Positions 1-64,000 of a stretch of DNA of 64,000 nt are shown here, piece after piece (position 1 is the first letter of the stretch; each line of letters starts with the position of its first letter). Source of the stretch: Methylotuvimicrobium sp. KM2. GTDB taxonomy: Bacteria > Pseudomonadota > Gammaproteobacteria > Methylococcales > Methylomonadaceae. The notes under the pieces are model-generated. The model was given only the letters and a program-made list of their open reading frames with translations, did no database searches and was not told where the DNA came from. The position numbers and the translations under genes were made by a program. Location of the stretch: NCBI RefSeq assembly GCF_038051925.1, contig NZ_CP150634.1, forward strand, positions 496,001-560,000. Reading direction: 5' to 3'.

Positions 1-112
1 AATGAGTATTCTCAATTGTGCTTCGAGCGGAAAGTTTTCGACCGATCGAACCATTAGCGATTATAACCGGGATATTTGGAAGTTAACGCCCGTTCGGATA
101 GATGAGTTATGA
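1..112 (+). CDS. glgP: Glycogen phosphorylase, C-terminal end (partial)
   Basis: The first 112 bases hold an open frame with a stop at 110-112. It reads [18 protein letters not shown] and then [13 protein letters not shown]. This is the conserved tail of glycogen/maltodextrin phosphorylases, where the N-x-A-x-S-G-K-F-S-x-D-R-T-I stretch precedes the final helix and a Y-x-x-x-I-W motif. The enzyme is a cytoplasmic, PLP-dependent glucan phosphorylase that releases glucose-1-phosphate from glycogen. Only the last ~36 codons are inside the window, so the catalytic core cannot be examined. The alternative would be a chance frame, but the motif match is too specific for that. Confidence 0.8.
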
Positions 113-679
113 TTCTGTTCTTGGCCTAATAACCATTGAAACTTGTTTAGGCGTGGGATTCGCTTGTCGAGGAGTGATTATTCACACCCACCTATCGTTC
201 CCACGCAGAGCACTCATCGTTATAAATAAGTCATGAATTACCCTTTTGCAATCTTAGCCAATGAGGCCTCGATACCATTTATTGTCGCTTAACACTCTCG
301 GCCTCGATATCGCGATCAGGGGATCGCTCCCACAAAGGGTTACAAGCGCTGTGGGAGCGACGCCTACGTCGCGACTATCGAAGCCGCTAACGCTCAAACA
401 CCAATAGCTTTTTCGGATGACCTAGCGCTCGGTCGCTACGTTTTGTGCAATTAGGTATATTTATACTTGTGTATAACGGCGAGCGTAGAGCATGGGTACG
501 AGAATTAAATTAACCATGATGTTGAACCATTGCCAATGACCTATCGAATTTATCCAGCACCTAAATAAACAAAAATATTAAACATTGCTAATGGGCTATG
601 GAATTTAGGTGCTGGATTTAGGTGCCGGCTAAAGAGAAGTTGGCTTAATTGCCGTTTTTGTTGCAAGGAAGTGTCGTTA
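113..679. repeat. Intergenic region with a family A repeat
   Basis: No gene is seen between the glgP stop and trmL. Bases ~222-475 are a copy of a long dispersed repeat (family A). A second long copy lies at 37572-37857, sharing the blocks ATTACCCTTTTGCAA, CTCGATACCATTTATT, GATCAGGGGATCGCTCCCAC and CGCTCAAACACCAATAGC. The internal part forms hairpins (GTGGGAGCGACGCC and its complement). Shorter pieces of the same family occur near 29237, 34683, 61075 and 63770. Two similar short stretches before trmL (GGCTATGGAATTTAGGTGCTGG at 594-615 and an earlier variant near 538) look like a local duplication. Confidence 0.7.
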
Positions 680-1150
680 ATGTTTGATATCGTGCTCTAT
701 GAGCCTGAGATACCGGCGAATTCCGGTAATATTATTAGGTTGTGCGCCAATACCGGTGCGAGTTTGCATTTAATCGAGCCGTTGGGCTTTGAGATGGATG
801 ACAAAAAACTGCGCAGGGCCGGCTTGGACTATCATGAATGGGCAAACGTTTGCGTTTACGGTTCGTTGGCCGATTTTGTCGAGCAACAAAAACCGCCAAG
901 GTTGTTTGCATTATCAACCAAGGGGCAAAAAATCTATAGTGAGGTGGGCTTTGAGCCGAATGATGCGTTTTTGTTCGGACCGGAATCGCGCGGTCTGCCC
1001 GCCTCGGTTTTGACATCGATGGAACGGGACAAATTACTGTATTTACCGATGCAGCCCGATAGTCGCAGTTTAAATTTATCCAATACCGTATCGATTGTAT
1101 TGTATGAAGCCTGGCGGCAACAGTCGTTTGTCGGAGCGTTAATCAAATAA
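680..1150 (+). CDS. trmL: tRNA (cytidine/uridine-34-2'-O)-methyltransferase TrmL
   Basis: SPOUT-class methyltransferase of 156 residues, the usual TrmL length. Family knowledge: it 2'-O-methylates the wobble base of the two tRNA-Leu species ending in CAA and UAA, using SAM. Visible motifs are the N-terminal NSGNIIRLCANTG (residues 14-26), LRRAGLDYHEW, FGPESRGLP and the C-terminal trefoil-knot SAM site with DSRSLNLSN and VLYEAWRQ (about 127-147). A GTG nine bases upstream is in frame, but the ATG at 680 is preferred: AAGGAA lies at a good distance and the family N-terminus is M-x-(D/N)-I-V-L-Y-E-P-E. It converges with gpsA. In E. coli trmL lies beside cysE-gpsA-secB, so the neighbourhood is conserved but the gene is inverted. 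Confidence 0.95.
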   Translation: MFDIVLYEPEIPANSGNIIRLCANTGASLHLIEPLGFEMDDKKLRRAGLDYHEWANVCVYGSLADFVEQQKPPRLFALSTKGQKIYSEVGFEPNDAFLFGPESRGLPASVLTSMERDKLLYLPMQPDSRSLNLSNTVSIVLYEAWRQQSFVGALIK

Positions 1151-1227
1151 GCTGGTTAGCATTGCGCAGGTGAGACTAAGTCCCAAGCGCCGGCGTAGAT
1201 CGAAGGATGGGGTTTGAGGTCATACGC

Positions 1228-1441
1228 ATCAAGCTAAAAACGGCCAACCCGCATCACGCTCTTTCCCAAGCTCCAGCTTGGGAAAGACGCACCGGAAGCT
1301 CCAGCTTCCTGAAACCGACACAACCTCCGCACATTCTCAATCAACCCCGACTCGCCCGCTTGTTCAATCTTTCTTGATTGTCGGGAAGCTAGAGCTTCCT
1401 GAATAGGTTACCCAAGCTGGAGCTTGGGTAACAGCATAAAA
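1228..1441. repeat. Family B dispersed repeat, copy 1
   Basis: About 215 bp that recur almost unchanged at ~19490-19690. It contains complementary pairs CCCAAGCTCCAGCTTGGG, GGAAGCTCCAGCTTCC, GGAAGCTAGAGCTTCC and CCCAAGCTGGAGCTTGGG, so it is a string of short perfect hairpins. An isolated piece (TTACCCAAGCTCCAGCTTGGGTAA) lies at ~29345. It fills the 360-bp gap between the convergent trmL and gpsA genes, and its hairpins could also stop transcription. No gene is seen in this gap. Confidence 0.8.
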
Positions 1442-1510
1442 TCTTTTCACCATTCACCATTCACCATTACAAAATCATAGACCGTAGACAGTGAATTTAT
1501 AAAAATTTAG

Positions 1511-2509
1511 CTAGCTTTCGGCTTTTAATTCGCGGTCCAATAGGTTTTGCACGGCTGTCAACGGCGACAAGCTCTCATAGAGCACCTTGTAAGTTTGTTC
1601 GGTAATCGGCATGTCGATGCCGTGCGTTTGTGCCAGTAAATAAGTTTCTTTTGCAGCCGATACGCCTTCGATCTCTTGGTCGATTTCTTCTCGGGCTGCG
1701 GCGCGATCTTTGTTCTGTCCGAGTGCAAGGCCGAAACGCCGGTTTCTTGATTGGTTGTCGGTACAAGTTAAAATCAAGTCGCCGAGTCCGGCAAGGCCCA
1801 TGAACGTTTCTTGTCGGCCGCCGAGTTCTAAGCCGAGCCTGATTATTTCATGGAGTCCCCGTGTAATGAGCGCGGCGCGTGTGTTGGCGCCGAAATTCAG
1901 ACCGTCTGCAATGCCCGAGGCGATAGCCAAAACGTTTTTAACCGCGCCGCCGGTTTGTACGCCGATCATGTCGGTGCTGGTATAAGTGCGAAATCGTGCG
2001 CTGTGGAAAATTCGGGTCAATTGTTCGGCAAAGCAGGCATGATTCGATGCGATTGTAATTGCCGTTGGTAAATCGGCCGCGACTTCTCGGGCAAAAGTGG
2101 GACCGGATAAAACAGCGGCCGGAGTCTCTTTGGTAAATATGCGTTCGACCGAGTAATGTAACAAATAGCCGTCGTTTGGTGCGAACCCTTTGGTGGCCCA
2201 GGCGATTTGCACCTGTTGGCCGGTAAATCGTCGTAGTTTGATCAGCGTATCTTTGAAAGCGCGACTAGGAACGGCAATCAGGATTAGGTCGCTGAATGCG
2301 GCGGCTTCTGCAAGATCCGAGCTGGTTTCAAGGGTGCAGGGAAAAACAAAGCCGGGCAAGTAACGCTGATTGGTTCTATTCTGTTGCAGTGTTCGAATGT
2401 GGGTTGGATCGTGTCCCCACAACAGCGTACGATAGCCGTTTCTGGCTGCTTGTATCGCTAAAGCAGTGCCCCATGATCCGGCGCCGAGTACGCTGATAGT
2501 TGAGGTCAT
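1511..2509 (-). CDS. gpsA: Glycerol-3-phosphate dehydrogenase [NAD(P)+]
   Basis: 332 residues, normal for GpsA. It reduces dihydroxyacetone phosphate to sn-glycerol-3-phosphate, the backbone precursor of phospholipids, in the cytosol. The N-terminal Rossmann fingerprint VLGAGSWGTALA (residues 7-18) binds the nucleotide. IAVPSRA, ATKGF and SGPTFAREV (middle) and GGAVKNVLAIASGIADG (about 190-206, carrying the catalytic Lys) are the family signatures. The gene starts 6 bases past the secB stop, as in the E. coli secB-gpsA pair, so the two are probably co-transcribed. cysE, which follows gpsA in Enterobacteria, is absent here. Confidence 0.97.
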   Translation of the reverse strand: MTSTISVLGAGSWGTALAIQAARNGYRTLLWGHDPTHIRTLQQNRTNQRYLPGFVFPCTLETSSDLAEAAAFSDLILIAVPSRAFKDTLIKLRRFTGQQVQIAWATKGFAPNDGYLLHYSVERIFTKETPAAVLSGPTFAREVAADLPTAITIASNHACFAEQLTRIFHSARFRTYTSTDMIGVQTGGAVKNVLAIASGIADGLNFGANTRAALITRGLHEIIRLGLELGGRQETFMGLAGLGDLILTCTDNQSRNRRFGLALGQNKDRAAAREEIDQEIEGVSAAKETYLLAQTHGIDMPITEQTYKVLYESLSPLTAVQNLLDRELKAES

Positions 2510-2515
2510 GAGTCT

Positions 2516-2986
2516 TTAGTTGACCTTATTTGAGCCGGGTGCTTGTTGTTTGGCTTGTTGTATGTGCTGAGCATAGAGCGCATCGAAGTTGACCGGGGCC
2601 AGCAGCAGTTGTGGAAAACCGCCTTTGGCAACCAGGTCCGAAACGGCTTCTCGCGCATAAGGGAATAATATATTGGGGCAGAAGCTGCCGACCATCGGTC
2701 CCATTTCTTCTTCGCTAAATCCCTTCAAGGCATAAATGCCGGCTTGGCAGACTTCAACCAAATAGGCGGTTGATTCGCCGCATTTGACCGTGACGGTTAC
2801 GGTCAGGGAGACTTCATACATGTCGTTTTCCAAGGTTTGCACATTAGTACCGAGATTGAAATCGACTTTCGGTTCCCATTTTTCGGTAAAAATCTTCGGC
2901 GAATTCGGTGTTTCGAACGAAATGTCCTTGGTATAAATTTTTTGAATCGAGAAATGTTTTTCCGCGGGCTTGTTTTCTTCGGCCAT
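2516..2986 (-). CDS. secB: Protein-export chaperone SecB
   Basis: 156 residues against 155 in E. coli. SecB is a cytoplasmic homotetramer that holds preproteins unfolded and passes them to SecA. The sequence keeps FSIQKIYTKDISFETPN near the N-terminus, the beta-rich core with VEVCQAGIY, and CPNILFPYAREAVSDLV and PVNFDALYAQ toward the C-terminus, all diagnostic. It lies between the rhodanese gene (65 bp upstream) and gpsA (6 bp downstream). In E. coli grxC sits between yibN and secB; here no glutaredoxin frame exists in the gap. Confidence 0.97.
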   Translation of the reverse strand: MAEENKPAEKHFSIQKIYTKDISFETPNSPKIFTEKWEPKVDFNLGTNVQTLENDMYEVSLTVTVTVKCGESTAYLVEVCQAGIYALKGFSEEEMGPMVGSFCPNILFPYAREAVSDLVAKGGFPQLLLAPVNFDALYAQHIQQAKQQAPGSNKVN

Positions 2987-3051
2987 GGGTATTAAGTCCT
3001 GTTTTTATGAATAGAAAAATTTTAACTTTATGTCGTAAAAAGCTGGGGAAA

Positions 3052-3492
3052 TCAGTTTTTGTTTTTACTGGCGATTTTAATAGGGAGTTTGTTTTCTTCC
3101 CAAGATTGCATGCCGCCGATGATGTTGTAAACATCTGAGAAGCCGGCTTTGGTTAAAGTTTTACAGGCCGGTACGGAGCGCGTTCCCGTTTGACAGACCA
3201 CGATGACCGGGTGGTCTTTGTGTTGAGCGAGTTCGTCAAGTTGGCTTTCCAGTTTACCGAGCGGCACGTTGACGGCGTTTTCGATTGCGCCCTTGATGAA
3301 TTCAGGCGGTTCGCGAACATCGATAATGATCGCGTCGCTGGCATTCATTTTAACGACTGCCAATAAAGGGGAGAGTGCTTTGAATTTATTGAACAAGCTC
3401 TCAAATAAATCTTGAATCAGCAAGAAGGTGACGACTGCTAGTGCCAGCGACAATATATAATGGTTTAAGATGAACTCTATTAAACGATCCAT
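3052..3492 (-). CDS. Membrane-anchored rhodanese-like protein (YibN type)
   Basis: 146 residues: one N-terminal transmembrane helix (about 10-30) followed by a single rhodanese domain (about 45-135). The active-site loop reads VVCQTGTRS, a C-x-x-G-x-R form with the persulfide-bearing Cys. Such proteins carry sulfane sulfur, but the physiological acceptor is unknown. The order rhodanese, secB, gpsA equals E. coli yibN-(grxC)-secB-gpsA. The gene directly follows an ArsR regulator (51-bp gap) whose two spaced cysteines resemble those of persulfide sensors, which fits a sulfur-handling role. Confident for the fold; the substrate is not deducible. Confidence 0.88.
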   Translation of the reverse strand: MDRLIEFILNHYILSLALAVVTFLLIQDLFESLFNKFKALSPLLAVVKMNASDAIIIDVREPPEFIKGAIENAVNVPLGKLESQLDELAQHKDHPVIVVCQTGTRSVPACKTLTKAGFSDVYNIIGGMQSWEENKLPIKIASKNKN

Positions 3493-3543
3493 GGAGTGAT
3501 TGGTAAGGTAATTAGAAATTAAGGTGAAGGAAAAACAGTTGGT

Positions 3544-3858
3544 TTAGCAAGTGGTGCAAAAAACGTCACGCATCATTTTTATGAGTTTAAGCATGCGTTC
3601 GTCGTCGATGTAATAAAAAACCCGGTTGGCTTCTTTTTTAGAGCCTAAAATGCCTTTTTCTCTTAGAATAGACAGATGCTGAGAGATGTTGCTTTGGCTG
3701 GTTCCGACTTGCTCGACTATGTCCTGAACGTTAATCGATTCGCTGCCTAGCACGCAGAGTATTTTTAAACGAAGGGGGTGGGACATAGCTTTCAAGCATC
3801 GAGCAGCCCGGTCAATTTCCGCGTCGTTATTGATTAGATGATCTTCGTCATGATCCAT
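3544..3858 (-). CDS. ArsR/SmtB-family repressor, candidate persulfide sensor
   Basis: 104 residues from the ATG at 3858; an in-frame TTG at 3882 would add eight residues but is less likely. It is a winged-helix ArsR dimer: SHPLRLKILCVLG, then the recognition helix SQSNISQHLSILRE and the wing with ANRVFYYID. No ELCVCDL metal box is present. Instead a Cys in the LRLKILC segment (C35) and one in the last helix (C101) are 66 residues apart, the same spacing as the two redox cysteines of SqrR/BigR, which form a tetrasulfide with reactive sulfur species. C104 ends the protein. The next gene downstream encodes a rhodanese. The function as a sulfide/persulfide-responsive repressor of this cluster is inference. 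Confidence 0.82.
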   Translation of the reverse strand: MDHDEDHLINNDAEIDRAARCLKAMSHPLRLKILCVLGSESINVQDIVEQVGTSQSNISQHLSILREKGILGSKKEANRVFYYIDDERMLKLIKMMRDVFCTTC

Positions 3859-4127
3859 GGAGTATCGATTCTTAAAAACCAAGCAGTGTGGGCTCAGGGG
3901 TGTCGAGAATTAGACTTCGGTCGGTTGCCGTAAAAACTGCAAATATGACCGCGAAGTATATTTATACACAACATTTGCTAACGTGTATTACTATAATTAT
4001 AGTGGTAGACCGGACCTGACTATTAAAAATGAATTTTAAATAGCCAGTAAATCTAACAAAATGAGCGGCGCTTTTCAATCATTTTGACTGATTACGACAA
4101 ACACGCCATTAGAATTGGGCGTGAACC
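3859..4127. promoter_or_regulatory. Divergent control region between arsR and envC
   Basis: AT-rich interval without a gene. It holds a perfect 14-bp palindrome ACTATAATTATAGT (3990-4003), an adjacent interrupted inverted repeat TACAC...GTGTA (about 3965-3987), and a hairpin CACGCC(N10)GGCGTG near 4101-4122. The palindromes lie ~110-145 bp upstream of the arsR start. ArsR proteins bind AT-rich dyads of this kind, so this is a candidate operator/promoter, but no -35/-10 pair is convincing. The remainder up to 4281 is a degenerate TAT repeat. Confidence 0.3.
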
Positions 4128-4210
4128 TATGCCCTTGGCACTTCCAATTTCGGCAGCGCCTTAGGAGGGACCGAGTACCCCGGCGCCGAATTTGATCTAC
4201 GATGGGTATA
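4128..4210. repeat. Short degenerate TAT element
   Basis: 83 bp from TATGCCC to GGGTATA. It carries the family hallmarks CCAATTTCGGCAGCGCCTTAGG and GGCGCCGAATTTGATC, which are complementary to each other and form a long hairpin. It lacks the 28-nt core present in the copies at 13630 and 15921. It lies directly upstream of envC. Confidence 0.7.
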
Positions 4211-4281
4211 ACGAGTATTGGTATGTAGCAGCCGTTTGAAATGATGGGCATATCCTCATTTGCAGAGGCTTGAAGGGCTTT

Positions 4282-5475
4282 ATGAATAAAATTTTCGTCG
4301 GCTTCGCTTGGTTGGCGCTGAGTGGTTTATCTGTTCAGGTTACAGCGGAAGAAAAAAATCAGGACTTGGTTAAAATTCAAGCCGAAATCAATGCCGTCAA
4401 TCGGAATATAAAGCGGATTGAAAAAGAGCAGGGTGCGTTATTGACGCAGTTGGCTGAAATTGAAAAATATTATGGCAAGACCGTCGCAACCTTAAAACAA
4501 TTGCAAGGGCAAATCGATAGCAAGCAACGAAAGATTCAGGATTTGCGCAACAAAACTCGATTATTGCAACTTGAAATAGCTGAACAGAATGAAGGGCTAA
4601 GTCATCAAGTTAAGGCCGCTTACGCGATGGGCCGCAAGGAAAAATTGAAGCTGATGCTAAACCAAGAAGACCCGGCTCTATCCAGCCGTATTATGGTTTA
4701 TTACGACTATCTAAATAAAGCGAGGCTGGAGAAGTTGGCCGGAATCAGCCAAACGGTCATAGAACTCACCGAGCTGGAGCGGGAAAACTTCAAGGAAAGT
4801 GAATTACTCGAGCAGACTTTACAGTTAAAAAAAACCGAGCAAGAGGCCTTGGACCGAAGTCGGTTGCAAAGAAAGGAATTACTGGCCCGTCTGGAAAAAG
4901 ATTATTCCTCCAGCAAGCTTCGATTGAGTCAATTGCGGGAAGGCGAGGCTCGATTGCAAAAATTGGTAAATGGCTTACAGCAAGCGGCGATTAAACAACC
5001 GTTTGAACCGGAGCCGGGAAAACCGGTCATAAAGCAGCAAGAACCAGTCGATTGGCCTGTTAAGCCTTTTGCATCCTCGCAAGGAGACTTGCCTTGGCCT
5101 GTTAATGGTCAATTAGTGAAAAAATTCGGTAGCCCTAGGTTGGGAAGTCGTTGGGATGGTGTTTTGATCGGTGCGGGCGAAGGTACGGAAATAAGAGCGG
5201 TTTCCGCAGGTAAGGTAGTATTCGCCGATTGGCTAAGAGGTTATGGTTTGTTGACGATCATCGATCACGGTAATGGTTATATGACGCTCTATGCGTTCAA
5301 TCAAAGCCTTTATAAAACGGTCGGCGACCGAGTCGCTCCAGGCGATGTGATTGCTTCGGTCGGTAAAAGCGGTGGTAGAAGTAAGGCGGGTCTGTATTTT
5401 GGAATACGCAAGAATGGCAAGCCCGTCGATCCGGTTCGGTGGTGCCGAAAAACAGACCAGGATCGCACAGGATAA
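4282..5475 (+). CDS. envC: Murein hydrolase activator EnvC
   Basis: 397 residues. A signal peptide (MNKIFVGFAWLALSGLSVQVTA) directs it to the periplasm; a long coiled coil follows (about 25-235) and a C-terminal LytM/M23 domain (about 270-390). The LytM metal site is degenerate: the H-x-x-x-D position reads WDGVLIGA and the final H-x-H position reads LYFGIR, as in E. coli EnvC. The protein should therefore activate the AmiA/AmiB amidases at the division site rather than cut peptidoglycan itself. An in-frame TTG at 4270 is possible, but the ATG at 4282 with GAAGGG just upstream gives a clean signal peptide. It forms a rightward group with ctpA and yibQ, as commonly seen in gammaproteobacteria. 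Confidence 0.93.
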   Translation: MNKIFVGFAWLALSGLSVQVTAEEKNQDLVKIQAEINAVNRNIKRIEKEQGALLTQLAEIEKYYGKTVATLKQLQGQIDSKQRKIQDLRNKTRLLQLEIAEQNEGLSHQVKAAYAMGRKEKLKLMLNQEDPALSSRIMVYYDYLNKARLEKLAGISQTVIELTELERENFKESELLEQTLQLKKTEQEALDRSRLQRKELLARLEKDYSSSKLRLSQLREGEARLQKLVNGLQQAAIKQPFEPEPGKPVIKQQEPVDWPVKPFASSQGDLPWPVNGQLVKKFGSPRLGSRWDGVLIGAGEGTEIRAVSAGKVVFADWLRGYGLLTIIDHGNGYMTLYAFNQSLYKTVGDRVAPGDVIASVGKSGGRSKAGLYFGIRKNGKPVDPVRWCRKTDQDRTG

Positions 5476-5521
5476 ATGTATTATTTAAATCGGAAATCAG
5501 AAGTTTGGAGTTTTTAGGGCT

Positions 5522-6838
5522 ATGCAGAAAAAAAGTTTATGGGGTTTGGTTCTGGGAATGTTCCTGGGCATTTTTATCAGCGTTGGCGGTAATGTCCTGG
5601 CTGAACGAGGTAGTCGATCATCGGAGACCGAGGTGTTGCCTTTCGAGGACCTTCGCACCTTTACCGAAATCTTTGGGCGTATAAAACGCGATTATGTCGA
5701 GTCGGTAACCGACAAACAGCTGCTCGAACATGCAATTCGCGGCATGTTGATTGGACTCGATCCGCATTCGGATTATCTGACCGGCGATCAATACAAAGAG
5801 CTTCAAGAAGGTACAACGGGCCAATTTGGTGGATTGGGCATTGAAGTCACGATGGAAAACGGTTTCGTCAAAGTCGTGTCGCCAATCGACGATACCCCCG
5901 CGCAACGGGCTGGCGTGAAAGCAGGCGATTTGGTCGTCCGCTTGGACGATCAACCGGTTAAAGGAATGTCGCTGGGCGATGCGGTCAAGCTGATGCGCGG
6001 CGATCCCGGTAGCGCCATCGTTCTGACCATTATGCGGGAGGGCGAAGAAGCGCCTTTGAAAATTGAAATTACCCGGGATATTATCAAGGTCAAAAGCGTT
6101 AGAAGTCGACTTCTCGAAAAAGATTATGGTTATTTGAGAATCAGCAGCTTTCAATCTAAAACCGGTGAGGGTTTGCGTAAGGCCATGGCGGAGTTGGAAA
6201 AAGAAAACGATGGTCAGCTAAAGGGATTAGTATTGGATTTACGCAACAACCCGGGTGGTGTCTTGAATGCCGCGGTTGACGTTAGCGATGCTTTTCTCGA
6301 TAAAGGCTTGATTGTTTATACCGAAGGACGAATTGAAAATTCCGAAATGCGTTTCAATGCCTCTCCGGACGATGTGCTCAATGGCGCGCCTATCGTCGTG
6401 TTGATCAATGCAGGATCTGCTTCGGCATCTGAAATCGTAGCCGGCGCATTGCAGGATCATCGCCGGGCAGTGATCATGGGCGAGAAATCGTTTGGCAAAG
6501 GTTCGGTACAAACTGTTCTGCCGACCAGTGGCGGCGCGGCGGTTAAGCTGACCACGGCGCGTTATTTCACGCCTTCGGGTCGTTCTATTCAAGCTGAAGG
6601 CATCGAGCCGGATATTCAATTGGATCGTTATAAGTTGGAATCGGTCGACGGACCTGACTTTAAGCCGGTCAAGGAAGCCGATTTGTCGCGCCATTTAACT
6701 AATGGCAACAAATCCAAAAAGAAGCAGGAAAAAAAGGATACAGAGCAAGATCAAGAGAAAAGCAAATTGGAAATTACCGATTATCCGCTTCATGAAGCCT
6801 TGATGTTGCTGAAAGGGATCGCAATTTTGCGGAATTAA
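5522..6838 (+). CDS. ctpA: C-terminal processing protease, S41 family (CtpA)
   Basis: 438 residues: an N-terminal signal/anchor helix (about 5-27), a PDZ domain (about 95-180 with GGLGIEV and GDLVVRLDD), and an S41 catalytic domain. The Ser sits in the GSASASE segment (S301 most likely) and the Lys in GKGSVQ about 25 residues later, giving the Ser-Lys dyad. DLRNNPGG and TARYFTPSGRSIQ are conserved. The C-terminus is a Lys-rich tail (KSKKKQEKKD). It acts in the periplasm on C-termini of envelope proteins; in several bacteria CtpA controls peptidoglycan hydrolases, which fits its place between envC and yibQ. Start at 5522 after a 46-bp gap. Confidence 0.95.
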   Translation: MQKKSLWGLVLGMFLGIFISVGGNVLAERGSRSSETEVLPFEDLRTFTEIFGRIKRDYVESVTDKQLLEHAIRGMLIGLDPHSDYLTGDQYKELQEGTTGQFGGLGIEVTMENGFVKVVSPIDDTPAQRAGVKAGDLVVRLDDQPVKGMSLGDAVKLMRGDPGSAIVLTIMREGEEAPLKIEITRDIIKVKSVRSRLLEKDYGYLRISSFQSKTGEGLRKAMAELEKENDGQLKGLVLDLRNNPGGVLNAAVDVSDAFLDKGLIVYTEGRIENSEMRFNASPDDVLNGAPIVVLINAGSASASEIVAGALQDHRRAVIMGEKSFGKGSVQTVLPTSGGAAVKLTTARYFTPSGRSIQAEGIEPDIQLDRYKLESVDGPDFKPVKEADLSRHLTNGNKSKKKQEKKDTEQDQEKSKLEITDYPLHEALMLLKGIAILRN

Positions 6839-6853
6839 CGTTTCGATCGGCGC

Positions 6854-7792
6854 ATGAAACCCCGGCATTTCATTGGTTTATTAATCTTTGGGATGTCGGG
6901 GTTTTTTATTGTCTGGCATCCGGTCGCAGCAGAGTTAAATGAACGTTCGCGCATCGCCATCATAATCGACGACATGGGTAATAGTCTCGGAATCGGTGCT
7001 GCCGCAATTGGATTGCCGGGTAATCTCACATATTCGTTTTTGCCGTTTGCTTTGCATTCCAGGCGGTTGGCGTTACTTGCATCGCGTCACGGTAAGGAAA
7101 TTATGTTACATGCGCCGATGCAGGCGCTAAGCGACAAGCCTATGGGGTCGGGCGGGCTAACCGTCTCGTTGGATCGCAATGAGGTTGTGCGCCGATTTTC
7201 TGCGCAATTGGCGGCTGTTCCGGGTATTTCGGGTGTCAATAATCACATGGGCAGCGCCCTGACGCGTGATCCGATAATGATGGGCTGGCTAATGGAGGTC
7301 TTAGCGAGGAAGCCCGATGCTTTGTATTTTATCGACAGTGTGACGACCGATCATTCGGTAGCCAAAAAGGTTGCGGATGCGCATCGAGTCCCTGCTTTGA
7401 GTCGGGATGTTTTTTTGGATCATGAGGATTCGAAAATTAGGATCCGCGAACAATTCGAGTTGCTTGTTTCGATCGCAAAACGGCGTGGTTATGCCGTGGC
7501 GATTGGGCATCCGAGAGTGAATACGTTAAAGGTTTTACGGGAAAAATTGTCGGATTTGGATCGAATCGGAGTCGAATTAGTACCGGTTTCGGCACTATTA
7601 GCTCAATACCCCAGTCCTCGGGTATTTCCGGTTAAACAGCGCAAATTGCCTGTTCAAATAGCCGAGCAAAAAGCGATGGAACCCTTGAAAACAAGGCAAC
7701 ATAAGCCGATACGGATTAGAGCAATACCTTTAAAGCCAAGCGTTCAAACAGCAAATGACAAAATACAGGTCCGGGAATTTGATCTATTCTAA
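6854..7792 (+). CDS. Divergent polysaccharide deacetylase family protein (YibQ)
   Basis: 312 residues with an N-terminal signal peptide (about 1-26) and a PF04748-type domain (about 33-250). Conserved stretches are IAIIIDDMGN, ltYSFLP, HAPMQ, GVNNHMGS and YFIDSVT, and AVAIGHPRVNTL near the end. The family has the NodB-like barrel, but its activity and substrate have not been established; these proteins are exported and usually sit beside envC and ctpA, as here (15 bp after ctpA). The last 60 residues are basic and not conserved. Confident for the family, not for the reaction. Confidence 0.88.
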   Translation: MKPRHFIGLLIFGMSGFFIVWHPVAAELNERSRIAIIIDDMGNSLGIGAAAIGLPGNLTYSFLPFALHSRRLALLASRHGKEIMLHAPMQALSDKPMGSGGLTVSLDRNEVVRRFSAQLAAVPGISGVNNHMGSALTRDPIMMGWLMEVLARKPDALYFIDSVTTDHSVAKKVADAHRVPALSRDVFLDHEDSKIRIREQFELLVSIAKRRGYAVAIGHPRVNTLKVLREKLSDLDRIGVELVPVSALLAQYPSPRVFPVKQRKLPVQIAEQKAMEPLKTRQHKPIRIRAIPLKPSVQTANDKIQVREFDLF

Positions 7793-7808
7793 TAGTCAAG
7801 GATTACGA

Positions 7809-7960
7809 TATACCCGCCGTAGATCAAAATTCGGCGCCTGGGTGATACGACCATGGCTCTATGCCAGCTCCATGCTGGTTCCCCACCTAGCGTTAGCTGA
7901 GGGATCGGACACCCGGGCGCCTCCTCAGGCACTGCCGAAATTTGAAGTGCGAGAGGTATA
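7809..7960. repeat. TAT element without the core
   Basis: 152 bp from TATACCC to GGTATA. The ends are complementary: AGATCAAAATTCGGCGCC pairs with GGCGCC...GCCGAAATTTGAAGT. The middle carries CCAGCTCCATGCTGG and a worn CCCACCTAGCGTTAGCTGAGGG palindrome. The 28-nt core seen in the 13630 copy is replaced by unrelated sequence. It separates yibQ from the histidine kinase gene. A 68-codon frame running through it is repeat-derived and not counted as a gene. Confidence 0.8.
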
Positions 7961-8008
7961 ACAATAAAGCGCGACTTTTCTTTTTATTCAGCGGAGTGAT
8001 GGTTGTAA

Positions 8009-11000
8009 ATGTCTTTCCAAAAACCGGTTTGGAGTCAGCTGCCTAAATTGGCCGCTAAATTAGCCGCCTTTGACCAAGCGCCCGTCGCTAATTTATGGGT
8101 CGACGCATCAGGTGCTATCGGCTATGCCAATGAACGTTTTTTACAGACTTTCGGTTACGGTGATGACGAATTAAACGGTATATCATTGGATCGTTTAATT
8201 CCGTCGCTCGATGTCGATCAATGGCGGGAAGAGTGGTGGCCGCTTATCGGGAAGGATCGCTATCTTCCGGTTTTTCCTTTGTCTTGGCGACACAGCAGAG
8301 GGATTCGCATGGAATATACCGCGTCGGTGTCCCAAGTCGAGGTTTCCGGTTTGAGTTTTGCGGCATTTCATTTATGGCCCAAATCCTTACAGCAAAGCAA
8401 TAGCGCTAAATTAGCTCAAAGCGATGTGTTAAGTGTTTTGCAATGTTTGGGTGAAAGTGTTTGCTTGCTGGATGATTTGGGTGTGATTCGTTTTGCTAAT
8501 CCGGCGTTATGTAAGTTGGTCGGCGGTTCTGAAGCGGATCTGATTGATGTTCCTCTTCTTGAAATCGTATCGCCGGCAAAGTCGCATTTAACCAGGGTTT
8601 GGGATGTGTTACGGAAAAAAAAGTCCGAAACCGAATGCGAATTTGAAAATCTAGTCGGAAATTCGCTGCATGTGCGTATGACATCGGTACCCTTGCAAGC
8701 GAATGAGCAAGGTTTAGCTAGTTATTTGGTCAGTTTTGTCGACATTACCGAACAAATTAAAGTAGCTCGTCAGTTGGAGGCTCAAAATGCCAGCTACGAG
8801 CGCTTGGCATCCAATGTACCCGGGTTCATTTATAAATTTCGGATGACGCCGGAGGGCGTTTTTTCGTTTCCTTATGCAAGCCGAGGTTGTAAAGAAATAT
8901 TCGGCGTCGAGCCGGCCGCTGTCGCAAATGACGCCACTCCTATTGTACATACGATACATCCGGACGATCTGCCCGGATTTCAAAGTAGCGTTTTGGATTC
9001 CGCGATTCATTTATCCCCTTGGAATTTCGAAGCACGCCAGATGACGGCTAACGGCGAATGGAAATGGTTTCATGCCGCTTCCAGACCGCATTTACAGGAT
9101 AACGGAGATATTATCTGGGAAGGCTTGGTCATGGATGTGACTGCCCGCAAGCGATCCGAGGAAGAATTGGCCAAGGCAAAACTAGCTGCAGAAGTTTCTG
9201 CAAAAGCGAAGGCCGAATTTTTGGCGAATATGAGCCATGAAATCCGGACGCCGCTCAATGCGATCATCGGTCTGAATCGCCTGGTGCTTAAGTCGGAACT
9301 GAATGAAGTGCAACGGGATTATTTGCACAAAGTTCAGCTATCTTCGGAAAATCTGCTCGGCATTATCAATAATATTTTGGACTTTTCCAAAATCGAATCG
9401 GGTAAGCTCGATGTCGAGCATGTCGAATTCAATTTGGATGCGGTATTGGAAAATATCGGCTCGATGCTAGAGCCGGTCGCGGCTGAGAAACATTTGGATT
9501 TATTAATCGATCGCGGCCTGGGCGTGCCATTATGCATGATCGGCGATTCGTTGCGCTTGATTCAAGTGCTGACCAATTTGTGCAGCAATGCCATAAAGTT
9601 TACCGAACAAGGCGAAGTCGTCATTTCGGTCAAAACCGAAGGAGACGATCAATTGCGCTTTAGCGTCAAGGATACCGGAATCGGCTTATCCGAAAAGCAA
9701 AAAAGCCGGATTTTCGATTCGTTCACACAAGCCGATAGTTCGACAACACGCCATTTCGGCGGAACCGGTTTAGGTCTGACGATCAGTAAACACTTGGTCG
9801 AAATGATGGGGGGAGAGCTCGGTGTCGACAGCGCCGAAGGCGCCGGAAGCGAGTTTTATTTTACACTGCCGCTGAATGTCGTTCCCGATAGTAAGCCCGT
9901 TGATCATATTCCGGCCGAATTGGAAGGTTGGCATGTATTGTTGATTTGCGAAAATGAAACAGCCTGCGGGATATTCGAAACGATGCTGCGCGATCTGCGT
10001 TTTAATGTGACCCTGTGTTCTCTCGGAAAAATGAAATTACAGGACATATTGCGGGAACATCAAGATTCCGAGCAGTCCGCGCTGGAATTGGTTTTGCTGG
10101 ATTGGAAAATGAGTGACGCCGATAAGGCGGATATTCTTAAAGCTTTGGAAACGAGTGCGTTCGGAAAAAAGACACCGATCATCATCAATGTTTCGTCGCT
10201 CGAAGCCGAGAGTATCAAGAAGGTATCGGGACAATTCCCCAATATTACGCTGATGAATAAACCGAGCACGCCGTCTTGTCTGATGGATGCGATCTTAAAT
10301 GCTTGCGGAAAGGAAGCATTGATTGAAAACCTTAAAAACCGCCATGAGACGGCAAACGCACTATTTTACGAAACAGCGGTACGAGGGATTCGAGTATTGA
10401 TTGTCGAGGACAACGAAATCAATCAGGAGGTTGTGCGCAAAACGTTGGAAAGTGCCGGTGTTGTCGTTGATATTGTCAACAATGGATTGGAAGCGGTAAA
10501 CCGACTTCGGCAAACTGCCGACGAGCCGAGTTATAATGCCGTGCTGATGGATTTGCAGATGCCGGAGATGGACGGTTATGAAGCGACGACGATTCTCCGC
10601 AAGGATTCGCGTTTCGATAAATTGCCCATTATAGCGATGACGGCGCATACCATCGAATCGGACCGGCAACAATGTTTGGCGACCGGTATGCAAGATCATA
10701 TCGGTAAGCCGATCGATCCTGAACAGTTATTTTCGAAACTGGCCCGATGGACAGTATTGAGCGGGGATCACGAGTCCCCCGTATTGCCTGAAAACCAGGC
10801 CCCGACAATGAAGTCGAGTCAATGCTTGCCTGGGCTGGCATCTCTTGAGACCGTTAATGTCCAATCGGCCTTGCGTTTATTGCAGGACGACGAGTCTCTA
10901 TTAATCAAACTCTTGCTTAAATTCGCAGACGAACAAGGTAGCGCAGCGGATTCGATCGCGGGCATGTTAGCCGAAGAAAAACCGGAAAATGCAGCCGATA

Positions 11001-11455
11001 AAGCGCATCTTATTAAAGGCGTTGCCGGCAATCTCCATATTTTGAAGGTCTTCGAGACCGCGGCTCAATTAGAATCCGAGCTGCGGCAGTCGGACGCGTC
11101 AATGGTTGCTGAAGCACTCTCTAATTTTGCTTACGAAATGAATCGATTTGTCGAGGAAATGGACGGTTGGCGACAGCTAAGCGATACTCCAGGTCTCGTA
11201 GAAGAGTCGCGGAATTGTTCGGAAATGACAACCGGGGGCGTCAATGAAACCGTGGCATTGTGCGAGCGTTTGATCGATTTTCTGGAAGCGAATAATTGGC
11301 AGGCCGAAGATTGTCTGGAGGAGCTGGAACGCCGGATGAGCGGCGGATATGCTCAAGAATTGGCAATAATAAAAAATTATTTAATGGATCTTGATTTTGC
11401 CGTAGCTGCCGATTGCGTTAAAGAATTGAGGGACCGTTTACGCACGTCGGTTTGA
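8009..11455 (+). CDS. Soluble hybrid sensor histidine kinase (PAS-PAS-PAS-HisKA-HATPase-REC-REC-Hpt)
   Basis: 1148 residues with no membrane segment, so a cytoplasmic sensor. Order: PAS 1 (about 18-125), PAS 2 (about 140-250), PAS 3 with a PAC tail (about 265-385, GEWKWFHAASRP), a short coiled coil, HisKA with the phospho-His in NMSHEIRTPLNAIIG (H410), HATPase (N box NLCSNAIKF, then DTGIGL and GGTGLGL), a partly degenerate receiver (about 640-770, LLDWKMS), a good receiver (about 795-915, VLMDLQMPEMDG, acceptor D848) and an Hpt domain (AHLIKGVAGN, H1000). The last ~100 residues resemble no clear domain. This is a full phosphorelay in one chain. The diguanylate cyclase gene 59 bp downstream is the obvious output partner. 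The input signal is not evident. Confidence 0.93.
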   Translation: MSFQKPVWSQLPKLAAKLAAFDQAPVANLWVDASGAIGYANERFLQTFGYGDDELNGISLDRLIPSLDVDQWREEWWPLIGKDRYLPVFPLSWRHSRGIRMEYTASVSQVEVSGLSFAAFHLWPKSLQQSNSAKLAQSDVLSVLQCLGESVCLLDDLGVIRFANPALCKLVGGSEADLIDVPLLEIVSPAKSHLTRVWDVLRKKKSETECEFENLVGNSLHVRMTSVPLQANEQGLASYLVSFVDITEQIKVARQLEAQNASYERLASNVPGFIYKFRMTPEGVFSFPYASRGCKEIFGVEPAAVANDATPIVHTIHPDDLPGFQSSVLDSAIHLSPWNFEARQMTANGEWKWFHAASRPHLQDNGDIIWEGLVMDVTARKRSEEELAKAKLAAEVSAKAKAEFLANMSHEIRTPLNAIIGLNRLVLKSELNEVQRDYLHKVQLSSENLLGIINNILDFSKIESGKLDVEHVEFNLDAVLENIGSMLEPVAAEKHLDLLIDRGLGVPLCMIGDSLRLIQVLTNLCSNAIKFTEQGEVVISVKTEGDDQLRFSVKDTGIGLSEKQKSRIFDSFTQADSSTTRHFGGTGLGLTISKHLVEMMGGELGVDSAEGAGSEFYFTLPLNVVPDSKPVDHIPAELEGWHVLLICENETACGIFETMLRDLRFNVTLCSLGKMKLQDILREHQDSEQSALELVLLDWKMSDADKADILKALETSAFGKKTPIIINVSSLEAESIKKVSGQFPNITLMNKPSTPSCLMDAILNACGKEALIENLKNRHETANALFYETAVRGIRVLIVEDNEINQEVVRKTLESAGVVVDIVNNGLEAVNRLRQTADEPSYNAVLMDLQMPEMDGYEATTILRKDSRFDKLPIIAMTAHTIESDRQQCLATGMQDHIGKPIDPEQLFSKLARWTVLSGDHESPVLPENQAPTMKSSQCLPGLASLETVNVQSALRLLQDDESLLIKLLLKFADEQGSAADSIAGMLAEEKPENAADKAHLIKGVAGNLHILKVFETAAQLESELRQSDASMVAEALSNFAYEMNRFVEEMDGWRQLSDTPGLVEESRNCSEMTTGGVNETVALCERLIDFLEANNWQAEDCLEELERRMSGGYAQELAIIKNYLMDLDFAVAADCVKELRDRLRTSV

Positions 11456-11514
11456 ATTTAACGCTAATGACGCATTCACAATCCTGAGCAGCCCAATTCT
11501 AAAAAGGTAAAACC

Positions 11515-12459
11515 ATGACCGAGCCCGACGCCATGCAAACGATATTGATCATCGACGATGCCAAGGAAAATATTGTCGTACTTTCAAGGCTATTGAAATC
11601 GCAGGCCAATATTATTTTTGCGTTAAGCGGCGAAGAAGGTTTGAAAATAGCAGGCACGAGTTTGCCCGATTTGATTTTGCTGGATATTTCGATGCCAGGG
11701 CTCAACGGTTTCGAAGTGTTGGAGCATTTAAGGCAATCTCAAGCCACAGCTGACATTCCGGTTATTTTTATTACCGGTATTCCCGATGCCGAAACCGAGG
11801 AAAAAGGTTTGAATCTCGGTGCTGTCGATTACATTACCAAGCCCTTTTCCTCGGCCGTAGTCAAGGCAAGGGTTAGGCATCAATTAAAATTGCAACGATT
11901 GACGACGGCATTGAAAGAAGCCAATACCCGCCTGACACAACTAGCGATGAGCGATCCATTAACCGGCGCGTATAATCGGCGTTATTTTCTGGACGCGCTC
12001 AAGAAAGAGCTCGAACGCGTGCAAAGATATCGGCATCCCAGTATTTTGATGGTATTCGATATCGATCGATTCAAAAGCATTAACGATAACTATGGGCACG
12101 ACATCGGCGATAAAGTAATCATAGAAATGGTCAAAGTCAGTACGACGATACTTCGAAAAAACGATACTTTCAGCCGTTTCGGCGGGGAGGAGTTTACGAT
12201 TTTGTTGCCGGAAACGCCATTGGCCGAAGCCTCGCAAATCGCGAACCGCTTATGCATGCAAATTGCCCGGACAACAATCGAATCCGGCAATCAAGCTCTT
12301 TCGTTTACGGTCAGTTGCGGCGTGACTCAATTGCGCTATGACGATCAGTCTCCGGATTCGATAATAAAAAGAGCCGATGTCGCCCTCTATCAAGCCAAAC
12401 AAAGCGGTCGCAACCAAGTGGTCATTGCCGATGATACAGAGCCTTCGGTATCGAATTGA
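11515..12459 (+). CDS. Response regulator with GGDEF domain (diguanylate cyclase)
   Basis: 314 residues: receiver domain (about 9-125) with LIIDDAKEN, phospho-acceptor D57 in LLDISMPG and the conserved Lys in YITKPF, a short helical linker, and a GGDEF domain (about 145-305). The signature reads GGEEF at residues 223-227, an active form. An inhibitory I-site R-K-N-D lies five residues before it, so product feedback is expected. DPLTGAYNRR, FDIDRFK and NDNYGHDIGD are intact. It makes c-di-GMP from two GTP when phosphorylated, probably by the upstream hybrid kinase. A PilZ-bearing pilus ATPase at 45868 is a possible downstream reader within this same window; that link is inference. Confidence 0.95.
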   Translation: MTEPDAMQTILIIDDAKENIVVLSRLLKSQANIIFALSGEEGLKIAGTSLPDLILLDISMPGLNGFEVLEHLRQSQATADIPVIFITGIPDAETEEKGLNLGAVDYITKPFSSAVVKARVRHQLKLQRLTTALKEANTRLTQLAMSDPLTGAYNRRYFLDALKKELERVQRYRHPSILMVFDIDRFKSINDNYGHDIGDKVIIEMVKVSTTILRKNDTFSRFGGEEFTILLPETPLAEASQIANRLCMQIARTTIESGNQALSFTVSCGVTQLRYDDQSPDSIIKRADVALYQAKQSGRNQVVIADDTEPSVSN

Positions 12460-12579
12460 TCGTCTAATGTAATGAAAGAATGGATATGGCTAATTGGAGC
12501 GCTGCCTAACGCCTTTTGGGCTATATGTTTATAATCCCAGACCGGTAGACATCATCATAATAATAACAAAGGGGGTAAG

Positions 12580-13629
12580 ATGAGTTTACGAGTTGGTATT
12601 GTCGGTCTCGGTCGTATAGGTCGAGGCATGCTGCGTGCAAATTACGCCGAACTGGCCTCCGGGCGTTTCGATATCCAAGTCATGTGCGACGTGATGTCGG
12701 TGGATCAGGTTGCTTACCTATTATCGCACGATAGTACTTACGGCAATCCTCCCTTTAGTTTAGACTGCGACGGTAATAACTTGATCGTCTCCGGTAAGAC
12801 GATACATTACCAACGAGTCGATAGACGCCGTGCTTCGCCGGATGAAGACAGCTTCGGCCATCTGCGTAAGTACGAGCTCGATGTATTGTTCGATGCGACC
12901 GGTACCGCCACAATTGAAGATTTGCGATCGATCATCAAACATAAAGTCGCCAAAAAAGTCGTTTGTACCACTAATATACCCGGTTGCGATTTGAGCATGG
13001 TATACGGCGTCAACGACAATCAATACGACCCGGAGCGTCATCATGTCATTTCGGCGAGTACTTGTACCGGCAATGCGTTAGTGCCGTTGTTTTCGATTCT
13101 GGAAAAACATATAGGCATCGATTACGCGAGAATCATCACCATTCATCCCGCCCTATCCGATCAGCGCGTACTCGACGGTTATCATGCGACTTCTCATCTC
13201 GGCAGGTCCAGTGCGGTGTCGATTTTGCCGACCAAGACCAATGTCGCTCATTCGGCTGCGTTGGTGTTGCCTTCTCTTCAGGGTAAGCTCGATTCGCTTT
13301 CCTACCGAATTCCCACCGCAATCGTTTCGGTTATCGATCTGACCGCCAATTTATCGAGAGATACGTCGCGCGAAGAGTGCATGGAGTTGTTCGAACATCA
13401 TGCACGGACCGATATGAAGGGGATAATTCATTGTGACTACGGAGCCTGGGGTCATGAAAAAGCCAGTATCGATTATCTAGGGCTACCGTATTCGGCTGTC
13501 GTGGTAATGAACCATTTGACGCTTAGTAGCGGCCGGCACTTGGGGCTTTCGTTGATGCACGATAATGAATTGGCCTATTGTTCGCGCGTGATTGACGTAT
13601 TAGGCGTGTTGAACCGTGGCGGTCTTTGA
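12580..13629 (+). CDS. Atypical glyceraldehyde-3-phosphate dehydrogenase-like protein
   Basis: 349 residues with a strong ribosome site (GGGGG, 12570s). The Rossmann start VGIVGLGRIGRGMLR is typical of GAPDH. The catalytic Cys is C162 in SASTCTGN, where normal GAPDH reads S-(N/A)-x-S-C-T-T-N; the paired His is H189 in TIHPALSDQRVLDG, exactly 27 residues later as in GAPDH. HLGRSSAVSILPT replaces the usual G-R-x-A-x-x-N-I-I-P. The C-terminal NELAYCSRVID matches the family. It could be a phosphorylating GAPDH paralogue, an erythrose-4-phosphate dehydrogenase-like enzyme or one with a different acyl acceptor. It stands alone, between a signalling operon and repeats, so context does not decide. 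The fold is confident, the substrate is not. Confidence 0.8.
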   Translation: MSLRVGIVGLGRIGRGMLRANYAELASGRFDIQVMCDVMSVDQVAYLLSHDSTYGNPPFSLDCDGNNLIVSGKTIHYQRVDRRRASPDEDSFGHLRKYELDVLFDATGTATIEDLRSIIKHKVAKKVVCTTNIPGCDLSMVYGVNDNQYDPERHHVISASTCTGNALVPLFSILEKHIGIDYARIITIHPALSDQRVLDGYHATSHLGRSSAVSILPTKTNVAHSAALVLPSLQGKLDSLSYRIPTAIVSVIDLTANLSRDTSREECMELFEHHARTDMKGIIHCDYGAWGHEKASIDYLGLPYSAVVVMNHLTLSSGRHLGLSLMHDNELAYCSRVIDVLGVLNRGGL

Positions 13630-13803
13630 TATACCCCATCGCAGATCAAAATTCGGCGCCAGGGTGTCCGTCAAAGGACGCCGTGAATACATCCCTGTAG
13701 GCTATGCCAGCTCCATGCTGGCCCCTCACCTAGCGTTAGGTGAGGGGCCGAGCACCCTGGCGCCTCCTCAGGCACTGCCGAAATTTGAAGTGCGAAAGGT
13801 ATA
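13630..13803. repeat. TAT element carrying the CORE motif
   Basis: 174 bp from TATACCC to GGTATA. Left arm GATCAAAATTCGGCGCCAGG and right arm CCTGGCGCC...GCCGAAATTTGAAG are complementary. The middle holds the core at 13676-13703 (GGACGCCGTGAATACATCCC then TGTAGGCT), the dyad CCAGCTCCATGCTGG and the palindrome CCCCTCACCTAGCGTTAGGTGAGGGG. It is nearly identical, in reverse, to 15921-16095. It begins within 2 bp of the GAPDH-like stop. Confidence 0.88.
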
Positions 13804-13926
13804 GATCACGACCGAAGAAAGCCATGACTTGAAGCGATAAGATTGGATTGATCTTAAGAGTCGGGGTATAGTCCAATCTTGATCGACTGATGTAATTGAT
13901 TAACCGAGTAATTTAAAGAGGTTATT

Positions 13927-14193
13927 ATGGGTTTACTACAAGAGTTAAATAAATTTGCCGAGGGTTTGGAGCAATTAAGGGACGAGGTCAAAATTCAACT
14001 CCATTTGGCAAGCTTGGAATCCAAGCAGGAATGGGAGCGGGCCGAAAAGCAAAGAGATCATTTTTTAGCCGAGCTGAACAAAATTAGCAAGGAAACCAGC
14101 GGGAGTAAGGAAGGATTGATCGAAAAAGCGGAAATAATCGGCGAAGAATTGAAATCTACTTACCAGCGTATTAAAGATAGATTATCCGAGTGA
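13927..14193 (+). CDS. Small coiled-coil protein of unknown function
   Basis: 88 residues, highly charged and helical (MGLLQELNKFAEGLEQLRDE, ending YQRIKDRLSE), with heptad-like leucines and no Cys, signal peptide or membrane segment. A good ribosome site (AAAGAGG) precedes the ATG at 13927, and codon use matches neighbouring genes, so it is probably real. I do not recognise a family. It lies between a TAT element and the convergent RibD-C gene. Its charge pattern suggests a soluble scaffold or stress protein, but no function can be assigned. Confidence 0.6.
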   Translation: MGLLQELNKFAEGLEQLRDEVKIQLHLASLESKQEWERAEKQRDHFLAELNKISKETSGSKEGLIEKAEIIGEELKSTYQRIKDRLSE

Positions 14194-14280
14194 TCAATCA
14201 TAGCCAATGAGCTCTTGAGTTGAGACGCCGGATCGTTGCTTGGCGCGCACTCCGGCGACGGAATTCGGCTAGCAACAAAT

Positions 14281-15135
14281 TTACTTTCCTGAGACATAAG
14301 AATAGGGCAGACTGAATTGGGCAAAAAACTGACCTGCGCCGGCGGGAGAGTCCAATTCCAGGAATAGCGATTCGAGTTTTAGATTTCCTACTTGTCCTAA
14401 TGCGGAACCGGTCAGTAAGGTACGAAAATCATTGCCACCCATCAATTGATGGGTGAGCGTCAGATACAGTCGCGATAATTGTTTGTCCCGAACTACGGTA
14501 TCAAGCATTTTCGGGCCGGCTATCAAATAAATGCTTTTGAGCCCAAGGCTTGCCAATATATTGAGTAAAGGTGCGCCTTCGACCATCCTGTCAGTGCCGG
14601 CAGATAAAACCGGAAATCCTTGTGCTTGCCAAAAGCGAATTCGTTCCGGCGACGCATTCTTTCCGGTGGCGATATAGACCGTTTGTTTTGTTTCCAGCAA
14701 ACTGCTATGGATGGGGAAGTTCAAGCTGGCGCTAGCAATAACGATTGCAGGCTGCTCGGGTAAACCGTTGATGCGCCGCCATTCGAGCAAATCTTTGTCC
14801 GTGACCTGCAAAATATTGCCTAATCGTTTTTCGCCCAATGCGCGCATGTAGCCCCCATGTGTTATCAGGCAGTCGGCTTGTGCATGCAACTCCATGAATA
14901 AACTGAAATCGGAAGCCGTCGTTAAATGCTTGGGTATAAAAGAAAGGCCTTTATCAATGTCCTCTAGTGCGATACGCCCGTCTAAGCTGGAAAGAAAGTT
15001 AGCATAGACGAAAGGCAACCCCGGACTTCCTAATTCATGGACTCTATGCGTCATATACAAGCCATTAATAGGCTCTTCCAGGGATGGGGCGGGATAAAGA
15101 CGTAAGAGTTTTTTTGTGGAGTCGGTTCGAGTCAT
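14281..15135 (-). CDS. RibD C-terminal domain (reductase-like) protein
   Basis: 284 residues with one RibD_C/dihydrofolate-reductase-like domain. Signatures are FVYANFLSSLDGRIAL, LFMELHAQADCLITHGGY, a long insertion with GKRLGNILQ-like sequence, and LIAGPKMLDTVV near the NADPH-binding strand. In riboflavin synthesis this domain reduces the ribosyl side chain of the pyrimidine intermediate with NADPH. Here it stands without the deaminase half of RibD, so it is either a stand-alone reductase of that pathway or a paralogue with another substrate. No rib gene is nearby. An inverted repeat (TCAAATTTCG at 15191 with CGAAATTTGA at 15255) lies just upstream of its start. Confidence 0.8.
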   Translation of the reverse strand: MTRTDSTKKLLRLYPAPSLEEPINGLYMTHRVHELGSPGLPFVYANFLSSLDGRIALEDIDKGLSFIPKHLTTASDFSLFMELHAQADCLITHGGYMRALGEKRLGNILQVTDKDLLEWRRINGLPEQPAIVIASASLNFPIHSSLLETKQTVYIATGKNASPERIRFWQAQGFPVLSAGTDRMVEGAPLLNILASLGLKSIYLIAGPKMLDTVVRDKQLSRLYLTLTHQLMGGNDFRTLLTGSALGQVGNLKLESLFLELDSPAGAGQFFAQFSLPYSYVSGK

Positions 15136-15190
15136 GATTTACCGTAAGGCTTAATAGCAATTAAGGATTTGGTCATATACTTTTCTCACG

Positions 15191-15335
15191 TCAAATTTCG
15201 GCGCTTCAAGATCTTCTCCCTCCGGGAGAGGGTTGGGATGAGGGGGTAAAAAAACGAAATTTGATGCGCGAACACTATAACTTATTATTCCTCATGACCT
15301 TCATGGTGAAATGCTTTTTCTAAGATAAAAAATAC
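15191..15335. repeat. Inverted repeat and short dispersed repeat upstream of the DUF2956 gene
   Basis: TCAAATTTCG (15191-15200) pairs with CGAAATTTGA (15255-15264), enclosing a second dyad CTCCCTCCGGGAG. It resembles a shortened TAT element. Next, 15284-15327 (CTTCATGGTGAAATGCTTTTT and flanks) recurs at 36070-36112 directly upstream of the DsbD-like gene, so both genes share the same ~45-bp upstream piece. No promoter can be called with confidence. Confidence 0.5.
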
Positions 15336-15340
15336 AGAAC

Positions 15341-15682
15341 ATGGCCAAAAACATTAAGCAAAAGCCGTCTCCGGAAACTCAAGCGGAGGCGCTGAAAATC
15401 GCCAAGTCAACGCAACGTCCCGCTCAAACCAAAGAACAAACGAAGTTGATTGCGCAAGGAATCGAAAAAGGCATCGATCTTTACAAGAAGCAGCAAAAGC
15501 AAAAGGCGAGAGAGTTGAATCGGAAGCTCAAGAAAGTTTCCGGTCAACAATCGGATTCTGCCGAGTCTGAAAATCAGACTATTGTTGAGCGGGTCGTTTA
15601 CCGGCAACACTGGTTGCCTTGGTTATTATTGGTTCTGAGCTGGTTGGGGTGGGGATTTTATTTTTTTATTTTCCAACAGTAG
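15341..15682 (+). CDS. DUF2956 family small membrane protein
   Basis: 113 residues. The N-terminal two-thirds is very basic and helical (SPETQAEALKIAKSTQRP, TKEQTKLIAQGIEKGIDLYK), which I recognise as the DUF2956 pattern of gammaproteobacteria. A C-terminal hydrophobic helix (LPWLLLVLSWLGWGFYFFIF, about 92-111) would anchor it to the inner membrane with the basic part in the cytoplasm. No function is known for the family. It is a single gene in a repeat-rich region; start at the ATG 15341. Confidence 0.78.
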   Translation: MAKNIKQKPSPETQAEALKIAKSTQRPAQTKEQTKLIAQGIEKGIDLYKKQQKQKARELNRKLKKVSGQQSDSAESENQTIVERVVYRQHWLPWLLLVLSWLGWGFYFFIFQQ

Positions 15683-15920
15683 GCGAGCACTCTTGCCAAA
15701 TTGTTAATGCCTGTTTTTCAAGCTGCCACGGTCCTCCGCTTGTCATAATACGCAAATCCCACGCCTATTATTCTAAATTCGACAAGCACTCCACGCAAAT
15801 CACGAAATACACGAAAGTAACCCTGCGGTTACATACTCCCATCTGATCGTAAAAGCGTCTCATTGTCGCCGAACACGAGTTACCGACCCCTCACAAAGCT
15901 CATAGCTACAGGGCTTTATT
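15683..15920. other. Intergenic stretch without recognisable features
   Basis: Between the DUF2956 stop and the TAT element at 15921 I see no gene, and no repeat beyond fragments such as CTCATAGCTACAGGG, which recalls sequence near 37570. Base composition is close to the window mean. Frames here are short and lack ribosome sites. Confidence 0.6.
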
Positions 15921-16095
15921 TATACCCTTCGCACTTCAAATTTCGGCAGTGCCTTAGAAGGCACCGGGGTGCTCGGCCCCTCACCTAACGCTAGGTGAGG
16001 GGCCAGCATGGAGCTGGCATAGAGCCTACAGGGATGTATTCACGGCGTCCTTTGACGGGCACCCCGGTGCCGAATTTTGATCTCCGATAGGTATA
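15921..16095. repeat. TAT element carrying the CORE motif (reverse orientation)
   Basis: 175 bp from TATACCC to GGTATA, almost the exact reverse complement of 13630-13803. The core lies at 16023-16050 on the minus strand. It includes the palindrome CCCCTCACCTAACGCTAGGTGAGGGG and the dyad CCAGCATGGAGCTGG. Arms CACTTCAAATTTCGGCAGTG and GGTGCCGAATTTTGATC are complementary. Confidence 0.88.
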
Positions 16096-16183
16096 TTACG
16101 AAATCCTTAGAAACAAGCACTGCCAAAAAGTTTGTCGCCTTACTGCTGCGTATGCGAAACGCATAAAAGTATCGAATCGATAG

Positions 16184-16217
16184 ATAACTTTAACAATATA
16201 TATATTGTTAAAGTTAT
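16184..16217. promoter_or_regulatory. Perfect 34-bp palindrome upstream of the multicopper oxidase
   Basis: Left half ATAACTTTAACAATATA (16184-16200) and right half TATATTGTTAAAGTTAT (16201-16217) are exact reverse complements with no spacer. It is AT-rich and has no T-run after it, so it does not look like an intrinsic terminator. It lies ~285 bp upstream of the multicopper oxidase start. It could be an operator for a dimeric or tetrameric regulator or a cruciform site. No matching second copy is seen in the window. Confidence 0.5.
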
Positions 16218-16330
16218 ATTATTGTGCCATAGTGACCCTGCCTTGCGACTTTCATAAATCGAATATCCGGTTAATAGCCACTTTTTCACTCGATTGCCGG
16301 ATGCTTCGGTTAATGGAAATCGCAGGCTTC

Positions 16331-16379
16331 GATATCGGGGATTTCGGAAAGCGAACGTTTGCTTTCCGATTGTGATATC
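16331..16379. promoter_or_regulatory. Nested inverted repeat upstream of the multicopper oxidase
   Basis: CGGAAAGC (16345-16352) pairs with GCTTTCCG (16361-16368) around an 8-base loop, and both are flanked by GATATC (16331-16336 and 16374-16379). Together they form a hairpin or dyad ~125 bp upstream of the multicopper oxidase gene. Its position fits a regulatory site or the base of the 5' leader. No consensus is recognised. Confidence 0.35.
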
Positions 16380-16501
16380 GACCAAGGTGCCGAAGACTGA
16401 AAATTAATAAGCGCTAATGCTTAGGCTAAGCGGCTTGTTTCTTATTTATTATGCAAAACAACAAGTCTTCGGTAACGTTTTAACTCAATGAGGCAATCGA
16501 T

Positions 16502-17461
16502 ATGTATAAAACACTAGCAGTCTCTATGTTTGCCGGGTTGATGGCATTTTCCATGCTGGCTGGAGCCGAGACAGGGTCTGTTCATTCGATCACACTGAAA
16601 GCGGTGGCTCTGGACTCCGGTCAATTAGCCTATCAAATGGTCAAGCACAAGATTAAAAGCCCTTCCGGTAAAGTCGAAGACATCACGCAAAGGTACAGCC
16701 CGGAGGCATCGATACCGGGGCCGGCTATCGTCATGACCGAAGGCGATAAAGCAGAAGTCACCTTGGAGCACGGCATCAAAGGTTCCAACGATCCGGTCAG
16801 TATTCATGTTCATGGCGTACATTACAAAATCGACAGTGACGGAACCATGAAAATACTAAATCACGTCAACGACCAAGCCGCTTTTCCCGGTAAACCTTAC
16901 ACCTATAAATGGACTGCTGCAGTCGGCACGGCGGGTACTTGGCCTTATCACGATCATACTTTCGGCAATCCTAAGTTAGGCGCCGAGGATAAAGGTTTAT
17001 ACGGAACGCTGATTATCAATCCGAAAAGCGGCAAGGTGCCGGCTTTGATCGACGGCAAAGTCCAAAACGTGGCTATAAAGGACATTAAGCGGGATTTTAT
17101 TTTATGGATGCATGAAACCACGTTCTGGGGCATGGAAGTCAATAATATCGCGAACCGTCAAGTACCGCTTTGGACTAACCCCACGCTAGGCGCGCGTGAG
17201 AACGAACTGGTTCGTTTCCACGTCATCGGTATCGGCACCGCGTTTCATACTTTTCATTTACATGCTCATCGCTGGATTCAACCGGGCACGACACATATCG
17301 TCGATACCTTCAATATCGGACCGATTCAACGAGAGTCGTTCGTAGTCAAAGCCGGCGAAGGCGTCGGGCCGGGTATGTGGCATTACCACTGTCATGTGTT
17401 GCAACACATGCAAAGCGGCATGATGGGCGGATTCAAAGTCTTCGAATCGGCCAAAAATTAA
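16502..17461 (+). CDS. Two-domain multicopper oxidase (laccase / nitrite-reductase-like)
   Basis: 319 residues with a signal peptide ending near AGA-ET (about 1-22), so periplasmic. Two cupredoxin domains are visible. Copper motifs: H102-V-H104-G, H150-D-H152, HTFHLHAH (about 247-254), and H294-Y-H-C297-H-x3-H302-x4-M307. C297, H302 and M307 form a type 1 site in domain 2; the HxH pairs supply the type 2/3 cluster formed between subunits of a trimer, as in two-domain laccases. The length suits that class. The next gene encodes a cupredoxin-propeller protein 36 bp downstream, so the pair is probably one operon. The substrate (metal, organic or nitrogen oxide) cannot be read from sequence. Confidence 0.88.
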   Translation: MYKTLAVSMFAGLMAFSMLAGAETGSVHSITLKAVALDSGQLAYQMVKHKIKSPSGKVEDITQRYSPEASIPGPAIVMTEGDKAEVTLEHGIKGSNDPVSIHVHGVHYKIDSDGTMKILNHVNDQAAFPGKPYTYKWTAAVGTAGTWPYHDHTFGNPKLGAEDKGLYGTLIINPKSGKVPALIDGKVQNVAIKDIKRDFILWMHETTFWGMEVNNIANRQVPLWTNPTLGARENELVRFHVIGIGTAFHTFHLHAHRWIQPGTTHIVDTFNIGPIQRESFVVKAGEGVGPGMWHYHCHVLQHMQSGMMGGFKVFESAKN

Positions 17462-17497
17462 TCCTAAAACAAATATAAAAATTGGAAGGTGAATATC

Positions 17498-19318
17498 ATG
17501 AAGAGCTACAAGAAAACTTATTTAGCAACAATGATTGCCGGAATTATGTTGAGCTGGAATGCACAGGCGGCTAAAGCCGACTTGGATGACGCTATCCTAA
17601 GTACGCCGGGGTTGATGCCTTCGGCAACCTTGGAAATGACCGACGAGCCCGGTTTGTGGTTTAAAGATCCGGTCGACGGTGATGCCTTGGTGGTGTTAAA
17701 ACCGGGGCAAGCGGTACAAATAAAAATGGGCGACACCCGAACCGAACACACCATAACCAGCTTGCTTTGGCCGGCGGGTGCGAAGGATTTTCCGATCGAC
17801 CAAGACCAACCGTCTAACGTGAGTATTACTGAAGCTTTGGACACACCAGGGCTTTATGTCTTTACCTGTAAAGTTCATCCGTATATGTTCGGTGCCGTCG
17901 TGGTCGACGATCCGGCAACCGAAGGTCTCGATATCGGTTCCGAACTGGCTTTGGTGACCGGCATAAAAGTCCCGGCCGATAGCGATATCGCCAAGCGTTT
18001 ACTGCGTACCTTTTTCGTGGTTACCACGCCGGACTTATGGCGCGATTATCGGGAGCCGGAATGGAAAGTGAGTCTTCCGGATATTCCATTGAATATCAAA
18101 GGCCAAACCATCAGTCTCAGCGCATTGAGTTTGTCCATGCCGAATAAGTTGTTCAATCCCAAAACGCCCGGTGTCGGCGAGGTTTGGGTGAATACCCAAT
18201 TCGAAATGATCGAAGGAAAAACCAAACCCGGTTCGGCAACCCGTATCGACGCGGCTAACTGGAAATTAGTCAACAAAGTCAAGGGCGTCGAGCAAGATCT
18301 AAATCACCCGCATAATATGTGGTCCGATAAGCGCTATCAATATATTTATCAGACGCAATGGTTCGATAAAAGACTGATGACCTTCGAGCGCGAAAGCGGC
18401 AAAGTGACCAGTAACGTCGAAGTCGGTGAATCCCCATCGCATGTCTTGACGCGTCCCGGCGATGATAATCTTTATGTTGCGATCAACAATAGCGAGCATG
18501 TCGTTAAAATGAAAGGCGGCAGCCGTCCTGCGGCAATCAAAAGTATCAACACCGGAAAAAATAGCGGACCTCACGGGCATTTCATTACCGATGACGGTAA
18601 ATACATGGTAACCCCGAATGCCTTGGCAAGTAGCGTGTCGGTCGTCGATCTCGACACCGAAAAAAACACCATGATTCCGACCGGAGGCGTCATTCCGATA
18701 GCTGTGTGGGGAAAGCCTGACGGTCAACGCGCCTATGCCGCCAATCTGTTGGGCACGCCGCCGCTGTTAAGCAGTTTGACGGTTATCGATATTCCGGGCA
18801 AGAAGAAATTGTCCGACATCGATCTCGCCGCCGATTACGACCCGATTTCCGGAAAAATCAGCGGCGAGGCATACGGCTTATTGCCGATACAAACGCCGGT
18901 GAGCCCGGACGGTAAGTATGTGGTGACCGCGAATACCTTGAGTATGAGCATCACGATTGTCGATACCGCAACGAATAAAGTCGTTAAAAGCTTGCCTTGC
19001 GAGGCGGGTTGTCATGGCGTTCATTTCGGCATGAAAAAAGGCGGCGGTTACTATGCTTATGTCGCCAGCAAATTCGCGAACAACCTGATAGTTGTGGATA
19101 TGGACAAGCTCGAATTGGCCGGTAGTATTTTGTTGGCCGATGCTAAAGATAGCAGCATAACAGCCCATAACGGCATGGGCGGGCAGGGCGTGCTGCCGTT
19201 GCCGTTGGTTGAACACGGCTATTTGGCGCAAACCCTGAAAATAAGCGGAAAAAAAGAGTTGAGTCCGCAAGTGGAGGGCTGGTTAAAGCAATTAACCAAG
19301 GAACAAAAAGGGATTTGA
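17498..19318 (+). CDS. Exported cupredoxin / YVTN beta-propeller protein
   Basis: 606 residues from the ATG at 17498, preceded by GGAAGG; an in-frame GTG at 17489 is less likely. Signal peptide (about 1-26), then a plastocyanin-like domain (about 40-140) with HTITS and the copper-site motif FTCKVHPYMFG (C-x2-H-x2-M), then a ~450-residue repeat region of YVTN/cytochrome-D1-like propeller blades (SPSHVLTRPGDDNLYVA, PHGHFITDDGKYMV, TPVSPDGKYVVTANT, GCHGVHFG). The N-terminal copper centre suggests electron transfer. Paired with the multicopper oxidase, it may be its redox partner or a binding scaffold; that is inference. I know no characterised homologue with this exact architecture. Confidence 0.78.
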   Translation: MKSYKKTYLATMIAGIMLSWNAQAAKADLDDAILSTPGLMPSATLEMTDEPGLWFKDPVDGDALVVLKPGQAVQIKMGDTRTEHTITSLLWPAGAKDFPIDQDQPSNVSITEALDTPGLYVFTCKVHPYMFGAVVVDDPATEGLDIGSELALVTGIKVPADSDIAKRLLRTFFVVTTPDLWRDYREPEWKVSLPDIPLNIKGQTISLSALSLSMPNKLFNPKTPGVGEVWVNTQFEMIEGKTKPGSATRIDAANWKLVNKVKGVEQDLNHPHNMWSDKRYQYIYQTQWFDKRLMTFERESGKVTSNVEVGESPSHVLTRPGDDNLYVAINNSEHVVKMKGGSRPAAIKSINTGKNSGPHGHFITDDGKYMVTPNALASSVSVVDLDTEKNTMIPTGGVIPIAVWGKPDGQRAYAANLLGTPPLLSSLTVIDIPGKKKLSDIDLAADYDPISGKISGEAYGLLPIQTPVSPDGKYVVTANTLSMSITIVDTATNKVVKSLPCEAGCHGVHFGMKKGGGYYAYVASKFANNLIVVDMDKLELAGSILLADAKDSSITAHNGMGGQGVLPLPLVEHGYLAQTLKISGKKELSPQVEGWLKQLTKEQKGI

Positions 19319-19773
19319 TATGCTCATTGCAGATTAAAATTCGGCACCGGTGTGTCGTCAAAGGTCGCCGTGAATCTCGATTTTGCATAACGCCATGGAT
19401 GGCATGAAGTTACCTGATTAGCAAGTTTCTTCAGCTAAAGCCCAAAGATCAGCATATCCTTAGCAGGGCGGGGGTCGCAAGCCATGCGCGTCAAGCTAAA
19501 AACGGCCAACCCACATCACGCTCTTTCCCAAGCTCCAGCTTGGGAAAGACACACCGGAAGCTCCAGCTTCCTGAGACCGACACAACCTCCGCGCATTCTC
19601 AATCACCCCCGACTCGCTCGCTCTTTCTTGATTATCGGGAAGCTAGAGCTTCCTGAACAGGTTACCCAAGCTGGAGCTTGGGTAACAGCATATTTTAGTT
19701 TTTGCGACTACGACTAACCCCAGCTCGGACACTTGGCTTCGGCAAGCTGAAGCATCTTGCTAATCAGGTGAAG
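19319..19773. repeat. Intergenic region: TAT remnant and family B copy 2 inside a 25-bp inverted repeat
   Basis: 19324-19375 is a truncated TAT element (AAAATTCGGCACCGGTGTG). About 19490-19690 is the second family B copy, with the same chain of CCAGCTTGG-type hairpins as 1228-1441. This copy is bracketed by an imperfect inverted repeat, ACCTGATTAGCAAG...TTCAGCT (about 19411-19435) and AGCTGAAG...CTTGCTAATCAGGT (about 19748-19771), matching at 22 of 25 positions. The first family B copy lacks these brackets. No gene is seen. Confidence 0.7.
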
Positions 19774-22077
19774 TTAAGTACCGCCGGTCAATTGTTCCGG
19801 CGCGAAATCGTCGACCGCGATCGCTTTCATTTTGGCTTGCTCGGCTTTTTCGAGCAATGCGAATTCGTCCTTGTCGATCAATTCCGAAGCCAATGTCTGC
19901 TCTAGTACGGATGAAGGCATTCCTTTGGGTAACGCCCCTTGTTTTTGCGCGGCGCGGATTTTTGCCTCGGCCGGTGTGGCTTCGAGTACTGCCTTGAAGG
20001 CCGTCTCGATGCGGCCGGTAGGATCGTCTGCATCGGTATTGATATAAATGCCGTCGGTCAAACGCTCGCGCGCCGGGTTGTCGGTCAATAGCAATTTTGC
20101 GAGAGGACCGGTCAAACTATCGCTCGGTGGCGCGCAGGGTTTGCCGAGCGGAAACAACAAAGCACGCAGCAAGCCGGGCGAAAGTTTTGACGGCAACAGT
20201 CGAAGTGCCTCCAATAACGATTGTTGGGCGCGATACAGGCTGTCTTGGCAGGCCCAATGCAACAGCGGCAGGTCGTCCGAGGGCGCGTCTTGATTCTCGA
20301 AATGTTTGAGTGCGCAGGAACACAAGTACAAGTGGCTCAGTACGTCGGCCAACCGGCCGGAAATGCGTTCCTTACGTTTGAGTCGGCCGCCCAGCGTCAG
20401 CAGCGCGACATCGGCTGCCAGCGCAAAGCCTGTGCTAAGCCGTGTCAATTGCCGGTAATAACGCTTCGTTTCGCGGTCGCCGGGCGCGGAGATCATCCGC
20501 GAGCCGCCAAAGCCGAACCAGAGTCCTCTTATCGCATTGTTCAGAAAAAAACGGAGATGTCGCCATAATATCGAGTCGAATTCGCGCAAGGCTTTGGCCG
20601 CATCTGTTTGGTTCAGTGCCTGCATTTCTTGTTGTACGAAAGGGTGGCAGCGGACCGAACCTTGGCCGAAAATCATCATCGTGCGGGTCAGAATGTTCGC
20701 GCCTTCGACCGTGATACCGACCGGGACGACTTGATACAAACGGCCGATTGCGTTGGAAGGCCCCAGACAAATGCCCGAACCGCCTTGAATATCCATGCCG
20801 TCGTTGACGATCCGCCGCATGCCTTCGGTGAGTTGATATTTCAAAATCGCCGATATTACCGCCGGTTTCTCGCCGGCATCGAGCGCCGCGCAGGTAACTT
20901 GCCGCGCGGCGTCCATTAAATAGGTGTTGCCGGCCATGCGCGCCAGCACCTCTTCGATGCCTTCGAACGCGCCGATCGGCAGATTGAACTGGTGCCTGAT
21001 CCGCGCATAGGCGCCGGTATTACGGCAGATGACTTTGGCCGCACCGACGCTCAGCGCCGGCAGCGAAATCGCGCGGCCGGTGGCGAGACTCTGCATCAAC
21101 ATTTTCCAACCTTGACCGGCCTGTGCCGCGCCGCCGATGATCCAATCGAGCGGAATGAAGACGTCCTTGCCCCAGTTAGGGCCGTTCTGGAAGGCCGAAT
21201 CGAGCGGAAAATGGCGGCGGCCGATCGAAACGCCCGGCGTATCGGTCGGAATCAGCGCGACGGTAATGCCGATGTCTTCTGTTTCGCCCAACAGTCGGTC
21301 GGGATCGTAAAGCTTGAATGCCAGTCCGAGCACCGTGGCGACCGGGCCTAGCGTAATATAACGCTTCTCCCAATTGAGCCGTATGCCCAAAACTCGTTCA
21401 TTCCCTTCGAACGCGCCATAACAGACGATGCCGGTATCGGGCATTGCGCCGGCATCGCTGCCGGCCAGCGGGCCGGTTAGCGCGAATGCCGGTATTTCGA
21501 GGCCGTCGGCCAAACGCGGTAGATAATGATTCTTTTGCTGTTCGGTGCCGTAGGCCAGCAATAATTTGGCCGGCCCCAATGAATTCGGGACCATGACCGT
21601 GACCGCGGCGGTCGTGCTGCGGCTGGCGAGTTTCATGACGATTTGCGAATGCGCGAAATCGGAAAACGCCAGTCCGCCGTAACGCTTCGGTATGATGATG
21701 CCGCAAAATTTATGTTGTTTGATATAGTCCCAGACTTCCGTCGGTAAGTCGCGGCGCTTGAAGGTGATGTCCCAGTCGTCGAGCATCGCGCACAGGGTTT
21801 CCACCGGTCCGTCGATAAAGGCGCGCTCCTCGTCGCTGAGGCGCGCCGCGGGCAGCGCCGCGAGTTTGGTCCAGTCCGGACGGCCCGTGAACAGCTCGGC
21901 GTCCCACCAAGTATTGCCTGCTTCGAGCGCCTCGCGTTCGGTTTGCGACATCGGCGGCAGGTTACGGCGCATGACCTTGAACAGCGGTCGGGTCAGCAAA
22001 CTGCGGCGGATAGGAGTAAAGACAACGATCCCGGCTAGGATAAGCCCGCTCGATACCTCGATAATGAATTCAGTCAT
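19774..22077 (-). CDS. fadE: Acyl-CoA dehydrogenase, FadE type
   Basis: 767 residues; E. coli FadE has 814. An N-terminal hydrophobic segment (about 8-24) suggests inner-membrane association. The acyl-CoA dehydrogenase core runs from about 80 to 480, with CGIIIPKRYGGL, NSLGPAKLLLAYG, FALTGPLAGSDA, KRYITLGPVATV and DIQGGSGICLGP. The C-terminal ~270 residues are the DUF1974-type extension of FadE (MISAPGDRETKRYYRQLTR, LPLGMPSSVLEQ-like ending). It performs the FAD-dependent first step of beta-oxidation. It is the last gene of the leftward fatty-acid group, with a 227-bp gap containing a REP-like hairpin between it and fadN. Confidence 0.93.
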   Translation of the reverse strand: MTEFIIEVSSGLILAGIVVFTPIRRSLLTRPLFKVMRRNLPPMSQTEREALEAGNTWWDAELFTGRPDWTKLAALPAARLSDEERAFIDGPVETLCAMLDDWDITFKRRDLPTEVWDYIKQHKFCGIIIPKRYGGLAFSDFAHSQIVMKLASRSTTAAVTVMVPNSLGPAKLLLAYGTEQQKNHYLPRLADGLEIPAFALTGPLAGSDAGAMPDTGIVCYGAFEGNERVLGIRLNWEKRYITLGPVATVLGLAFKLYDPDRLLGETEDIGITVALIPTDTPGVSIGRRHFPLDSAFQNGPNWGKDVFIPLDWIIGGAAQAGQGWKMLMQSLATGRAISLPALSVGAAKVICRNTGAYARIRHQFNLPIGAFEGIEEVLARMAGNTYLMDAARQVTCAALDAGEKPAVISAILKYQLTEGMRRIVNDGMDIQGGSGICLGPSNAIGRLYQVVPVGITVEGANILTRTMMIFGQGSVRCHPFVQQEMQALNQTDAAKALREFDSILWRHLRFFLNNAIRGLWFGFGGSRMISAPGDRETKRYYRQLTRLSTGFALAADVALLTLGGRLKRKERISGRLADVLSHLYLCSCALKHFENQDAPSDDLPLLHWACQDSLYRAQQSLLEALRLLPSKLSPGLLRALLFPLGKPCAPPSDSLTGPLAKLLLTDNPARERLTDGIYINTDADDPTGRIETAFKAVLEATPAEAKIRAAQKQGALPKGMPSSVLEQTLASELIDKDEFALLEKAEQAKMKAIAVDDFAPEQLTGGT

Positions 22078-22149
22078 GGCTTAATTCCTGTTACTGAGAA
22101 AGTTTGTAGATTCGGACTCCTTATCTAATTTTTCGATAGATAATTCGAG

Positions 22150-22243
22150 CGCGTAGCCCGTATGAAGCGTAAGCGGAATACGGGGATTGTGTGGCCTCGA
22201 ACGCCCCGGATTGCGCTTGCGCTACATCCGGGCTACGTGATTA
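22150..22243. repeat. REP-like inverted pair between fadN and fadE
   Basis: GTAGCCCGTATGAAGCGTAA with CGGAATACGGG and, in opposite orientation, CCCCGGATTGCGCTTGCGCTACATCCGGGCTAC form two facing hairpins with GTAG at their outer ends. This is the BIME layout, but the sequence differs from the REP family dominant in this window, so it would answer to a different RAYT. It may act as an mRNA stabiliser or attenuator inside the operon. Confidence 0.6.
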
Positions 22244-22304
22244 AACTTTCATTTGCCGGGGCGAGGCCGGGCCTTCATGAACGATACGTTGCACGATTGC
22301 CCCG

Positions 22305-24620
22305 TCAGTTTCTCAACGGCTTGCCGGTTTTCAGCATGTGTTCGAGCCTTGCTACAGTGCCGGGTTGTTTGACCAGGTGCAAAAAGGCTTGCCGCTCCAG
22401 ATTCAACATGTCTTGTTCGCTGATCGGATCGAGACTGTCGGTGTCGCCGCCGCTCAATACGAAAGCCAGTTGGCCGGCGATTTCCCGGTCGTAAGCGGTC
22501 GCCTTGCCCGAGAGCGATAAGTTGCGCACGGCAATCTCAAGCGCCGCGCGGGACGAGGCGCCCGGTAAATAATAAACATAAGGTTCCGGCGGCCGATAAT
22601 CGACGGTCATCGTCAGGACGCGCGCCTTTGCGTCGGCCAGCAGACGGTCTTTGTTCATCGTGATGCCGTCGTGTTCGGATAAATAGAGTAATTCCTTTGC
22701 CAACAAGGCCGATTTGGACATCTTGGCGAGCGCGATGCTCTCGAAGGCTTGCGAAATCGCCGGCATCGGTCCGCCCGGGCGGTTAGGCAAACTAAGCCAT
22801 CGGCGCAATAACTCCTTACAGCCGCCCCAGCCCGGCACCAAACCGACTCCGGTTTCGACGAGGCCGGTATACAGTTCGGCATGGGCTTGCACCGCATCGC
22901 AATGCAGCAGAATTTCGCAACCGCCGCCCAGCGCTAAACCGGATGGTGCGCCGACGACCGGGAAAGGCGCGTATTTCAAGGCCTGATAAGTTTGTTGTCC
23001 GAGTTCGACGATTTGGGCAACGGCATCCCAATCTTGCCGCATCAATGCCGGGGCCAGCAGAGTTAGATTGGCCCCGGCCGAAAAATGCTCGGCTTCGTTA
23101 TGAATGACCATGCCTTCGAAATTGTCACGGACGACGCCGATACTTTGCTGGATCAGGCTCAGGCTGTCCGGGTCCAAGGTATTCATTTTGCTATGGAATT
23201 CTAAGCAAACGATGCCGTCGCCGATGTCCCACAGACTGGCCGATGCATTTTCGAGCAAAGGACCGGTGCGCCGTTTGATATCGCCGAGCGACAACATGCC
23301 TTCGGGACGGTGGATCGGCCGATAGCGGCGGTCTTCGTCCTTACATTCCAGGACGCCTTGCTTGTCGGTGCGATACAGGCTTTGCCGGTCCGCGAACAGA
23401 TAGGGAATAGCTTGGTGTTTCTCTTGAAGCCGCTCGACGAACCAATCGGTGCCGAGACGATCGAGTAGTTCGAACGGGCCGTAACGCCAGTTGTAGCCGA
23501 GGCGCATCGCGGTATCGATCGCAAGCGGATCGTCGGCGATTTCCGGAATCAAGCTAGCCGCATAGCTTAGCGTGTCCGACCAGACTCGCCAGGCATAGCG
23601 ATTGAGCGCTTCGCCGCCGGATAAAAATTTTTTTAAATCTTCGGGTCTGTGACTGACGCCGTCGATGCGGTATTTTTCACTGACACGATAGTCGCCGGTT
23701 TGGAGATCGACCGCTTCCTTGATTTTGGCGTCGGCATCGGGCTTGAGACGATAAAAGCCGCCGAGGCCCTTACGTCCTGTGTAGCCTTTCTCGATCATGC
23801 GGCGCAGCAACGGCGGCACGGCGCCTATTGCCCGCAAGCGGTCCTGGGCCGGCAGGCTTTGCTTGAAGCCGCTCAAAACATGCGGCATCAAGTCCAGGCC
23901 GACCAGGTCCAGCAAGCCGAACACGCCGGTTTTCGGAATGCCGAACAGCGCCATCGCGGCATCGCATTGTTCGACGGTCAAGTTATTCGCGATCGCTTCG
24001 AGTAATGCCGTTTGTATCCAAAAAGTGCCGATCCTATTCGCGATGAAGCCCGGCGTATCCTTGCAAGTGACGCAGCCTTTACCGAGGCGCAGGTCTGCGA
24101 ACGTGGCGACCGCATCGAACAAATCGGGTGCGATGTCGGGCGGCGCGACCAGTTCGAGTAGGCGCATGTAGCGCGGCGGGTTGAAAAAGTGCGTGATCAT
24201 GAAGCGCCGCTTAAAGCTTTCGGATTGTTGCAAGGTCAGCACCTGCAACGACAGTGTCGAGGTGTTCGACGATATCAGCGCATCGGATCGGCAAACCGCT
24301 TCCAGCTGTCGATAAAGGTTACGTTTGATGTCCGGATCTTCGAGCACGGCTTCGACGATCCAATCGGCCTCGGCCAGACAGGCTAAATCGTCCTCGACAT
24401 TACCGGGCGAGATCAGCCGAACGTTGTTCGGGTGCATTAGCGGCGAGGGTTCGGCGGCAAGCATTTTGGCGATCGCTTGCTCGGCAATTTGATTACGGTT
24501 CGTTGCGTTATCCGGGACGATGTCCAATAAGGAGACCGGAATGCCGGCATTGGCGATATGCGCGGCGATGCCGGCGCCCATCACGCCGGCGCCGACGACC
24601 GCGGCTTTTTCGATATTCAT
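22305..24620 (-). CDS. fadN: 3-hydroxyacyl-CoA dehydrogenase / enoyl-CoA hydratase (FadN-type)
   Basis: 771 residues from the ATG at 24620; a longer frame to 24668 runs into the upstream thiolase gene and is rejected. The order is dehydrogenase first (GAGVMGAGIAAHIANAG, NTSTLSLQ, THFFNPPRYMRLLELV, ANRIGTFW), a second dehydrogenase C-domain, then a C-terminal crotonase domain (about 490-720; NEAEHFSAGANL, GLALGGGCEILLHCD, ETGVGLVPGWGG). This is the reverse of E. coli FadB/FadJ and matches B. subtilis FadN. It performs hydration and NAD-linked oxidation in beta-oxidation. The start overlaps the thiolase stop by 4 bp (ATGA), so the two are translationally coupled. Confidence 0.92.
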   Translation of the reverse strand: MNIEKAAVVGAGVMGAGIAAHIANAGIPVSLLDIVPDNATNRNQIAEQAIAKMLAAEPSPLMHPNNVRLISPGNVEDDLACLAEADWIVEAVLEDPDIKRNLYRQLEAVCRSDALISSNTSTLSLQVLTLQQSESFKRRFMITHFFNPPRYMRLLELVAPPDIAPDLFDAVATFADLRLGKGCVTCKDTPGFIANRIGTFWIQTALLEAIANNLTVEQCDAAMALFGIPKTGVFGLLDLVGLDLMPHVLSGFKQSLPAQDRLRAIGAVPPLLRRMIEKGYTGRKGLGGFYRLKPDADAKIKEAVDLQTGDYRVSEKYRIDGVSHRPEDLKKFLSGGEALNRYAWRVWSDTLSYAASLIPEIADDPLAIDTAMRLGYNWRYGPFELLDRLGTDWFVERLQEKHQAIPYLFADRQSLYRTDKQGVLECKDEDRRYRPIHRPEGMLSLGDIKRRTGPLLENASASLWDIGDGIVCLEFHSKMNTLDPDSLSLIQQSIGVVRDNFEGMVIHNEAEHFSAGANLTLLAPALMRQDWDAVAQIVELGQQTYQALKYAPFPVVGAPSGLALGGGCEILLHCDAVQAHAELYTGLVETGVGLVPGWGGCKELLRRWLSLPNRPGGPMPAISQAFESIALAKMSKSALLAKELLYLSEHDGITMNKDRLLADAKARVLTMTVDYRPPEPYVYYLPGASSRAALEIAVRNLSLSGKATAYDREIAGQLAFVLSGGDTDSLDPISEQDMLNLERQAFLHLVKQPGTVARLEHMLKTGKPLRN

Positions 24621-25759
24621 GATGCGGCCTCCAGAATGGTTGCAATGCCTTGGCCGCCGCCGATGCACTGTGTGGCCAGCGCATAACGCTTACGCTCGCG
24701 GTGCAGTAGGCTGGCCGCCTTGCCGGTGATGCGCGCGCCGGTCGCGCCGAGAGGATGGCCTAGCGCGATCGCGCCGCCGTCGAGATTGAGTTTTTCGGTA
24801 GGAATAGGCAATTCCTGTAATACGGCCAGGGCTTGCGCTGCGAAGGCTTCGTTCAATTCGACCAGGTCGATGTCTTCCAGCCTTAAACCTGCTCTTTGTA
24901 AGGCTTTGTGCGTTGCCGAGACCGGGCCGATACCCATGATTTCGGGCTGGCAGGCGGATACCGCGAACGATTTGATGCGGGCCAATTTCGGCAGTTCGTG
25001 CGCATCGGCATAGACCTCGCTGCATACCAATACCGCCGCGGCGCCGTCGGTCAGCGGCGACGACGTCGCGGCCGTGACGCTGCCGTTTTGCAGAAATGCC
25101 GGTTTGAGCTCGGCTAGGCCTTCCGCAGTCGAATCGGGGCGCGGACAGCCGTCTTGATCGATGCGATCGCCTCGGTGCGTTAGAATCGGCACGATCTCAT
25201 CGGCAAAGTCGCCGTTTAGTCGTGCGTGCTGCGTTTTGCGTTGGCTGGCCAACGCGAAATTTTCTTGGTCCCGGCGGGCTATGGAATAGCGGCGCGCCAG
25301 GTTTTCGGCTGTCTCGCCCATGCTCATGTAGGCTTCCGGGTGATCTTTATACAGCTCCGGATGCGGCAAGGTATTGAATCCGCCCATCGGCACGCGGCTC
25401 ATCGATTCGACGCCGGCGCAAACGAATACCTCGCCGGCGTTCATTTGAATCGCGCCGGCCGCGATATGAATCGCTTGCATCGACGAGCCGCAGAAACGGT
25501 TGACGGTCATGCCCGCGATCGATATCGGTAGTTCCGCCAGCTGCACGACGAGGCGCGCGATATTGAGGCCTTGCTCGCCTTCCGGAAAGGCGCAGCCGAG
25601 AATCAAGTCTTCGATAGCGTTCGGGTCGACGCCGCACTTGTCGATCAGCGCCTTGACCACTTGCGCGGCCAGGTCGTCGGGTCTGACGTGGGCTAACTCG
25701 CCTTTGCCCGCCGGCGTGAACGGCGATCTGGCATATCCTGCGATGACTACATTATTCAT
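24617..25759 (-). CDS. fadA: Acetyl-CoA acyltransferase (thiolase)
   Basis: 380 residues from the ATG at 25759; the upstream extension to 25855 lies in the preceding gene. Both thiolase Cys sites are present: NRFCGSSMQAIHIAAGAI (nucleophile, about 85-102) and the C-terminal CIGGGQGIA. The H-x-x-x-G motif is in ALGHPLGATGAR, and NEAFAAQALAVL is conserved. It cleaves 3-ketoacyl-CoA with CoA in the last step of beta-oxidation. Its start overlaps the stop of the acyltransferase-hydrolase gene by 4 bp and its stop overlaps fadN by 4 bp, so three genes form one tight transcription unit. Partner and order match FadN/FadA(YusK)-type systems. Confidence 0.94.
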   Translation of the reverse strand: MNNVVIAGYARSPFTPAGKGELAHVRPDDLAAQVVKALIDKCGVDPNAIEDLILGCAFPEGEQGLNIARLVVQLAELPISIAGMTVNRFCGSSMQAIHIAAGAIQMNAGEVFVCAGVESMSRVPMGGFNTLPHPELYKDHPEAYMSMGETAENLARRYSIARRDQENFALASQRKTQHARLNGDFADEIVPILTHRGDRIDQDGCPRPDSTAEGLAELKPAFLQNGSVTAATSSPLTDGAAAVLVCSEVYADAHELPKLARIKSFAVSACQPEIMGIGPVSATHKALQRAGLRLEDIDLVELNEAFAAQALAVLQELPIPTEKLNLDGGAIALGHPLGATGARITGKAASLLHRERKRYALATQCIGGGQGIATILEAAS

Positions 25760-28095
25760 GATGCTGCCTCCTCTTCGGTAATGGCTTGCGGCATGGGGTG
25801 TTCGGTGTCTTCTGTTTGTTGCAGCGAGCTTAAAAAATCGTCGATCATAGACCAAGTCTCGCCGATGTTTTCCATCAGAATGCCGTGCCGTTCGGCATCG
25901 ATCGAATGTAAATATTTTCTTGTCGCGCCTAATCTAGCGAATACGGTTTCGGCGCTTTCCGGCGCGACGATCGGGTCTCGGTTGGCATAAAGTAGTAACG
26001 TCGGCGTTTCGATACCTGGCAGTAATTCGTCAAGATGCTGAATCAGTCGGCGTAATTCGAACAATGCCCGGATCGGCGTATTACAGTAATTGATGTCGGG
26101 ATGTTCCGGCGTGTTGTCGATGAACGGTTTAACGCCCTCGAAAGAAGACAGCCAGCGTACCAGGCTGTTGGTGTTGTGCAGTAAAGACACCAGCATGAAT
26201 GACGGATTCATGAATTTGACCGGCACCGAAACTGCAACAACACCTGCGACTTCCGGACGGTTTTCCGCTGCAAGCTTGAGCGCCAAGGCGCCGCCTGTTG
26301 AAAATCCGATCAAGACGATTTTTCCGCAATGCGCTTTGAGAATCGTGAAGCCTTTGCGCACGCTGTCGAACCATTGCTCATAGCTCAAATCTCTCAAGGC
26401 GTTGGGCGAAGTGCCGTGGCCCTTCAAGCGAACCCCAAGCACCGTGAAGCCTTGGTTCGTCAGCTTACGGCCGTAATCGCGCAGTTCCGCGGGACTGGCC
26501 AATAGGCCGTGTATCAAAAGAATGCCTGTGCCGTTGGTTCGGGCCGGTTTCATCAAGAATGGAGACGGGTCGGCTATGGCGCTTTCGTGTTGTTTGATCG
26601 CGCCGTTTTGCAGCGTGCTGTAAGTCTGCTGTTCGTAGGCCAGAGCTATCAGTTCGTCGTCGAAATGCCAAGCCGCCAGTTGTTCGGGATCGATCTTTGA
26701 GTAAGCTCGGTCGGCTGCCGAAAGCGTATCGCGCACGATGCTGAGCGGCGCCGCTTCGTTATGGTAGACCGCGATCGGATTTTCCAGACGAATTTGGTCG
26801 AAGTCGTGATCCTCGCACAATTTCGGCAAGAAATGGTAGCATTCGTCTTGTTCGGCAATCAGTCGCGCCTCCTTGGCGACGCAGATGAAGTGATCGAAGC
26901 GGTCGTTCATGCAATGGATAAGATCGCTGTAATCGTCCGGATTCAACAGGCTTCTATGTAAATGAATGTCGGGATTCTTTTGCAAATTTTTTATCGCGAT
27001 ATACAACACGGTATAAAATCGGCATTTTTCGATATGCTTGAGTCCTGCGCCGATTTTGCTCATGATCAGTGTCGAGGCCAGATGGCTGAGGTTTATCGTC
27101 ACGTTGGCATAGATCGCTTTCATGTATTGATTGCGCGAACAGCTTGCATTTTTGACGAATAGATAGCCGAGCAGTCGTTCTTTCCAATTTCTCGGCGCGC
27201 TTGTTAAATTAAACGCATCGTCCGGCTCGCGTATGTCCGGCGCCGTCTTGTCCATGACCCAATGCGTGCGCCAATCCCAGACGCAACAAGGATTGACCGG
27301 CTCTCCCATGCGGATGTCCATGTCGGTATCCTTGAGCAAGATATTGCCTTCGATCAAGAGCTCTTCTGTTTGCCGAAGACTCATCGTGTCCGAAAACAAT
27401 TCGACGCTTTTAAACAATAAATTTTCGGAGTTGCGAATCGGATAAAATGTGATGTTGGCAGGGACGATCAAGGTCGGTTTTAGCGAGGTCGCCATCAATT
27501 GGTCCAAACTGTCGAGTTCGAGCAAGGATTGCCAATGTAGCAAGCGCTCTTTGTCTTTCGTTTTGAAGGCATGGCGAATCGCCGATTTCAACGCTTCTAC
27601 CCCTTGGCCTAACACGGCAGGCCCCGTATGATGCTTACGCCGAAGTCCGGTCATGCGCGAATAAATACTGTATTCGCCTTTTTTGTCGATGACTCGCCGG
27701 TCCTTGACCATGCCGCCTTCGGGGAAAATAATGACTTTACGCCCGCGCAGGATTTGGCAGGCCAAGATAGCGAACAAACGGGGGTGATCGTGCGGAAATA
27801 CGCCGACATGCTTCAAATAATTCGATAGCACATTGTCTTCCTTGAAGAATTCGCCCGACGCGATCGAGCAGCTGTAAGCGCCGGTTTGTTCGAAAAATAG
27901 AAATTGAGGAATGAAGGTTTCGAAGCGGGAAAAATGGTTGAACAGAAAAATATCGCCTTGCAATACTTGGTTGTCGGCGAACAGCTCGAATTTGACGCTC
28001 AATAAGTTTTTGACCGCTCTGAACAACTTGACCGAGCGAATATAGAGCGCGGTATCGATGTCGTACCAGTTTTCGGGATAATCGACAGACTTCAT
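25756..28095 (-). CDS. Fused acyltransferase (PlsC-like) and alpha/beta hydrolase
   Basis: 779 residues from the ATG at 28095 (a frame to 28194 extends into repeat-flanking DNA and lacks a ribosome site). N-terminal domain (about 10-320): acyltransferase fold with NHFSRFE, an H-x4-E variant of the usual H-x4-D, and IIFPEGG. A ~200-residue linker follows. C-terminal domain (about 535-765): alpha/beta hydrolase with the oxyanion stretch LIHGLLASP, nucleophile GFSTGG, an Asp in ANRDPIV and a His in AERHGIL. No signal peptide or clear membrane helix. It is the first gene of the fatty-acid operon, coupled to the thiolase. A combined lipase/acyl-transfer role feeding or recycling fatty acids is plausible but not shown. 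The domain pairing is unusual to me. Confidence 0.8.
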   Translation of the reverse strand: MKSVDYPENWYDIDTALYIRSVKLFRAVKNLLSVKFELFADNQVLQGDIFLFNHFSRFETFIPQFLFFEQTGAYSCSIASGEFFKEDNVLSNYLKHVGVFPHDHPRLFAILACQILRGRKVIIFPEGGMVKDRRVIDKKGEYSIYSRMTGLRRKHHTGPAVLGQGVEALKSAIRHAFKTKDKERLLHWQSLLELDSLDQLMATSLKPTLIVPANITFYPIRNSENLLFKSVELFSDTMSLRQTEELLIEGNILLKDTDMDIRMGEPVNPCCVWDWRTHWVMDKTAPDIREPDDAFNLTSAPRNWKERLLGYLFVKNASCSRNQYMKAIYANVTINLSHLASTLIMSKIGAGLKHIEKCRFYTVLYIAIKNLQKNPDIHLHRSLLNPDDYSDLIHCMNDRFDHFICVAKEARLIAEQDECYHFLPKLCEDHDFDQIRLENPIAVYHNEAAPLSIVRDTLSAADRAYSKIDPEQLAAWHFDDELIALAYEQQTYSTLQNGAIKQHESAIADPSPFLMKPARTNGTGILLIHGLLASPAELRDYGRKLTNQGFTVLGVRLKGHGTSPNALRDLSYEQWFDSVRKGFTILKAHCGKIVLIGFSTGGALALKLAAENRPEVAGVVAVSVPVKFMNPSFMLVSLLHNTNSLVRWLSSFEGVKPFIDNTPEHPDINYCNTPIRALFELRRLIQHLDELLPGIETPTLLLYANRDPIVAPESAETVFARLGATRKYLHSIDAERHGILMENIGETWSMIDDFLSSLQQTEDTEHPMPQAITEEEAAS

Positions 28096-28233
28096 GGTGC
28101 TATGACTCCCTGGCGTCTTTCGAGGGGCGCCGTTTGAGGTCTCGCATAAAACCGACCGAATCGAGCGAGTCGAATAATAGCGGATATTATTCAAAGACTT
28201 TTTACTTTTGCATCGGTTCCCTAAGATTGAACG

Positions 28234-28320
28234 TATACTTTTCGCACTTCACATATCGGCAGTGCCTTAGGAGGCGCCGGGGTGCTCGGCAAAGGCTTTT
28301 GCCAGCGCCTATGCCGGCAA
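28234..28320. repeat. TAT element fragment
   Basis: Left half of a TAT element: TATAC, CACTTCACATATCGGCAGTG, CCTTAGGAGGCGCCGGGGTG. The right half is missing and replaced by unrelated sequence with a small dyad (TTTGCC...GGCAAA). It lies in the 450-bp gap upstream of the acyltransferase-hydrolase operon. Confidence 0.65.
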
Positions 28321-28365
28321 AGTATTTACTCCCTTCTTACTGAAGAATCGTTCAACTTTGTTGGG

Positions 28366-28461
28366 TATGGGGTATGCCTATCGAGGAGCGCCGTGAACCC
28401 GTCCATGGGGGCTTGACGGCGGCTCCCTGCCGCCGACATCCTCGCTAGGCATACCCCACAC
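28366..28461. repeat. CORE hairpin, GGGGTATGCC arms
   Basis: Left arm GTATGGGGTATGCCTATCGA (from 28366) pairs with right arm TCGCTAGGCATACCCCACAC (to 28461). Between them lies a diverged core (about 28385-28413: GGAGCGCCGTGAACCCGTCC then ATGGGGGCT) and an inner hairpin GGCGGCTCCCTGCCGCC. The arms match those of 47728-47828 but not those of other CORE copies. GCAAAATATGCACAAAATAAC follows at ~28501 and recurs next to two other CORE copies. Confidence 0.85.
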
Positions 28462-28545
28462 CTTCTCGTTCTTATACGCTTTTTCGGTCAAAAGGGAGTA
28501 GCAAAATATGCACAAAATAACTTCTATCATTTGTAGTTGTTCTTT

Positions 28546-29049
28546 ATGAACCGGAGCATGCAAGAAAAAATCGAGCTCGAACATGAGGCGGCCAAGCTGT
28601 TCATGCGGCTTTACGAACAAAAAACGGGCATTCCGATGCGGCATATTTGGCATAACGAGCCGAAAAAACCGGATGTATCTTGTTACCTAGGCGATCGGCG
28701 CTTGGATTTGGAAATTGCGCATTTGTACGGTAGTGAAGAAGAAGCCCAACTGATTTTGGGGCGCAAAGTCAATATCCGGACGCTAGAGGCGCTGCATCGC
28801 TTGATTACCGTTCCGGTCGGCGATCGTTTGTTGAATGCGTTGAATGCGATTTTGGTCAGCAAGGCCGAAAAGTCCTATCACAGCGACCGGGTTTGGCTGG
28901 TTTTGCGTAACGCCAATCCGCTTTGGAGCCGTGAAGAACTGGAAGATAATTTGCACCGGGTAACGCTACCCGAGTCTCATTCGTTCGAGCAGATTTGGGT
29001 CGTCGGAGACATGGAAGGAAAGTCCGGTATTTTGCGGTTGTTTCCTTGA
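28546..29049 (+). CDS. Hypothetical protein, possible PD-(D/E)xK-like fold
   Basis: 167 residues from the ATG at 28546 (a TTG nine bases upstream and an ATG at 28558 are alternatives; none has a strong ribosome site). Soluble, with acidic and basic patches and no signal peptide. The stretch KPDVSCYL then RRLDLEIAHLYGSEEEAQ resembles the P-D-(x)n-(D/E)-x-(K/A) half-site of restriction-like nucleases, with LDLEIA in the E-x-A position, but a full motif cannot be proved by eye. The C-terminal VWLVLRNANPLWS and QIWVVGDMEG look like core strands. I recognise no family. It is flanked by repeats on both sides and may be accessory. Confidence 0.6.
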   Translation: MNRSMQEKIELEHEAAKLFMRLYEQKTGIPMRHIWHNEPKKPDVSCYLGDRRLDLEIAHLYGSEEEAQLILGRKVNIRTLEALHRLITVPVGDRLLNALNAILVSKAEKSYHSDRVWLVLRNANPLWSREELEDNLHRVTLPESHSFEQIWVVGDMEGKSGILRLFP

Positions 29050-29087
29050 GCTATCCTGGTTCTCACGCTCCTTTCGTCGCGACGCAT

Positions 29088-29475
29088 AAACTGTAGGGTA
29101 CGCTGCGCGTACTTTCATGCCGTTAAGCACCGAATCCCGCCCTGGATCACACCATTGAGGCTTGAATTAACATTTGTGGGATGCCATGGTACGCGCAGCG
29201 TACCCTACTGGCTGATACCCTCGGGGGCCCGGATGCCCTGTGGGAGCGATCCCCTGATCGTCCCTCACCTAGCGTTAGGTGAGGGAAGGTCGAAAGTGTT
29301 AAGTAATAATAAATGGTATCGAGGCCGCAAAAACTAAAATATGCTGTTACCCAAGCTCCAGCTTGGGTAACTTGTTTTTTTTCTGGTTCCCACGGTCCTC
29401 CGTGGGAACCCATACCTTGTCAGCCGAGGCAAGATCGGTATGCATTCCCACGCTGGAGCGGTGGGAACGAGGAAA
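29088..29475. repeat. Composite repeat cluster between the hypothetical gene and pilU
   Basis: No gene in 29050-29594. GTAGGGTACGCTGCGCGTAC (~29093) faces GTACGCGCAGCGTACCCTAC (~29187), an inverted pair of 20 bp also found near 63429 and 63735. 29237-29340 is a family A piece with CCCTCACCTAGCGTTAGGTGAGGG. 29341-29376 is a family B hairpin. About 29380-29470 is a two-armed element (GGTTCCCACGGTCCTCCGTGGGAACC, then CATACC...GGTATG) that recurs in reverse at 34786-34880. Confidence 0.75.
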
Positions 29476-29594
29476 ACGGTAGTTTTTGACTTAAGTATAA
29501 CGATGAGAGCTGGAGCTTGGGAAAGAGCGAGGCCTTGGTCATGATCGAAACGTCCGGGACGGGTTGAATAACTCGGCCCGCGCGGAAAAAAGGT

Positions 29595-30758
29595 TTAGCT
29601 TTGTCCTTCTTCCTCCTGATCCTTTTCAATCGCCTCAAGCGAGAATCTTGAAGTCAGTCCGCCAGGCGATTTAGCGACCGCTTCGGTCGCCGAACCCTTG
29701 CCTTCGCTGAGGTTGATTTTTAATTTCAGATTGTTCGGCGAATCGGAATTTTGCAAAGCTTCTTCGAGCGAAATTTTGCCTTCCTTGAAAAGTTTGAGCA
29801 AATGGCTATCGAAGGTTTGCATGCCGATGTTTTCGGATTTTTCCATCGCTTCCTTGATCGCATGAATTTCGCCTTTATGAATCAAGTCTTTGACCAATTG
29901 TGTTCCCAGCAAAATTTCGATCGCCGCGACCCGTTTGCCGTCCACGGTAGGAACCAGTCTTTGCGAAACAAAGGCTTTCAAATTCAGCGATAGATCCAGC
30001 AATAATTGGTTACGCCGCTCTTCCGGGAAAAAATTGATGATGCGGTCCAAAGCCTGATTGGCGTTGTTGGCATGCAGCGTCGATAAACAAAGATGTCCGG
30101 TTTCGGCGAAGGCGAGCGCGTGTTCCATCGTTTCTTGAGAGCGGATTTCGCCGATCAGAATCACGTCGGGAGCTTGGCGAAGCGTGTTTTTCAGCGCGTC
30201 TTCGTAGCTGAGCGTATCGACGCCGACTTCGCGTTGATTGACCAGGCAGCGTTTGTGCGGATGTATGTATTCGATCGGGTCTTCTATCGTGATGATGTGC
30301 CCCGACGAGTTACTGTTGCGGTGATCGATCAGTGCGGCCAGGGAGGTCGACTTGCCGGAGCCGGTACCCCCGACGAACAGAATCAAACCGCGCTTTTCCA
30401 TGATGACTTTTTTCAACACTTCAGGCAGGCCCAATTGATCGGCATTCGGAATATCGACCTTGATGTTGCGGATGACCAAGGCCAAGTTGTTGCGCTGTTT
30501 GAAAATATTGACGCGGAAGCGGCCGATGCCGGGTTCGGTGATCGCCAGATTCATTTCCGGGACGTGTTCGAAGTCTTTTTGCTGATCGGCATCCATTAAA
30601 CTGTAGGCGATAGCCTTGATGCGTTCGCCGGTCAGTTTTTCGCTTTCGAGCGGTTTCAGCGCGCCTTGAAATTTGGCCGCGGCCGGCGCGCCGACCGTCA
30701 GGTAAAGATCGGAGCCGTCTTTGCTGACTAGAATTTTTAGATAATCTTTAAAATCCAT
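29595..30758 (-). CDS. pilU: Type IV pilus retraction ATPase PilU
   Basis: 387 residues. PilT/PilU-class hexameric ATPase, cytoplasmic. Walker A is GGTGSGKST, the Asp box ITIEDPIEYIH, Walker B APDVILIGEIR, and the His box STLHANNANQALDRI. The N-terminus SDLYLTVGAPAAAKFQG, the stretch DLSLNLKAFVSQRLVPT and the long C-terminal tail ending in ISLEEALQNSDSPNNLKLKI distinguish PilU from PilT. It assists PilT in twitching and retraction of type IV pili. It stands alone here, with no pilT beside it. The MSHA-like locus at 43599 has its own assembly ATPase; whether PilU works with it is unknown. Confidence 0.9.
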   Translation of the reverse strand: MDFKDYLKILVSKDGSDLYLTVGAPAAAKFQGALKPLESEKLTGERIKAIAYSLMDADQQKDFEHVPEMNLAITEPGIGRFRVNIFKQRNNLALVIRNIKVDIPNADQLGLPEVLKKVIMEKRGLILFVGGTGSGKSTSLAALIDHRNSNSSGHIITIEDPIEYIHPHKRCLVNQREVGVDTLSYEDALKNTLRQAPDVILIGEIRSQETMEHALAFAETGHLCLSTLHANNANQALDRIINFFPEERRNQLLLDLSLNLKAFVSQRLVPTVDGKRVAAIEILLGTQLVKDLIHKGEIHAIKEAMEKSENIGMQTFDSHLLKLFKEGKISLEEALQNSDSPNNLKLKINLSEGKGSATEAVAKSPGGLTSRFSLEAIEKDQEEEGQS

Positions 30759-30779
30759 AATGAATCCATTAGTTTACAT

Positions 30780-30813
30780 GTAGGATGGGTAGAGCGGGGC
30801 GAAACCCATCGGG
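30780..30813 (+). repeat. REP element upstream of the PP-loop gene
   Basis: GTAGGATGGGTAGAGC then GGGGCGAAACCCATC: GTAG foot and GATGGGT/ACCCATC stem, with a shortened loop. It sits between divergent pilU and the 30944 gene, where no clear promoter can be assigned. Confidence 0.75.
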
Positions 30814-30943
30814 GAGCCGCGGTACCAAAAATTTGATGGCTAGTCATTCTAGGTGATAATCACCGAAGTTGAACCCAGTTTAGTCAAGAAATGCGTATAA
30901 TGACGCAATTTTTAAACAAGCAATTTAAAACGATAACAGCGTT

Positions 30944-31987
30944 ATGTCCGAACAAAGAAAAGCGGCGGCATTGATTTCCGGAGGATTGGATTCGATGTTG
31001 GCCGCTAAAGCGATCATCGAACAAGGGGTGCATGTCGAAGGCATCAATTTTTTCACCGGCTTCTGCGTGGAAGGACACACGCATGCGATTCGCGAACGCG
31101 ACCGCGCCAAACCCAAGCGCAATAATTCGCTGTGGGTGGCCGAACAACTCGGTATCAAATTGCATATCGTCGATGTCATCGAAGAATACAAGGATGTGCT
31201 GATCAATCCGAAGCACGGTTACGGCAGCAATATGAACCCGTGTCTGGATTGCAAGATTTTCATGGTCAACAAGGCCAAGCAATGGATACAAGAGAACGGT
31301 TTCGATTTCATTATCACCGGCGAGGTCATCGGTCAACGGCCGATGTCGCAGCGCAAACAAACGATGCCGATCATCGCGCGCGAATCCGGCGCCGACGATT
31401 TGCTGCTTAGGCCCTTATGCGCCAGAAATCTTCCGGAGACTCTGCCGGAGCGCGAAGGCTGGGTCGACCGCGCCAAATTGTTCGGCTTTAGCGGACGATC
31501 CAGAAAACCGCAAATGGAATTAGCGCAGCAGTTCGGCTTCGTCGATTATGCGCAGCCGGCCGGCGGCTGTTGTTTTTTGACCGACGAGAGTTATTCGGCG
31601 AAATTAGTCGATTTATGGCAAAACCGGGGTACGAAAGACTACGAACTCGACGATGTGATGTTGCTGAAAGTCGGGCGGCATATCCGTCCCAAGTCCAATT
31701 TCAAAGTCATCGTCGCGCGCGAGGAAGGCGAGAGCCGTTTTCTGGAAGGCTATAAAAAAGAATTTACCAGCTTGATCAGCAGCAGTCATAGCGGACCGTT
31801 GGCTTTGATCGACGGCGAACCGACCGATGAGGACTTAGCCTTGGCCGGACGCATCATTGCACGTTACGGACAAGGGCGCGATGCCGAGCAGGTCGATATT
31901 TTGGTTAGAAGTCAAAAAGGTCTGGAACAAACGATTCAGGTGGCCCCGTTCGCGCCGGAGCAAATTGCCGAGGAGTGGTTCGTATGA
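30944..31987 (+). CDS. PP-loop tRNA thiolase-like protein with NFACT-R-like C-terminus
   Basis: 347 residues. The N-terminal ATP pyrophosphatase loop is ALISGGLDSMLAA (about 9-21). NMNPCLDCKIFM (about 98-109) and FIITGEVIGQRPMSQRK correspond to the catalytic Cys and substrate segments of MnmA/ThiI-type thiolases; GGCCFLT is a further Cys pair. The C-terminal half has LLKVGRHIRPKSNFKVIVAREE, similar to an NFACT-R/DUF814 domain. The family adenylates tRNA uridine and inserts sulfur. The next gene, overlapping by 4 bp, is tusA-like, the natural sulfur donor. The exact target base (s2U34, s4U8 or another) cannot be decided here. Confidence 0.78.
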   Translation: MSEQRKAAALISGGLDSMLAAKAIIEQGVHVEGINFFTGFCVEGHTHAIRERDRAKPKRNNSLWVAEQLGIKLHIVDVIEEYKDVLINPKHGYGSNMNPCLDCKIFMVNKAKQWIQENGFDFIITGEVIGQRPMSQRKQTMPIIARESGADDLLLRPLCARNLPETLPEREGWVDRAKLFGFSGRSRKPQMELAQQFGFVDYAQPAGGCCFLTDESYSAKLVDLWQNRGTKDYELDDVMLLKVGRHIRPKSNFKVIVAREEGESRFLEGYKKEFTSLISSSHSGPLALIDGEPTDEDLALAGRIIARYGQGRDAEQVDILVRSQKGLEQTIQVAPFAPEQIAEEWFV

Positions 31988-32211
31988 GCCGGGAAACCCT
32001 GAATGCGCGGCGTCTGCTTTGCCCGTTACCGGTGATACGAACGCAAGACAGGGTCAAACGCATGGCGGCGGGAGCACAATTGGAAGTCATTTGCACCGAT
32101 CCCGGCGTAATGCAGGACATCCCCGCCTGGTGCCGCATCAATGGACACGCGGTCCTTGAAACCAAAACTGAGGACGGCGAATATATTATTGTTCTCGAAG
32201 TAGGCGAATAA
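31984..32211 (+). CDS. TusA-family sulfur carrier protein
   Basis: 75 residues from the ATG at 31984, which overlaps the upstream stop (ATGA); an in-frame GTG at 31975 would lie deeper in the upstream gene. The RRLLCPLPVIR segment carries the C-P-x-P motif whose Cys bears a persulfide. The remainder (GAQLEVICTDPGVMQDIPAWC, GEYIIVLEV) is the standard beta-alpha-beta-alpha-beta-beta fold. It passes sulfur between proteins, here most likely to the PP-loop protein encoded just before it. Its stop shares a base with the next start (TAATG). Confidence 0.92.
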   Translation: MSRETLNARRLLCPLPVIRTQDRVKRMAAGAQLEVICTDPGVMQDIPAWCRINGHAVLETKTEDGEYIIVLEVGE

Positions 32212-33353
32212 TGATCGAAGCGCACCAGTCAGTCGAATCCGATCGTCTAAAAGCGAAGGTCAGTGTCGTTGCCGCATGGACCAACCTGGCCTTGTCGGTC
32301 CTGAAAATCGGCTTCGGAATTCTGGGTCAATCGGCGGCCTTGATCGCGGACGGTGTACACTCCTTATCCGATCTAGCCAGCGATTTACTGGTCATTGCCG
32401 CGATCAAACTGGGTGCGCGCGAGGCCGACTTCGATCACCCCTACGGGCATCGGCGTTACGAAACGATCGCGACGGTTGCGCTGGGCGTCGGGTTAATTAT
32501 CGTGGCCGGCGGCATCGCCTATGATGCGCTGGAAAGAGTTCGCCAGCCCGAGCGCTTATTGATTCCGGAATTCGAGGCGATGGCGATAGCCGCCTTATCG
32601 GTATTGACTAACGAATGGCTCTATCAATACACCAAGCGCATTGCCAAGCAAACCCGGTCCAAATTATTACTGGCCAATGCCTGGCATCATCGTAGCGATG
32701 CGATATCTTCGATCGTCGTGATCATCGGCGTGGCCGGCGTTTGGGTCGGTTATGAATATGCCGATGCGGTTGCTGCCGCGATCGTCGCATTGATGGTCGC
32801 TAAAATCGGTTTAAGTCTGGTGATTCAAAGCGTCAAGGAGTTGGTCGATACCTCATTGCCCGAGTCCTTGATCCGCGAGATACGCAGAGTGATCAAAACG
32901 ACTCCCGGCGTGCGCGGCATTCATCTGCTCAGAACCCGGCAAATGGGCGAAGATGCCTATATCGACGCGCATATCGTCGTCGATGCCAGAATCAGCGTTT
33001 CCGAAGGACATATGATCGGCGATGCGGTCCGGCAAAATCTGAAAGCCGAATTCGACGACGTGGTCGACGTATTGGTCCATGTCGATCCGGAAGACGACGA
33101 ATTCATCGACGAGCCGGTCGATGTGTTGCGGGCGGATGTGCAGGGTTACTTGCGTAACTATCTGGCCGAATTATTCGAAGATATCGAAGATTTCAAGATT
33201 CATTATCTGGAAGGGACGATCGAAATCGAAGTGATTTTGCCGCATCTGATGGGGAGTCAGCCGGAACGGATGGAAAAAGTTAAGCAACAATGCGCGCTGA
33301 TGGAAGGTGCGTTTCCCAACATTAGCAAAATAAGCGTTTTATTGAAAATTTAA
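32211..33353 (+). CDS. Cation diffusion facilitator (FieF-like) with extended C-terminus
   Basis: 380 residues; typical CDFs have ~300. Six inner-membrane helices lie between about 20 and 210. Metal-site motifs are HSLSD in TM2 (ADGVHSLSD) and HHRSD in TM5, an H-x3-D/H-x3-D pair usually linked to Zn or related divalent ions. A cytoplasmic CDF-C domain follows (about 215-290). Residues ~300-380 (YLRNYLAELFEDIEDFKIHY, EIEVILPHLMG) look like a second, diverged copy of that domain. The start overlaps the tusA stop by one base. Proton-driven export of Zn, Fe or Mn is the family role. Confidence 0.88.
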   Translation: MIEAHQSVESDRLKAKVSVVAAWTNLALSVLKIGFGILGQSAALIADGVHSLSDLASDLLVIAAIKLGAREADFDHPYGHRRYETIATVALGVGLIIVAGGIAYDALERVRQPERLLIPEFEAMAIAALSVLTNEWLYQYTKRIAKQTRSKLLLANAWHHRSDAISSIVVIIGVAGVWVGYEYADAVAAAIVALMVAKIGLSLVIQSVKELVDTSLPESLIREIRRVIKTTPGVRGIHLLRTRQMGEDAYIDAHIVVDARISVSEGHMIGDAVRQNLKAEFDDVVDVLVHVDPEDDEFIDEPVDVLRADVQGYLRNYLAELFEDIEDFKIHYLEGTIEIEVILPHLMGSQPERMEKVKQQCALMEGAFPNISKISVLLKI

Positions 33354-33363
33354 AGGAGTCTAT

Positions 33364-34578
33364 ATGGCGGTGGGGCAGGTGACGTTTCCGGTAATGCACC
33401 GGGTAGCCGGGATCGAATTGGGCACGACGTGCGCGGGCATCAAGCAAACGCAACGCGACGATCTGTTGCTCGTACAAATGCGCGAAGGATCGACTTGCGC
33501 GGCGGTGTTTACACAGAATGCGTTTTGCGCGGCTCCGGTAGTTGTCGCGAAGGAACATTTACAACAGGCCCCGCGTTGGCTGCTGATTAATTCCGGTAAC
33601 GCCAATGCCGGTACCGGCAAGCGTGGGTTTGACGACGCCATGTTAACCTGCGCGGACGTGGCAGGACTTGCCGGCGCGGATGCCCGGCAAGTCCTGCCGT
33701 TTTCGACCGGCGTGATCGGCGAACCGTTGGCCGTCGATAAAATCAAGGCGGTTTTACCGAAAGCCTTTGCCAATCTGGCCGAGGATCATTGGGAGCAGGC
33801 CGCGCGCGCGATCATGACCACCGACACTTTTCCGAAAGGAGCGTCGATTGTCCTCGAAATCGACGGCGAGACGATCACGTTGACCGGCATATCCAAAGGC
33901 GCGGGCATGATTCAGCCGAACATGGCGACGATGCTGTCTTTCATCGCGACCGACGCCAAAATCGAGCGTGAATTGTTGCAAGCGTGTTTGGCGCGCGCCG
34001 CCGAATTATCGTTCAACCGCATTACCGTCGACGGCGATACCTCGACCAACGACGCCTGCGTCTTAATGGCCAGCGGCTGTTCGAAAGTGCCCGAATTGAC
34101 CGAAGGCAGCCCGGCCTACCAAGCCTTTGCCGATGCCGTGTTGAAGATTTGCAAGCAACTTAGCGAAGCGATCGTTCGGGACGGCGAAGGCGCGACCAAG
34201 TTGATGCGGATCGTCATAGATCAAGCCTTGGATGATGATGAAGCGGTGCGCGTCGCCAAGACCATAGCCCATTCGCCTTTGGTCAAGACCGCGTTTTTTG
34301 CCAGCGATCCGAATTGGGGTCGTATTCTGGCGGCGGTCGGCAGGGCCGGCGTCGACAACATGGACCTGGAGCGAGTCGATATACATCTGGGTGACGTGTG
34401 CATCGTGCGCGGCGGCGGCCGCGCCGAAGACTATACCGAAGCGGCCGGCCAGCGCGTTATGAACGAACCGGAAATCACCGTAACCGTAACGCTCGGGCGC
34501 GGCAGCGCCTCGCAAGAAGTCTTGACCTGCGATTTTTCCTACGACTATGTGCGGATCAATGCGGAGTATAGGACTTAG
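33364..34578 (+). CDS. argJ: Bifunctional ornithine acetyltransferase / N-acetylglutamate synthase
   Basis: 404 residues. The autocleavage site is in KGAGMIQPNMATMLSF, with the Thr nucleophile after Ala (MA-TMLSF, about residue 190); cleavage gives alpha and beta chains. VFTQNAFCAAPV, NSGNANAGTG, FSTGVIGEPL, TTDTFPKGA and the C-terminal DPNWGRILAAVGRAG are diagnostic. It recycles the acetyl group from N-acetylornithine to glutamate in arginine synthesis. It follows the CDF gene by 10 bp with an AAAGGAG ribosome site, and the Nudix-ThiE gene lies downstream, an order also found in pseudomonads (argJ then a mutT-like gene). Confidence 0.97.
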   Translation: MAVGQVTFPVMHRVAGIELGTTCAGIKQTQRDDLLLVQMREGSTCAAVFTQNAFCAAPVVVAKEHLQQAPRWLLINSGNANAGTGKRGFDDAMLTCADVAGLAGADARQVLPFSTGVIGEPLAVDKIKAVLPKAFANLAEDHWEQAARAIMTTDTFPKGASIVLEIDGETITLTGISKGAGMIQPNMATMLSFIATDAKIERELLQACLARAAELSFNRITVDGDTSTNDACVLMASGCSKVPELTEGSPAYQAFADAVLKICKQLSEAIVRDGEGATKLMRIVIDQALDDDEAVRVAKTIAHSPLVKTAFFASDPNWGRILAAVGRAGVDNMDLERVDIHLGDVCIVRGGGRAEDYTEAAGQRVMNEPEITVTVTLGRGSASQEVLTCDFSYDYVRINAEYRT

Positions 34579-34676
34579 GAGGGAAGAGGAAAGAGGAAAG
34601 GGGAAAGGGGAAAGGGGAAAGGGGAAAGGGGAAAGAGGTAAGAGGTAAGAGGTAAGAGGTAAGAGGTAAGAGGTAA
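34579..34676. repeat. Purine-rich heptamer microsatellite after argJ
   Basis: Immediately after the argJ stop, the strand is purine-only for ~95 bases: about six copies of GGGAAAG followed by six to seven copies of AGGTAAG. Two related heptamers in sequence suggest slippage growth with one point change spreading through half of the tract. As it is outside coding sequence, it would not switch a protein in and out of frame. It may affect mRNA or form a triplex. Confidence 0.85.
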
Positions 34677-34680
34677 GCAC

Positions 34681-34885
34681 GGTGCTCTGTGGGAGCGATC
34701 CCCAGATCGTCCCTCACCTAACGCTAGGTGAGGGAAAGCCGGGAGCGTTGGGCGACAAAAAATGGTATCGAGGCCTCATTTTCCTCGTTCCCACCGCTCC
34801 AGCGTGGGAATGCATACCGATCTTGCCTCGGCTGACAAGGTATGGGTTCCCACGGAGGACCGTGGGAACCAGAAAAACAATACGG
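34681..34885. repeat. Family A fragment and two-armed repeat upstream of the Nudix gene
   Basis: 34683-34780 is a family A piece (TGTGGGAGCGATCCCCAGATCG, CCCTCACCTAACGCTAGGTGAGGG, ATGGTATCGAGGCCTCATT). 34786-34880 is the reverse copy of the element at ~29380-29470: GTTCCCACCGCTCCAGCGTGGG, CATACCGATCTTGCCTCGGC and GGTTCCCACGGAGGACCGTGGGAACC. No gene is seen. Confidence 0.75.
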
Positions 34886-34935
34886 AGCCATTCGAATAGT
34901 CCCCATAGCGTGGAAACCATTTGAAACAACAACTT

Positions 34936-35874
34936 ATGAAATCGGTTTTAGAAGTCGCCGTCGGCGCGGTTGTCGACCGGAACGGCAAAGTACTGATCGC
35001 CAAGCGCCCCGACGATAAACATCAAGGCGGCCTATGGGAATTTCCGGGCGGTAAAATCGAGCCGGGCGAAACGCAGCGACAAGCATTGGACCGCGAGCTC
35101 CATGAAGAACTGGCCATCGACGTTAAAACCGCAACGCCGCTGATCACGATTCATCACGACTACCCGGACCTCAGCGTTAAGCTCAAAGTTTGGCGGGTCG
35201 ACCGGTTCGAAGGCGCTCCGCATGGCCGAGAAGGACAAGCGGTCGAGTGGGTCGCACCGACCTATCTTCAAAACTATTCGTTTCCGGCGGCGAATCGTCC
35301 GATCGTCACCGCGCTCCGCCTGCCGCCGTTTTATGCCATCCTGGACGACAGCGCCCCCTCGGCGTTATTCTCTAACTTACAAACCATTCTCGCCAACGGC
35401 ATCACACTGATTCAATTGCGCTTGAAAAAAGTAACGGCCGGCGAAGCGGCGGAATTTATTGCGCGCATCCTTCCTTTATGCCGCCGTCATGGCGCATCGG
35501 TTCTGCTCAACTCGGCCGTATCCGGAATCGAGGCGAGTGCCGTCGACGGCATGCATTTAACCGGCAGAGACTTAATGGCGTTACGCGAACGGCCGGACAG
35601 CCAAGGCTGGCTGGCCGCCTCTTGCCATAATGAAGCGGAACTGCGCCATGCCGAAACCGTCGGCGTCGATTTTGCCGTCTTGGCGCCGGTATTGCCGACC
35701 GCCACGCATCCGGGAGCCCGAATACTCGGTTGGCAAGGCTTTACAGCGCTCGCCGAAACCGCGAATATTCCGGTTTACGGCTTGGGAGGCTTGGCTACGG
35801 GCGATCTGGCGCGAATCCGTGAAGCCGGCGGCCAAGGCGTGGCCGGTATCCGAGCGTTTATCGAAACAGAATAA
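34936..35874 (+). CDS. Nudix hydrolase (MutT-like) fused to thiamine-phosphate-synthase-like domain
   Basis: 312 residues from the ATG at 34936; a TTG at 34921 is in frame, but the ATG gives the family start (VLEVAVGAVV). N-terminal Nudix domain (about 3-130) with the box GGKIEPGETQRQALDRELHE and then EL, typical of 8-oxo-dGTP diphosphatase MutT, which cleans oxidised nucleotides. The C-terminal domain (about 135-310) is ThiE-like (ITLIQLRLKKV, GMHLTGRDLMAL, DFAVLAPVLPTATHPGA, VYGLGGLATGDLARIREAG). This fusion is common in gammaproteobacteria; the ThiE half keeps the barrel and phosphate loop, but its activity is uncertain. Confidence 0.92.
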   Translation: MKSVLEVAVGAVVDRNGKVLIAKRPDDKHQGGLWEFPGGKIEPGETQRQALDRELHEELAIDVKTATPLITIHHDYPDLSVKLKVWRVDRFEGAPHGREGQAVEWVAPTYLQNYSFPAANRPIVTALRLPPFYAILDDSAPSALFSNLQTILANGITLIQLRLKKVTAGEAAEFIARILPLCRRHGASVLLNSAVSGIEASAVDGMHLTGRDLMALRERPDSQGWLAASCHNEAELRHAETVGVDFAVLAPVLPTATHPGARILGWQGFTALAETANIPVYGLGGLATGDLARIREAGGQGVAGIRAFIETE

Positions 35875-35899
35875 ATGCGATCCCACGGTCCAGCAAGCC

Positions 35900-36112
35900 G
35901 TAGGATGGGTAGCAGCGAAGCGGAAACCCATCATCCTGAATTCGGCAGTTTAACCATGAAGCACATGAAGTTCATGAAGGATTCCAAGAACTTACCAAAT
36001 CCTTCTCGCTAACCTTTTTGGTGAGCGAAAGTTCTATACAAACGCGTAATAAGCTATTGAATTAACTTCCTATTCTTCATGATCTTCATGGTGAAATGCT
36101 TTTTCTAGGATC
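35900..36112. repeat. REP element and inverted short repeat
   Basis: 35900-35933 is a REP of the AGCAGCGAAGCGG form. ACCATGAAG...TCATGAAG (about 35954-35980) is complementary to CTTCATGATCTTCATGGT (about 36079-36096). The latter belongs to a ~45-bp stretch also present at 15284-15327. No gene is seen in the 260-bp gap. Confidence 0.65.
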
Positions 36113-36134
36113 ATGACATTCAAAGGCAAAACCA

Positions 36135-37415
36135 ATGCGATTCGACCCCCCACGATTTTTCCTAATAATTTTCTTGCTGACGCTCCTAAGCCAAACGGTT
36201 ACGGCAAAGACCGACCCTGAGCTCGTCATGGACGTGTTTTGGGGAAAAAACTGTCCTCATTGCCTGGATCAAAAACCCTTTCTGAGCGAATTGGAAGAAC
36301 GTTACCCGCAATTGCAAATTCGGCAGCATGAAGTATGGCGCAACCGCTTCAACCGGGAGCTCTTTCAATTGACCGCGCGCGAACATGGCGTAGACGCCGA
36401 CAGCGTGCCCGCCGTATTTGTCGGCGGGAAAGCCTTTTTCGGCGATGCGCCGTTTATCCGAAAACAAATCGAAGATGCGGTTAGGTCCTTCCTAAACCGA
36501 AAGCAGCAGCCGGACGACAGGCCAGCGGAAACCTTGACGCCGGAGTCTCAAATCGACCGAGGATCGCCGGCGAACGCCGCAACCACGATCGACGTTCCCT
36601 GGCTCGGCACCATAGATCTGGTCCGGCAACCGCTGATATTCAGCACCCTCTTGATTGCCTTTGTCGACGGCTTTAACCCATGCTCGCTATGGGTATTGAC
36701 GCTACTGTTAGGCATGGTGATACATTCAGGCTCCAGAAAACGAATATTGCTGGTCGGCCTGGTGTTCTTGTTCACGACGGCAACCCTCTACGGCGCCTTT
36801 GTCGCCGGCGTCTTTAAAGTGCTGAGCTATGTCGCCTATCTAATCTGGGTACAATGGCTGGTGGCCTTGTTCGCGCTGCTATTCGGTTTGGTCAATGTCA
36901 AAGATTATTTTTGGTTTAAAAAAGGCATTTCGTTCACGATATCGGACAAGCATAAACCGGGTATCTATCAATCGATAAGAGGCTTGTTGAATCCGGAAAG
37001 AAAAGGACTTGCGCTCGCGGGCGCTACCTTCGTCATGGCATCGGGCATCGCATTGGTCGAATTGCCTTGTACGGCAGGTTTTCCGGTGATATGGAGTCAA
37101 TTGGTCAGATCGCAGCAAGTCGGCACGATAGAATTTTTAGGCTTATTGCTGATTTATCTATTGATCTATCTTTCGATCGAAATCGCCATTTTTTTGGCGG
37201 CCTTGATAACGCTGAAAAGACAGAATTTCGAAGAAAAGCACGGTCAAACGCTCAAACTTATCGGCGGCATGATCATGATCGCGCTGGGGATCGTCATGAT
37301 CGTCGCCCCGGATATGATGAACGATCTCACCGGAACCTTAATCGTATTCTCGGCCGCCGTGTTCGCGGCGGCAGTGATCATGCTCGTCCATAAAATGCGA
37401 ACCGATACGGAATAA
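36135..37415 (+). CDS. DsbD/CcdA-like thiol relay with N-terminal periplasmic thioredoxin-like domain
   Basis: 426 residues. Signal peptide (about 1-24), then a glutaredoxin/thioredoxin-like domain (about 28-118) with active site NCPHCLDQ (C-x-x-C) and the cis-Pro segment VPAVFVGG. After a ~40-residue linker come about six or seven membrane helices (from ~165) with FNPCS in the first and ELPCTAG in the fourth, the paired intramembrane cysteines of CcdA. This order is the reverse of many DsbD proteins, where the C-terminal thioredoxin domain is outside. It should move reducing equivalents from the cytoplasm to a periplasmic thiol partner. The substrate is unknown; the cytochrome c and disulfide pathways are both possible. 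Confidence 0.85.
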   Translation: MRFDPPRFFLIIFLLTLLSQTVTAKTDPELVMDVFWGKNCPHCLDQKPFLSELEERYPQLQIRQHEVWRNRFNRELFQLTAREHGVDADSVPAVFVGGKAFFGDAPFIRKQIEDAVRSFLNRKQQPDDRPAETLTPESQIDRGSPANAATTIDVPWLGTIDLVRQPLIFSTLLIAFVDGFNPCSLWVLTLLLGMVIHSGSRKRILLVGLVFLFTTATLYGAFVAGVFKVLSYVAYLIWVQWLVALFALLFGLVNVKDYFWFKKGISFTISDKHKPGIYQSIRGLLNPERKGLALAGATFVMASGIALVELPCTAGFPVIWSQLVRSQQVGTIEFLGLLLIYLLIYLSIEIAIFLAALITLKRQNFEEKHGQTLKLIGGMIMIALGIVMIVAPDMMNDLTGTLIVFSAAVFAAAVIMLVHKMRTDTE

Positions 37416-37427
37416 GCCGTATAGCGC

Positions 37428-37910
37428 GGTAGGATGGGTAGCGGCGCAGCGGAAACCCATCATGGGGACCCGCAAATGTTAGGGAAAGGTTGTCATCGTT
37501 CCCGTTCTCACTCTCTAGCTAGACGCAGCCCGCACCGCTCCCCGGCTGTGCTCCCACGCTAGAGCGCTCATAGCTACACATAAGTCAAAAATTACCCTTT
37601 TGCAACCGTAACCAATGAGACCTCGATACCATTTATTATTACTTAACACTTTCGACCTTCCCTCACCTAACGCTAGGTGAGGGACGATCAGGGGATCGCT
37701 CCCACAGAGCGTCCGCCGCTCTCTGTGGGAGCGACGCCTTCGTCGCGACTATCGAAGCCAGTAACGCTCAAACACCAATAGCCTTTCCGGACAACACAAC
37801 AATTTAGCGCTCGGTCGCTACTTTTTGCACAATTAGATATATTTACTTATGTATACCCATCGCACTTCAAATTTCGGTATTGACGCATGGAGGCGCCGAA
37901 ATTTGACCAG
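37428..37910. repeat. REP, family A long copy and TAT fragment
   Basis: 37428-37462 is a REP. 37495-37570 is a worn multi-hairpin cluster. 37572-37857 is the second long family A copy (the partner of 222-475), including CCTCACCTAACGCTAGGTGAGG and GTGGGAGCGACGCCTTCGTC. 37852-37910 is a shortened TAT element (ACTTCAAATTTCGG...CGAAATTTGA). No gene is seen between 37416 and 37984. Confidence 0.75.
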
Positions 37911-37984
37911 CAAAGGTTACATAAAGACGAACGCTAGAGCGTGGGAGCCATTGCAAAAGATGCGTCTAAAACAAGATTGTCGTA

Positions 37985-38407
37985 ATGAATACAATGAAGC
38001 CATCACTTAAATGCAAACTCATTGCCGCATCGCTGATGGGGTTCATTGCCTTGACTGCCATCACGCCGTTGTGCGGCTTTCTATTTCAATGCGGCTGTGA
38101 CTGGCCGTGGCTGGGTTTGGATGCCGGGTGTAATTATCACGATTTGCATGCCAAGCATAAATGCCCGTGGTGCGCTTCGCTGGCGACGGGCGTTTTGTCG
38201 ATGGTCACGGCAACGTTGCTGTCGGTGTTGACCGTAATGATCGCGCCTGTTCCGGGCTTCTTGCGGTTTGTTAATGAATGGGTTTTAAGGATTTCCTTCG
38301 GATCGGCAATTTTTGCGGGGACCGCTTTGGTAATGGCCGCAATCGCCGCAGTCCGGCAAGACTACCCTTTAGGCGTGGGAAGATTATTGATAAACGCTAC
38401 GATCTAA
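37985..38407 (+). CDS. Cys-rich small membrane protein of unknown function
   Basis: 140 residues (or 137 from the second ATG, 37994). About three hydrophobic helices (about 12-33, 64-88, 97-120). Between the first two lies a short Cys/His/Trp segment: CGFLFQCGCDWPW, GCNYHDLHAKH and CPWCA, giving seven Cys and three His in ~40 residues, likely on the periplasmic side or at the membrane surface. That density suggests metal, heme or Fe-S ligation, but I cannot name a family. The ribosome site is weak. It is a single gene between repeat blocks. Confidence 0.6.
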   Translation: MNTMKPSLKCKLIAASLMGFIALTAITPLCGFLFQCGCDWPWLGLDAGCNYHDLHAKHKCPWCASLATGVLSMVTATLLSVLTVMIAPVPGFLRFVNEWVLRISFGSAIFAGTALVMAAIAAVRQDYPLGVGRLLINATI

Positions 38408-38503
38408 TCCTTATCGCGCCCACGCTTCAGCGTGGGAGCCATTTGAAACTTTGATGAAGAATAACAGAAAATGTAACTATTCAGCATAAGTTATGTATGG
38501 GAA

Positions 38504-38603
38504 GGTGTCAGGCATTGATTTATAAGGCTGTCTGCAACAGGACGTTGCAGTCAGAGCTTACAGGGATGTATTCACGCGTCCTTAGAAATCAATGCCTGGC
38601 ACC
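38504..38603. repeat. CORE hairpin, GGTGTCAGGCATTG arms
   Basis: Left arm GGTGTCAGGCATTGATTTAT (from 38504, continuing AAG) pairs with the right arm ending GCCTGGCACC (38581-38603) at 21 of 23 positions. Inside are an inner dyad (CTGCAACAGGACGTTGCAG) and the core on the minus strand at 38555-38581. The arm sequence is unrelated to that of any other CORE copy in the window. It lies 104 bp upstream of the ParD-like gene. Confidence 0.85.
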
Positions 38604-38706
38604 AACCTACCGCATGCATTGAATAATTACCAGAAAATAATCGAGCCGATTGTCATTGATCTATTAAATTGGCAGAATATGCCAACACTAATCATCGGAG
38701 CTTACT

Positions 38707-38988
38707 ATGCCTACGCGCAATGTTGTTCTTACCGATCCACAAATGCAATTTGTGGAGCAATTGGTCCAATCGGGCCGTTATCAGAATGCCAGCGAAGTGC
38801 TGCGAGAAGGATTGCGCTTGATGCAGCAGCGAGAACAAGAGCAAACTGTCCGCTTGCAAGCGTTGCGTGAGGCTGTCGCTGTGGGTATCGACGATATCCA
38901 GGCGGGCCAGTATACGACGCTGGAATCGGCCGAGGCCATTCGCATGCATATGGCTGGGTTGGTCAAAAACGCTACGTCACCGCGCTGA
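38707..38988 (+). CDS. ParD-like antitoxin (type II toxin-antitoxin)
   Basis: 93 residues. The N-terminal ribbon-helix-helix (RNVVLTDPQMQFVEQLVQSG, SEVLREGLRLMQ) is typical of ParD/CopG-type DNA-binding antitoxins; the C-terminal part (LQALREAVAVGIDDIQAGQY) should wrap the toxin. It probably represses its own promoter. The stop codon overlaps the toxin start by one base (TGATG), the usual coupled arrangement. It sits among repeats, as mobile toxin-antitoxin pairs often do. Confidence 0.88.
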   Translation: MPTRNVVLTDPQMQFVEQLVQSGRYQNASEVLREGLRLMQQREQEQTVRLQALREAVAVGIDDIQAGQYTTLESAEAIRMHMAGLVKNATSPR

Positions 38989-39314
38989 TGACCTGCTGGA
39001 CGGTCCGTCTTGCTCGGCAAGCCGAACAAGACATTGCGGATATTTTAACCTGGACAGCCGAGCGATTCGGCCCGCAACAGGCCGAGGTCTATAGGGAAAC
39101 CCTGACTCAAGCATTGGCAGCCCTCATCGATGGACCCGGTGTTATGGGCGCCAAATGCCGTGATGACATTCAGCAAGGGGTTTTTGTTCTTCCCGTTGCG
39201 AGGCACGGGCGGCGCGGCCGCCACATCCTTGACTTTCGGCAAAGCGAAGCAGGCTTTGTCGATGTTCTTCGCGTGCTTCACGACAGCATGGACATGGCTC
39301 GTCACATCGAATGA
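38988..39314 (+). CDS. ParE/RelE-superfamily toxin
   Basis: 108 residues. WTVRLARQAEQDIADILTWT, RFGPQQAEVYRETL, VARHGRRGRHILDF and VDVLRVLHDSMDMARH match ParE-type toxins of the ParE/RelE fold; family members poison gyrase. It follows the antitoxin with a one-base overlap. The C-terminal RVLHDSMD-H segment is intact, so the toxin looks functional. A REP lies directly downstream. Confidence 0.88.
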   Translation: MTCWTVRLARQAEQDIADILTWTAERFGPQQAEVYRETLTQALAALIDGPGVMGAKCRDDIQQGVFVLPVARHGRRGRHILDFRQSEAGFVDVLRVLHDSMDMARHIE

Positions 39315-39330
39315 TAAATCGCTAAGCCTG

Positions 39331-39591
39331 TAGGATGGGTAGCAGCGCAGCGGAAACCCATCATGGTCGCCCGCAAACGGCAAAAAAACATTACGCGCCC
39401 TGATTGATAAACCCCGTTTGGCCGCGAAAATCAACAGGTCATTTCACACAGTTTAGGCCGTAGGATGGGTAGCAGCGCAGCGGAAACCCATCATGAGCAC
39501 CCGCAAACGGCAGGAAAACATCACGCGTCCGGATTGATAAGCCCCGTTTGGCCGCGAAAATCAATAGGTCATTTCACACAGTTTAGGTGTG
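39331..39591. repeat. Tandem duplication of a 131-bp REP-containing unit
   Basis: Two adjacent units (about 39331-39461 and 39462-39591). Each starts with a REP (GTAGGATGGGTAGCAGCGCA form), continues with CCGCAAACGGCA, TTGATAA-CCCCGTTTGGCCGC and ends with GGTCATTTCACACAGTTTAGG. They differ at a few positions only. The same REP-CCGCAAACGGCA-TTGATAA order recurs in the BIME arrays at 40890 and 59514. Confidence 0.85.
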
Positions 39592-39662
39592 GGATATCAC
39601 GCAGTTTCAGACTTCATTTTTTCCGTCCGAAAAAAACAACGAAAAAACAATTGGATATAATT

Positions 39663-39678
39663 TGGCACGCCGTTTGCT
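39663..39678 (+). promoter_or_regulatory. Sigma54-type (-24/-12) promoter for the first prepilin gene
   Basis: TGGCACG (39663-39669), four bases, then TTGCT (39674-39678) fits the sigma54 consensus TGGCACG-N4-TTGC(A/T) exactly, with GG at -24 and GC at -12. Transcription would begin near 39689, leaving a ~185-nt leader before the ATG at 39874. Sigma54 control of major pilins by PilR-type activators is established in gammaproteobacteria. No other match was found in the window, and no activator gene is present here. Confidence 0.72.
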
Positions 39679-39699
39679 TTATAGAAAGGGACTGACAAG

Positions 39700-39835
39700 T
39701 TGAGTTCCGATGAGGGAGACATGCAGCCTACGACGGGCGAATAGATGGAATTTCGGAACATGGGGGAAGGGCTTCCCCCCCGCTGCCGTTACGCTCTGCT
39801 ACAGCCAAGGGCAGCGACTTCGTTAGCGTAACTTA
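39700..39835 (+). ncRNA. Candidate structured 5' leader with possible pseudoknot
   Basis: Downstream of the sigma54 promoter the leader can fold as follows. GTTCCGA (39706-39712) pairs with TCGGAAC (about 39754-39760). GGGGGAAGGGCTTCCCCC forms a local hairpin. CGCTGCC (39781-39787) can pair with GGCAGCG (about 39810-39816), while GTTACGCT (39788-39795) can pair with AGCGTAAC (39825-39832). The last two pairs interleave, so they would make a pseudoknot. I could not match it to a known riboswitch class; it lacks the GEMM c-di-GMP landmarks. It could control prepilin expression or simply shield the 5' end. Confidence 0.4.
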
Positions 39836-39873
39836 AAACACTAACTAACGAAAAAATGGGGAGAAACCCAACA

Positions 39874-40881
39874 ATGAAAGATTATAAAGTAAAACACATT
39901 GCAAGACAGGCCGGTTTGACCTTGATCGAATTGACCGTCGTGCTGTTGATCCTGATCGGCCTGGCCGGTTTGATGCTGCCTTATGTCGGCGGCTTCGTCG
40001 ATAAAACCCATGACAGCGCCAACTCGGACAGCTTGGTGGAAGTGAGCAAGGCGATTCAGCGTTATGACGTGCAGTTCATGGGGCAGCCGAGTAATTATGA
40101 TGCATTGGTGGATAGTACCGGTGCCCTATATAACCATATGATGGGGACTGCTTATCTTACAACGGTTCAGGTTCAACCCCAGGCTTTATATAGTGTAGGT
40201 ATTAGGAGCTTATTGCCTATGAACCAAGACGCTGTTGATAAAACTTTTGATGCTGTTGATACTACTGTTGCTCCCATTTCAATAGCTAACACTATGATGC
40301 CAGCAGTTACTTTGGCGGCTCTTAATGTCGATGCAGGCTGCACAGGCATGGGCTGTATAACAAGTGATGCTGATCTAGCTAAAATCTTGGGTCGCCCAGC
40401 GGGAACGATTAATACAACAACGAATGATTATTTAGCATTCGGTGTTGGTCAAGGTTCCGGTATGGTCGGTAAAACCATCTCCGAAGCGCCTGTTCATTTT
40501 GCTAAAACCGGCGCGATGAGCGCGGCCAACAAATACAACCGTATTTTGGCGATTTATCAAGTGCCAAAGGCCAATACTTGTATCGCTGCCAATGGACAAG
40601 GTTTTGATACATACTGGGATCCTGATACAGCAAATGCCGGAGCAGGTGCTACCAGTGTAAATATTGCCAACGAGGGTGATTGTACAACTGCGGCTTCTGT
40701 TGCTGATGCTGAGTTCTATGATAGCGTTGGTGGAGCCGGTACCGGTGTGACTATAGGCGCAACAACATGGTCTGGTAACATGCAAGGCAAAGCCAAATTC
40801 CTGACCACCGTCATGCCGATGATGAAACTGGAAGGCTTGGGCGGCGCATTGTCTAACCACTATCAAAACGTGGATGGCTAA
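39874..40881 (+). CDS. Type IV prepilin-like protein (first prepilin of the locus)
   Basis: 335 residues from the ATG at 39874 (GGGGAGA lies ten bases before it; a longer frame to 39856 is rejected). The class III leader ends RQAG and is followed by LTLIELTVVLLILIG, the prepilin peptidase site with Glu at +5. The mature part is large for a pilin and contains Cys pairs (AGCTGMGC, NTCIAANG, GDCTTAA). The 5' part and the last ~100 bases have the GC-rich codon style of the neighbours; about 40090-40480 and 40560-40790 are clearly AT-richer, which suggests a variable, possibly exchanged, central region. It is probably an MSHA-type structural pilin. Confidence 0.82.
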   Translation: MKDYKVKHIARQAGLTLIELTVVLLILIGLAGLMLPYVGGFVDKTHDSANSDSLVEVSKAIQRYDVQFMGQPSNYDALVDSTGALYNHMMGTAYLTTVQVQPQALYSVGIRSLLPMNQDAVDKTFDAVDTTVAPISIANTMMPAVTLAALNVDAGCTGMGCITSDADLAKILGRPAGTINTTTNDYLAFGVGQGSGMVGKTISEAPVHFAKTGAMSAANKYNRILAIYQVPKANTCIAANGQGFDTYWDPDTANAGAGATSVNIANEGDCTTAASVADAEFYDSVGGAGTGVTIGATTWSGNMQGKAKFLTTVMPMMKLEGLGGALSNHYQNVDG

Positions 40882-40889
40882 TCTTTAAC

Positions 40890-42060
40890 CTTGTAGGATG
40901 GGTAGTAGCGAAGCGGAAACCCATCATGGGATAACGCAAGCGATGGATTTCGGCTAACGCCGCTACCCGCTACCCGCCACGGACGGCTTTTTCTTAAACC
41001 GCCGGAGCGCACGACAGTCATGTCGCCCGCGCTCCGGATTCGATACTCCCCGATAGCAATGCGTTTTTTTCGCGAGAGCGCATCGCTATCGGTCGGAAAC
41101 AAAATCCATGCGATGCCGAGCGGTAACGATGGGTTTCGGCTATCGCCTCTACCCATCCTACGCAAGAGCCGCCATCCGAAAAGGACTGCGCTGTAGGATG
41201 GATAGCAGCGAAGCGGAAACCCATCATGAACACCCCGCAAACGGCAGGAAAACATTGCGGGCGGGTTTATAAAACCCGCCCGGCGGGCTCCGCGGTGTGG
41301 GGACGCTGGAGCGTCCCCGGCAGTGCTCCCACGCTGGAGCGTGGGAGCCATTTGAAGTTTCGCCAAGACTTTAGTTGTTGTTTGGTGTTGATGTTGAGGT
41401 TGCATCTCTCTTGGGGTGGCAACACCCCTTTTTTTGAATTTATCGTTCCCACGCTCCGGTCATCGTTCCCACGCTCCAGCGTGGGAATGCAGCCCACACC
41501 GCTCCGCGGTGCGAGGACGCCGGAGCGTCCTCGGCTGGGCTCCCACGCCGGAGCGTGGGAGCCATTCGAAACCCCTTTGCCGGCGGGGTAAAAAACGATG
41601 GGTTTCGGCTATCGCCTCTACCCATCCTAAGCAAGCCCCCCGTTGTAGGATGGGTAGCAGCGAAGCGGAAACCCATCATGGGCGCCCGCAAACGGCAGGA
41701 AAACATTGCGGGCGGGTTTATAAAACCCGCCCGGCGGGCTCCGCGGTGTGGGGACGCTGGAGCGTCCCCGGCAGTGCTCCCACGCTCCGGTCATCGTTCC
41801 CACGCTCCAGCGTGGGAATGCAGCCCACACCGCTCCGCGGTGCGAGGACGCCGGAGCGTCCTCGGCTGGGCTCCCACGCCGGAGCGTGGGAGCCATTCGA
41901 AACCCCTTTGCCGGCGGGGTAAAAAACGATGGGTTTCGGCTTCCGCCTCTACCCATCCTACGCAAGCCCCCCGTTGTAGGATGGGTAGCAGCGTAGCGGA
42001 AACCCATCATGGGCGCCCGCAAACGGCAGGGAAACGTTTCATCGTTCTCACGCTTCGGCG
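40890..42060. repeat. Long REP/BIME and multi-hairpin block
   Basis: The 1.27-kb gap after the first prepilin holds no convincing gene. REP elements occur at about 40893, 41193, 41645 and 41976 (plus) and 41130, 41606 and 41930 (minus). Between them are GCGGGCGGGTTTATAAAACCCGCCCG and clusters of CCCACGCTCCAGCGTGGG, CCGCTCCGCGGTGCGAGG and GGACGCCGGAGCGTCC hairpins. A segment starting at ~41460 is repeated at ~41791 (offset about 331 bp) with near identity, so part of the block is a tandem duplication. Long frames crossing it (up to 200 codons) translate repeats in both copies and are not genes. Confidence 0.85.
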
Positions 42061-42153
42061 TGGGAACGAGATGTGGGAAAAGTTATCCTCATTCCTTCGC
42101 GCAGGCTTCGGAATGGGGTTTTTATTTACATATACACTGAGATTTGAAATTTT

Positions 42154-42549
42154 ATGAAAAAGAGCACTTTACTTTTTACCGCACTGCCTTTGTTGCTTGC
42201 CGCGAACGTGGCCAACGCCATGCAGCCGCATGCGCCTATCGTCATCAACCCGTTCGGAAACCAAGGCAACGGCGGCTGCAATATCGCCTCGGAAGCGGGC
42301 GATAGCGTATATCACGGCCCTGCCAGCGTTAAAGTCACCATCAACAAAAACTTCGCGATCGCTTCTTGTACCGTCACTCCGGATACCGACGGCGACGTGC
42401 AACCGGCTTTCGTCGAACGCGACGACGTGCCTTGCCGGATTAAATACGATCATCCAGGGCCTTTCTTTTACAACGGCTTCGGCGGCTTCACCGCCACGCC
42501 TAGCGGCAATGTCATTGCCCGTTGCAAGGCCGAATTAACCTCGGAGTAG
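42154..42549 (+). CDS. Small secreted Cys-containing protein of unknown function
   Basis: 131 residues. Clear signal peptide with cleavage near ANVANA-MQ (about 22). The mature part is Gly/Pro-rich (PIVINPFGNQGNGGCN) and has four Cys (GGCN, ASCTV, VPCRI, ARCKA), enough for two disulfides. No family is recognised. It lies between REP blocks and upstream of the pilus genes, so it may be a minor exported component of that locus, but nothing proves it. The ribosome site is weak and the upstream sequence AT-rich. Confidence 0.65.
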   Translation: MKKSTLLFTALPLLLAANVANAMQPHAPIVINPFGNQGNGGCNIASEAGDSVYHGPASVKVTINKNFAIASCTVTPDTDGDVQPAFVERDDVPCRIKYDHPGPFFYNGFGGFTATPSGNVIARCKAELTSE

Positions 42550-42710
42550 CGTAGTAGCGTAGGTCGGGTTAGCGCAAGCGTAACCCGACATTTTGTCCAT
42601 CGACATGTCTGGTTACGGCTCCGCCTAACCCGACCTACCCGGCTACGCAAGCCCCCCGTTGTAGGATGGGTAGGCGCGTAGCGGAAACCCATCATGGAGA
42701 CCCCCAAACG
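42550..42710. repeat. Two REP-type pairs after the secreted protein gene
   Basis: GTAGGTCGGGTTAGCGCAAG with GTAACCCGAC, facing GGTTACGGCTCCGCCTAACC and CGACCTAC (42557-42640), is a REP pair of a different sequence class with GTAG feet. Next, 42660-42694 is a standard REP (GTAGGATGGGTAGGCGCGTA). This shows at least two REP classes side by side. Confidence 0.75.
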
Positions 42711-42746
42711 TCAGGGAAACGTAACTTATAGAGAGAATAGATTTAC

Positions 42747-43325
42747 ATGGCGCTACCTTTTCGTTTTTTATCGTTGCTGTTACTCGCGGCATGTACGGCT
42801 TTCGCATTGGGCCCTTGGTGGACGATGCGTTCGATTGCCCAGGCCGCGGACGAGCGGGACGAGGCGCAATGGCATGCGCTGGTGAGAGCCGATCATTTGC
42901 AAACCTATGCCGGTAAGTTGCTCGAAGCCATGCTGGATTTGCGCATGTACGCCGATATGAAAAACGACACGCGCGAAGCATTGCGCGACAATTCGGACGG
43001 CAAGCGGCTGGTCGAAAGCACCGCGCGGCTGTTGGCCGGGCCGCAAGGTTTCAGGCATTTGCTGTGCGGCGAGTTGACCGACGACCCGAACGGCGAAGCG
43101 CAGGGCCAAGCCGGCTGTTGGGCGTTGGACGGTTCGGTTCGGTGGGAGTCGCCGATCAAGGCGCGGGTCAGCTTTACCAATCCCGGAACGCTTTGGCAAT
43201 CCGAGTTGGTTTTGCTGCGCATCGGTTTGTTTCAATGGCAAGCGATCGCGGTCGATTTGCCGGCCGATGCCATTTTGGATCGCTTTTCCCGTTCGGTCGG
43301 TTTGGAGCCGAAACCTATGGTTTAG
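42747..43325 (+). CDS. DUF2939-family protein
   Basis: 192 residues. An N-terminal hydrophobic segment with a possible lipoprotein box (LLLLAACTAFA, Cys about 16) is followed by GPWWTMRSIAQAADERDEAQ, the pattern of DUF2939 proteins (G-P-Y-x-T-x-x-x-I-x-x-A), and a C-terminal strand-rich part (RVSFTNPGTLWQSELVLLRI, FQWQAIAVDLP). It is probably anchored in the envelope. The family has no known role. It precedes the PilMN-like gene, separated by a CORE hairpin, and may belong to the pilus locus by position only. Confidence 0.7.
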   Translation: MALPFRFLSLLLLAACTAFALGPWWTMRSIAQAADERDEAQWHALVRADHLQTYAGKLLEAMLDLRMYADMKNDTREALRDNSDGKRLVESTARLLAGPQGFRHLLCGELTDDPNGEAQGQAGCWALDGSVRWESPIKARVSFTNPGTLWQSELVLLRIGLFQWQAIAVDLPADAILDRFSRSVGLEPKPMV

Positions 43326-43362
43326 GATCGAGTATGAAACAACGTCGACAACTTTGGAAGGG

Positions 43363-43459
43363 GGTTCGGTGGCTCGATTGACAGGTGTCGGCGGCAGGGA
43401 GCCGCCGTCAAGCCTACATGGACGTATTCACGGCGTCCTGTCAAGCGAGTCACCGAACC
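43363..43459. repeat. CORE hairpin, GGTTCGGT arms (reverse orientation)
   Basis: GGTTCGGTGGCTCGATTGAC-AGG (43363-43385) pairs with CCTGTCAAGCGAGTCACCGA-ACC (43437-43459). The core is on the minus strand at 43411-43438, and GGCGGCAGGGAGCCGCC is the inner hairpin. GAAGTTATTTTGTGCATATTCC follows at about 43483; its complement lies next to the CORE copy at 52265. Confidence 0.88.
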
Positions 43460-43598
43460 GCCGCAAAGCCTACTACTTGTAGAAGTTATTTTGTGCATAT
43501 TCCTTAGTGAGAAGTCGGGCTCGGCTTCCGCGTTGAAGCCCTATGAGAAGCCCGGTATTTTCGCCTGTTTTTCGGTAGTCGGATAATTATTACTCTAA

Positions 43599-44996
43599 AT
43601 GAAACTGCCTCAATTTTTTTCACGTCCATCCCATACGCTGCTGTATATCACCGAAGTCAAAACGTTCCGTATCGATACCGACCGCAAGGGCGAGATCGTA
43701 GGCGTTTTGAGCGTGTTCGACATTGACTGCGACAAGGCCGGAAAGCTGCCGGCCGCGCTTGAACAGATTATTTCCCAATCGTCTCCGCTGGGCCGCAAGG
43801 TCTGGGTGTTCTATGTTCGTTTGAATACGCACGCGTTGAGTTTGCCTTCGGCGCAGGTTGAAGGCATCGAGGGCGACATGCTGGAGCAGGCCTTGCAATT
43901 CGAATACGAGGCGATGACCGGCAGGTCGATCGGCAAAAACCGTCTGGCGTATTGCTTTCTCGGCAGCGATGAAGACATGAGTCATTATTGGTTGAATTTG
44001 ATCGCCGAGGAAACTTTGGCCGACACCGCGGCCGTTTTGAAAAAAGCCGGTTGCGCGTTGGCCGGTTTGTCTCATCCGGGCGGCTTGCCGGTGCTGCTGT
44101 CCGAAGACGGCAAGTCGAGTTGGTGGCGTATCGAGTGTTGGTCGACGACGGTTTTCGCGCTGGCGAAAACGCCGGACCGGGGGATGACCTTGCAAATCAT
44201 GATCAAGGAGCAACATCCGCAGTGGCATGAAGAGCTCGATCAATGGCTGCTGGAAACCGGCGCGGTCGATAAGACCGAAGTGTTGTTGAACAATCAGATC
44301 GAGTTCATTCCCGAGTCCGATGCGAAATTTCATTTTACCGATGAGGCCGCTTTGACGCAGTGGCTGGCGCTTTGGGCGAAGCATCTGATCAAGCAGGATG
44401 CGGCCGGCGTGCCGCTGTTGAATCCTAAGGTGCCGATCAATCGGGAGTTGTTTTATATGGTCGGCAGCGGCGTTTCGGCGGCGTTGCTGTGCGTGGGTCA
44501 CAGCGCCTGGCTGTTGTATCAAACGCAGGATTACGAATACAAGACCGAAGCGTTGACGCAGGCGGAACAAGATCTGAAAGTTTATCGCGAGTCGGTTTAT
44601 AAAAATCAGCAGGAAATCGGCAAGCTCGAAAAGAAGATAAAGACCTTGCAGGGCAATGTCGATTTGGTTCCGAAGGCGTTGAGCGCGTTTAAGGCGCGTC
44701 CGGCCGCGCTATTGAAGCATTTGGCCGTGGCCAGTCCCGATGATGTGTTGATCGAGAGCGTTGAGGTTGTCAATGGCGGTTTGCGGGTGTCGGGCGTCGC
44801 GCTCGAGGCCGATTTACCGAACCGGCTGAGCAATCGCTTGGAGCCGGTTTTGTCGACGCTCGGTTGGCGTGTCAATGCGCCGTCCAAGAAGGATATGGCC
44901 TTGCTTGAAGGGGGCGGTCCCTGGGAGTTTTCCGTGATGATCGACGATAACGGGTTGAGCGGTTTTATCGAGAATGCGGAGCAGACGCCGATATGA
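43599..44996 (+). CDS. PilM/PilN-like (GspL-like) inner-membrane assembly protein
   Basis: 465 residues. The cytoplasmic N-terminal part (about 1-270) has the actin-like arrangement of PilM/GspL-cyto (VWVFYVRLNTHALSLPSA, MLEQALQFEYEAMTG). One membrane helix follows (about 287-307, VGSGVSAALLCVGHSAWLLY), then a coiled coil (about 310-360) and a periplasmic PilN/ferredoxin-like domain (LLKHLAVASPDDVLIESVEV, GLRVSGVALEADL). So PilM and PilN functions appear joined in one chain, as in GspL and MSHA-type systems. It overlaps the PilO-like gene by 4 bp. Role: links the ATPase to the periplasmic alignment complex. Confidence 0.78.
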   Translation: MKLPQFFSRPSHTLLYITEVKTFRIDTDRKGEIVGVLSVFDIDCDKAGKLPAALEQIISQSSPLGRKVWVFYVRLNTHALSLPSAQVEGIEGDMLEQALQFEYEAMTGRSIGKNRLAYCFLGSDEDMSHYWLNLIAEETLADTAAVLKKAGCALAGLSHPGGLPVLLSEDGKSSWWRIECWSTTVFALAKTPDRGMTLQIMIKEQHPQWHEELDQWLLETGAVDKTEVLLNNQIEFIPESDAKFHFTDEAALTQWLALWAKHLIKQDAAGVPLLNPKVPINRELFYMVGSGVSAALLCVGHSAWLLYQTQDYEYKTEALTQAEQDLKVYRESVYKNQQEIGKLEKKIKTLQGNVDLVPKALSAFKARPAALLKHLAVASPDDVLIESVEVVNGGLRVSGVALEADLPNRLSNRLEPVLSTLGWRVNAPSKKDMALLEGGGPWEFSVMIDDNGLSGFIENAEQTPI

Positions 44997-45646
44997 CGCC
45001 CGAGCAAAAGCGCGAGCGTTTGCTGAAACGGATTTTGCCGGGTATGGCGATTACTGTGATTTATTTTGTGTTCGTTAGCGGTCTGTTATCCGAAAAGATG
45101 CAAAAGGCCGAAGAGACTTATCTGGGGCTGTATCGGCAAGGGATTTCGCCGGCGGCGCTGCCGGGCGTGATGAATCAGGTCGATCAAACGCGGCAGCAAA
45201 TCGATACGCTGCAACGGCAACAGTCCGATCTGGGCAAGAGAATGTTGGAGATTGCCGGTTTTTTGAGCGGCGAGTCGTCGATCAACGAGGCGACGGCGCT
45301 GCTTTCCGAGATCATGATGCGGCATAACATTTGGGTGATCGAGGAAAAGCGCGAAAGTTTTCCGGCGGAGCAATTGAGCGTGTCGTTGCGGGAGGTGTTG
45401 CAATGGGTCGAGCCGGAGGGCGGTTCGGATAGTTCCGGAGCCGGTAAAGGTCAGGGCAAATCGGCGCGGACGATTCAGGTCGGCCGGTTGTCGTTGCGCG
45501 GCGCTTATTTGGATATGTACCGGGCGATGGCTGAGTTGGCCGCGAGCGGTTTTAAGGGGGTGCCGGTGCAATTGACGATGCAGACGCCGGAAGACGGCGC
45601 GCTCAGGCAGGGCGAGTTGGAGTGGGAGTTGATTTTGTGGATGTAG
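44993..45646 (+). CDS. PilO-like (GspM-like) inner-membrane assembly protein
   Basis: 217 residues. A short cytoplasmic tail, one membrane helix (about 14-31, ILPGMAITVIYFVFVSGLL), a coiled coil (about 40-90) and a C-terminal alpha/beta domain (QVGRLSLRGAYLDMYRAMAE, GVPVQLTMQTPEDG). This is the PilO/GspM topology. A low-complexity Gly/Ser insert (GGSDSSGAGKGQGKS) interrupts the domain. It starts inside the 3' end of the PilMN-like gene (ATGA overlap), so it is translationally coupled and probably forms its heterodimer partner. Confidence 0.78.
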   Translation: MTPEQKRERLLKRILPGMAITVIYFVFVSGLLSEKMQKAEETYLGLYRQGISPAALPGVMNQVDQTRQQIDTLQRQQSDLGKRMLEIAGFLSGESSINEATALLSEIMMRHNIWVIEEKRESFPAEQLSVSLREVLQWVEPEGGSDSSGAGKGQGKSARTIQVGRLSLRGAYLDMYRAMAELAASGFKGVPVQLTMQTPEDGALRQGELEWELILWM

Positions 45647-45830
45647 TTATCGTTCCCACGCTCCGGCGTGGGAACGCAGCCCGGGACGCTCCAGCGTTCC
45701 GGTAGTGCAGTAGGATGGGTAGGAGCGCAGCGGAAACCCATCAAGGTGAGCGGCAAGCGGTAGGGGAAAGGTTGCGGTCGGGTTTATAAAACCCGACCGG
45801 CGGGAAGGAGCGTGTGAAGCATAGTTTTAG
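45647..45830. repeat. Multi-hairpin cluster and REP before the ATPase gene
   Basis: CGTTCCCACGCTCCGGCGTGGGAACG (about 45652) and a smaller CGCTCCAGCG dyad are followed by a REP at 45708-45742 and GGTCGGGTTTATAAAACCCGACC. These are the same building blocks as in 40890-42060. No gene is seen. Confidence 0.75.
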
Positions 45831-45867
45831 CAGAAGACGGCACAATAAATTCTAATAAGTTGAAGAT

Positions 45868-47676
45868 ATGACGCAATTACCGGGGTTTTCGTTGAAGAAT
45901 TGGCAAAATCAGGCGCAACAAAGCCATGAGGAATTACGTGCTCAGGCGCGGCAGCCGGTTCAGGATGGCGAGGCGATTTTATTTACCGACGATGTTCTGT
46001 CGCTGACTACGGCTGTCGAGGATATCTCTTCGGGCGGGGCCGGTTTGGTGGTGCACGACGAGGTTTGCGCAATCCGGGAAAACGTGACCTTGACCTTGAC
46101 GATACAGTCGGGGCATCAGCGCATGACGCGTCAGGCGGTCGTGCGGTGGGTCAAGGTGTCGGGTCCGGAAACGCGTTTAGGTATCCAATATATCGATCAT
46201 GTTTGTTTGTCGCCGGATTCGCATCGGTTGGACATTGAAAGCGTGCGCATCGATCCGTCTTGCGCGCTGCGGATTCCTGCGTCGATCGCGGTGCGCCGGA
46301 AGTTGCTGCCGTTTTTGGCGATGGACGGGGTCGTGCATGTCGCGACGGGGAGCCTGATCAATGCCGGCTTGACCAATGCGGTGGAGCGGCTGGTCAAGTC
46401 GCCGGTTCGTTTGTGGGATGTCGACAAGCCCGCATTGGATAAGGTCATTCATGAGGTTTACGGTAATGCGTTGACGGTCAAGGCGTTGCCTGCGGCGGGC
46501 GCGCCAAGCAACGATGCGGTCGACTTGGGCGATAAGTTGCTGTATGCGGCCTATATTCGCCAAGCTTCGGATATTCATATCGATCCGGGTTTCAACGGGG
46601 CGCGCATCCGGTTTCGCGTCGATGGCCAATTGGAAAATTACGATGTGATCAAACACGGTGTCTATACCGAGTTGGCCAGCCGTCTGAAAGTCATGGCGAA
46701 TTTGGATATCGCCGAAAAACGTTTGCCGCAAGACGGACGATTTTCGCATCAATTCGTCAGCGGCGGGCGGCGCGTCGACATTCGCGTCGCGACGCTGCCG
46801 ACCAAATACGGCGAGCGTATCACGATGCGGCTGTTGGCCTTGCAAACCGGCGCGTTGACGTTGGACCGGCTGGGTTTTATCGGCGAGCATCAGCGCATTA
46901 TCGAAAGTTTTCTGCGCCGGACTCAAGGCATGATGATTTTGACCGGGCCGACCGGTAGCGGCAAAACGACGACGCTGTACGCGGCGATTCGGATGCTGCT
47001 CGAAAGCCGCGATTTAAACGTTATTACGATAGAAGACCCGATCGAATACGAAATCGAGGGCGTCGCGCAGTGCGAGGTCGATCCGACGTCGAACAAGGTC
47101 GATTTCGCGAAGGCCTTGCGCAGTATTTTGCGGCATGATCCCGACGTCGTGATGCTCGGCGAGATTCGCGATCAGGAGACCGCAAATATCGCGATCAAGG
47201 CCGCGTTGACCGGGCATATGGTGCTGGGAACCTTGCATACCAATTCGGCGGCGGCGACCGTGACGCGCTTGATCGATATGGGCGTGGAGCCTTATTTGGT
47301 CGCGGCGGCGTTGCGTTTGGCGGTGGCCCAGCGTTTGTTGCGGCGTTTGTGCAAGCATTGCCGTATTCCGCGTCCGTTGACGGAACAAGAGGCATTGATT
47401 TTAGGGCGCGCGACTTTGACCGGCGCACGAATTTACGATCCGACCGGTTGCGTGTATTGCGGCAATCGGGGTTATGCCGGGCGTATCGGATTGTATGAAT
47501 TGTTGGAGCTGCGTGCGGATTGGGCGCGCGATGTCGCGCAAGGTCGCGGCGAGGCGCAATTGGTCGAAAACATGCGCGAAGCCGGCATGCACGGTTTGAT
47601 TGACGATGCGATCGACAAGATGATAACCGGGGAGACGTCGTTTCATGAGGTGTTGCAAGTGGTTTCTTCATGGTAG
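45868..47676 (+). CDS. Pilus assembly / secretion ATPase (GspE/PilB/MshE type) with N-terminal PilZ domain
   Basis: 602 residues. The N-terminal PilZ domain (about 20-115) keeps both c-di-GMP motifs: R24-x-x-x-R28 and D52-I-S54-S-G-G57. The usual GspE N1/MshEN part appears reduced (about 120-215). The ATPase core follows: arginine-rich ASDIHIDP and NLDIAEKRLPQDGRFS, Walker A GPTGSGKT at 360-367, Asp box TIEDPIEYE, Walker B VVMLGEIRDQET, His box GTLHTNSAA, and a C-terminal zinc module CKHC...CVYC. It powers pilin polymerisation from the cytoplasm. Direct fusion to PilZ suggests c-di-GMP gates the motor. It is followed by the GspF-like gene after a CORE hairpin. Confidence 0.9.
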   Translation: MTQLPGFSLKNWQNQAQQSHEELRAQARQPVQDGEAILFTDDVLSLTTAVEDISSGGAGLVVHDEVCAIRENVTLTLTIQSGHQRMTRQAVVRWVKVSGPETRLGIQYIDHVCLSPDSHRLDIESVRIDPSCALRIPASIAVRRKLLPFLAMDGVVHVATGSLINAGLTNAVERLVKSPVRLWDVDKPALDKVIHEVYGNALTVKALPAAGAPSNDAVDLGDKLLYAAYIRQASDIHIDPGFNGARIRFRVDGQLENYDVIKHGVYTELASRLKVMANLDIAEKRLPQDGRFSHQFVSGGRRVDIRVATLPTKYGERITMRLLALQTGALTLDRLGFIGEHQRIIESFLRRTQGMMILTGPTGSGKTTTLYAAIRMLLESRDLNVITIEDPIEYEIEGVAQCEVDPTSNKVDFAKALRSILRHDPDVVMLGEIRDQETANIAIKAALTGHMVLGTLHTNSAAATVTRLIDMGVEPYLVAAALRLAVAQRLLRRLCKHCRIPRPLTEQEALILGRATLTGARIYDPTGCVYCGNRGYAGRIGLYELLELRADWARDVAQGRGEAQLVENMREAGMHGLIDDAIDKMITGETSFHEVLQVVSSW

Positions 47677-47727
47677 TGCGCGGCGACATTCCAGCAATTC
47701 CCAGTTTGAGCAGTTTCGCCGATTTTA

Positions 47728-47828
47728 GGGTGTGGGGTATGCCTGTCGAGGAACGCCGTAAACCCATCCATGGGGGCTTGGCGGCAGCTCCCTGCTGCCG
47801 ACATCCTCGCCAAGCATACCCCACACCC
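47728..47828. repeat. CORE hairpin, GGGGTATGCC arms
   Basis: GGGTGTGGGGTATGCCTGTC-GAGG (47728-47751) pairs with CCTCGCCAAGCATACCCCAC-ACCC (47805-47828). The core is diverged (GGAACGCCGTAAACCCATCC then ATGGGGGCT); the inner hairpin GGCAGCTCCCTGCTGCC shows a compensating pair change relative to GGCGGCTCCCTGCCGCC elsewhere. It is the same subgroup as 28366-28461. Confidence 0.88.
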
Positions 47829-47880
47829 TTTTTGATCCCCAAATTGGGAACTGCTGGCGACATTCATCGGTGATTGCATA

Positions 47881-49098
47881 ATGGCGTTATTTACTTATAC
47901 CGCCCGCGACCGTGGCGGGCAGCAAGTCGCCGACAGTATCGAGTCGCCGAACCGGGAGCGCGCGATTGCGGCTTTGCGCAAGCAAGGTTTGTTGGTGCTG
48001 GGTATCGACGAGCAGAAACCCAAAGGCGAAGGCGGGCAATTTAGTCTGAATCCGCTGGATTATCGGTCGATGCATAACGGCGATATCGAGCATAATTTTC
48101 ATCAAATCGCGGTGATGTTGCGTAGCGGTATCAGTTTATTGGAAGCACTGGAGTTGACGCTGGTGCATGCGAGGTACGGCACCCGCAAGACTTGGCGCAA
48201 GCTGCGCGACCGGATACAAGAAGGCAGTTCGTTTACCGAGGCGTTGACGGAACATTCGATTTTTAGCCAGTTTACGATTCAGTTAGTGCGCGTCGGCGAG
48301 CAAACCGGTCATTTGGGGACGGTGCTGGATCAGGCGGCGCATGAGGTAAAAGCGAGCCGCAAGTTGAAAAAGCAGATTATTTCGGCATTGAAATACCCGC
48401 TTTTTACGTTGTTGTTTGCGATCGGTTTGGTCGTATTTATGTTGACCAGTCTCGTGCCGGAGATCAAAAAATTGCTGCAGATAACCGGCAAGCCGATGCC
48501 GCCGATTACGCAGGCGCTGATCGATGTGTCCGATTGGTTTTTGGCGAACGGTGTGTTTATCGCCATCGGTTTGGTATTGGCGGCGGCCTGTTTTATCGTG
48601 TTTTATAGTTGGCCGACGAGCCGTTGGTGGATAGACCGTTACGCGTTGCGGGTGCCGGTGTTCGGCTATGTTTTTCGTTTGTCCGGCACGGTGATGTTTT
48701 CGCGGGCGATGGGCTTATTGCTGCGTAGCGGCGTGGTGATCGTCGAAGCTTTGGAAACGATGGAAAAGCTGCATGTCAATCAATATATGGCTAGCTGCGT
48801 TGGTCATGCGCGAGACAGTATTTTGCACGGCGTCGCGCTGGGCGATGCGCTATCGCCGCGATCGGGTTATATGCCGTTGATGTTGCAAATGGTGCGTGTC
48901 GGCGAAAGCTCGGGCACATTGGATCAGCTCTTGCAAGAAATGGCCGATTATCACGATGAGCTGTTGCAAAGGGCCATCGCGACTTTGACCGGGATGATCG
49001 CTCCGGCGATGACGGTGATTGTCGGCGGCGTCGTGGGCTTTGTCTATGCGGCTTTTTTAGTGGCGATGTTTTCGGCCGCCGGGGGCAGTCCGTCATGA
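47881..49098 (+). CDS. Type II secretion / type IV pilus platform protein (GspF/PilC/MshG type)
   Basis: 405 residues with two GspF domains (about 70-190 and 270-395) and three or four membrane helices (about 170-195, 215-240, 375-400). The start MALFTYTARDRGGQQVADSI, FHQIAVMLRSGISLLEALEL, QLVRVGEQTGHLGTVL, MFSRAMGLLLRSGVVIVEAL and MVRVGESSGTLDQLLQEMA are diagnostic. It sits in the inner membrane and couples the ATPase to pilin insertion. Its stop overlaps the next gene by 4 bp. Confidence 0.93.
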   Translation: MALFTYTARDRGGQQVADSIESPNRERAIAALRKQGLLVLGIDEQKPKGEGGQFSLNPLDYRSMHNGDIEHNFHQIAVMLRSGISLLEALELTLVHARYGTRKTWRKLRDRIQEGSSFTEALTEHSIFSQFTIQLVRVGEQTGHLGTVLDQAAHEVKASRKLKKQIISALKYPLFTLLFAIGLVVFMLTSLVPEIKKLLQITGKPMPPITQALIDVSDWFLANGVFIAIGLVLAAACFIVFYSWPTSRWWIDRYALRVPVFGYVFRLSGTVMFSRAMGLLLRSGVVIVEALETMEKLHVNQYMASCVGHARDSILHGVALGDALSPRSGYMPLMLQMVRVGESSGTLDQLLQEMADYHDELLQRAIATLTGMIAPAMTVIVGGVVGFVYAAFLVAMFSAAGGSPS

Positions 49099-49550
49099 GG
49101 TTTTATTTATGGGGGGCTGTATTGTTGTCGATGTCTGGCGTGGCTGTTGCTGTCGATGATGTGGCCGTACCAATGGAGGATATGTCGCGTAAGGCATTGA
49201 CGCGGGGCAATATTGCCGAAGCGACCGAGGTGCTGCGCGACCCGACGCAAATGAGCGGTAATTTTCGTCAAGCGGTGAAAAACATGGCGCCGGCTCAAGC
49301 CCCCTCATCAAGCGCCGGAGCCGCCCGGCAAAATTTTCCGACGATAGAATTGGTCGCCAAGGCGATGCGCACCGAAAAGGCGGGCAAGGTTGTGTTGCGT
49401 GTCGGCAATAGCTTGCTGCATATGCGGCTGGATAATAGCGTATCGATCATGCACAACGGCGCGTTGTTGACCTTGCGCGTCGATGAAATAACGGCCGAGC
49501 ATGTTCACGTTCATCTGGTTGAATTCAATCAGTCGTTGATTTTGCAGTGA
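49095..49550 (+). CDS. MshK/PilP-like small periplasmic assembly protein
   Basis: 151 residues with a signal peptide (about 1-18). LRDPTQMSGNF recalls the D-P-T-x-P motif of MshK/PilP-like proteins, and the C-terminal ~75 residues (TIELVAKAMRTEKAGKVVLR, VSIMHNGALLTLRVDEIT, HVHVHLVEFNQSLIL) form a GspC/PilP-type beta domain of about the right size. Such proteins bridge the inner-membrane complex to the secretin. It overlaps gspF by 4 bp. Its last ~45 bp are duplicated at 49792-49845, after a CORE hairpin and before the secretin start. Confidence 0.72.
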   Translation: MRFYLWGAVLLSMSGVAVAVDDVAVPMEDMSRKALTRGNIAEATEVLRDPTQMSGNFRQAVKNMAPAQAPSSSAGAARQNFPTIELVAKAMRTEKAGKVVLRVGNSLLHMRLDNSVSIMHNGALLTLRVDEITAEHVHVHLVEFNQSLILQ

Positions 49551-49845
49551 TGCTTGGTGTTTAAAAGTATGCGAAGTAACGCTCATGAAGATATGGCCAT
49601 CGCCCCGGCAAATGAAAGTGTGCGGCGTGGGGAAGGGTGCGGTCACTCGCCCGACAGGACGCCGTGAATACGTCCCTGTAGGCTCGACGGCGGCTTTCCC
49701 TGCCGCCGACGCCTGCCGGTCGAGCAACCGCACCCTCCTCGGAACCGGCATTTCTGTCGTTCCCACGCTCCAGCGTGGGAACGATAAAGTTCATCTGGTT
49801 GAATTCAATCAGTCTTTGATTTTGCAGTGATGCCCGGTGTTTAGG
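49508..49845. repeat. Direct duplication flanking a CORE hairpin
   Basis: GTTCATCTGGTTGAATTCAA and the following ~30 bases (49510-49563, the 3' end of the mshK-like gene with its stop) recur at 49792-49845 with three or four differences. Between them is a CORE hairpin: GGGTGCGGTCACTCGCCCGA-CAGG (49635-49658) with CCTGCCGGTCGAGCAACCGC-ACCC (49712-49735), core 49657-49684. A GTTCCCACGCTCCAGCGTGGGAAC hairpin follows at ~49759. The second copy is a gene remnant in a leader position before the secretin. Confidence 0.85.
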
Positions 49846-49863
49846 TTTTTTTCGGATTTAAAA

Positions 49864-52221
49864 ATGCTCAGGATTTTTCGTTTTTGCGTGTTATTGGCCG
49901 GTTTGTGGGCCGGGCTTTGCTTTCCTACTTCGGCGCATGCGCTAAGGAGTCCGGAGCAGAAAATCGCGCAATTGGATTTTCGCGATATCGCCGTCGGCGA
50001 TGCGCTGAAAGTCCTGTCGGATCAATCCGGCTTGAATATCATCGCCTCGCAGGAAGCGGCGCAGATTCACATCACGATGTATTTGCAAGACATTACGCCG
50101 ATGGAGGTGATCGACGCGATCTCCAAAACCTACAATTTGTGGTATCAGCACGACGGCAGCGCCAATATCATTCGTATTTACACGATCAAGGAATACCGGA
50201 TGGAGCAGGTGGAGTTTAAAAGGGAAGAAACCGAAATCTTTACGATGAAGAATGCTAAGAACGCGCTGGACTTGGCCGAAACGATACAGAATTTGTTCAT
50301 GGAGCGGGTGCGCTTGAGCTACGGGCGTAACCAAAACGAACTGATGATGGATTTGAGTCAGCGTTTTCAACGCTTCAATATGTTGGATAGCCAGACGACG
50401 CTGGGCTCCGGCGGGTCGCGCGGCGGCGGTGGTGGCGGTGGCGGCGGTATGGGTGGCGGCATGGGAGGAATGGGCGGCGGCATGGGCGGCAGTATGGGAG
50501 GTATGGGCGGCAGTATGGGCGGTATGGGCGGTATGGGCAGCCAACAAAACATGCGCGCCAATCGTCAAGTCGAAATGGACGAGCAAATGCGCCTCCAGAC
50601 CGAGTTGATGCGCAAATATGCGGACGACCCGCAAGCCTTTCTGGCGGGCGATGCCGAACGCGGTCGTACGCTGCTGAGAGAAAGCGTGCAAATGCAGGCG
50701 CCGATCTATGTCGGCGTCATCAAGCACCAGAACCGCGTTTTGGTTCGCACGCGCGATTTCGATGCGATGCAGGAAATACGGCAATTGTACAAAACACTGG
50801 ATACCGAGAGTTCCATGCTGTTGATGGAAGTCAAGATCCTGTCTCTGGATTTGTCGGACGGTTACGACTCTTTGTTCGATTTCAAGATTCGTCAGGGCGA
50901 TGCCAATATTTCGACCTTGAATGCGACCAGCGCGCTCAATAGCGCCATCAATACCGCGGCCGCCGTGTTCGATCCGAGTTTGCTGGCGACCGTGATCAGC
51001 GAGAAGTTCGAGATGCGTTTGCAGTTATTGGAAAATGAAGGCCGCGTGACCGAGTTGGCGACGCCGATGTTGATGACCACCAATCAGGAGGTTAGCCGGG
51101 TGTTCGTCGGCGAGGAACGCCCTATCGTCAGCGGTTATTCGGCTTCCAGCACCTCGAATAATGTTACCGCGCCCGGTTCGTCGACGGTGGTTCAGCCGAT
51201 TCTGGTGCCGGAAACCGATACCCGCGCGATCGGTACGACTTTATTGTTGACGCCTAATATCAATGCGGACCGGACCGTGACCATTCAATTGTTGGTCGAG
51301 CAATCGGCGATCGCCAATGGTCAAGCGACGATTCCTGTACAGGTTGCCGATGCTTTGGTCGAGGCGCGTATCGATTTGGTCCAGGAACGGACTTTCAGCG
51401 GCACGGTTGTCGCCAATGACGGTTCGTCCATCGCGGTCGGCGGCTTGATCGAGGAAGGCGCGCGCAGCCGGGAAAACAAGGTGCCTATCTTGGGCGATTT
51501 GCCCCTATTGGGTTTTTTCTTTCGCGAAGAGGCGCAGGCGCGCGAGCGGCGCGAATTGGTCATCGTCATCAAGCCGCATATCATCGGCACGCCGGCCGAA
51601 GCGCAAGACGTGAGCCGAGCCATGGCCGAGAAAAACAGCGTGCATCCGAGCGCGCCGGAGGCCGGTAATTTGAATGTCTACAGCAATCCGGACAGCACTC
51701 ATAAAGGCTATGTGCTCGAACAGCCCTATAAGCAATACAGGAAACAAGACGCGACCGATAAGTATCGGGGACGCGGGGATTCCAGAGAGTTTCCCGGAAG
51801 ATCCGGCGCTTCGCGCTCGGAATCGACTTCGGCGCAGCAAACTTATATGGACTTGACGCGCTATGCGGCCGAATCGATTCGGGTATCGCCGGAACAGCGC
51901 CAACCCCATGCCAAAATTCAACCGGCCGCGTTGCAACAGCAAGCGCCGCTGGCATTGTTGCCGAACGAGTCGATTCGGATATTGCCGTTTGAAAGTTGGC
52001 GGCAAGGCGGGGTTTATGTCACGGCGCTGGAAGTACGCAATGCATCGCCGCAACCGGTCGCGATCGATCAAAGGCAGCTCAAGGGGCGCTGGCTGGCGGC
52101 GACTTTGGAAGGCGATCATCTTGCCGCGCAAGGAGACTTCGGCGATTCGACCTATTTGTATCTGATCTCCGCCGAGCCGTTCGACGATATCATCGCCCAT
52201 TTGCCGGGAAGCGGAGGTTAG
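49864..52221 (+). CDS. Secretin (MshL/PilQ/GspD type) with extra C-terminal domain
   Basis: 785 residues from the ATG at 49864; a GTG at 49837 falls in the duplicated remnant. Signal peptide (about 1-26). An STN/N0-like domain (about 35-110, LDFRDIAVGDALKVLSDQSG, ITPMEVIDAISKTYNLWY), a Gly/Met low-complexity linker (about 180-230), an N-domain, then the secretin barrel (about 310-590) ending in VPILGDLPLLGFFFR and ELVIVIKPHII. The last ~75 residues (SIRILPFESWRQGGVYVTAL, LKGRWLAATLEGDHLA, DSTYLYLISAEPF) form a further domain that resembles the DUF3438/TIGR03749 proteins of integrative conjugative elements. It forms the outer-membrane pore of this system. Confidence 0.9.
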   Translation: MLRIFRFCVLLAGLWAGLCFPTSAHALRSPEQKIAQLDFRDIAVGDALKVLSDQSGLNIIASQEAAQIHITMYLQDITPMEVIDAISKTYNLWYQHDGSANIIRIYTIKEYRMEQVEFKREETEIFTMKNAKNALDLAETIQNLFMERVRLSYGRNQNELMMDLSQRFQRFNMLDSQTTLGSGGSRGGGGGGGGGMGGGMGGMGGGMGGSMGGMGGSMGGMGGMGSQQNMRANRQVEMDEQMRLQTELMRKYADDPQAFLAGDAERGRTLLRESVQMQAPIYVGVIKHQNRVLVRTRDFDAMQEIRQLYKTLDTESSMLLMEVKILSLDLSDGYDSLFDFKIRQGDANISTLNATSALNSAINTAAAVFDPSLLATVISEKFEMRLQLLENEGRVTELATPMLMTTNQEVSRVFVGEERPIVSGYSASSTSNNVTAPGSSTVVQPILVPETDTRAIGTTLLLTPNINADRTVTIQLLVEQSAIANGQATIPVQVADALVEARIDLVQERTFSGTVVANDGSSIAVGGLIEEGARSRENKVPILGDLPLLGFFFREEAQARERRELVIVIKPHIIGTPAEAQDVSRAMAEKNSVHPSAPEAGNLNVYSNPDSTHKGYVLEQPYKQYRKQDATDKYRGRGDSREFPGRSGASRSESTSAQQTYMDLTRYAAESIRVSPEQRQPHAKIQPAALQQQAPLALLPNESIRILPFESWRQGGVYVTALEVRNASPQPVAIDQRQLKGRWLAATLEGDHLAAQGDFGDSTYLYLISAEPFDDIIAHLPGSGG

Positions 52222-52224
52222 GAA

Positions 52225-52392
52225 TATGCACAAAATAACTTCGCGAAACAGTAAGCTTTGTGGAGGTTCGGTAACTCGCTTGACAGGCCGCCGTGAATAC
52301 ATCCTTGTAGGCTTGACGGCGTCTGTCCCTGCCGCCGACACCTGTCAAGCGAGCCACCGAACCCCCTTCTTGCATTTGAAGAAGTTATTTAA
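52225..52392. repeat. CORE hairpin with outer arms, before the beta-barrel gene
   Basis: Inner arms GGTTCGGTAACTCGCTTGAC-AGG (52265-52287) and CCTGTCAAGCGAGCCACCGA-ACC (52341-52363) pair at 21 of 23 positions; the core is at 52286-52313 and the inner hairpin is ACGGCG...TGCCGCCG. Outside these, GCACAAAATAACTTCG (~52231) and GAAGAAGTTATTTAATGC (~52377) are also complementary, so the element is at least ~165 bp. An open frame runs through it into the beta-barrel gene. Confidence 0.85.
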
Positions 52393-52471
52393 TGCTCGCT
52401 CTTTAATCGTAACAGGACCGGACGACATTCGACGGAGCCTTTCGGAAAAGCGGTGTCGGTTTCTTGCGCTA

Positions 52472-53476
52472 ATGGGATTGGTTTCCGTTTCGGCTTGGGG
52501 GCAAGTGCCCGAGCTTAACATGCATGTCTTCGAGACGCCGCCCGCGCCGATTCCGGTAACGAATATAACGGCCGGACTCGATCAAGATGAAATGACGTCC
52601 TTTCAAATGGTCATTTTCGATCCGGAGGCCGAAGCCGAAACCTTGGACGAATATCCCCGGCATCGGCAACGGCGGCAGGTGGTCGACGATTTTAGCGTTC
52701 TGGTCGCCGGCGATATCGGTTATCAGCGAGAAAGCCTGGCGTGGAGCGTCGCTTCGGCGGATGGTGCGGTCGACCCGATTACGCGTGTCGAATGGCAAGA
52801 CCTCGATACCTGGAAACTAAAAGGCCGCATGGATATCGTTTCGCCGAGCGGCATTACGCTGCGCGGCGATGCCGGTTACGCCTGGGTTTTGAACGGCAGC
52901 GGGCAGGAAGCCGGCTTCGACGGCGCACCGAATTCCCAGAATGCCGGTGACGGCTACAGTTGGGACGTCTCGGTCGGACTAGGCTACCGCCTACAGGTCG
53001 GCGACACCGAATCGGTCGCCATCGCCGCGACGCCTTTGGCGGGTTATGCCTGGCGGCGGCAACGTTATGTAATGCAAGGCGCGGAAGAAAACCGTTATGC
53101 CGCGAGTTGGCAAGGGCCTTGGGTCGGTCTGGATACGGCTTTGACCTGGCTCGACTATCACCAGTTGTTTGTTTCCGCGCAGTATCATTGGGCCGATTAC
53201 GAGGCGTCCGGCGACTGGCGGCAGTTGGCCGATGTGCGTCATCCCGATAGTTTCGAGCATGAAGCCGATGCGACCGGTTATCTGGGGTCGTTGGGTTACC
53301 GTTATATGCGTCCCGAGGGCTGGGGCTTGAGTCTGAGTTTCGATTATCAAAAATGGCAGGGCGATCCAGGGCGGGAGCGGTTTAATTTTGCCAACGGCGA
53401 GGTCGTGGAGTCGCGATTCAAAGATCTGTCGCGCGAGTCGGTCGGCGTCAATTTAGGCATCAATTTACAATTTTGA
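52472..53476 (+). CDS. Predicted outer-membrane beta-barrel, omptin-like
   Basis: 334 residues from the ATG at 52472, with a short signal-like start (MGLVSVSAWGQ). The frame stays open back to 52226, but that part translates the CORE repeat, so the original N-terminus may have been altered. The body alternates strands with many Trp/Tyr and ends in INLQF, the C-terminal Phe of BAM substrates. TRVEWQDLDTWKLKGRMDI, LAGYAWRRQRYVMQ, PWVGLDTALTWLDYHQLFVS and DSFEHEADATGYLGSLGYRY resemble the strand order of omptin proteases, and a D/E-H cluster is near the expected loop. Activity is not certain. It lies between the secretin and the subtilase. Confidence 0.62.
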   Translation: MGLVSVSAWGQVPELNMHVFETPPAPIPVTNITAGLDQDEMTSFQMVIFDPEAEAETLDEYPRHRQRRQVVDDFSVLVAGDIGYQRESLAWSVASADGAVDPITRVEWQDLDTWKLKGRMDIVSPSGITLRGDAGYAWVLNGSGQEAGFDGAPNSQNAGDGYSWDVSVGLGYRLQVGDTESVAIAATPLAGYAWRRQRYVMQGAEENRYAASWQGPWVGLDTALTWLDYHQLFVSAQYHWADYEASGDWRQLADVRHPDSFEHEADATGYLGSLGYRYMRPEGWGLSLSFDYQKWQGDPGRERFNFANGEVVESRFKDLSRESVGVNLGINLQF

Positions 53477-53483
53477 ACGCGTC

Positions 53484-55349
53484 TGCTGGGAGCGATCCGG
53501 TTCCTTGTGGGAGCGACGCCTTCGTCGCGATTTCGAAGTCGGGAACGTTAAGTAACAGTCAAGGGCATCGAAGCCACATTGGCTAAGATGGCAAGACTTC
53601 GCGCGGGGCGAATGTTACAAACCCGCCCGCGCGAAGTCTATCCCTAGCGCTTGCGTAGGATGGGTAGAGGCGGAAGCCGAACCCCATCGTTTCACTTAAA
53701 TTTTTAATGGTTCCCACGCTCTGCGTGGGAACCCAGGCGGGGACGCTCCAGCGTCCCCGAACCGCAGAGCGGTTCGGGCTGCATTCCCACGCCGGAGCGT
53801 GGGAACGATGGAATGCTGGGAGCGATCCGGCTCCTTGTGGGAGCGACGCCTTCGTCGCGATTTCGAAGTCGGGAACGTTAAGTAACAGTCAAGGGCATCG
53901 AAGTCACATTGGCTAAGATGGCAAGACTCCGCGCGGGGCGAATGTTACAAACTCGCCCGCGCGAAGTATATCCCTAGCGCTTGCGTAGGATGGGTAGAGG
54001 CGGAAGCCGAAACCCATCGTTTCACTTAAATGTTTAATGGTTCCCACGCTCCGCGTGGGAACCCAGGCGGGGACGCTCCAGCGTCCCCGAACCGCAGAGC
54101 GGTTCGGGCTGCATTCCCACGCCGGAGCGTGGGAACGATGGAATGCTGGGAGCGATCCGGCACCCTGTGGGAGCGACGCCTTCGTCGCGATTTCGAAGTC
54201 GGGAACGTTAAGTAACAGTCAAGGGCATCGAAGTCACATTGGCTAAGATGGCAAGAACCCCGCGGGGCGAATGTTACAAACCCGCCCGCGCGAAGTATAT
54301 CCCTAGCGCTTGCGTAGGATGGGTAGAGGCGGAAGCCGAACCCCATCGTTTCACTTAAATTTTTAATGGTTCCCACACTCTGCGTGGGAACCCAGGCGGG
54401 GACGCTCCAGCGTCCCCGAACCGCAGAGCGGTTCGGGCTGCATTCCCACGCCGGAGCGTGGGAACGATGGAATGCTGGGAGCGATCCGGCTCCTTGTGGG
54501 AGCGACGCCTTCGTCGCGATTTCGAAGTCGGGAACGTTAAGTAACAGTCAAGGGCATCGAAGTCACATTGGCTAAGATGGCAAGACTCCGCGCGGGGCGA
54601 ATGTTACAAACTCGCCCGCGCGAAGTATATCCCTAGCGCTTGCGTAGGATGGGTAGAGGCGGAAGCCGAAACCCATCGTTTCACTTAAATGTTTAATGGT
54701 TCCCACGCTCTGCGTGGGAACCCAGGCGGGGACGCTCCAGCGTCCCCGAACCGCAGAGCGGTTCGGGCTGCATTCCCACGCCGGAGCGTGGGAACGATGG
54801 AATGCTGGGAGCGATCCGGCTCCTTGTGGGAGCGACGCCTTCGTCGCGATTTCGAAGTCGGGAACGTTAAGTAACAGTCAAGGGCATCGAAGTCACATTG
54901 GCTAAGATGGCAAGACTCCGCGCGGGGCGAATGTTACAAACTCGCCCGCGCGAAGTATATCCCTAGCGCTTGCGTAGGATGGGTAGAGGCGGAAGCCGAA
55001 ACCCATCGTTTCACTTAAATGTTTAATGGTTCCCACGCTCCGCGTGGGAACCCAGGCGGGGACGCTCCAGCGTCCCCGAACCGCAGAGCGGTTCGGGCTG
55101 CATTCCCACGCCGGAGCGTGGGAACGATGGAATGCTGGGAGCGATCCGGCACCCTGTGGGAGCGACGCCTTCGTCGCGATTTCGAAGTCGGGAACGTTAA
55201 GTAACAGTCAAGGGCATCGAAGTCACATTGGCTAAGATGGCAAGAACCCCGCGGGGCGAATGTTACAAACCCGCCCGCGCGAAGTATATCCCTAGCGCTT
55301 GCGTAGGATGGGTAGAGGCGGAAGCCGAAACCCATCGTTTCACTTAAAT
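53484..55349. repeat. Tandem array of a ~330-bp composite repeat unit (5.7 copies)
   Basis: Units begin TGCTGGGAGCGATCCGG at 53484, 53814, 54144, 54473, 54803 and 55133; the last is cut after ~216 bp by the subtilase gene. Each contains, in order: GTGGGAGCGACGCCTTCGTC, a family A piece (GTTAAGTAACAGTCAAGGGC, CACATTGGCTAAGATGG), a CGCGGGGCGAATGTTACAAA...CGCCCGCGCG hairpin, one REP (AGAGGCGGAAGCC form), and the four-hairpin cluster GTTCCCACGCT / GGGGACGCTCCAGCGTCCCC / GAACCGCAGAGCGGTTC / TTCCCACGCCGGAGCGTGGGAA. Units 2-3 and 5-6 share the same diagnostic variants, so a two-unit block was copied. No gene is present. Confidence 0.95.
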
Positions 55350-55353
55350 TTGA

Positions 55354-58038
55354 ATGCTTATGATGAATCGATACCGTTTAGTGTTTCTATTGATGGTCTG
55401 CTGCGGCATGTCGGCACAGGCCGCGGACATACGTTTGAGCAGTCATCTGCAACGCTTGCAAGCCGAATTTCGTCAGCACAGCGCCGCCGGCAAACCCGTT
55501 CATAGCTTCGTTTCCACCGATCCCACGCTGTCGGTGATCGATCATCGCTATGTCGTGCTCGATATTTCGGCAGCCGATTCGGCACAGGCCGAAACGCTGC
55601 TCGAACACTTGCAAGCACTCGGCATGACGCACGCGGTACGCTATAAACACCTCGTTTCCGGCGCGTTTCCGATCGAAAGCTTGCATGAGCTCGAAGGATT
55701 GTCCGGCGTCAATTGGGTGCAAGCATCGAGCGCGGCGCGCCATGCGCTGGGTCCGCCCGGCGGCTTGGCCTACAACGCGGCCGATGCGGCGATGTTTACC
55801 GATGTCGTGCGCAAACGCTATAACGTCGACGGCAGCGGCGTGACGATCGGCGTCTTGTCCGACAGCTACAACTGTTTGGACGGCGCGGCGGACGACGTGC
55901 TCAGCGGCGATCTGCCGGACGATGTCGTCGTGTTGCAGGACTATCCGTTTTGCGAAGAGGGCTTGAGCGACGAAGGCCGGGCGATGATGCAATTGGTTTA
56001 CGACATCGCTCCGGGGGCGAAGCAGATGTTTTATACCGCATGGATGGGCGCGGCCGGCTTTGCCCAAGGCATTCAGCGTTTGGCCGATGCCGGCGCCGAT
56101 ATCATCGTCGACGACATCGCCTACCTGACCATGCCGATGTTCCAAGACGGCCCGATCGCGCAATCGGTCGACGAAGTCAAGGCGCGCGGCGTCGCTTATT
56201 TTTCTTCGGCGGGGAACATGGCTAGGCTGTCTTACGAAAACGATTTCGTGTCGGGCCGCGAGCCTTTGTCGTCCGATACTGCGCACGATTTCGGCAAGGC
56301 GGCGGGGCAGGCTTCCGATTTTTATCAGAAAATCACAATACCTCAAAACACGGGCGTGCGCATCGTGTTGCAATGGGACGACCCGGCTGAAATTGCCGGC
56401 GGAGCAGGCGCGAAAACCGATCTGGATTTGTTTTTATTGGATCACAGCAAACGGCGCATCCTATCCAGCAGCCAGGACAGCAATATCGGACACAATCCGG
56501 TCGAGATTCTTGGCATCGGGCATTCGATGGAAACGACCGAGTTTTATTTATATATCAGCCATCGGGCCGGACCCGCGCCTAAGCATGTCAAATATGTGCT
56601 GTTCGGCCCGCCCGCGCCTTGGCCGGATGCGAAAGAAGACGAATTGGTACAGCTTAGCGTGCAATTTAACAACGGCGCTCCGACTTTGGTCATGCCCGAT
56701 GGGCAGGTGATGCAGCGCGGCAAGGCCGTTGTCGTTTTGGAACGTGAAATTGTCGAAATCAATACGCAAGAGAGACCTTTATTTCTAGGCAGCGACGGCA
56801 ATGTTCTAATCGAATACAAAGACGAGTTTCATCGCATCGGTACGCCCTATTTGCCTATTTGGTTCATTCCAGAAGGCTTCAAGGCCGCTTTGATCGGCGG
56901 CGAACTGATTCTTTACCGCGATATCGAAGATGTCGTGCCCTTGACTATCGACCACTACCCCACCCACAGCGGCACCGTTTACGGTCATGCCAACGCGGCC
57001 GGCGCGATGGCGGTCGGCGCGATTCCCTACGAGGAAACGCCGTGGTTCGGCACGCCGATTACAGACAGCAAGATCCAGTATTTTTCATCGGCGGGCGGCA
57101 CGCCGATTTATTTCAATCGGGACGGGATCAGGCACAGTCAGGCAGAACAGCGCCTTAAACCCGATATCGTCGCGCCCGATAATAGCGACACGACATTTTT
57201 CGGCAATGACAACGACGGCAGCGGCTTTCCCAATTTTACCGGCACCTCGGCGGCCGCTCCGAACGCCGCCGCCTTGGCCGGCTTATTGAAGCAGGCGTTT
57301 CCGTTTTTAAGCCCCGATCAAGTTCATCTGGCGATGCGTAAAGGCAGCCAGCCGCTGCACGATCCCGCAGGCAATGTTTCACAACCGGCCCCGGCCAATC
57401 CGGACTGTGAATTCGCGGACGACTTCAATTGGGGGACCGGTTGCGGTCTGATAAAGGCGGACCGGATTTTTAGCGAAGCCGGTCATGCGGCCGATTCCGT
57501 GTATTTAACCCTAAAGGCAATCGAGCCTCTCGTCATTGCCGGCCGCGAATTCGACTATCGCTTCGAAGTGCACAATTTCAGCGGACAAACCTTGACCAAT
57601 TTACAGGTTAGCGCCAAGCGTTTGCCGAAATTCCTCCGCTATCGCTACGTCGACGGCTGCCCGAACTTCAACAGAAAGAAAGTCGAATGCAAATTCCCCG
57701 ACTTGCCTTCCGGCGGCACGGCGGCTTTTAGCATCGGCGTGATGCCGAGGAACAATCCGACACGGCGTTTACTGCTCGAAGCGGAAGTATCGACCGACGC
57801 GCCGGTCGATTTAAGCGGCGCGCAAGCCGTGCTGGATATCGAACTACTGGCGGTGCCCGGCGATATCAACGGCGACGGCTGCGTGGACAAAGCCGATTGG
57901 CGCCGCCTGTTCAGCGCCTATCGACGAGGCGATCATAAACCGGCCTACGACTTGGACGGCGACGGCCTGGTCGGACAAAGCGATTTGCAGATATTGAAAA
58001 CGCTCTACTCCAGACCGGGAGGTAGACGATGCCGTTGA
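55354..58038 (+). CDS. Exported S8-like (subtilase) peptidase with atypical Asp-Glu-Ser centre and dockerin-like C-terminus
   Basis: 894 residues; signal peptide (about 1-23). The S8 fold is recognisable: D170 in GVLSDSYNC, N288 in FFSSAGN, and S632 in GTSAAAPNAAALAGL. Where subtilases have H-G-T-H, this protein has SDEGRAMMQLVYDIAPGA with E207, the alignment position of the catalytic Glu of sedolisins. A ~340-residue insertion (including a beta-sandwich with DLDLFLLDHSKRRIL) separates N288 from S632. A C-terminal DUF11-like beta domain (about 705-825) is followed by two calcium-loop repeats, DINGDGCVDKADW and DLDGDGLVGQSDL (about 837-885), a dockerin-type module. It ends 10 bp inside the next prepilin gene, which suggests coupling and a joint role. 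Confidence 0.85.
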   Translation: MLMMNRYRLVFLLMVCCGMSAQAADIRLSSHLQRLQAEFRQHSAAGKPVHSFVSTDPTLSVIDHRYVVLDISAADSAQAETLLEHLQALGMTHAVRYKHLVSGAFPIESLHELEGLSGVNWVQASSAARHALGPPGGLAYNAADAAMFTDVVRKRYNVDGSGVTIGVLSDSYNCLDGAADDVLSGDLPDDVVVLQDYPFCEEGLSDEGRAMMQLVYDIAPGAKQMFYTAWMGAAGFAQGIQRLADAGADIIVDDIAYLTMPMFQDGPIAQSVDEVKARGVAYFSSAGNMARLSYENDFVSGREPLSSDTAHDFGKAAGQASDFYQKITIPQNTGVRIVLQWDDPAEIAGGAGAKTDLDLFLLDHSKRRILSSSQDSNIGHNPVEILGIGHSMETTEFYLYISHRAGPAPKHVKYVLFGPPAPWPDAKEDELVQLSVQFNNGAPTLVMPDGQVMQRGKAVVVLEREIVEINTQERPLFLGSDGNVLIEYKDEFHRIGTPYLPIWFIPEGFKAALIGGELILYRDIEDVVPLTIDHYPTHSGTVYGHANAAGAMAVGAIPYEETPWFGTPITDSKIQYFSSAGGTPIYFNRDGIRHSQAEQRLKPDIVAPDNSDTTFFGNDNDGSGFPNFTGTSAAAPNAAALAGLLKQAFPFLSPDQVHLAMRKGSQPLHDPAGNVSQPAPANPDCEFADDFNWGTGCGLIKADRIFSEAGHAADSVYLTLKAIEPLVIAGREFDYRFEVHNFSGQTLTNLQVSAKRLPKFLRYRYVDGCPNFNRKKVECKFPDLPSGGTAAFSIGVMPRNNPTRRLLLEAEVSTDAPVDLSGAQAVLDIELLAVPGDINGDGCVDKADWRRLFSAYRRGDHKPAYDLDGDGLVGQSDLQILKTLYSRPGGRRCR

Positions 58039-59513
58039 TAGCAACCGACAGAATCGGGCAAACGCCCGCGCCGAAACGCCGCCAGCACGGACTCACCCTA
58101 GTCGAACTGACCGTAACGCTACTGATACTAACCGTGCTGGCCACCATCGCCATACGCTCGACCAACGACCTGGCTTTTCAAGCGCGTTACGAACAAACCA
58201 AAGAACGCCTGGAGACGATTAGGCACGCGATCCTCGGCAATCCGAGGTTGATTATTAACGGCCAGCAGGCGATTAGCGGGTTTGTGGCGGATATGGGGCG
58301 GTTGCCGGATCGGATGCGTGAATTATTTCAATCAGGAATATGCCAAGATTCAGGAGGCGCACTATTACCGGCGATTAAAAGACCGGTTGACTGTGTAAAC
58401 CCGGATGTGTGGGTGTATTTAAATGTCCCGTGCTCTGACAATTCGTCCAATACAAAAGCATCTTGCGAAGCAGTTCCGGCGGATTGGTTGGGGAAGGATG
58501 TAGATAATTCGACAGGCTTAAGTTTTGGCTGGAATGGGCCGTATTTGAATATATCCGGCAATCCGGATGATCCGGACGCGTTTACCGATGGTTGGGGGAA
58601 AACCGGTAATGACGGTAACTATGGGTGGAGTTTTAATGCCAACGGATTTCAACTAGAGATACAAAGTGCCGGTAAAAACCATCAATTCGATTCAAACGAT
58701 ACTGAATACGATGCTGATTATCCTGAAAATCAACCGGTGATAAGAGGGGGGGATTGGTTGTTTGATATTTCTTCAGGGATTAGCGTTAATTTCAAAAAAA
58801 CTGAAGGGGGTGGTTCGGTACCCCCGGTTTCGCGTTGCACTGATCCAGAGATACTAACAAAGGGAACATGCACATTACCAGACACCTGGATCGGTGGCTG
58901 TAACAAAGCCGATTATTACAATAAGGATGGATGTGAGGCGAATTCGGGGAATTGGAGCTTATGTTCCGATGATACATTACTCACGAAATCGGACTGCGAA
59001 ACAGCAAATAAAGAATGGTACGGCGAAGGTTTTGGCTGTTCGGATCATGCGAAAATGTGGAAAAGCTTGTGTATAAGTCCATCGATTTGGCGAAGTTGTA
59101 CTGATGATGGAACGATTACCACGGAGAGCGCATGCTTGGCTTTAAATGAAATATGGTACGGCGATGATATCTTTAACGCCCCTTCGTTTACTAAGAAAAT
59201 ATGTATGAAAATTTTCTATGTAAAAACGGCTGGAGGAATTGGAACGCTTGTGAGCGATGAGGATATTAACACACTAAGTTTTGATCCAAAAACAATTACC
59301 GCTGATGGTACTCTGCAAACAATCAAATTTAGTAATTTCCGTGATTCTGAGAGTACTATTCAAGTAACTGAAATTCCAATTGGGAGTCTTCCTGTTGGTG
59401 TCTACGAGCACGACGGTACCGACTGTACAAATACTCATTATCCAGCCGACCGAGAAAACCCGAGTCAAGTGGAATTTAGGGCTCGCACTACTTTGCCGGT
59501 AATCAATTGGTAG
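58029..59513 (+). CDS. Large prepilin-like protein with Cys/Trp repeats
   Basis: 494 residues. The prepilin peptidase site is RRQHG then LTLVELTVTLLILTVLATIA (Glu +5). Residues ~45-280 are a pseudopilin-like region with Cys. From ~280 to ~395 there are five degenerate repeats of the form C-x(9-11)-C-x(5-9)-W: CTDPEILTKGTC...W, CNKADYYNKDGC...W, CSDDTLLTKSDC...W, CSDHAKMWKSLC...W and CTDDGTITTESAC...W. A C-terminal beta-like region (about 405-494) follows. The 3' two-thirds is AT-richer than its flanks. Start overlaps the subtilase stop. A tip pilin or adhesin carrying a disulfide-rich stalk is plausible; I know no named family for the repeat. Confidence 0.8.
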   Translation: MPLIATDRIGQTPAPKRRQHGLTLVELTVTLLILTVLATIAIRSTNDLAFQARYEQTKERLETIRHAILGNPRLIINGQQAISGFVADMGRLPDRMRELFQSGICQDSGGALLPAIKRPVDCVNPDVWVYLNVPCSDNSSNTKASCEAVPADWLGKDVDNSTGLSFGWNGPYLNISGNPDDPDAFTDGWGKTGNDGNYGWSFNANGFQLEIQSAGKNHQFDSNDTEYDADYPENQPVIRGGDWLFDISSGISVNFKKTEGGGSVPPVSRCTDPEILTKGTCTLPDTWIGGCNKADYYNKDGCEANSGNWSLCSDDTLLTKSDCETANKEWYGEGFGCSDHAKMWKSLCISPSIWRSCTDDGTITTESACLALNEIWYGDDIFNAPSFTKKICMKIFYVKTAGGIGTLVSDEDINTLSFDPKTITADGTLQTIKFSNFRDSESTIQVTEIPIGSLPVGVYEHDGTDCTNTHYPADRENPSQVEFRARTTLPVINW

Positions 59514-60436
59514 CGCAGCCCTGTAGGATGGGTAGCAGCGAAGCGGAAACCCATCACGGGTACCCGCAATCGGCAAAAAAACATTACGTCCGGATTGATA
59601 ACACCTGTCCGGCGGAAGAACCGGCGGCGAGGGGAAAAACGATGGGTTTCGGCTTCCGCCTCTACCCATCCTACGCAAGAGCGGCCTTGTAGGATGGGTA
59701 GCAGCGAAGCGGAAACCCATCACGGGTACCCGCAAACGGCAAAAAAACATTGCGACCGGATTGATAACACCCGTTCGGCGGAAGAACCGGCGGCGAGGCG
59801 AAAAACGATGGGTTTCGGCTTCCGCCTCTACCCATCCTACGCAAGAGCCACCTTGTAGGATGGGTAGCAGCGAAGCGGAAACCCATCATGGGTTCCCACA
59901 AACGGCAAAAAAACATTACGTCCGGATTGATAACACCCGTCCGGCAGGAAAACCGGCGGCAAGGTGAAAAACGATGGGTTTCGGCTTTCGCCTCTACCCA
60001 TCCTACGCAAGAGCGACCCTGTAGGATGGGTAGCAGCGAAGCGGAAACCCATCACGGGTTCCCGCAAGCGGCAAAAAAACATTGCGACCGGATTGATAAC
60101 ACCCGTCCGGCAGGAAAACCGGCGGCGGCGAAAAACGATGGGTTTCGGCTTCCGCCTCTACCCATCCTACGCAAGAGCGGCCTTGTAGGATGGGTAGCAG
60201 CGAAGCGGAAACCCATCATGGGTACCCGCAATCGGCAAAAAAACATTGCGACCGGATTGATAACACCCGTCCGGCGGAAGAACCTGCGGCGAGGCGAAAA
60301 ACGATGGGTTTCGGCTTCCGCCTCTACCCATCCTATGCAAGAGCGGCCTTGTAGGATGGGTAGAAGCGAAGCGGAAACCCATCATGGGTACCCGCAAACG
60401 GTAGGCAAGCCGTCCGGTGGCGGTGTCTCGTTCGAT
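59514..60436. repeat. BIME array upstream of the RAYT gene
   Basis: About six units of ~166 bp, each with a forward REP (AGCAGCGAAGCGG loop; at about 59523, 59691, 59855, 60021, 60187 and 60353), the linker CCCGCAA-CGGCAAAAAAACATT, TTGATAACACCCGTCCGGCGG, and a reverse REP of the AGAGGCGGAAGCC form (GATGGGTTTCGGCTTCCGCC...). Forward and reverse REPs face each other, as in BIME-2 type arrays. The array ends ~70 bp before the transposase gene. Long frames over it are repeat translations. Confidence 0.93.
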
Positions 60437-60457
60437 CGATGAGTGTTGGAGATGAAT

Positions 60458-60988
60458 ATGGCTAATTATCGGCGTTATCGGGTTAAAGGCGGAACGTATT
60501 TTTTTACGGTGGCTATATACAATCGGCGACAGGCGTTATTGGTCGATTATATCGATGCGCTACGGGACGCTTTTGCAGAAGTCAAACGTGCGCATCCGTT
60601 CCATATCGATGCCATTGTGATCTTGCCGGAGCATATGCATTGTATTTGGACCTTGCCGGAGGGCGACGATGCTTTTTCGATGCGTTGGCGGCAAATCAAG
60701 TCTGCGTTTACCGAGCAGTTGCCGGATGTCGAGCCGCGTTCGGCAAGTCGAAAACGGAAGGGTGAACGGGGTATTTGGCATCGGCGATTTTGGGATCATG
60801 TCATTCGGGACGATAACGATTTTGCTCGGCATGTGGATTACATTCATTTTAATCCGGTTAAGCATGGTTGGGTCAAGCAAGTAGCGGATTGGCCTTATTC
60901 GACATTTTTTCGTTATGTCGAACGAGGGGTTTATCCCTTGTCTTGGGGGAGCGATTACAGCGATGACCTAGAGGTGGCGGGAGAGTGA
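60458..60988 (+). CDS. REP-associated tyrosine transposase (RAYT, Y1/HUH family)
   Basis: 176 residues from the ATG at 60458 with GGAG six bases upstream; in-frame GTG 60443 and ATG 60452 are weaker. MANYRRYRVKGGTYFFTVAI is the typical RAYT start. The metal-binding HUH pair is in LPEHMHCIWTLPEGD (H-x-H), and the catalytic Tyr is in HVDYIHFNPVKHGW. WHRRFWDHVIRDD is conserved. RAYTs are single-copy domesticated relatives of IS200/IS605 transposases that nick and move REP sequences. It is flanked on both sides by the REP class with GTAG feet that dominates this window, so this is probably its substrate. Confidence 0.95.
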   Translation: MANYRRYRVKGGTYFFTVAIYNRRQALLVDYIDALRDAFAEVKRAHPFHIDAIVILPEHMHCIWTLPEGDDAFSMRWRQIKSAFTEQLPDVEPRSASRKRKGERGIWHRRFWDHVIRDDNDFARHVDYIHFNPVKHGWVKQVADWPYSTFFRYVERGVYPLSWGSDYSDDLEVAGE

Positions 60989-61400
60989 CGGTAGAAACGA
61001 TGGGTTTCGGCTTCTGCCTCTACCCATCCTGCAGCGCTTCGAAATCGCGACGAAGGCGTCGCTCCCACAGAGGGCTGCGGACGCTCTGTGGGAGCGATCC
61101 CCTGATCGCGATCTCGAGGCCGAGAGTGTTAAGTAGCAATAAATGGCATCGAGATCTCATTGGCTAAGATAGCAAGATGGTAATAAACAACTTATGTATA
61201 ACGATGAGCGCAGAGCGTGGGAACCATTAAAACGTTTCGGACGGGTTTATGATCTCTATCCGGCAAGATATCCGTCGGCGAGGCGAAAAACGATGGGTTT
61301 CGGCTTCCGCCTCTACCCATCCTTCGCAAGAACGACCTTGTAGGATGGGTAGCAGCGAAGCGGAAACCCATCATGGGCTTCCGCAAACGGCAGGAGACCC
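60989..61400. repeat. REPs and family A piece downstream of the RAYT gene
   Basis: A reverse REP at 60997-61031 (GATGGGTTTCGGCTTCTGCC form) is followed by a family A piece (61035-61200: TCTGTGGGAGCGATCCCCTG, GTGTTAAGTAGCAATAAATG). 61285-61322 is a reverse REP and 61339-61373 a forward REP, with the same CCGCAAACGGCAGG linker. No gene is seen. Confidence 0.85.
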
Positions 61401-61433
61401 GTTCGGTAGCATATATTTTGAGGATTTGAGCGA

Positions 61434-62114
61434 ATGAAACGATGTTCTGGTTTTTTGCAACGCGGTTTGACGTTGTTGGAGTTGAGTGTTGTCTTGCTGG
61501 TGTTGATTGCGCTGGCCGGGTTGATGGTGCCTTATGTCGTCGGTACCGGGCAAATGGCGATGTGCCAGGCGACCGATGCGACCATGCATGCAGTCAAGGA
61601 GGCGATCATGGGCGGTTCGGCGGGACCGGGTTTTTATGCCGATACGCTGGGTTATTATCCGAAGAATTCTAGGAATAGCGATTTGACGGATATTAATTTG
61701 ACTTATTTATTTAAACCTGGCGAGTTTGAATCATATAACCCTAAAACTGCCGTTGGTTGGCGCGGGCCTTATTTGCAAACCGGCGGAGTCGCGCCTGCAA
61801 GTCTTGATGCTAGTTTTACCGATACGAGCGAAGGTAAAGTTCATCAGGTTCTCACCGGAGGTCAGGAGCAGGTTTTAGACGCCTGGGGTAAGCCAATCGT
61901 TTTGCAAATTCCTATCGATACCAACGATTCAAACAAACCCAATTTCGATTACGCACGTCTGGTTTCAGCTGGCCGTAATGGTTCGTTGGACACAGCTATC
62001 GCTTATAACGGTTCGTCCGTTTATCATCCCGATGCCTCCGACCGCAACGACGACCGTGTGCTTTATCTACGCATGCCCGATCCCGATCATAATGAACCTT
62101 GCGATAGCTATTAA
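61434..62114 (+). CDS. Prepilin-like protein (third of the locus)
   Basis: 226 residues. Short leader ending LQRG, then LTLLELSVVLLVLIALAGLM: a canonical prepilin peptidase site with Glu +5 and hydrophobic helix. The first 45 mature residues closely resemble those of the first prepilin (LAGLMVPYVVGTG versus LAGLMLPYVGGFV). The globular part has GWRGPYLQTG and DAWGKPIVLQIP, a motif pair common in pseudopilins of the GspG/MshD kind (the prepilin at 58029 has NGPYLNISG and TDGWGK at the same place). Three Cys. Probably a minor pilin. It is separated from its fellows by the RAYT/BIME block. Confidence 0.85.
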   Translation: MKRCSGFLQRGLTLLELSVVLLVLIALAGLMVPYVVGTGQMAMCQATDATMHAVKEAIMGGSAGPGFYADTLGYYPKNSRNSDLTDINLTYLFKPGEFESYNPKTAVGWRGPYLQTGGVAPASLDASFTDTSEGKVHQVLTGGQEQVLDAWGKPIVLQIPIDTNDSNKPNFDYARLVSAGRNGSLDTAIAYNGSSVYHPDASDRNDDRVLYLRMPDPDHNEPCDSY

Positions 62115-62171
62115 CACAATTGCCAGCCGGTATGAACCTGGCATTATTTTAGATTGAGAAGGATTGACAGT

Positions 62172-63077
62172 ATGGAACATGACTTAGAAGCGTTAATTAA
62201 CCAAGCGAACCGAATTATTCTGGGTAAGGATCGGCAAATTCGATTGGCGGTGTGTTGTTTGCTGGCCAAAGGGCATTTGTTGATCGAGGATTTACCCGGC
62301 GTGGGGAAGACGACTTTGTCGCATGCGCTGGCTAAATTATTCGGTATGGATTATCAGCGTTTGCAATTTACCAGCGATCTGTTGCCGGCGGATATTATCG
62401 GTTCGTCGGTGTTTATGGCGAATGAGCATGCGTTTAAGTTTCATCCCGGCCCGATTTTCAGGCAAATGATCTTGGCCGATGAAATCAATCGGGCTTCGCC
62501 GAAGGCGCAAAGCGCTTTGCTCGAGGCGATGGAGGAGCGGCAAGTTACGGTAGACGGGGAAACGTATGCTTTGCCCGAGTTGTTTTTTGTGATCGCCACG
62601 CAAAACCCGAATCATCATGTGGGTACGTTTTCTTTGCCCGAGTCGCAATTGGACCGGTTTTTGATGCGGATCGAGTTGGGTTATCCGGATCATCGCGCCG
62701 AGTTGTCGTTGTTGTCCGGCGAGGCGCGCTATCGCTTGCTTGAGGATTTGCCGGTGATGATGCCGGCAGAGCGTTTGTTGCAGTTGCAGGATCAAGTGGC
62801 GCGCGTGTATGCCTCGCCGGCTTTGTTGAATTATGTGTTGGCGGTCGTGACGTTTACTCGGCAGTCCGATCAGTATCATTGCGGTTTATCGCCTCGGGCC
62901 GGTTTGGCTTTGCTGAACGCGGCCAAGGCTTGGGCGTTGTTGGCCAATCGCGACGCGGTGTTGCCCGAAGATGTGCAAGCGGTATTGCCGGCGGTTGCGG
63001 GGCACCGGATTCGTTCCGGGCTGGGGAATTCCGAGTCTATCGTAGCGCCGATTTTACAAAACGTGCCGGCGGTTTGA
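62172..63077 (+). CDS. MoxR-family AAA+ ATPase
   Basis: 301 residues from the ATG at 62172, preceded by GAGAAGG; a TTG at 62154 is in frame but lies before the ribosome site. Walker A GVGKTTLSHALA, FTSDLLPADIIGSSVF, Walker B ILADEINRASPKAQSALLEAMEERQVT, sensor 1 VIATQNPNHHVGTFSLPESQLDRF and the C-terminal lid (GLSPRAGLALLNAAKAWAL). MoxR proteins act as chaperone-like ATPases, usually encoded before a DUF58/VWA protein, as here. In methylotrophs a MoxR acts in methanol dehydrogenase assembly, but this copy has no such neighbour. It could serve the adjacent pilus locus or an unrelated membrane complex. Confidence 0.93.
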   Translation: MEHDLEALINQANRIILGKDRQIRLAVCCLLAKGHLLIEDLPGVGKTTLSHALAKLFGMDYQRLQFTSDLLPADIIGSSVFMANEHAFKFHPGPIFRQMILADEINRASPKAQSALLEAMEERQVTVDGETYALPELFFVIATQNPNHHVGTFSLPESQLDRFLMRIELGYPDHRAELSLLSGEARYRLLEDLPVMMPAERLLQLQDQVARVYASPALLNYVLAVVTFTRQSDQYHCGLSPRAGLALLNAAKAWALLANRDAVLPEDVQAVLPAVAGHRIRSGLGNSESIVAPILQNVPAV

Positions 63078-63083
63078 ATGTGG

Positions 63084-63345
63084 TCTTTCCCTGCCGCCGA
63101 CGCCTGTCGGTCGAGCAACCGCACCCTCTTCGGAACCGGTATCTGAGCAGGACGGGGTTTAAACCCCGTCCTAAACGTTTCGCCCGTGGCCGAAGCAAAC
63201 CGAAAGTAACTATTCAGTCCCCGGAAATTATCGTTCCCACGCTCTGCGTGGGAATGCCTGAGTACCGCTCCAGCGGTACGAGACGCTAGAGCGTCTCGGT
63301 CTTCATTCCCACGCCGGAGCGTGGGAACGATAGGGGCTGTGAATA
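63084..63345. repeat. CORE half-element and multi-hairpin cluster
   Basis: 63084-63130 is the right half of a CORE hairpin (CCCTGCCGCCGACGCCTGTC, GAGCAACCGCACCC) without its left arm or core. It is followed by GACGGGGTTTAAACCCCGTC (63152-63171), a perfect 20-bp palindrome. 63232-63330 is the four-hairpin cluster (GTTCCCACGCTCTGCGTGGGAA, GTACCGCTCCAGCGGTAC, GAGACGCTAGAGCGTCTC, TTCCCACGCCGGAGCGTGGGAA). No gene is seen. Confidence 0.8.
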
Positions 63346-63428
63346 ATTACAACCGAAATGTTTGGAGCAAATCGAAACGTTCGGGGCGGGTTGAATAACC
63401 CGCCCCGCGCTCATCGTTATACATAAAT

Positions 63429-63845
63429 TGTAGGGTACGCTGCGCGTACCAAAGCCGTGCCCTGACGGTTCGGCTGGCACATGAACATCGAGGGGTTAGG
63501 ATTTCGTGATAAATAACGTCCTGGAACTATGAGCCTTGTTGAGGGTTCGGTCACTCGCTTGGCAGGACGCCGTGAATACGTCCGTGTAGGCTTGACGGCG
63601 GTGACTGATTGCCATGGATGGCATGAATGCAGATTTTGCAGGAGCAAAAATCTGCCCTGCCGCCGACACCTGCCAATCGAGCAACCGAACCCTCCTAAAA
63701 TAGGGAAGTTATTTATGGCCAAATCCTTACCAGGGTACGCACAGCGTACCCTACGCGGATCAACGAGCGTTAGGTGTGGGATATCCAAGGGTGTTAAGTG
63801 ACAATAAATGGTATCGAGGTCTCATTGGTTAAGATTGCGAAAGGT
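63429..63845. repeat. CORE hairpin nested within GTAGGGTACGC inverted pair, plus family A piece
   Basis: GTAGGGTACGCTGCGCGTAC (63430) faces GGTACGCACAGCGTACCCTAC (~63733). Inside lies a CORE hairpin: GGGTTCGGTCACTCGCTTGG-CAGG (63543-63566) with CCTGCCAATCGAGCAACCGA-ACCC (63669-63692), core 63565-63592. Its loop is enlarged by ~50 bp (63602-63653) that carries its own hairpin GCAGATTTTGC...GCAAAAATCTGC. Outer arms AAATAACGTCC and GGGAAGTTATTT are also present. A family A piece follows at 63770-63845 (GTGTTAAGTGACAATAAATG). No gene lies between 63078 and 63879. Confidence 0.8.
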
Positions 63846-63879
63846 ATATTTTGAAACGAATTACGGCTAGAGGTGTGGG

Positions 63880-64000
63880 ATGAACGCAGATCTAGCGTCA
63901 TTGAAACAAGGTTTCGGGTTCGGGCGTTTTTTCAGGCGGGGCGAGTCTGTCAGCGGTCCGTTGGAGTTGACGCGGCGGCGGGTTTTTATTTTGCCGACGC
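63880..64000 (+). CDS. DUF58-family protein, N-terminal part (partial)
   Basis: The ATG at 63880, with AGAGGTGTGGG before it, opens a frame that runs off the window. The 40 visible residues read MNADLASLKQGFGFGRFFRR then GESVSGPLELTRRRVFILPT. The segment P-x-x-L-T-R-R-R-x-(Y/F)-I-L-P-T is the conserved start of DUF58 proteins just before their first membrane helix. DUF58 genes normally follow moxR, as here (802 bp downstream, with repeats in between). The family is a membrane-anchored VWA-like partner of MoxR. Confidence 0.8.
   Translation, partial: MNADLASLKQGFGFGRFFRRGESVSGPLELTRRRVFILPT

Follow-up and report, generated by a model that had tools for sequence, protein, structure and literature searches.

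The gap between an outer-membrane protein (OMP) gene and a subtilase gene of Methylotuvimicrobium sp. KM2 is occupied over its full length by a tandem array of a 330-bp composite repeat. We consider it probable that this is a composite, BIME-like array of REPs which was grown and homogenised by unequal homologous recombination, its REPs having probably been seeded by a REP-associated tyrosine transposase (RAYT).

A composite tandem array fills the gap between two genes

Tandem Repeats Finder, run on the window (the whole stretch of 64,000 nucleotides that was analysed), reported an array at 53484-55356 with a period of 330, 5.7 copies and 97% matches, in agreement with the initial annotation of a 330-bp composite tandem array between two genes. 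The array starts 7 bp past the stop codon of the OMP gene, and 2 bp separate its end from the first ATG of the subtilase gene. Cutting the array at TGCTGGGAG to set the unit borders gave units of 330, 330, 329, 330 and 330 bp, followed by a sixth that stops at about 219 bp.

52226..53476, + strand: OMP gene, left flank (Pom-like, PF17251)
53484..53813, + strand: unit 1, type a, 330 bp
53814..54143, + strand: unit 2, type b, 330 bp, identical to unit 5
54144..54472, + strand: unit 3, 329 bp, 5' part like unit 6 (type c), 3' part nearest unit 1
54473..54802, + strand: unit 4, type b, one difference
54803..55132, + strand: unit 5, type b
55133..55351, + strand: unit 6, type c, truncated, without the 105-bp palindrome
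55354..58038, + strand: subtilase gene, right flank (PF00082, weak dockerin match)

The array is non-coding: there is no open reading frame of 120 aa or more inside it and the 329-bp unit shifts the frame, which ruled out a coding repeat. Two tRNA-Arg calls made by ARAGORN (53712-53803 and 54701-54792) were judged spurious, since only two of five near-identical units score and the calls lie within the palindrome described below as M4; Rfam gave no match supporting them. With regard to transposition of the whole unit as a MITE, M4 is palindromic, and no clean target duplication could be made out by eye at the level of the unit.

The beginning of the OMP gene is itself repetitive. Its first ~60 codons, including the start codon, coincide with a dispersed repeat of ~188 bp (52218-52406) that has some 40 copies in the genome at 77-90% identity, and matches to the protein elsewhere often cover residues 1-60 only. 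The start of this gene may have been supplied by the dispersed repeat.

The unit combines REPs, a private hairpin and a palindrome

Each full unit can be divided into four modules, which are listed here for unit 2 together with the last GTAG-type REP of the array.

53820..53927, + strand: M1, half REPIN made of a TTGTGGGAGCGACGCCTTCGTCGCGA-type REP and spacer, from a dispersed family
53925..53973, + strand: M2, CGCGGGG hairpin, GC-rich
53985..54018, + strand: M3, GTAG-type REP GTAGGATGGGTAGAGGCGGAAGCCGAAACCCATC
54035..54141, no strand assigned: M4, 105-bp palindrome, dispersed in the genome
55303..55336, + strand: GTAG REP of unit 6, with 17 nt between its end and the subtilase ATG, at a position conserved in three species

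M1 occupies unit positions 6-113, where the core TTGTGGGAGCGACGCCTTCGTCGCGA REP is followed by a spacer of ~60 bp, and it recurs at many other genomic sites. M4 can be folded either as four short hairpins or as one long outer stem enclosing two inner hairpins, and is much more stable than its shuffles (z -10.7); the whole unit, taken as RNA, also folds better than shuffled sequence (z -6.7). The unit had been described as a mixture of members of dispersed families, and this held for three components, namely the GGGAG REP, the GTAG REP and the four-hairpin cluster; the CGCGGGG hairpin, however, was confined to the array in the window and ~400 kb of sampled genome. Background rates were taken from these ~400 kb of sampled stretches and from a genome-wide pattern search; densities were not calculated from the lists of similarity matches, in which 40 out of 344 candidates had received a score.

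In the units GTAGGATGGGTAGAGGCGGAAGCCGAAACCCATC has the form of a REP, with a GTAG tag followed by an imperfect palindrome of 20-40 bp. A REPIN consists of two inverted REPs around a spacer that move together, and the M1 REP lacks an inverted partner inside the unit. As in a BIME, several REPs and their linkers stand in tandem (5.7 units of 330 bp), but the orientation of the REPs does not alternate, the GTAG REPs of the array all being on the + strand. The array is thus BIME-like and is not classed as a BIME-2.

Unit variants point to a probable misaligned crossover

The full units of the KM2 array differ from one another at 0-2.7% of positions. Units 2 and 5 are exactly identical and unit 4 is one base off, units 3 and 6 have the CACCCTG and AACCC-CG variants in common, and unit 1 carries four private bases. 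The sharing of variants that had been noticed between units 2-3 and units 5-6 is therefore real, with unit 4 belonging to the unit 2/5 type as well. Duplication of a two-unit block, which had been proposed from it, is not the best reading: unit 3 matches unit 6 through column 140 and unit 1 at column 199, a pattern expected from a misaligned crossover, which disfavours a simple two-unit duplication. Unit 3 is probably a crossover hybrid. On the few variable sites available, the simplest history starts from a three-unit array a, b, c, in which a single misaligned crossover between c and a would have yielded a, b, c/a, b, c; the gain of one further b unit would then have produced the present array. 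At column 239 unit 4 has a base that is found in the units of related species, and this needs an extra step beyond the simplest crossover model.

The same gap differs in copy number and module between species

The locus was compared using one genome per species: KM2 (G000), G002 and G004, the last representing Methylotuvimicrobium buryatense 5G, in which the OMP gene has a full-length match. Both relatives belong to Methylotuvimicrobium and carry the same subtilase gene with an array in front of it. The gap of G002 holds units of 315 and 314 bp and then a truncated unit of 166 bp, and that of G004 a single 314-bp unit followed by a truncated 166-bp unit, so that the orthologous gap contains five full units in KM2, two in G002 and one in G004. 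Identical copy number in related genomes, named in advance as grounds for giving up the idea of expansion, was thus not what we found. A truncated final unit with TTTCACTTAAATTTGAATGCTTATG is common to all three genomes. In G002 a MITE-like insert (CCTGATTAGCAAG...CTTGCTAATCAGG, bordered at each end by ATTTTGAA; L052 ~15876-16030) lies between the OMP stop codon and the array, and the subtilase gene is ~92 codons shorter, with an in-frame gap in the middle of the gene relative to 55354-58038.

The units of the three genomes also differ in composition. Between their REPs, all six KM2 units have the M1 spacer and M2, whereas every unit of G002 and G004 has, in place of both, an inverted GTAG REP that is either exact or carries a mismatch. 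Similarly, the units start with TGCT in KM2 and with TGTT in G002 and G004, uniformly within each genome and including the units at the edges. A module that is identical across the units of one genome and different between genomes indicates homogenisation, and this uniform swap is the strongest sign in these sequences of what appears to be concerted evolution. Full units differ by 2.2% inside G002 and by 3.8-5.1% between G002 and G004, and KM2 units differ from those of the relatives by 14-17% over the alignable columns, some of which belong to the swapped module; when only clearly homologous columns are counted the contrast is smaller but in the same direction. The flanking genes differ by ~4% between species.

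These comparisons support the suggestion that the composite formed before it was multiplied, in that one relative has a single full unit with a truncated one and a related inverted composite occurs in another gap. The suggestion that the expansion is recent stands for expansion and homogenisation, the KM2 units differing by less than the flanking genes do, but not for the array itself, which is not new since three species carry it, truncated last unit included.

A RAYT gene lies at the centre of a GTAG REP hotspot

An apparent source of GTAG REPs is encoded downstream of the subtilase gene, in a region that contains further arrays.

39330..39587, no strand assigned: tandem pair of a 130-bp GTAG REP unit (Tandem Repeats Finder)
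41450..42010, no strand assigned: two reverse-oriented M4+M3 composites in tandem, at 331-bp spacing
59518..60401, no strand assigned: second tandem array, 166 bp x 5.3, inverted GTAG REP pairs, directly upstream of the RAYT gene
60351-60383, + strand: GTAG REP ~69 bp upstream of the RAYT gene
60452..60988, + strand: RAYT gene, 178 aa, Tyr130 aligned with Y115 of Escherichia coli TnpA-REP
60995..61030, - strand: GTAG REP ~10 bp downstream of the RAYT gene, inverted relative to 60351-60383

The protein encoded at 60452-60988 matches NF047646 almost from end to end (207.5 bits; cut-off 80) and the structure of E. coli TnpA-REP (PDB 4er8; E 1.3e-59), in which Y115 is the catalytic residue (PMC8266576); the catalytic tyrosine is retained. 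NCBIfam and the PDB detect the gene, but its score with Pfam Y1_Tnp (PF01797) falls under the cut-off and a scan with Pfam only therefore misses it.

Flanking of the gene by inverted GTAG REPs, the arrangement expected of a RAYT and its REPs, recurs in G036 and others. GTAG REPs lie 14-70 bp from RAYT homologues in G046, G018, G036 (two loci), G189, G014, G160, G139, G124 and G002, and the GTAG REP pattern occurs no more than 70 bp from a RAYT homologue in at least eight genomes of the family besides KM2. Strict GTAG REP matches number 39 in the KM2 genome, 88 in G002 and 59 in G004, with none for a reversed control pattern, and 29 of the 39 lie within 30 kb of the RAYT gene, where 0.47 would be expected. 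The hotspot is found at the same island in G002 and G004; two genomes without the island genes (G003 and G005) have 7 and 9 strict matches in the whole genome. In G004 the RAYT gene is absent from the island locus, yet hotspot and array are both present, and so current RAYT activity is not required there.

Other gaps of the island vary between species as well. The gap at 59518-60401 has 143 bp x 2.4 in G002, against 166 bp x 5.3 in KM2, and a single inverted composite in G004, which is 94-95% identical to a full unit of the relatives over ~253 bp. In the island alignment, G002 has a 168-bp x 4.2 array at 45806 where G004 has ~130 extra bases and KM2 none, and at 49584-49611 the relatives have 398-bp arrays. 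In the ~400 kb sampled outside the island, REP-built arrays were found only beside a second RAYT gene at 1.59 Mb (G000:C1 ~1590.8 kb), which is flanked by the M1 core REP and adjoins tandem 208-bp REPIN arrays. A RAYT gene at 3.25 Mb (L011) was dropped as partner of the GTAG REPs, there being no REP module beside it.

Repeats of other kinds were also seen. Those at 47692-47857 (~165 bp) and 49575-49760 (~180 bp) have many copies of 87-99% identity in all six genomes of the genus, including those without the island. At G000:C1:1596491-1599692 (L083 16491-19692), about 40 copies of a 37-bp repeat, ATTTGAATACCAGACCTTATTAAGAAGGGATTAAGAC, at ~71-bp spacing look like a CRISPR array.

The RAYT gene itself is 99.8% identical at the DNA level between KM2 and G002, compared with 94-98% for most neighbouring genes and ~72% for the next gene. 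This suggests that the gene was recently exchanged between species. The island as a whole is a mosaic of high and low identity in which some neighbouring genes are far more diverged, and recent recombination is therefore the likely cause of the identity of the RAYT genes.

Probable growth by recombination and its alternatives

We infer the following course of events. GTAG REPs, which the RAYT encoded 5 kb downstream probably uses as substrates, would have gathered in one intergenic gap together with the half REPIN of the second resident RAYT and a palindromic repeat; action of RAYTs is the most likely explanation for this supply of REPs. As a result an M1-M3 segment would have come to lie on both sides of one palindrome as a direct repeat, and M. 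buryatense still shows this state. These direct repeats could then have undergone unequal homologous recombination, producing more units of 315-330 bp, and the same recombination would have spread the variant modules of each lineage through all of its units. The spread of variants to the units at both edges fits this process.

Replication slippage or template switching at long palindromes, independent of RecA, might instead have made the extra units. It would be expected to give similar arrays, as every unit contains strong palindromes, and in KM2 a short TGCT match is shared by the left flank, the junctions and the right flank. However, units as long as 330 bp and homogenisation over six units, the last one among them, suit homologous recombination better, and we regard slippage as unlikely.

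It is also conceivable that the array is a regulatory device in which the number of hairpin-rich units tunes the subtilase at the level of translation, mRNA decay or read-through. With the whole gap taken up by the array, a promoter would not fit between the last GTAG REP and the ATG. The truncated unit at the end, along with the short stretch that joins it to the ATG, is identical in three species, and the folding of the unit is far above that of shuffles. Against this, neither a sigma-70 promoter nor an intrinsic terminator was found in the array, and other gaps of the island, unconnected to the subtilase, have expanded in other species. A role in setting subtilase expression thus seems rather doubtful and the array is probably close to neutral, although the kept position of the last REP next to the start codon could point to some function. 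If the array acts at all, it would do so as a structured, hairpin-rich spacer in any transcript that reads through from the OMP gene into the subtilase gene.

Growth by the transposase itself, in which REPs cut and rejoined by the enzyme at replication forks would have yielded the extra units, was considered in view of the probably cognate RAYT with its REPs 5 kb away and of the second RAYT, flanked by tandem REPIN arrays. The repeated unit, however, comprises M2, spacer and M4 besides REPs, the exchange point in unit 3 lies somewhere within columns 140-199, and the array is present in G004 without a RAYT at the locus. The inclusion of flanking DNA that is not REP and a crossover inside the unit favour recombination over REP transposition, and make transposase-driven growth improbable. 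A miscounted or inflated unit number is highly improbable, even though units 2, 4 and 5 are nearly identical and the array is known here from the assembly rather than from reads, given the private or paired variants in units 1, 3 and 6, a genome in one 5.0-Mb contig and the presence of the array in three independent assemblies.

Relation to known REP arrays

Arrays of this kind are already known, tandem REP arrays with flanking DNA having been published (PMC3116915, PMC3733652). In Pseudomonas fluorescens SBW25, REPINs and GI-GIII REPs form ordered tandem arrays, including ones in which two REP families alternate, some beside RAYTs (Bertels and Rainey 2011, PMC3116915). The KM2 array resembles these in its near-identical tandem units that include flanking sequence, in the combination of REP families (two in SBW25) in fixed order and spacing, and in the clusters adjoining RAYT genes. 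It differs in the longer unit (330 bp), where a private hairpin and a 105-bp palindrome accompany a GTAG REP and another RAYT's half REPIN, and in that homogenisation is seen between species at one orthologous gap. Large intergenic clusters of GTAG-tagged REPs, reiterated in tandem with flanking DNA, have also been described (Di Nocera 2013, PMC3733652); a word search of that text found no Methylo- genus. The KM2 array shares with them the GTAG tag and palindrome, the intergenic site and the tandem repetition with flanking DNA, but its unit is a mosaic of several families. The BIME-2 of E. coli is likewise a tandem REP mosaic in intergenic regions, also beside the rayt gene (PMC2817692, PMC8266576). 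Compared with it, the GTAG REPs of KM2 are unidirectional and strict alternation is absent, whereas the units of G002 and G004 have an inverted GTAG pair. The RAYT is like TnpA-REP (NF047646, PDB 4er8) in its near-full-length match, catalytic tyrosine and inverted GTAG REPs on both sides. Vertical inheritance has been described for RAYTs (PMC8049555), yet the DNA identity of 99.8% between KM2 and G002, together with the absence of the gene from this locus in G004, does not resemble plain vertical descent.

The locus is notable for its orthologous series (one, two and five full units), for the module swapped through all units, and for the hotspot centred on a RAYT gene. We raise, as a tentative possibility that is more doubtful than not, that the island is a REP nursery, in which the RAYT seeds GTAG REPs mostly within ~30 kb, the resulting local density leads nearby gaps to recombine into tandem arrays whose growth and homogenisation proceed independently in each species, and the RAYT gene is exchanged between species. 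Across species, the locus clearly records the concerted evolution of a repeat array in a bacterial intergenic region. By linking such arrays to a RAYT-centred REP hotspot, it would provide a site at which local spread of REPs by RAYTs may be tested, and, at the same locus, a test of whether RAYTs pass between species, contrary to the view that they are vertically inherited (PMC8049555).
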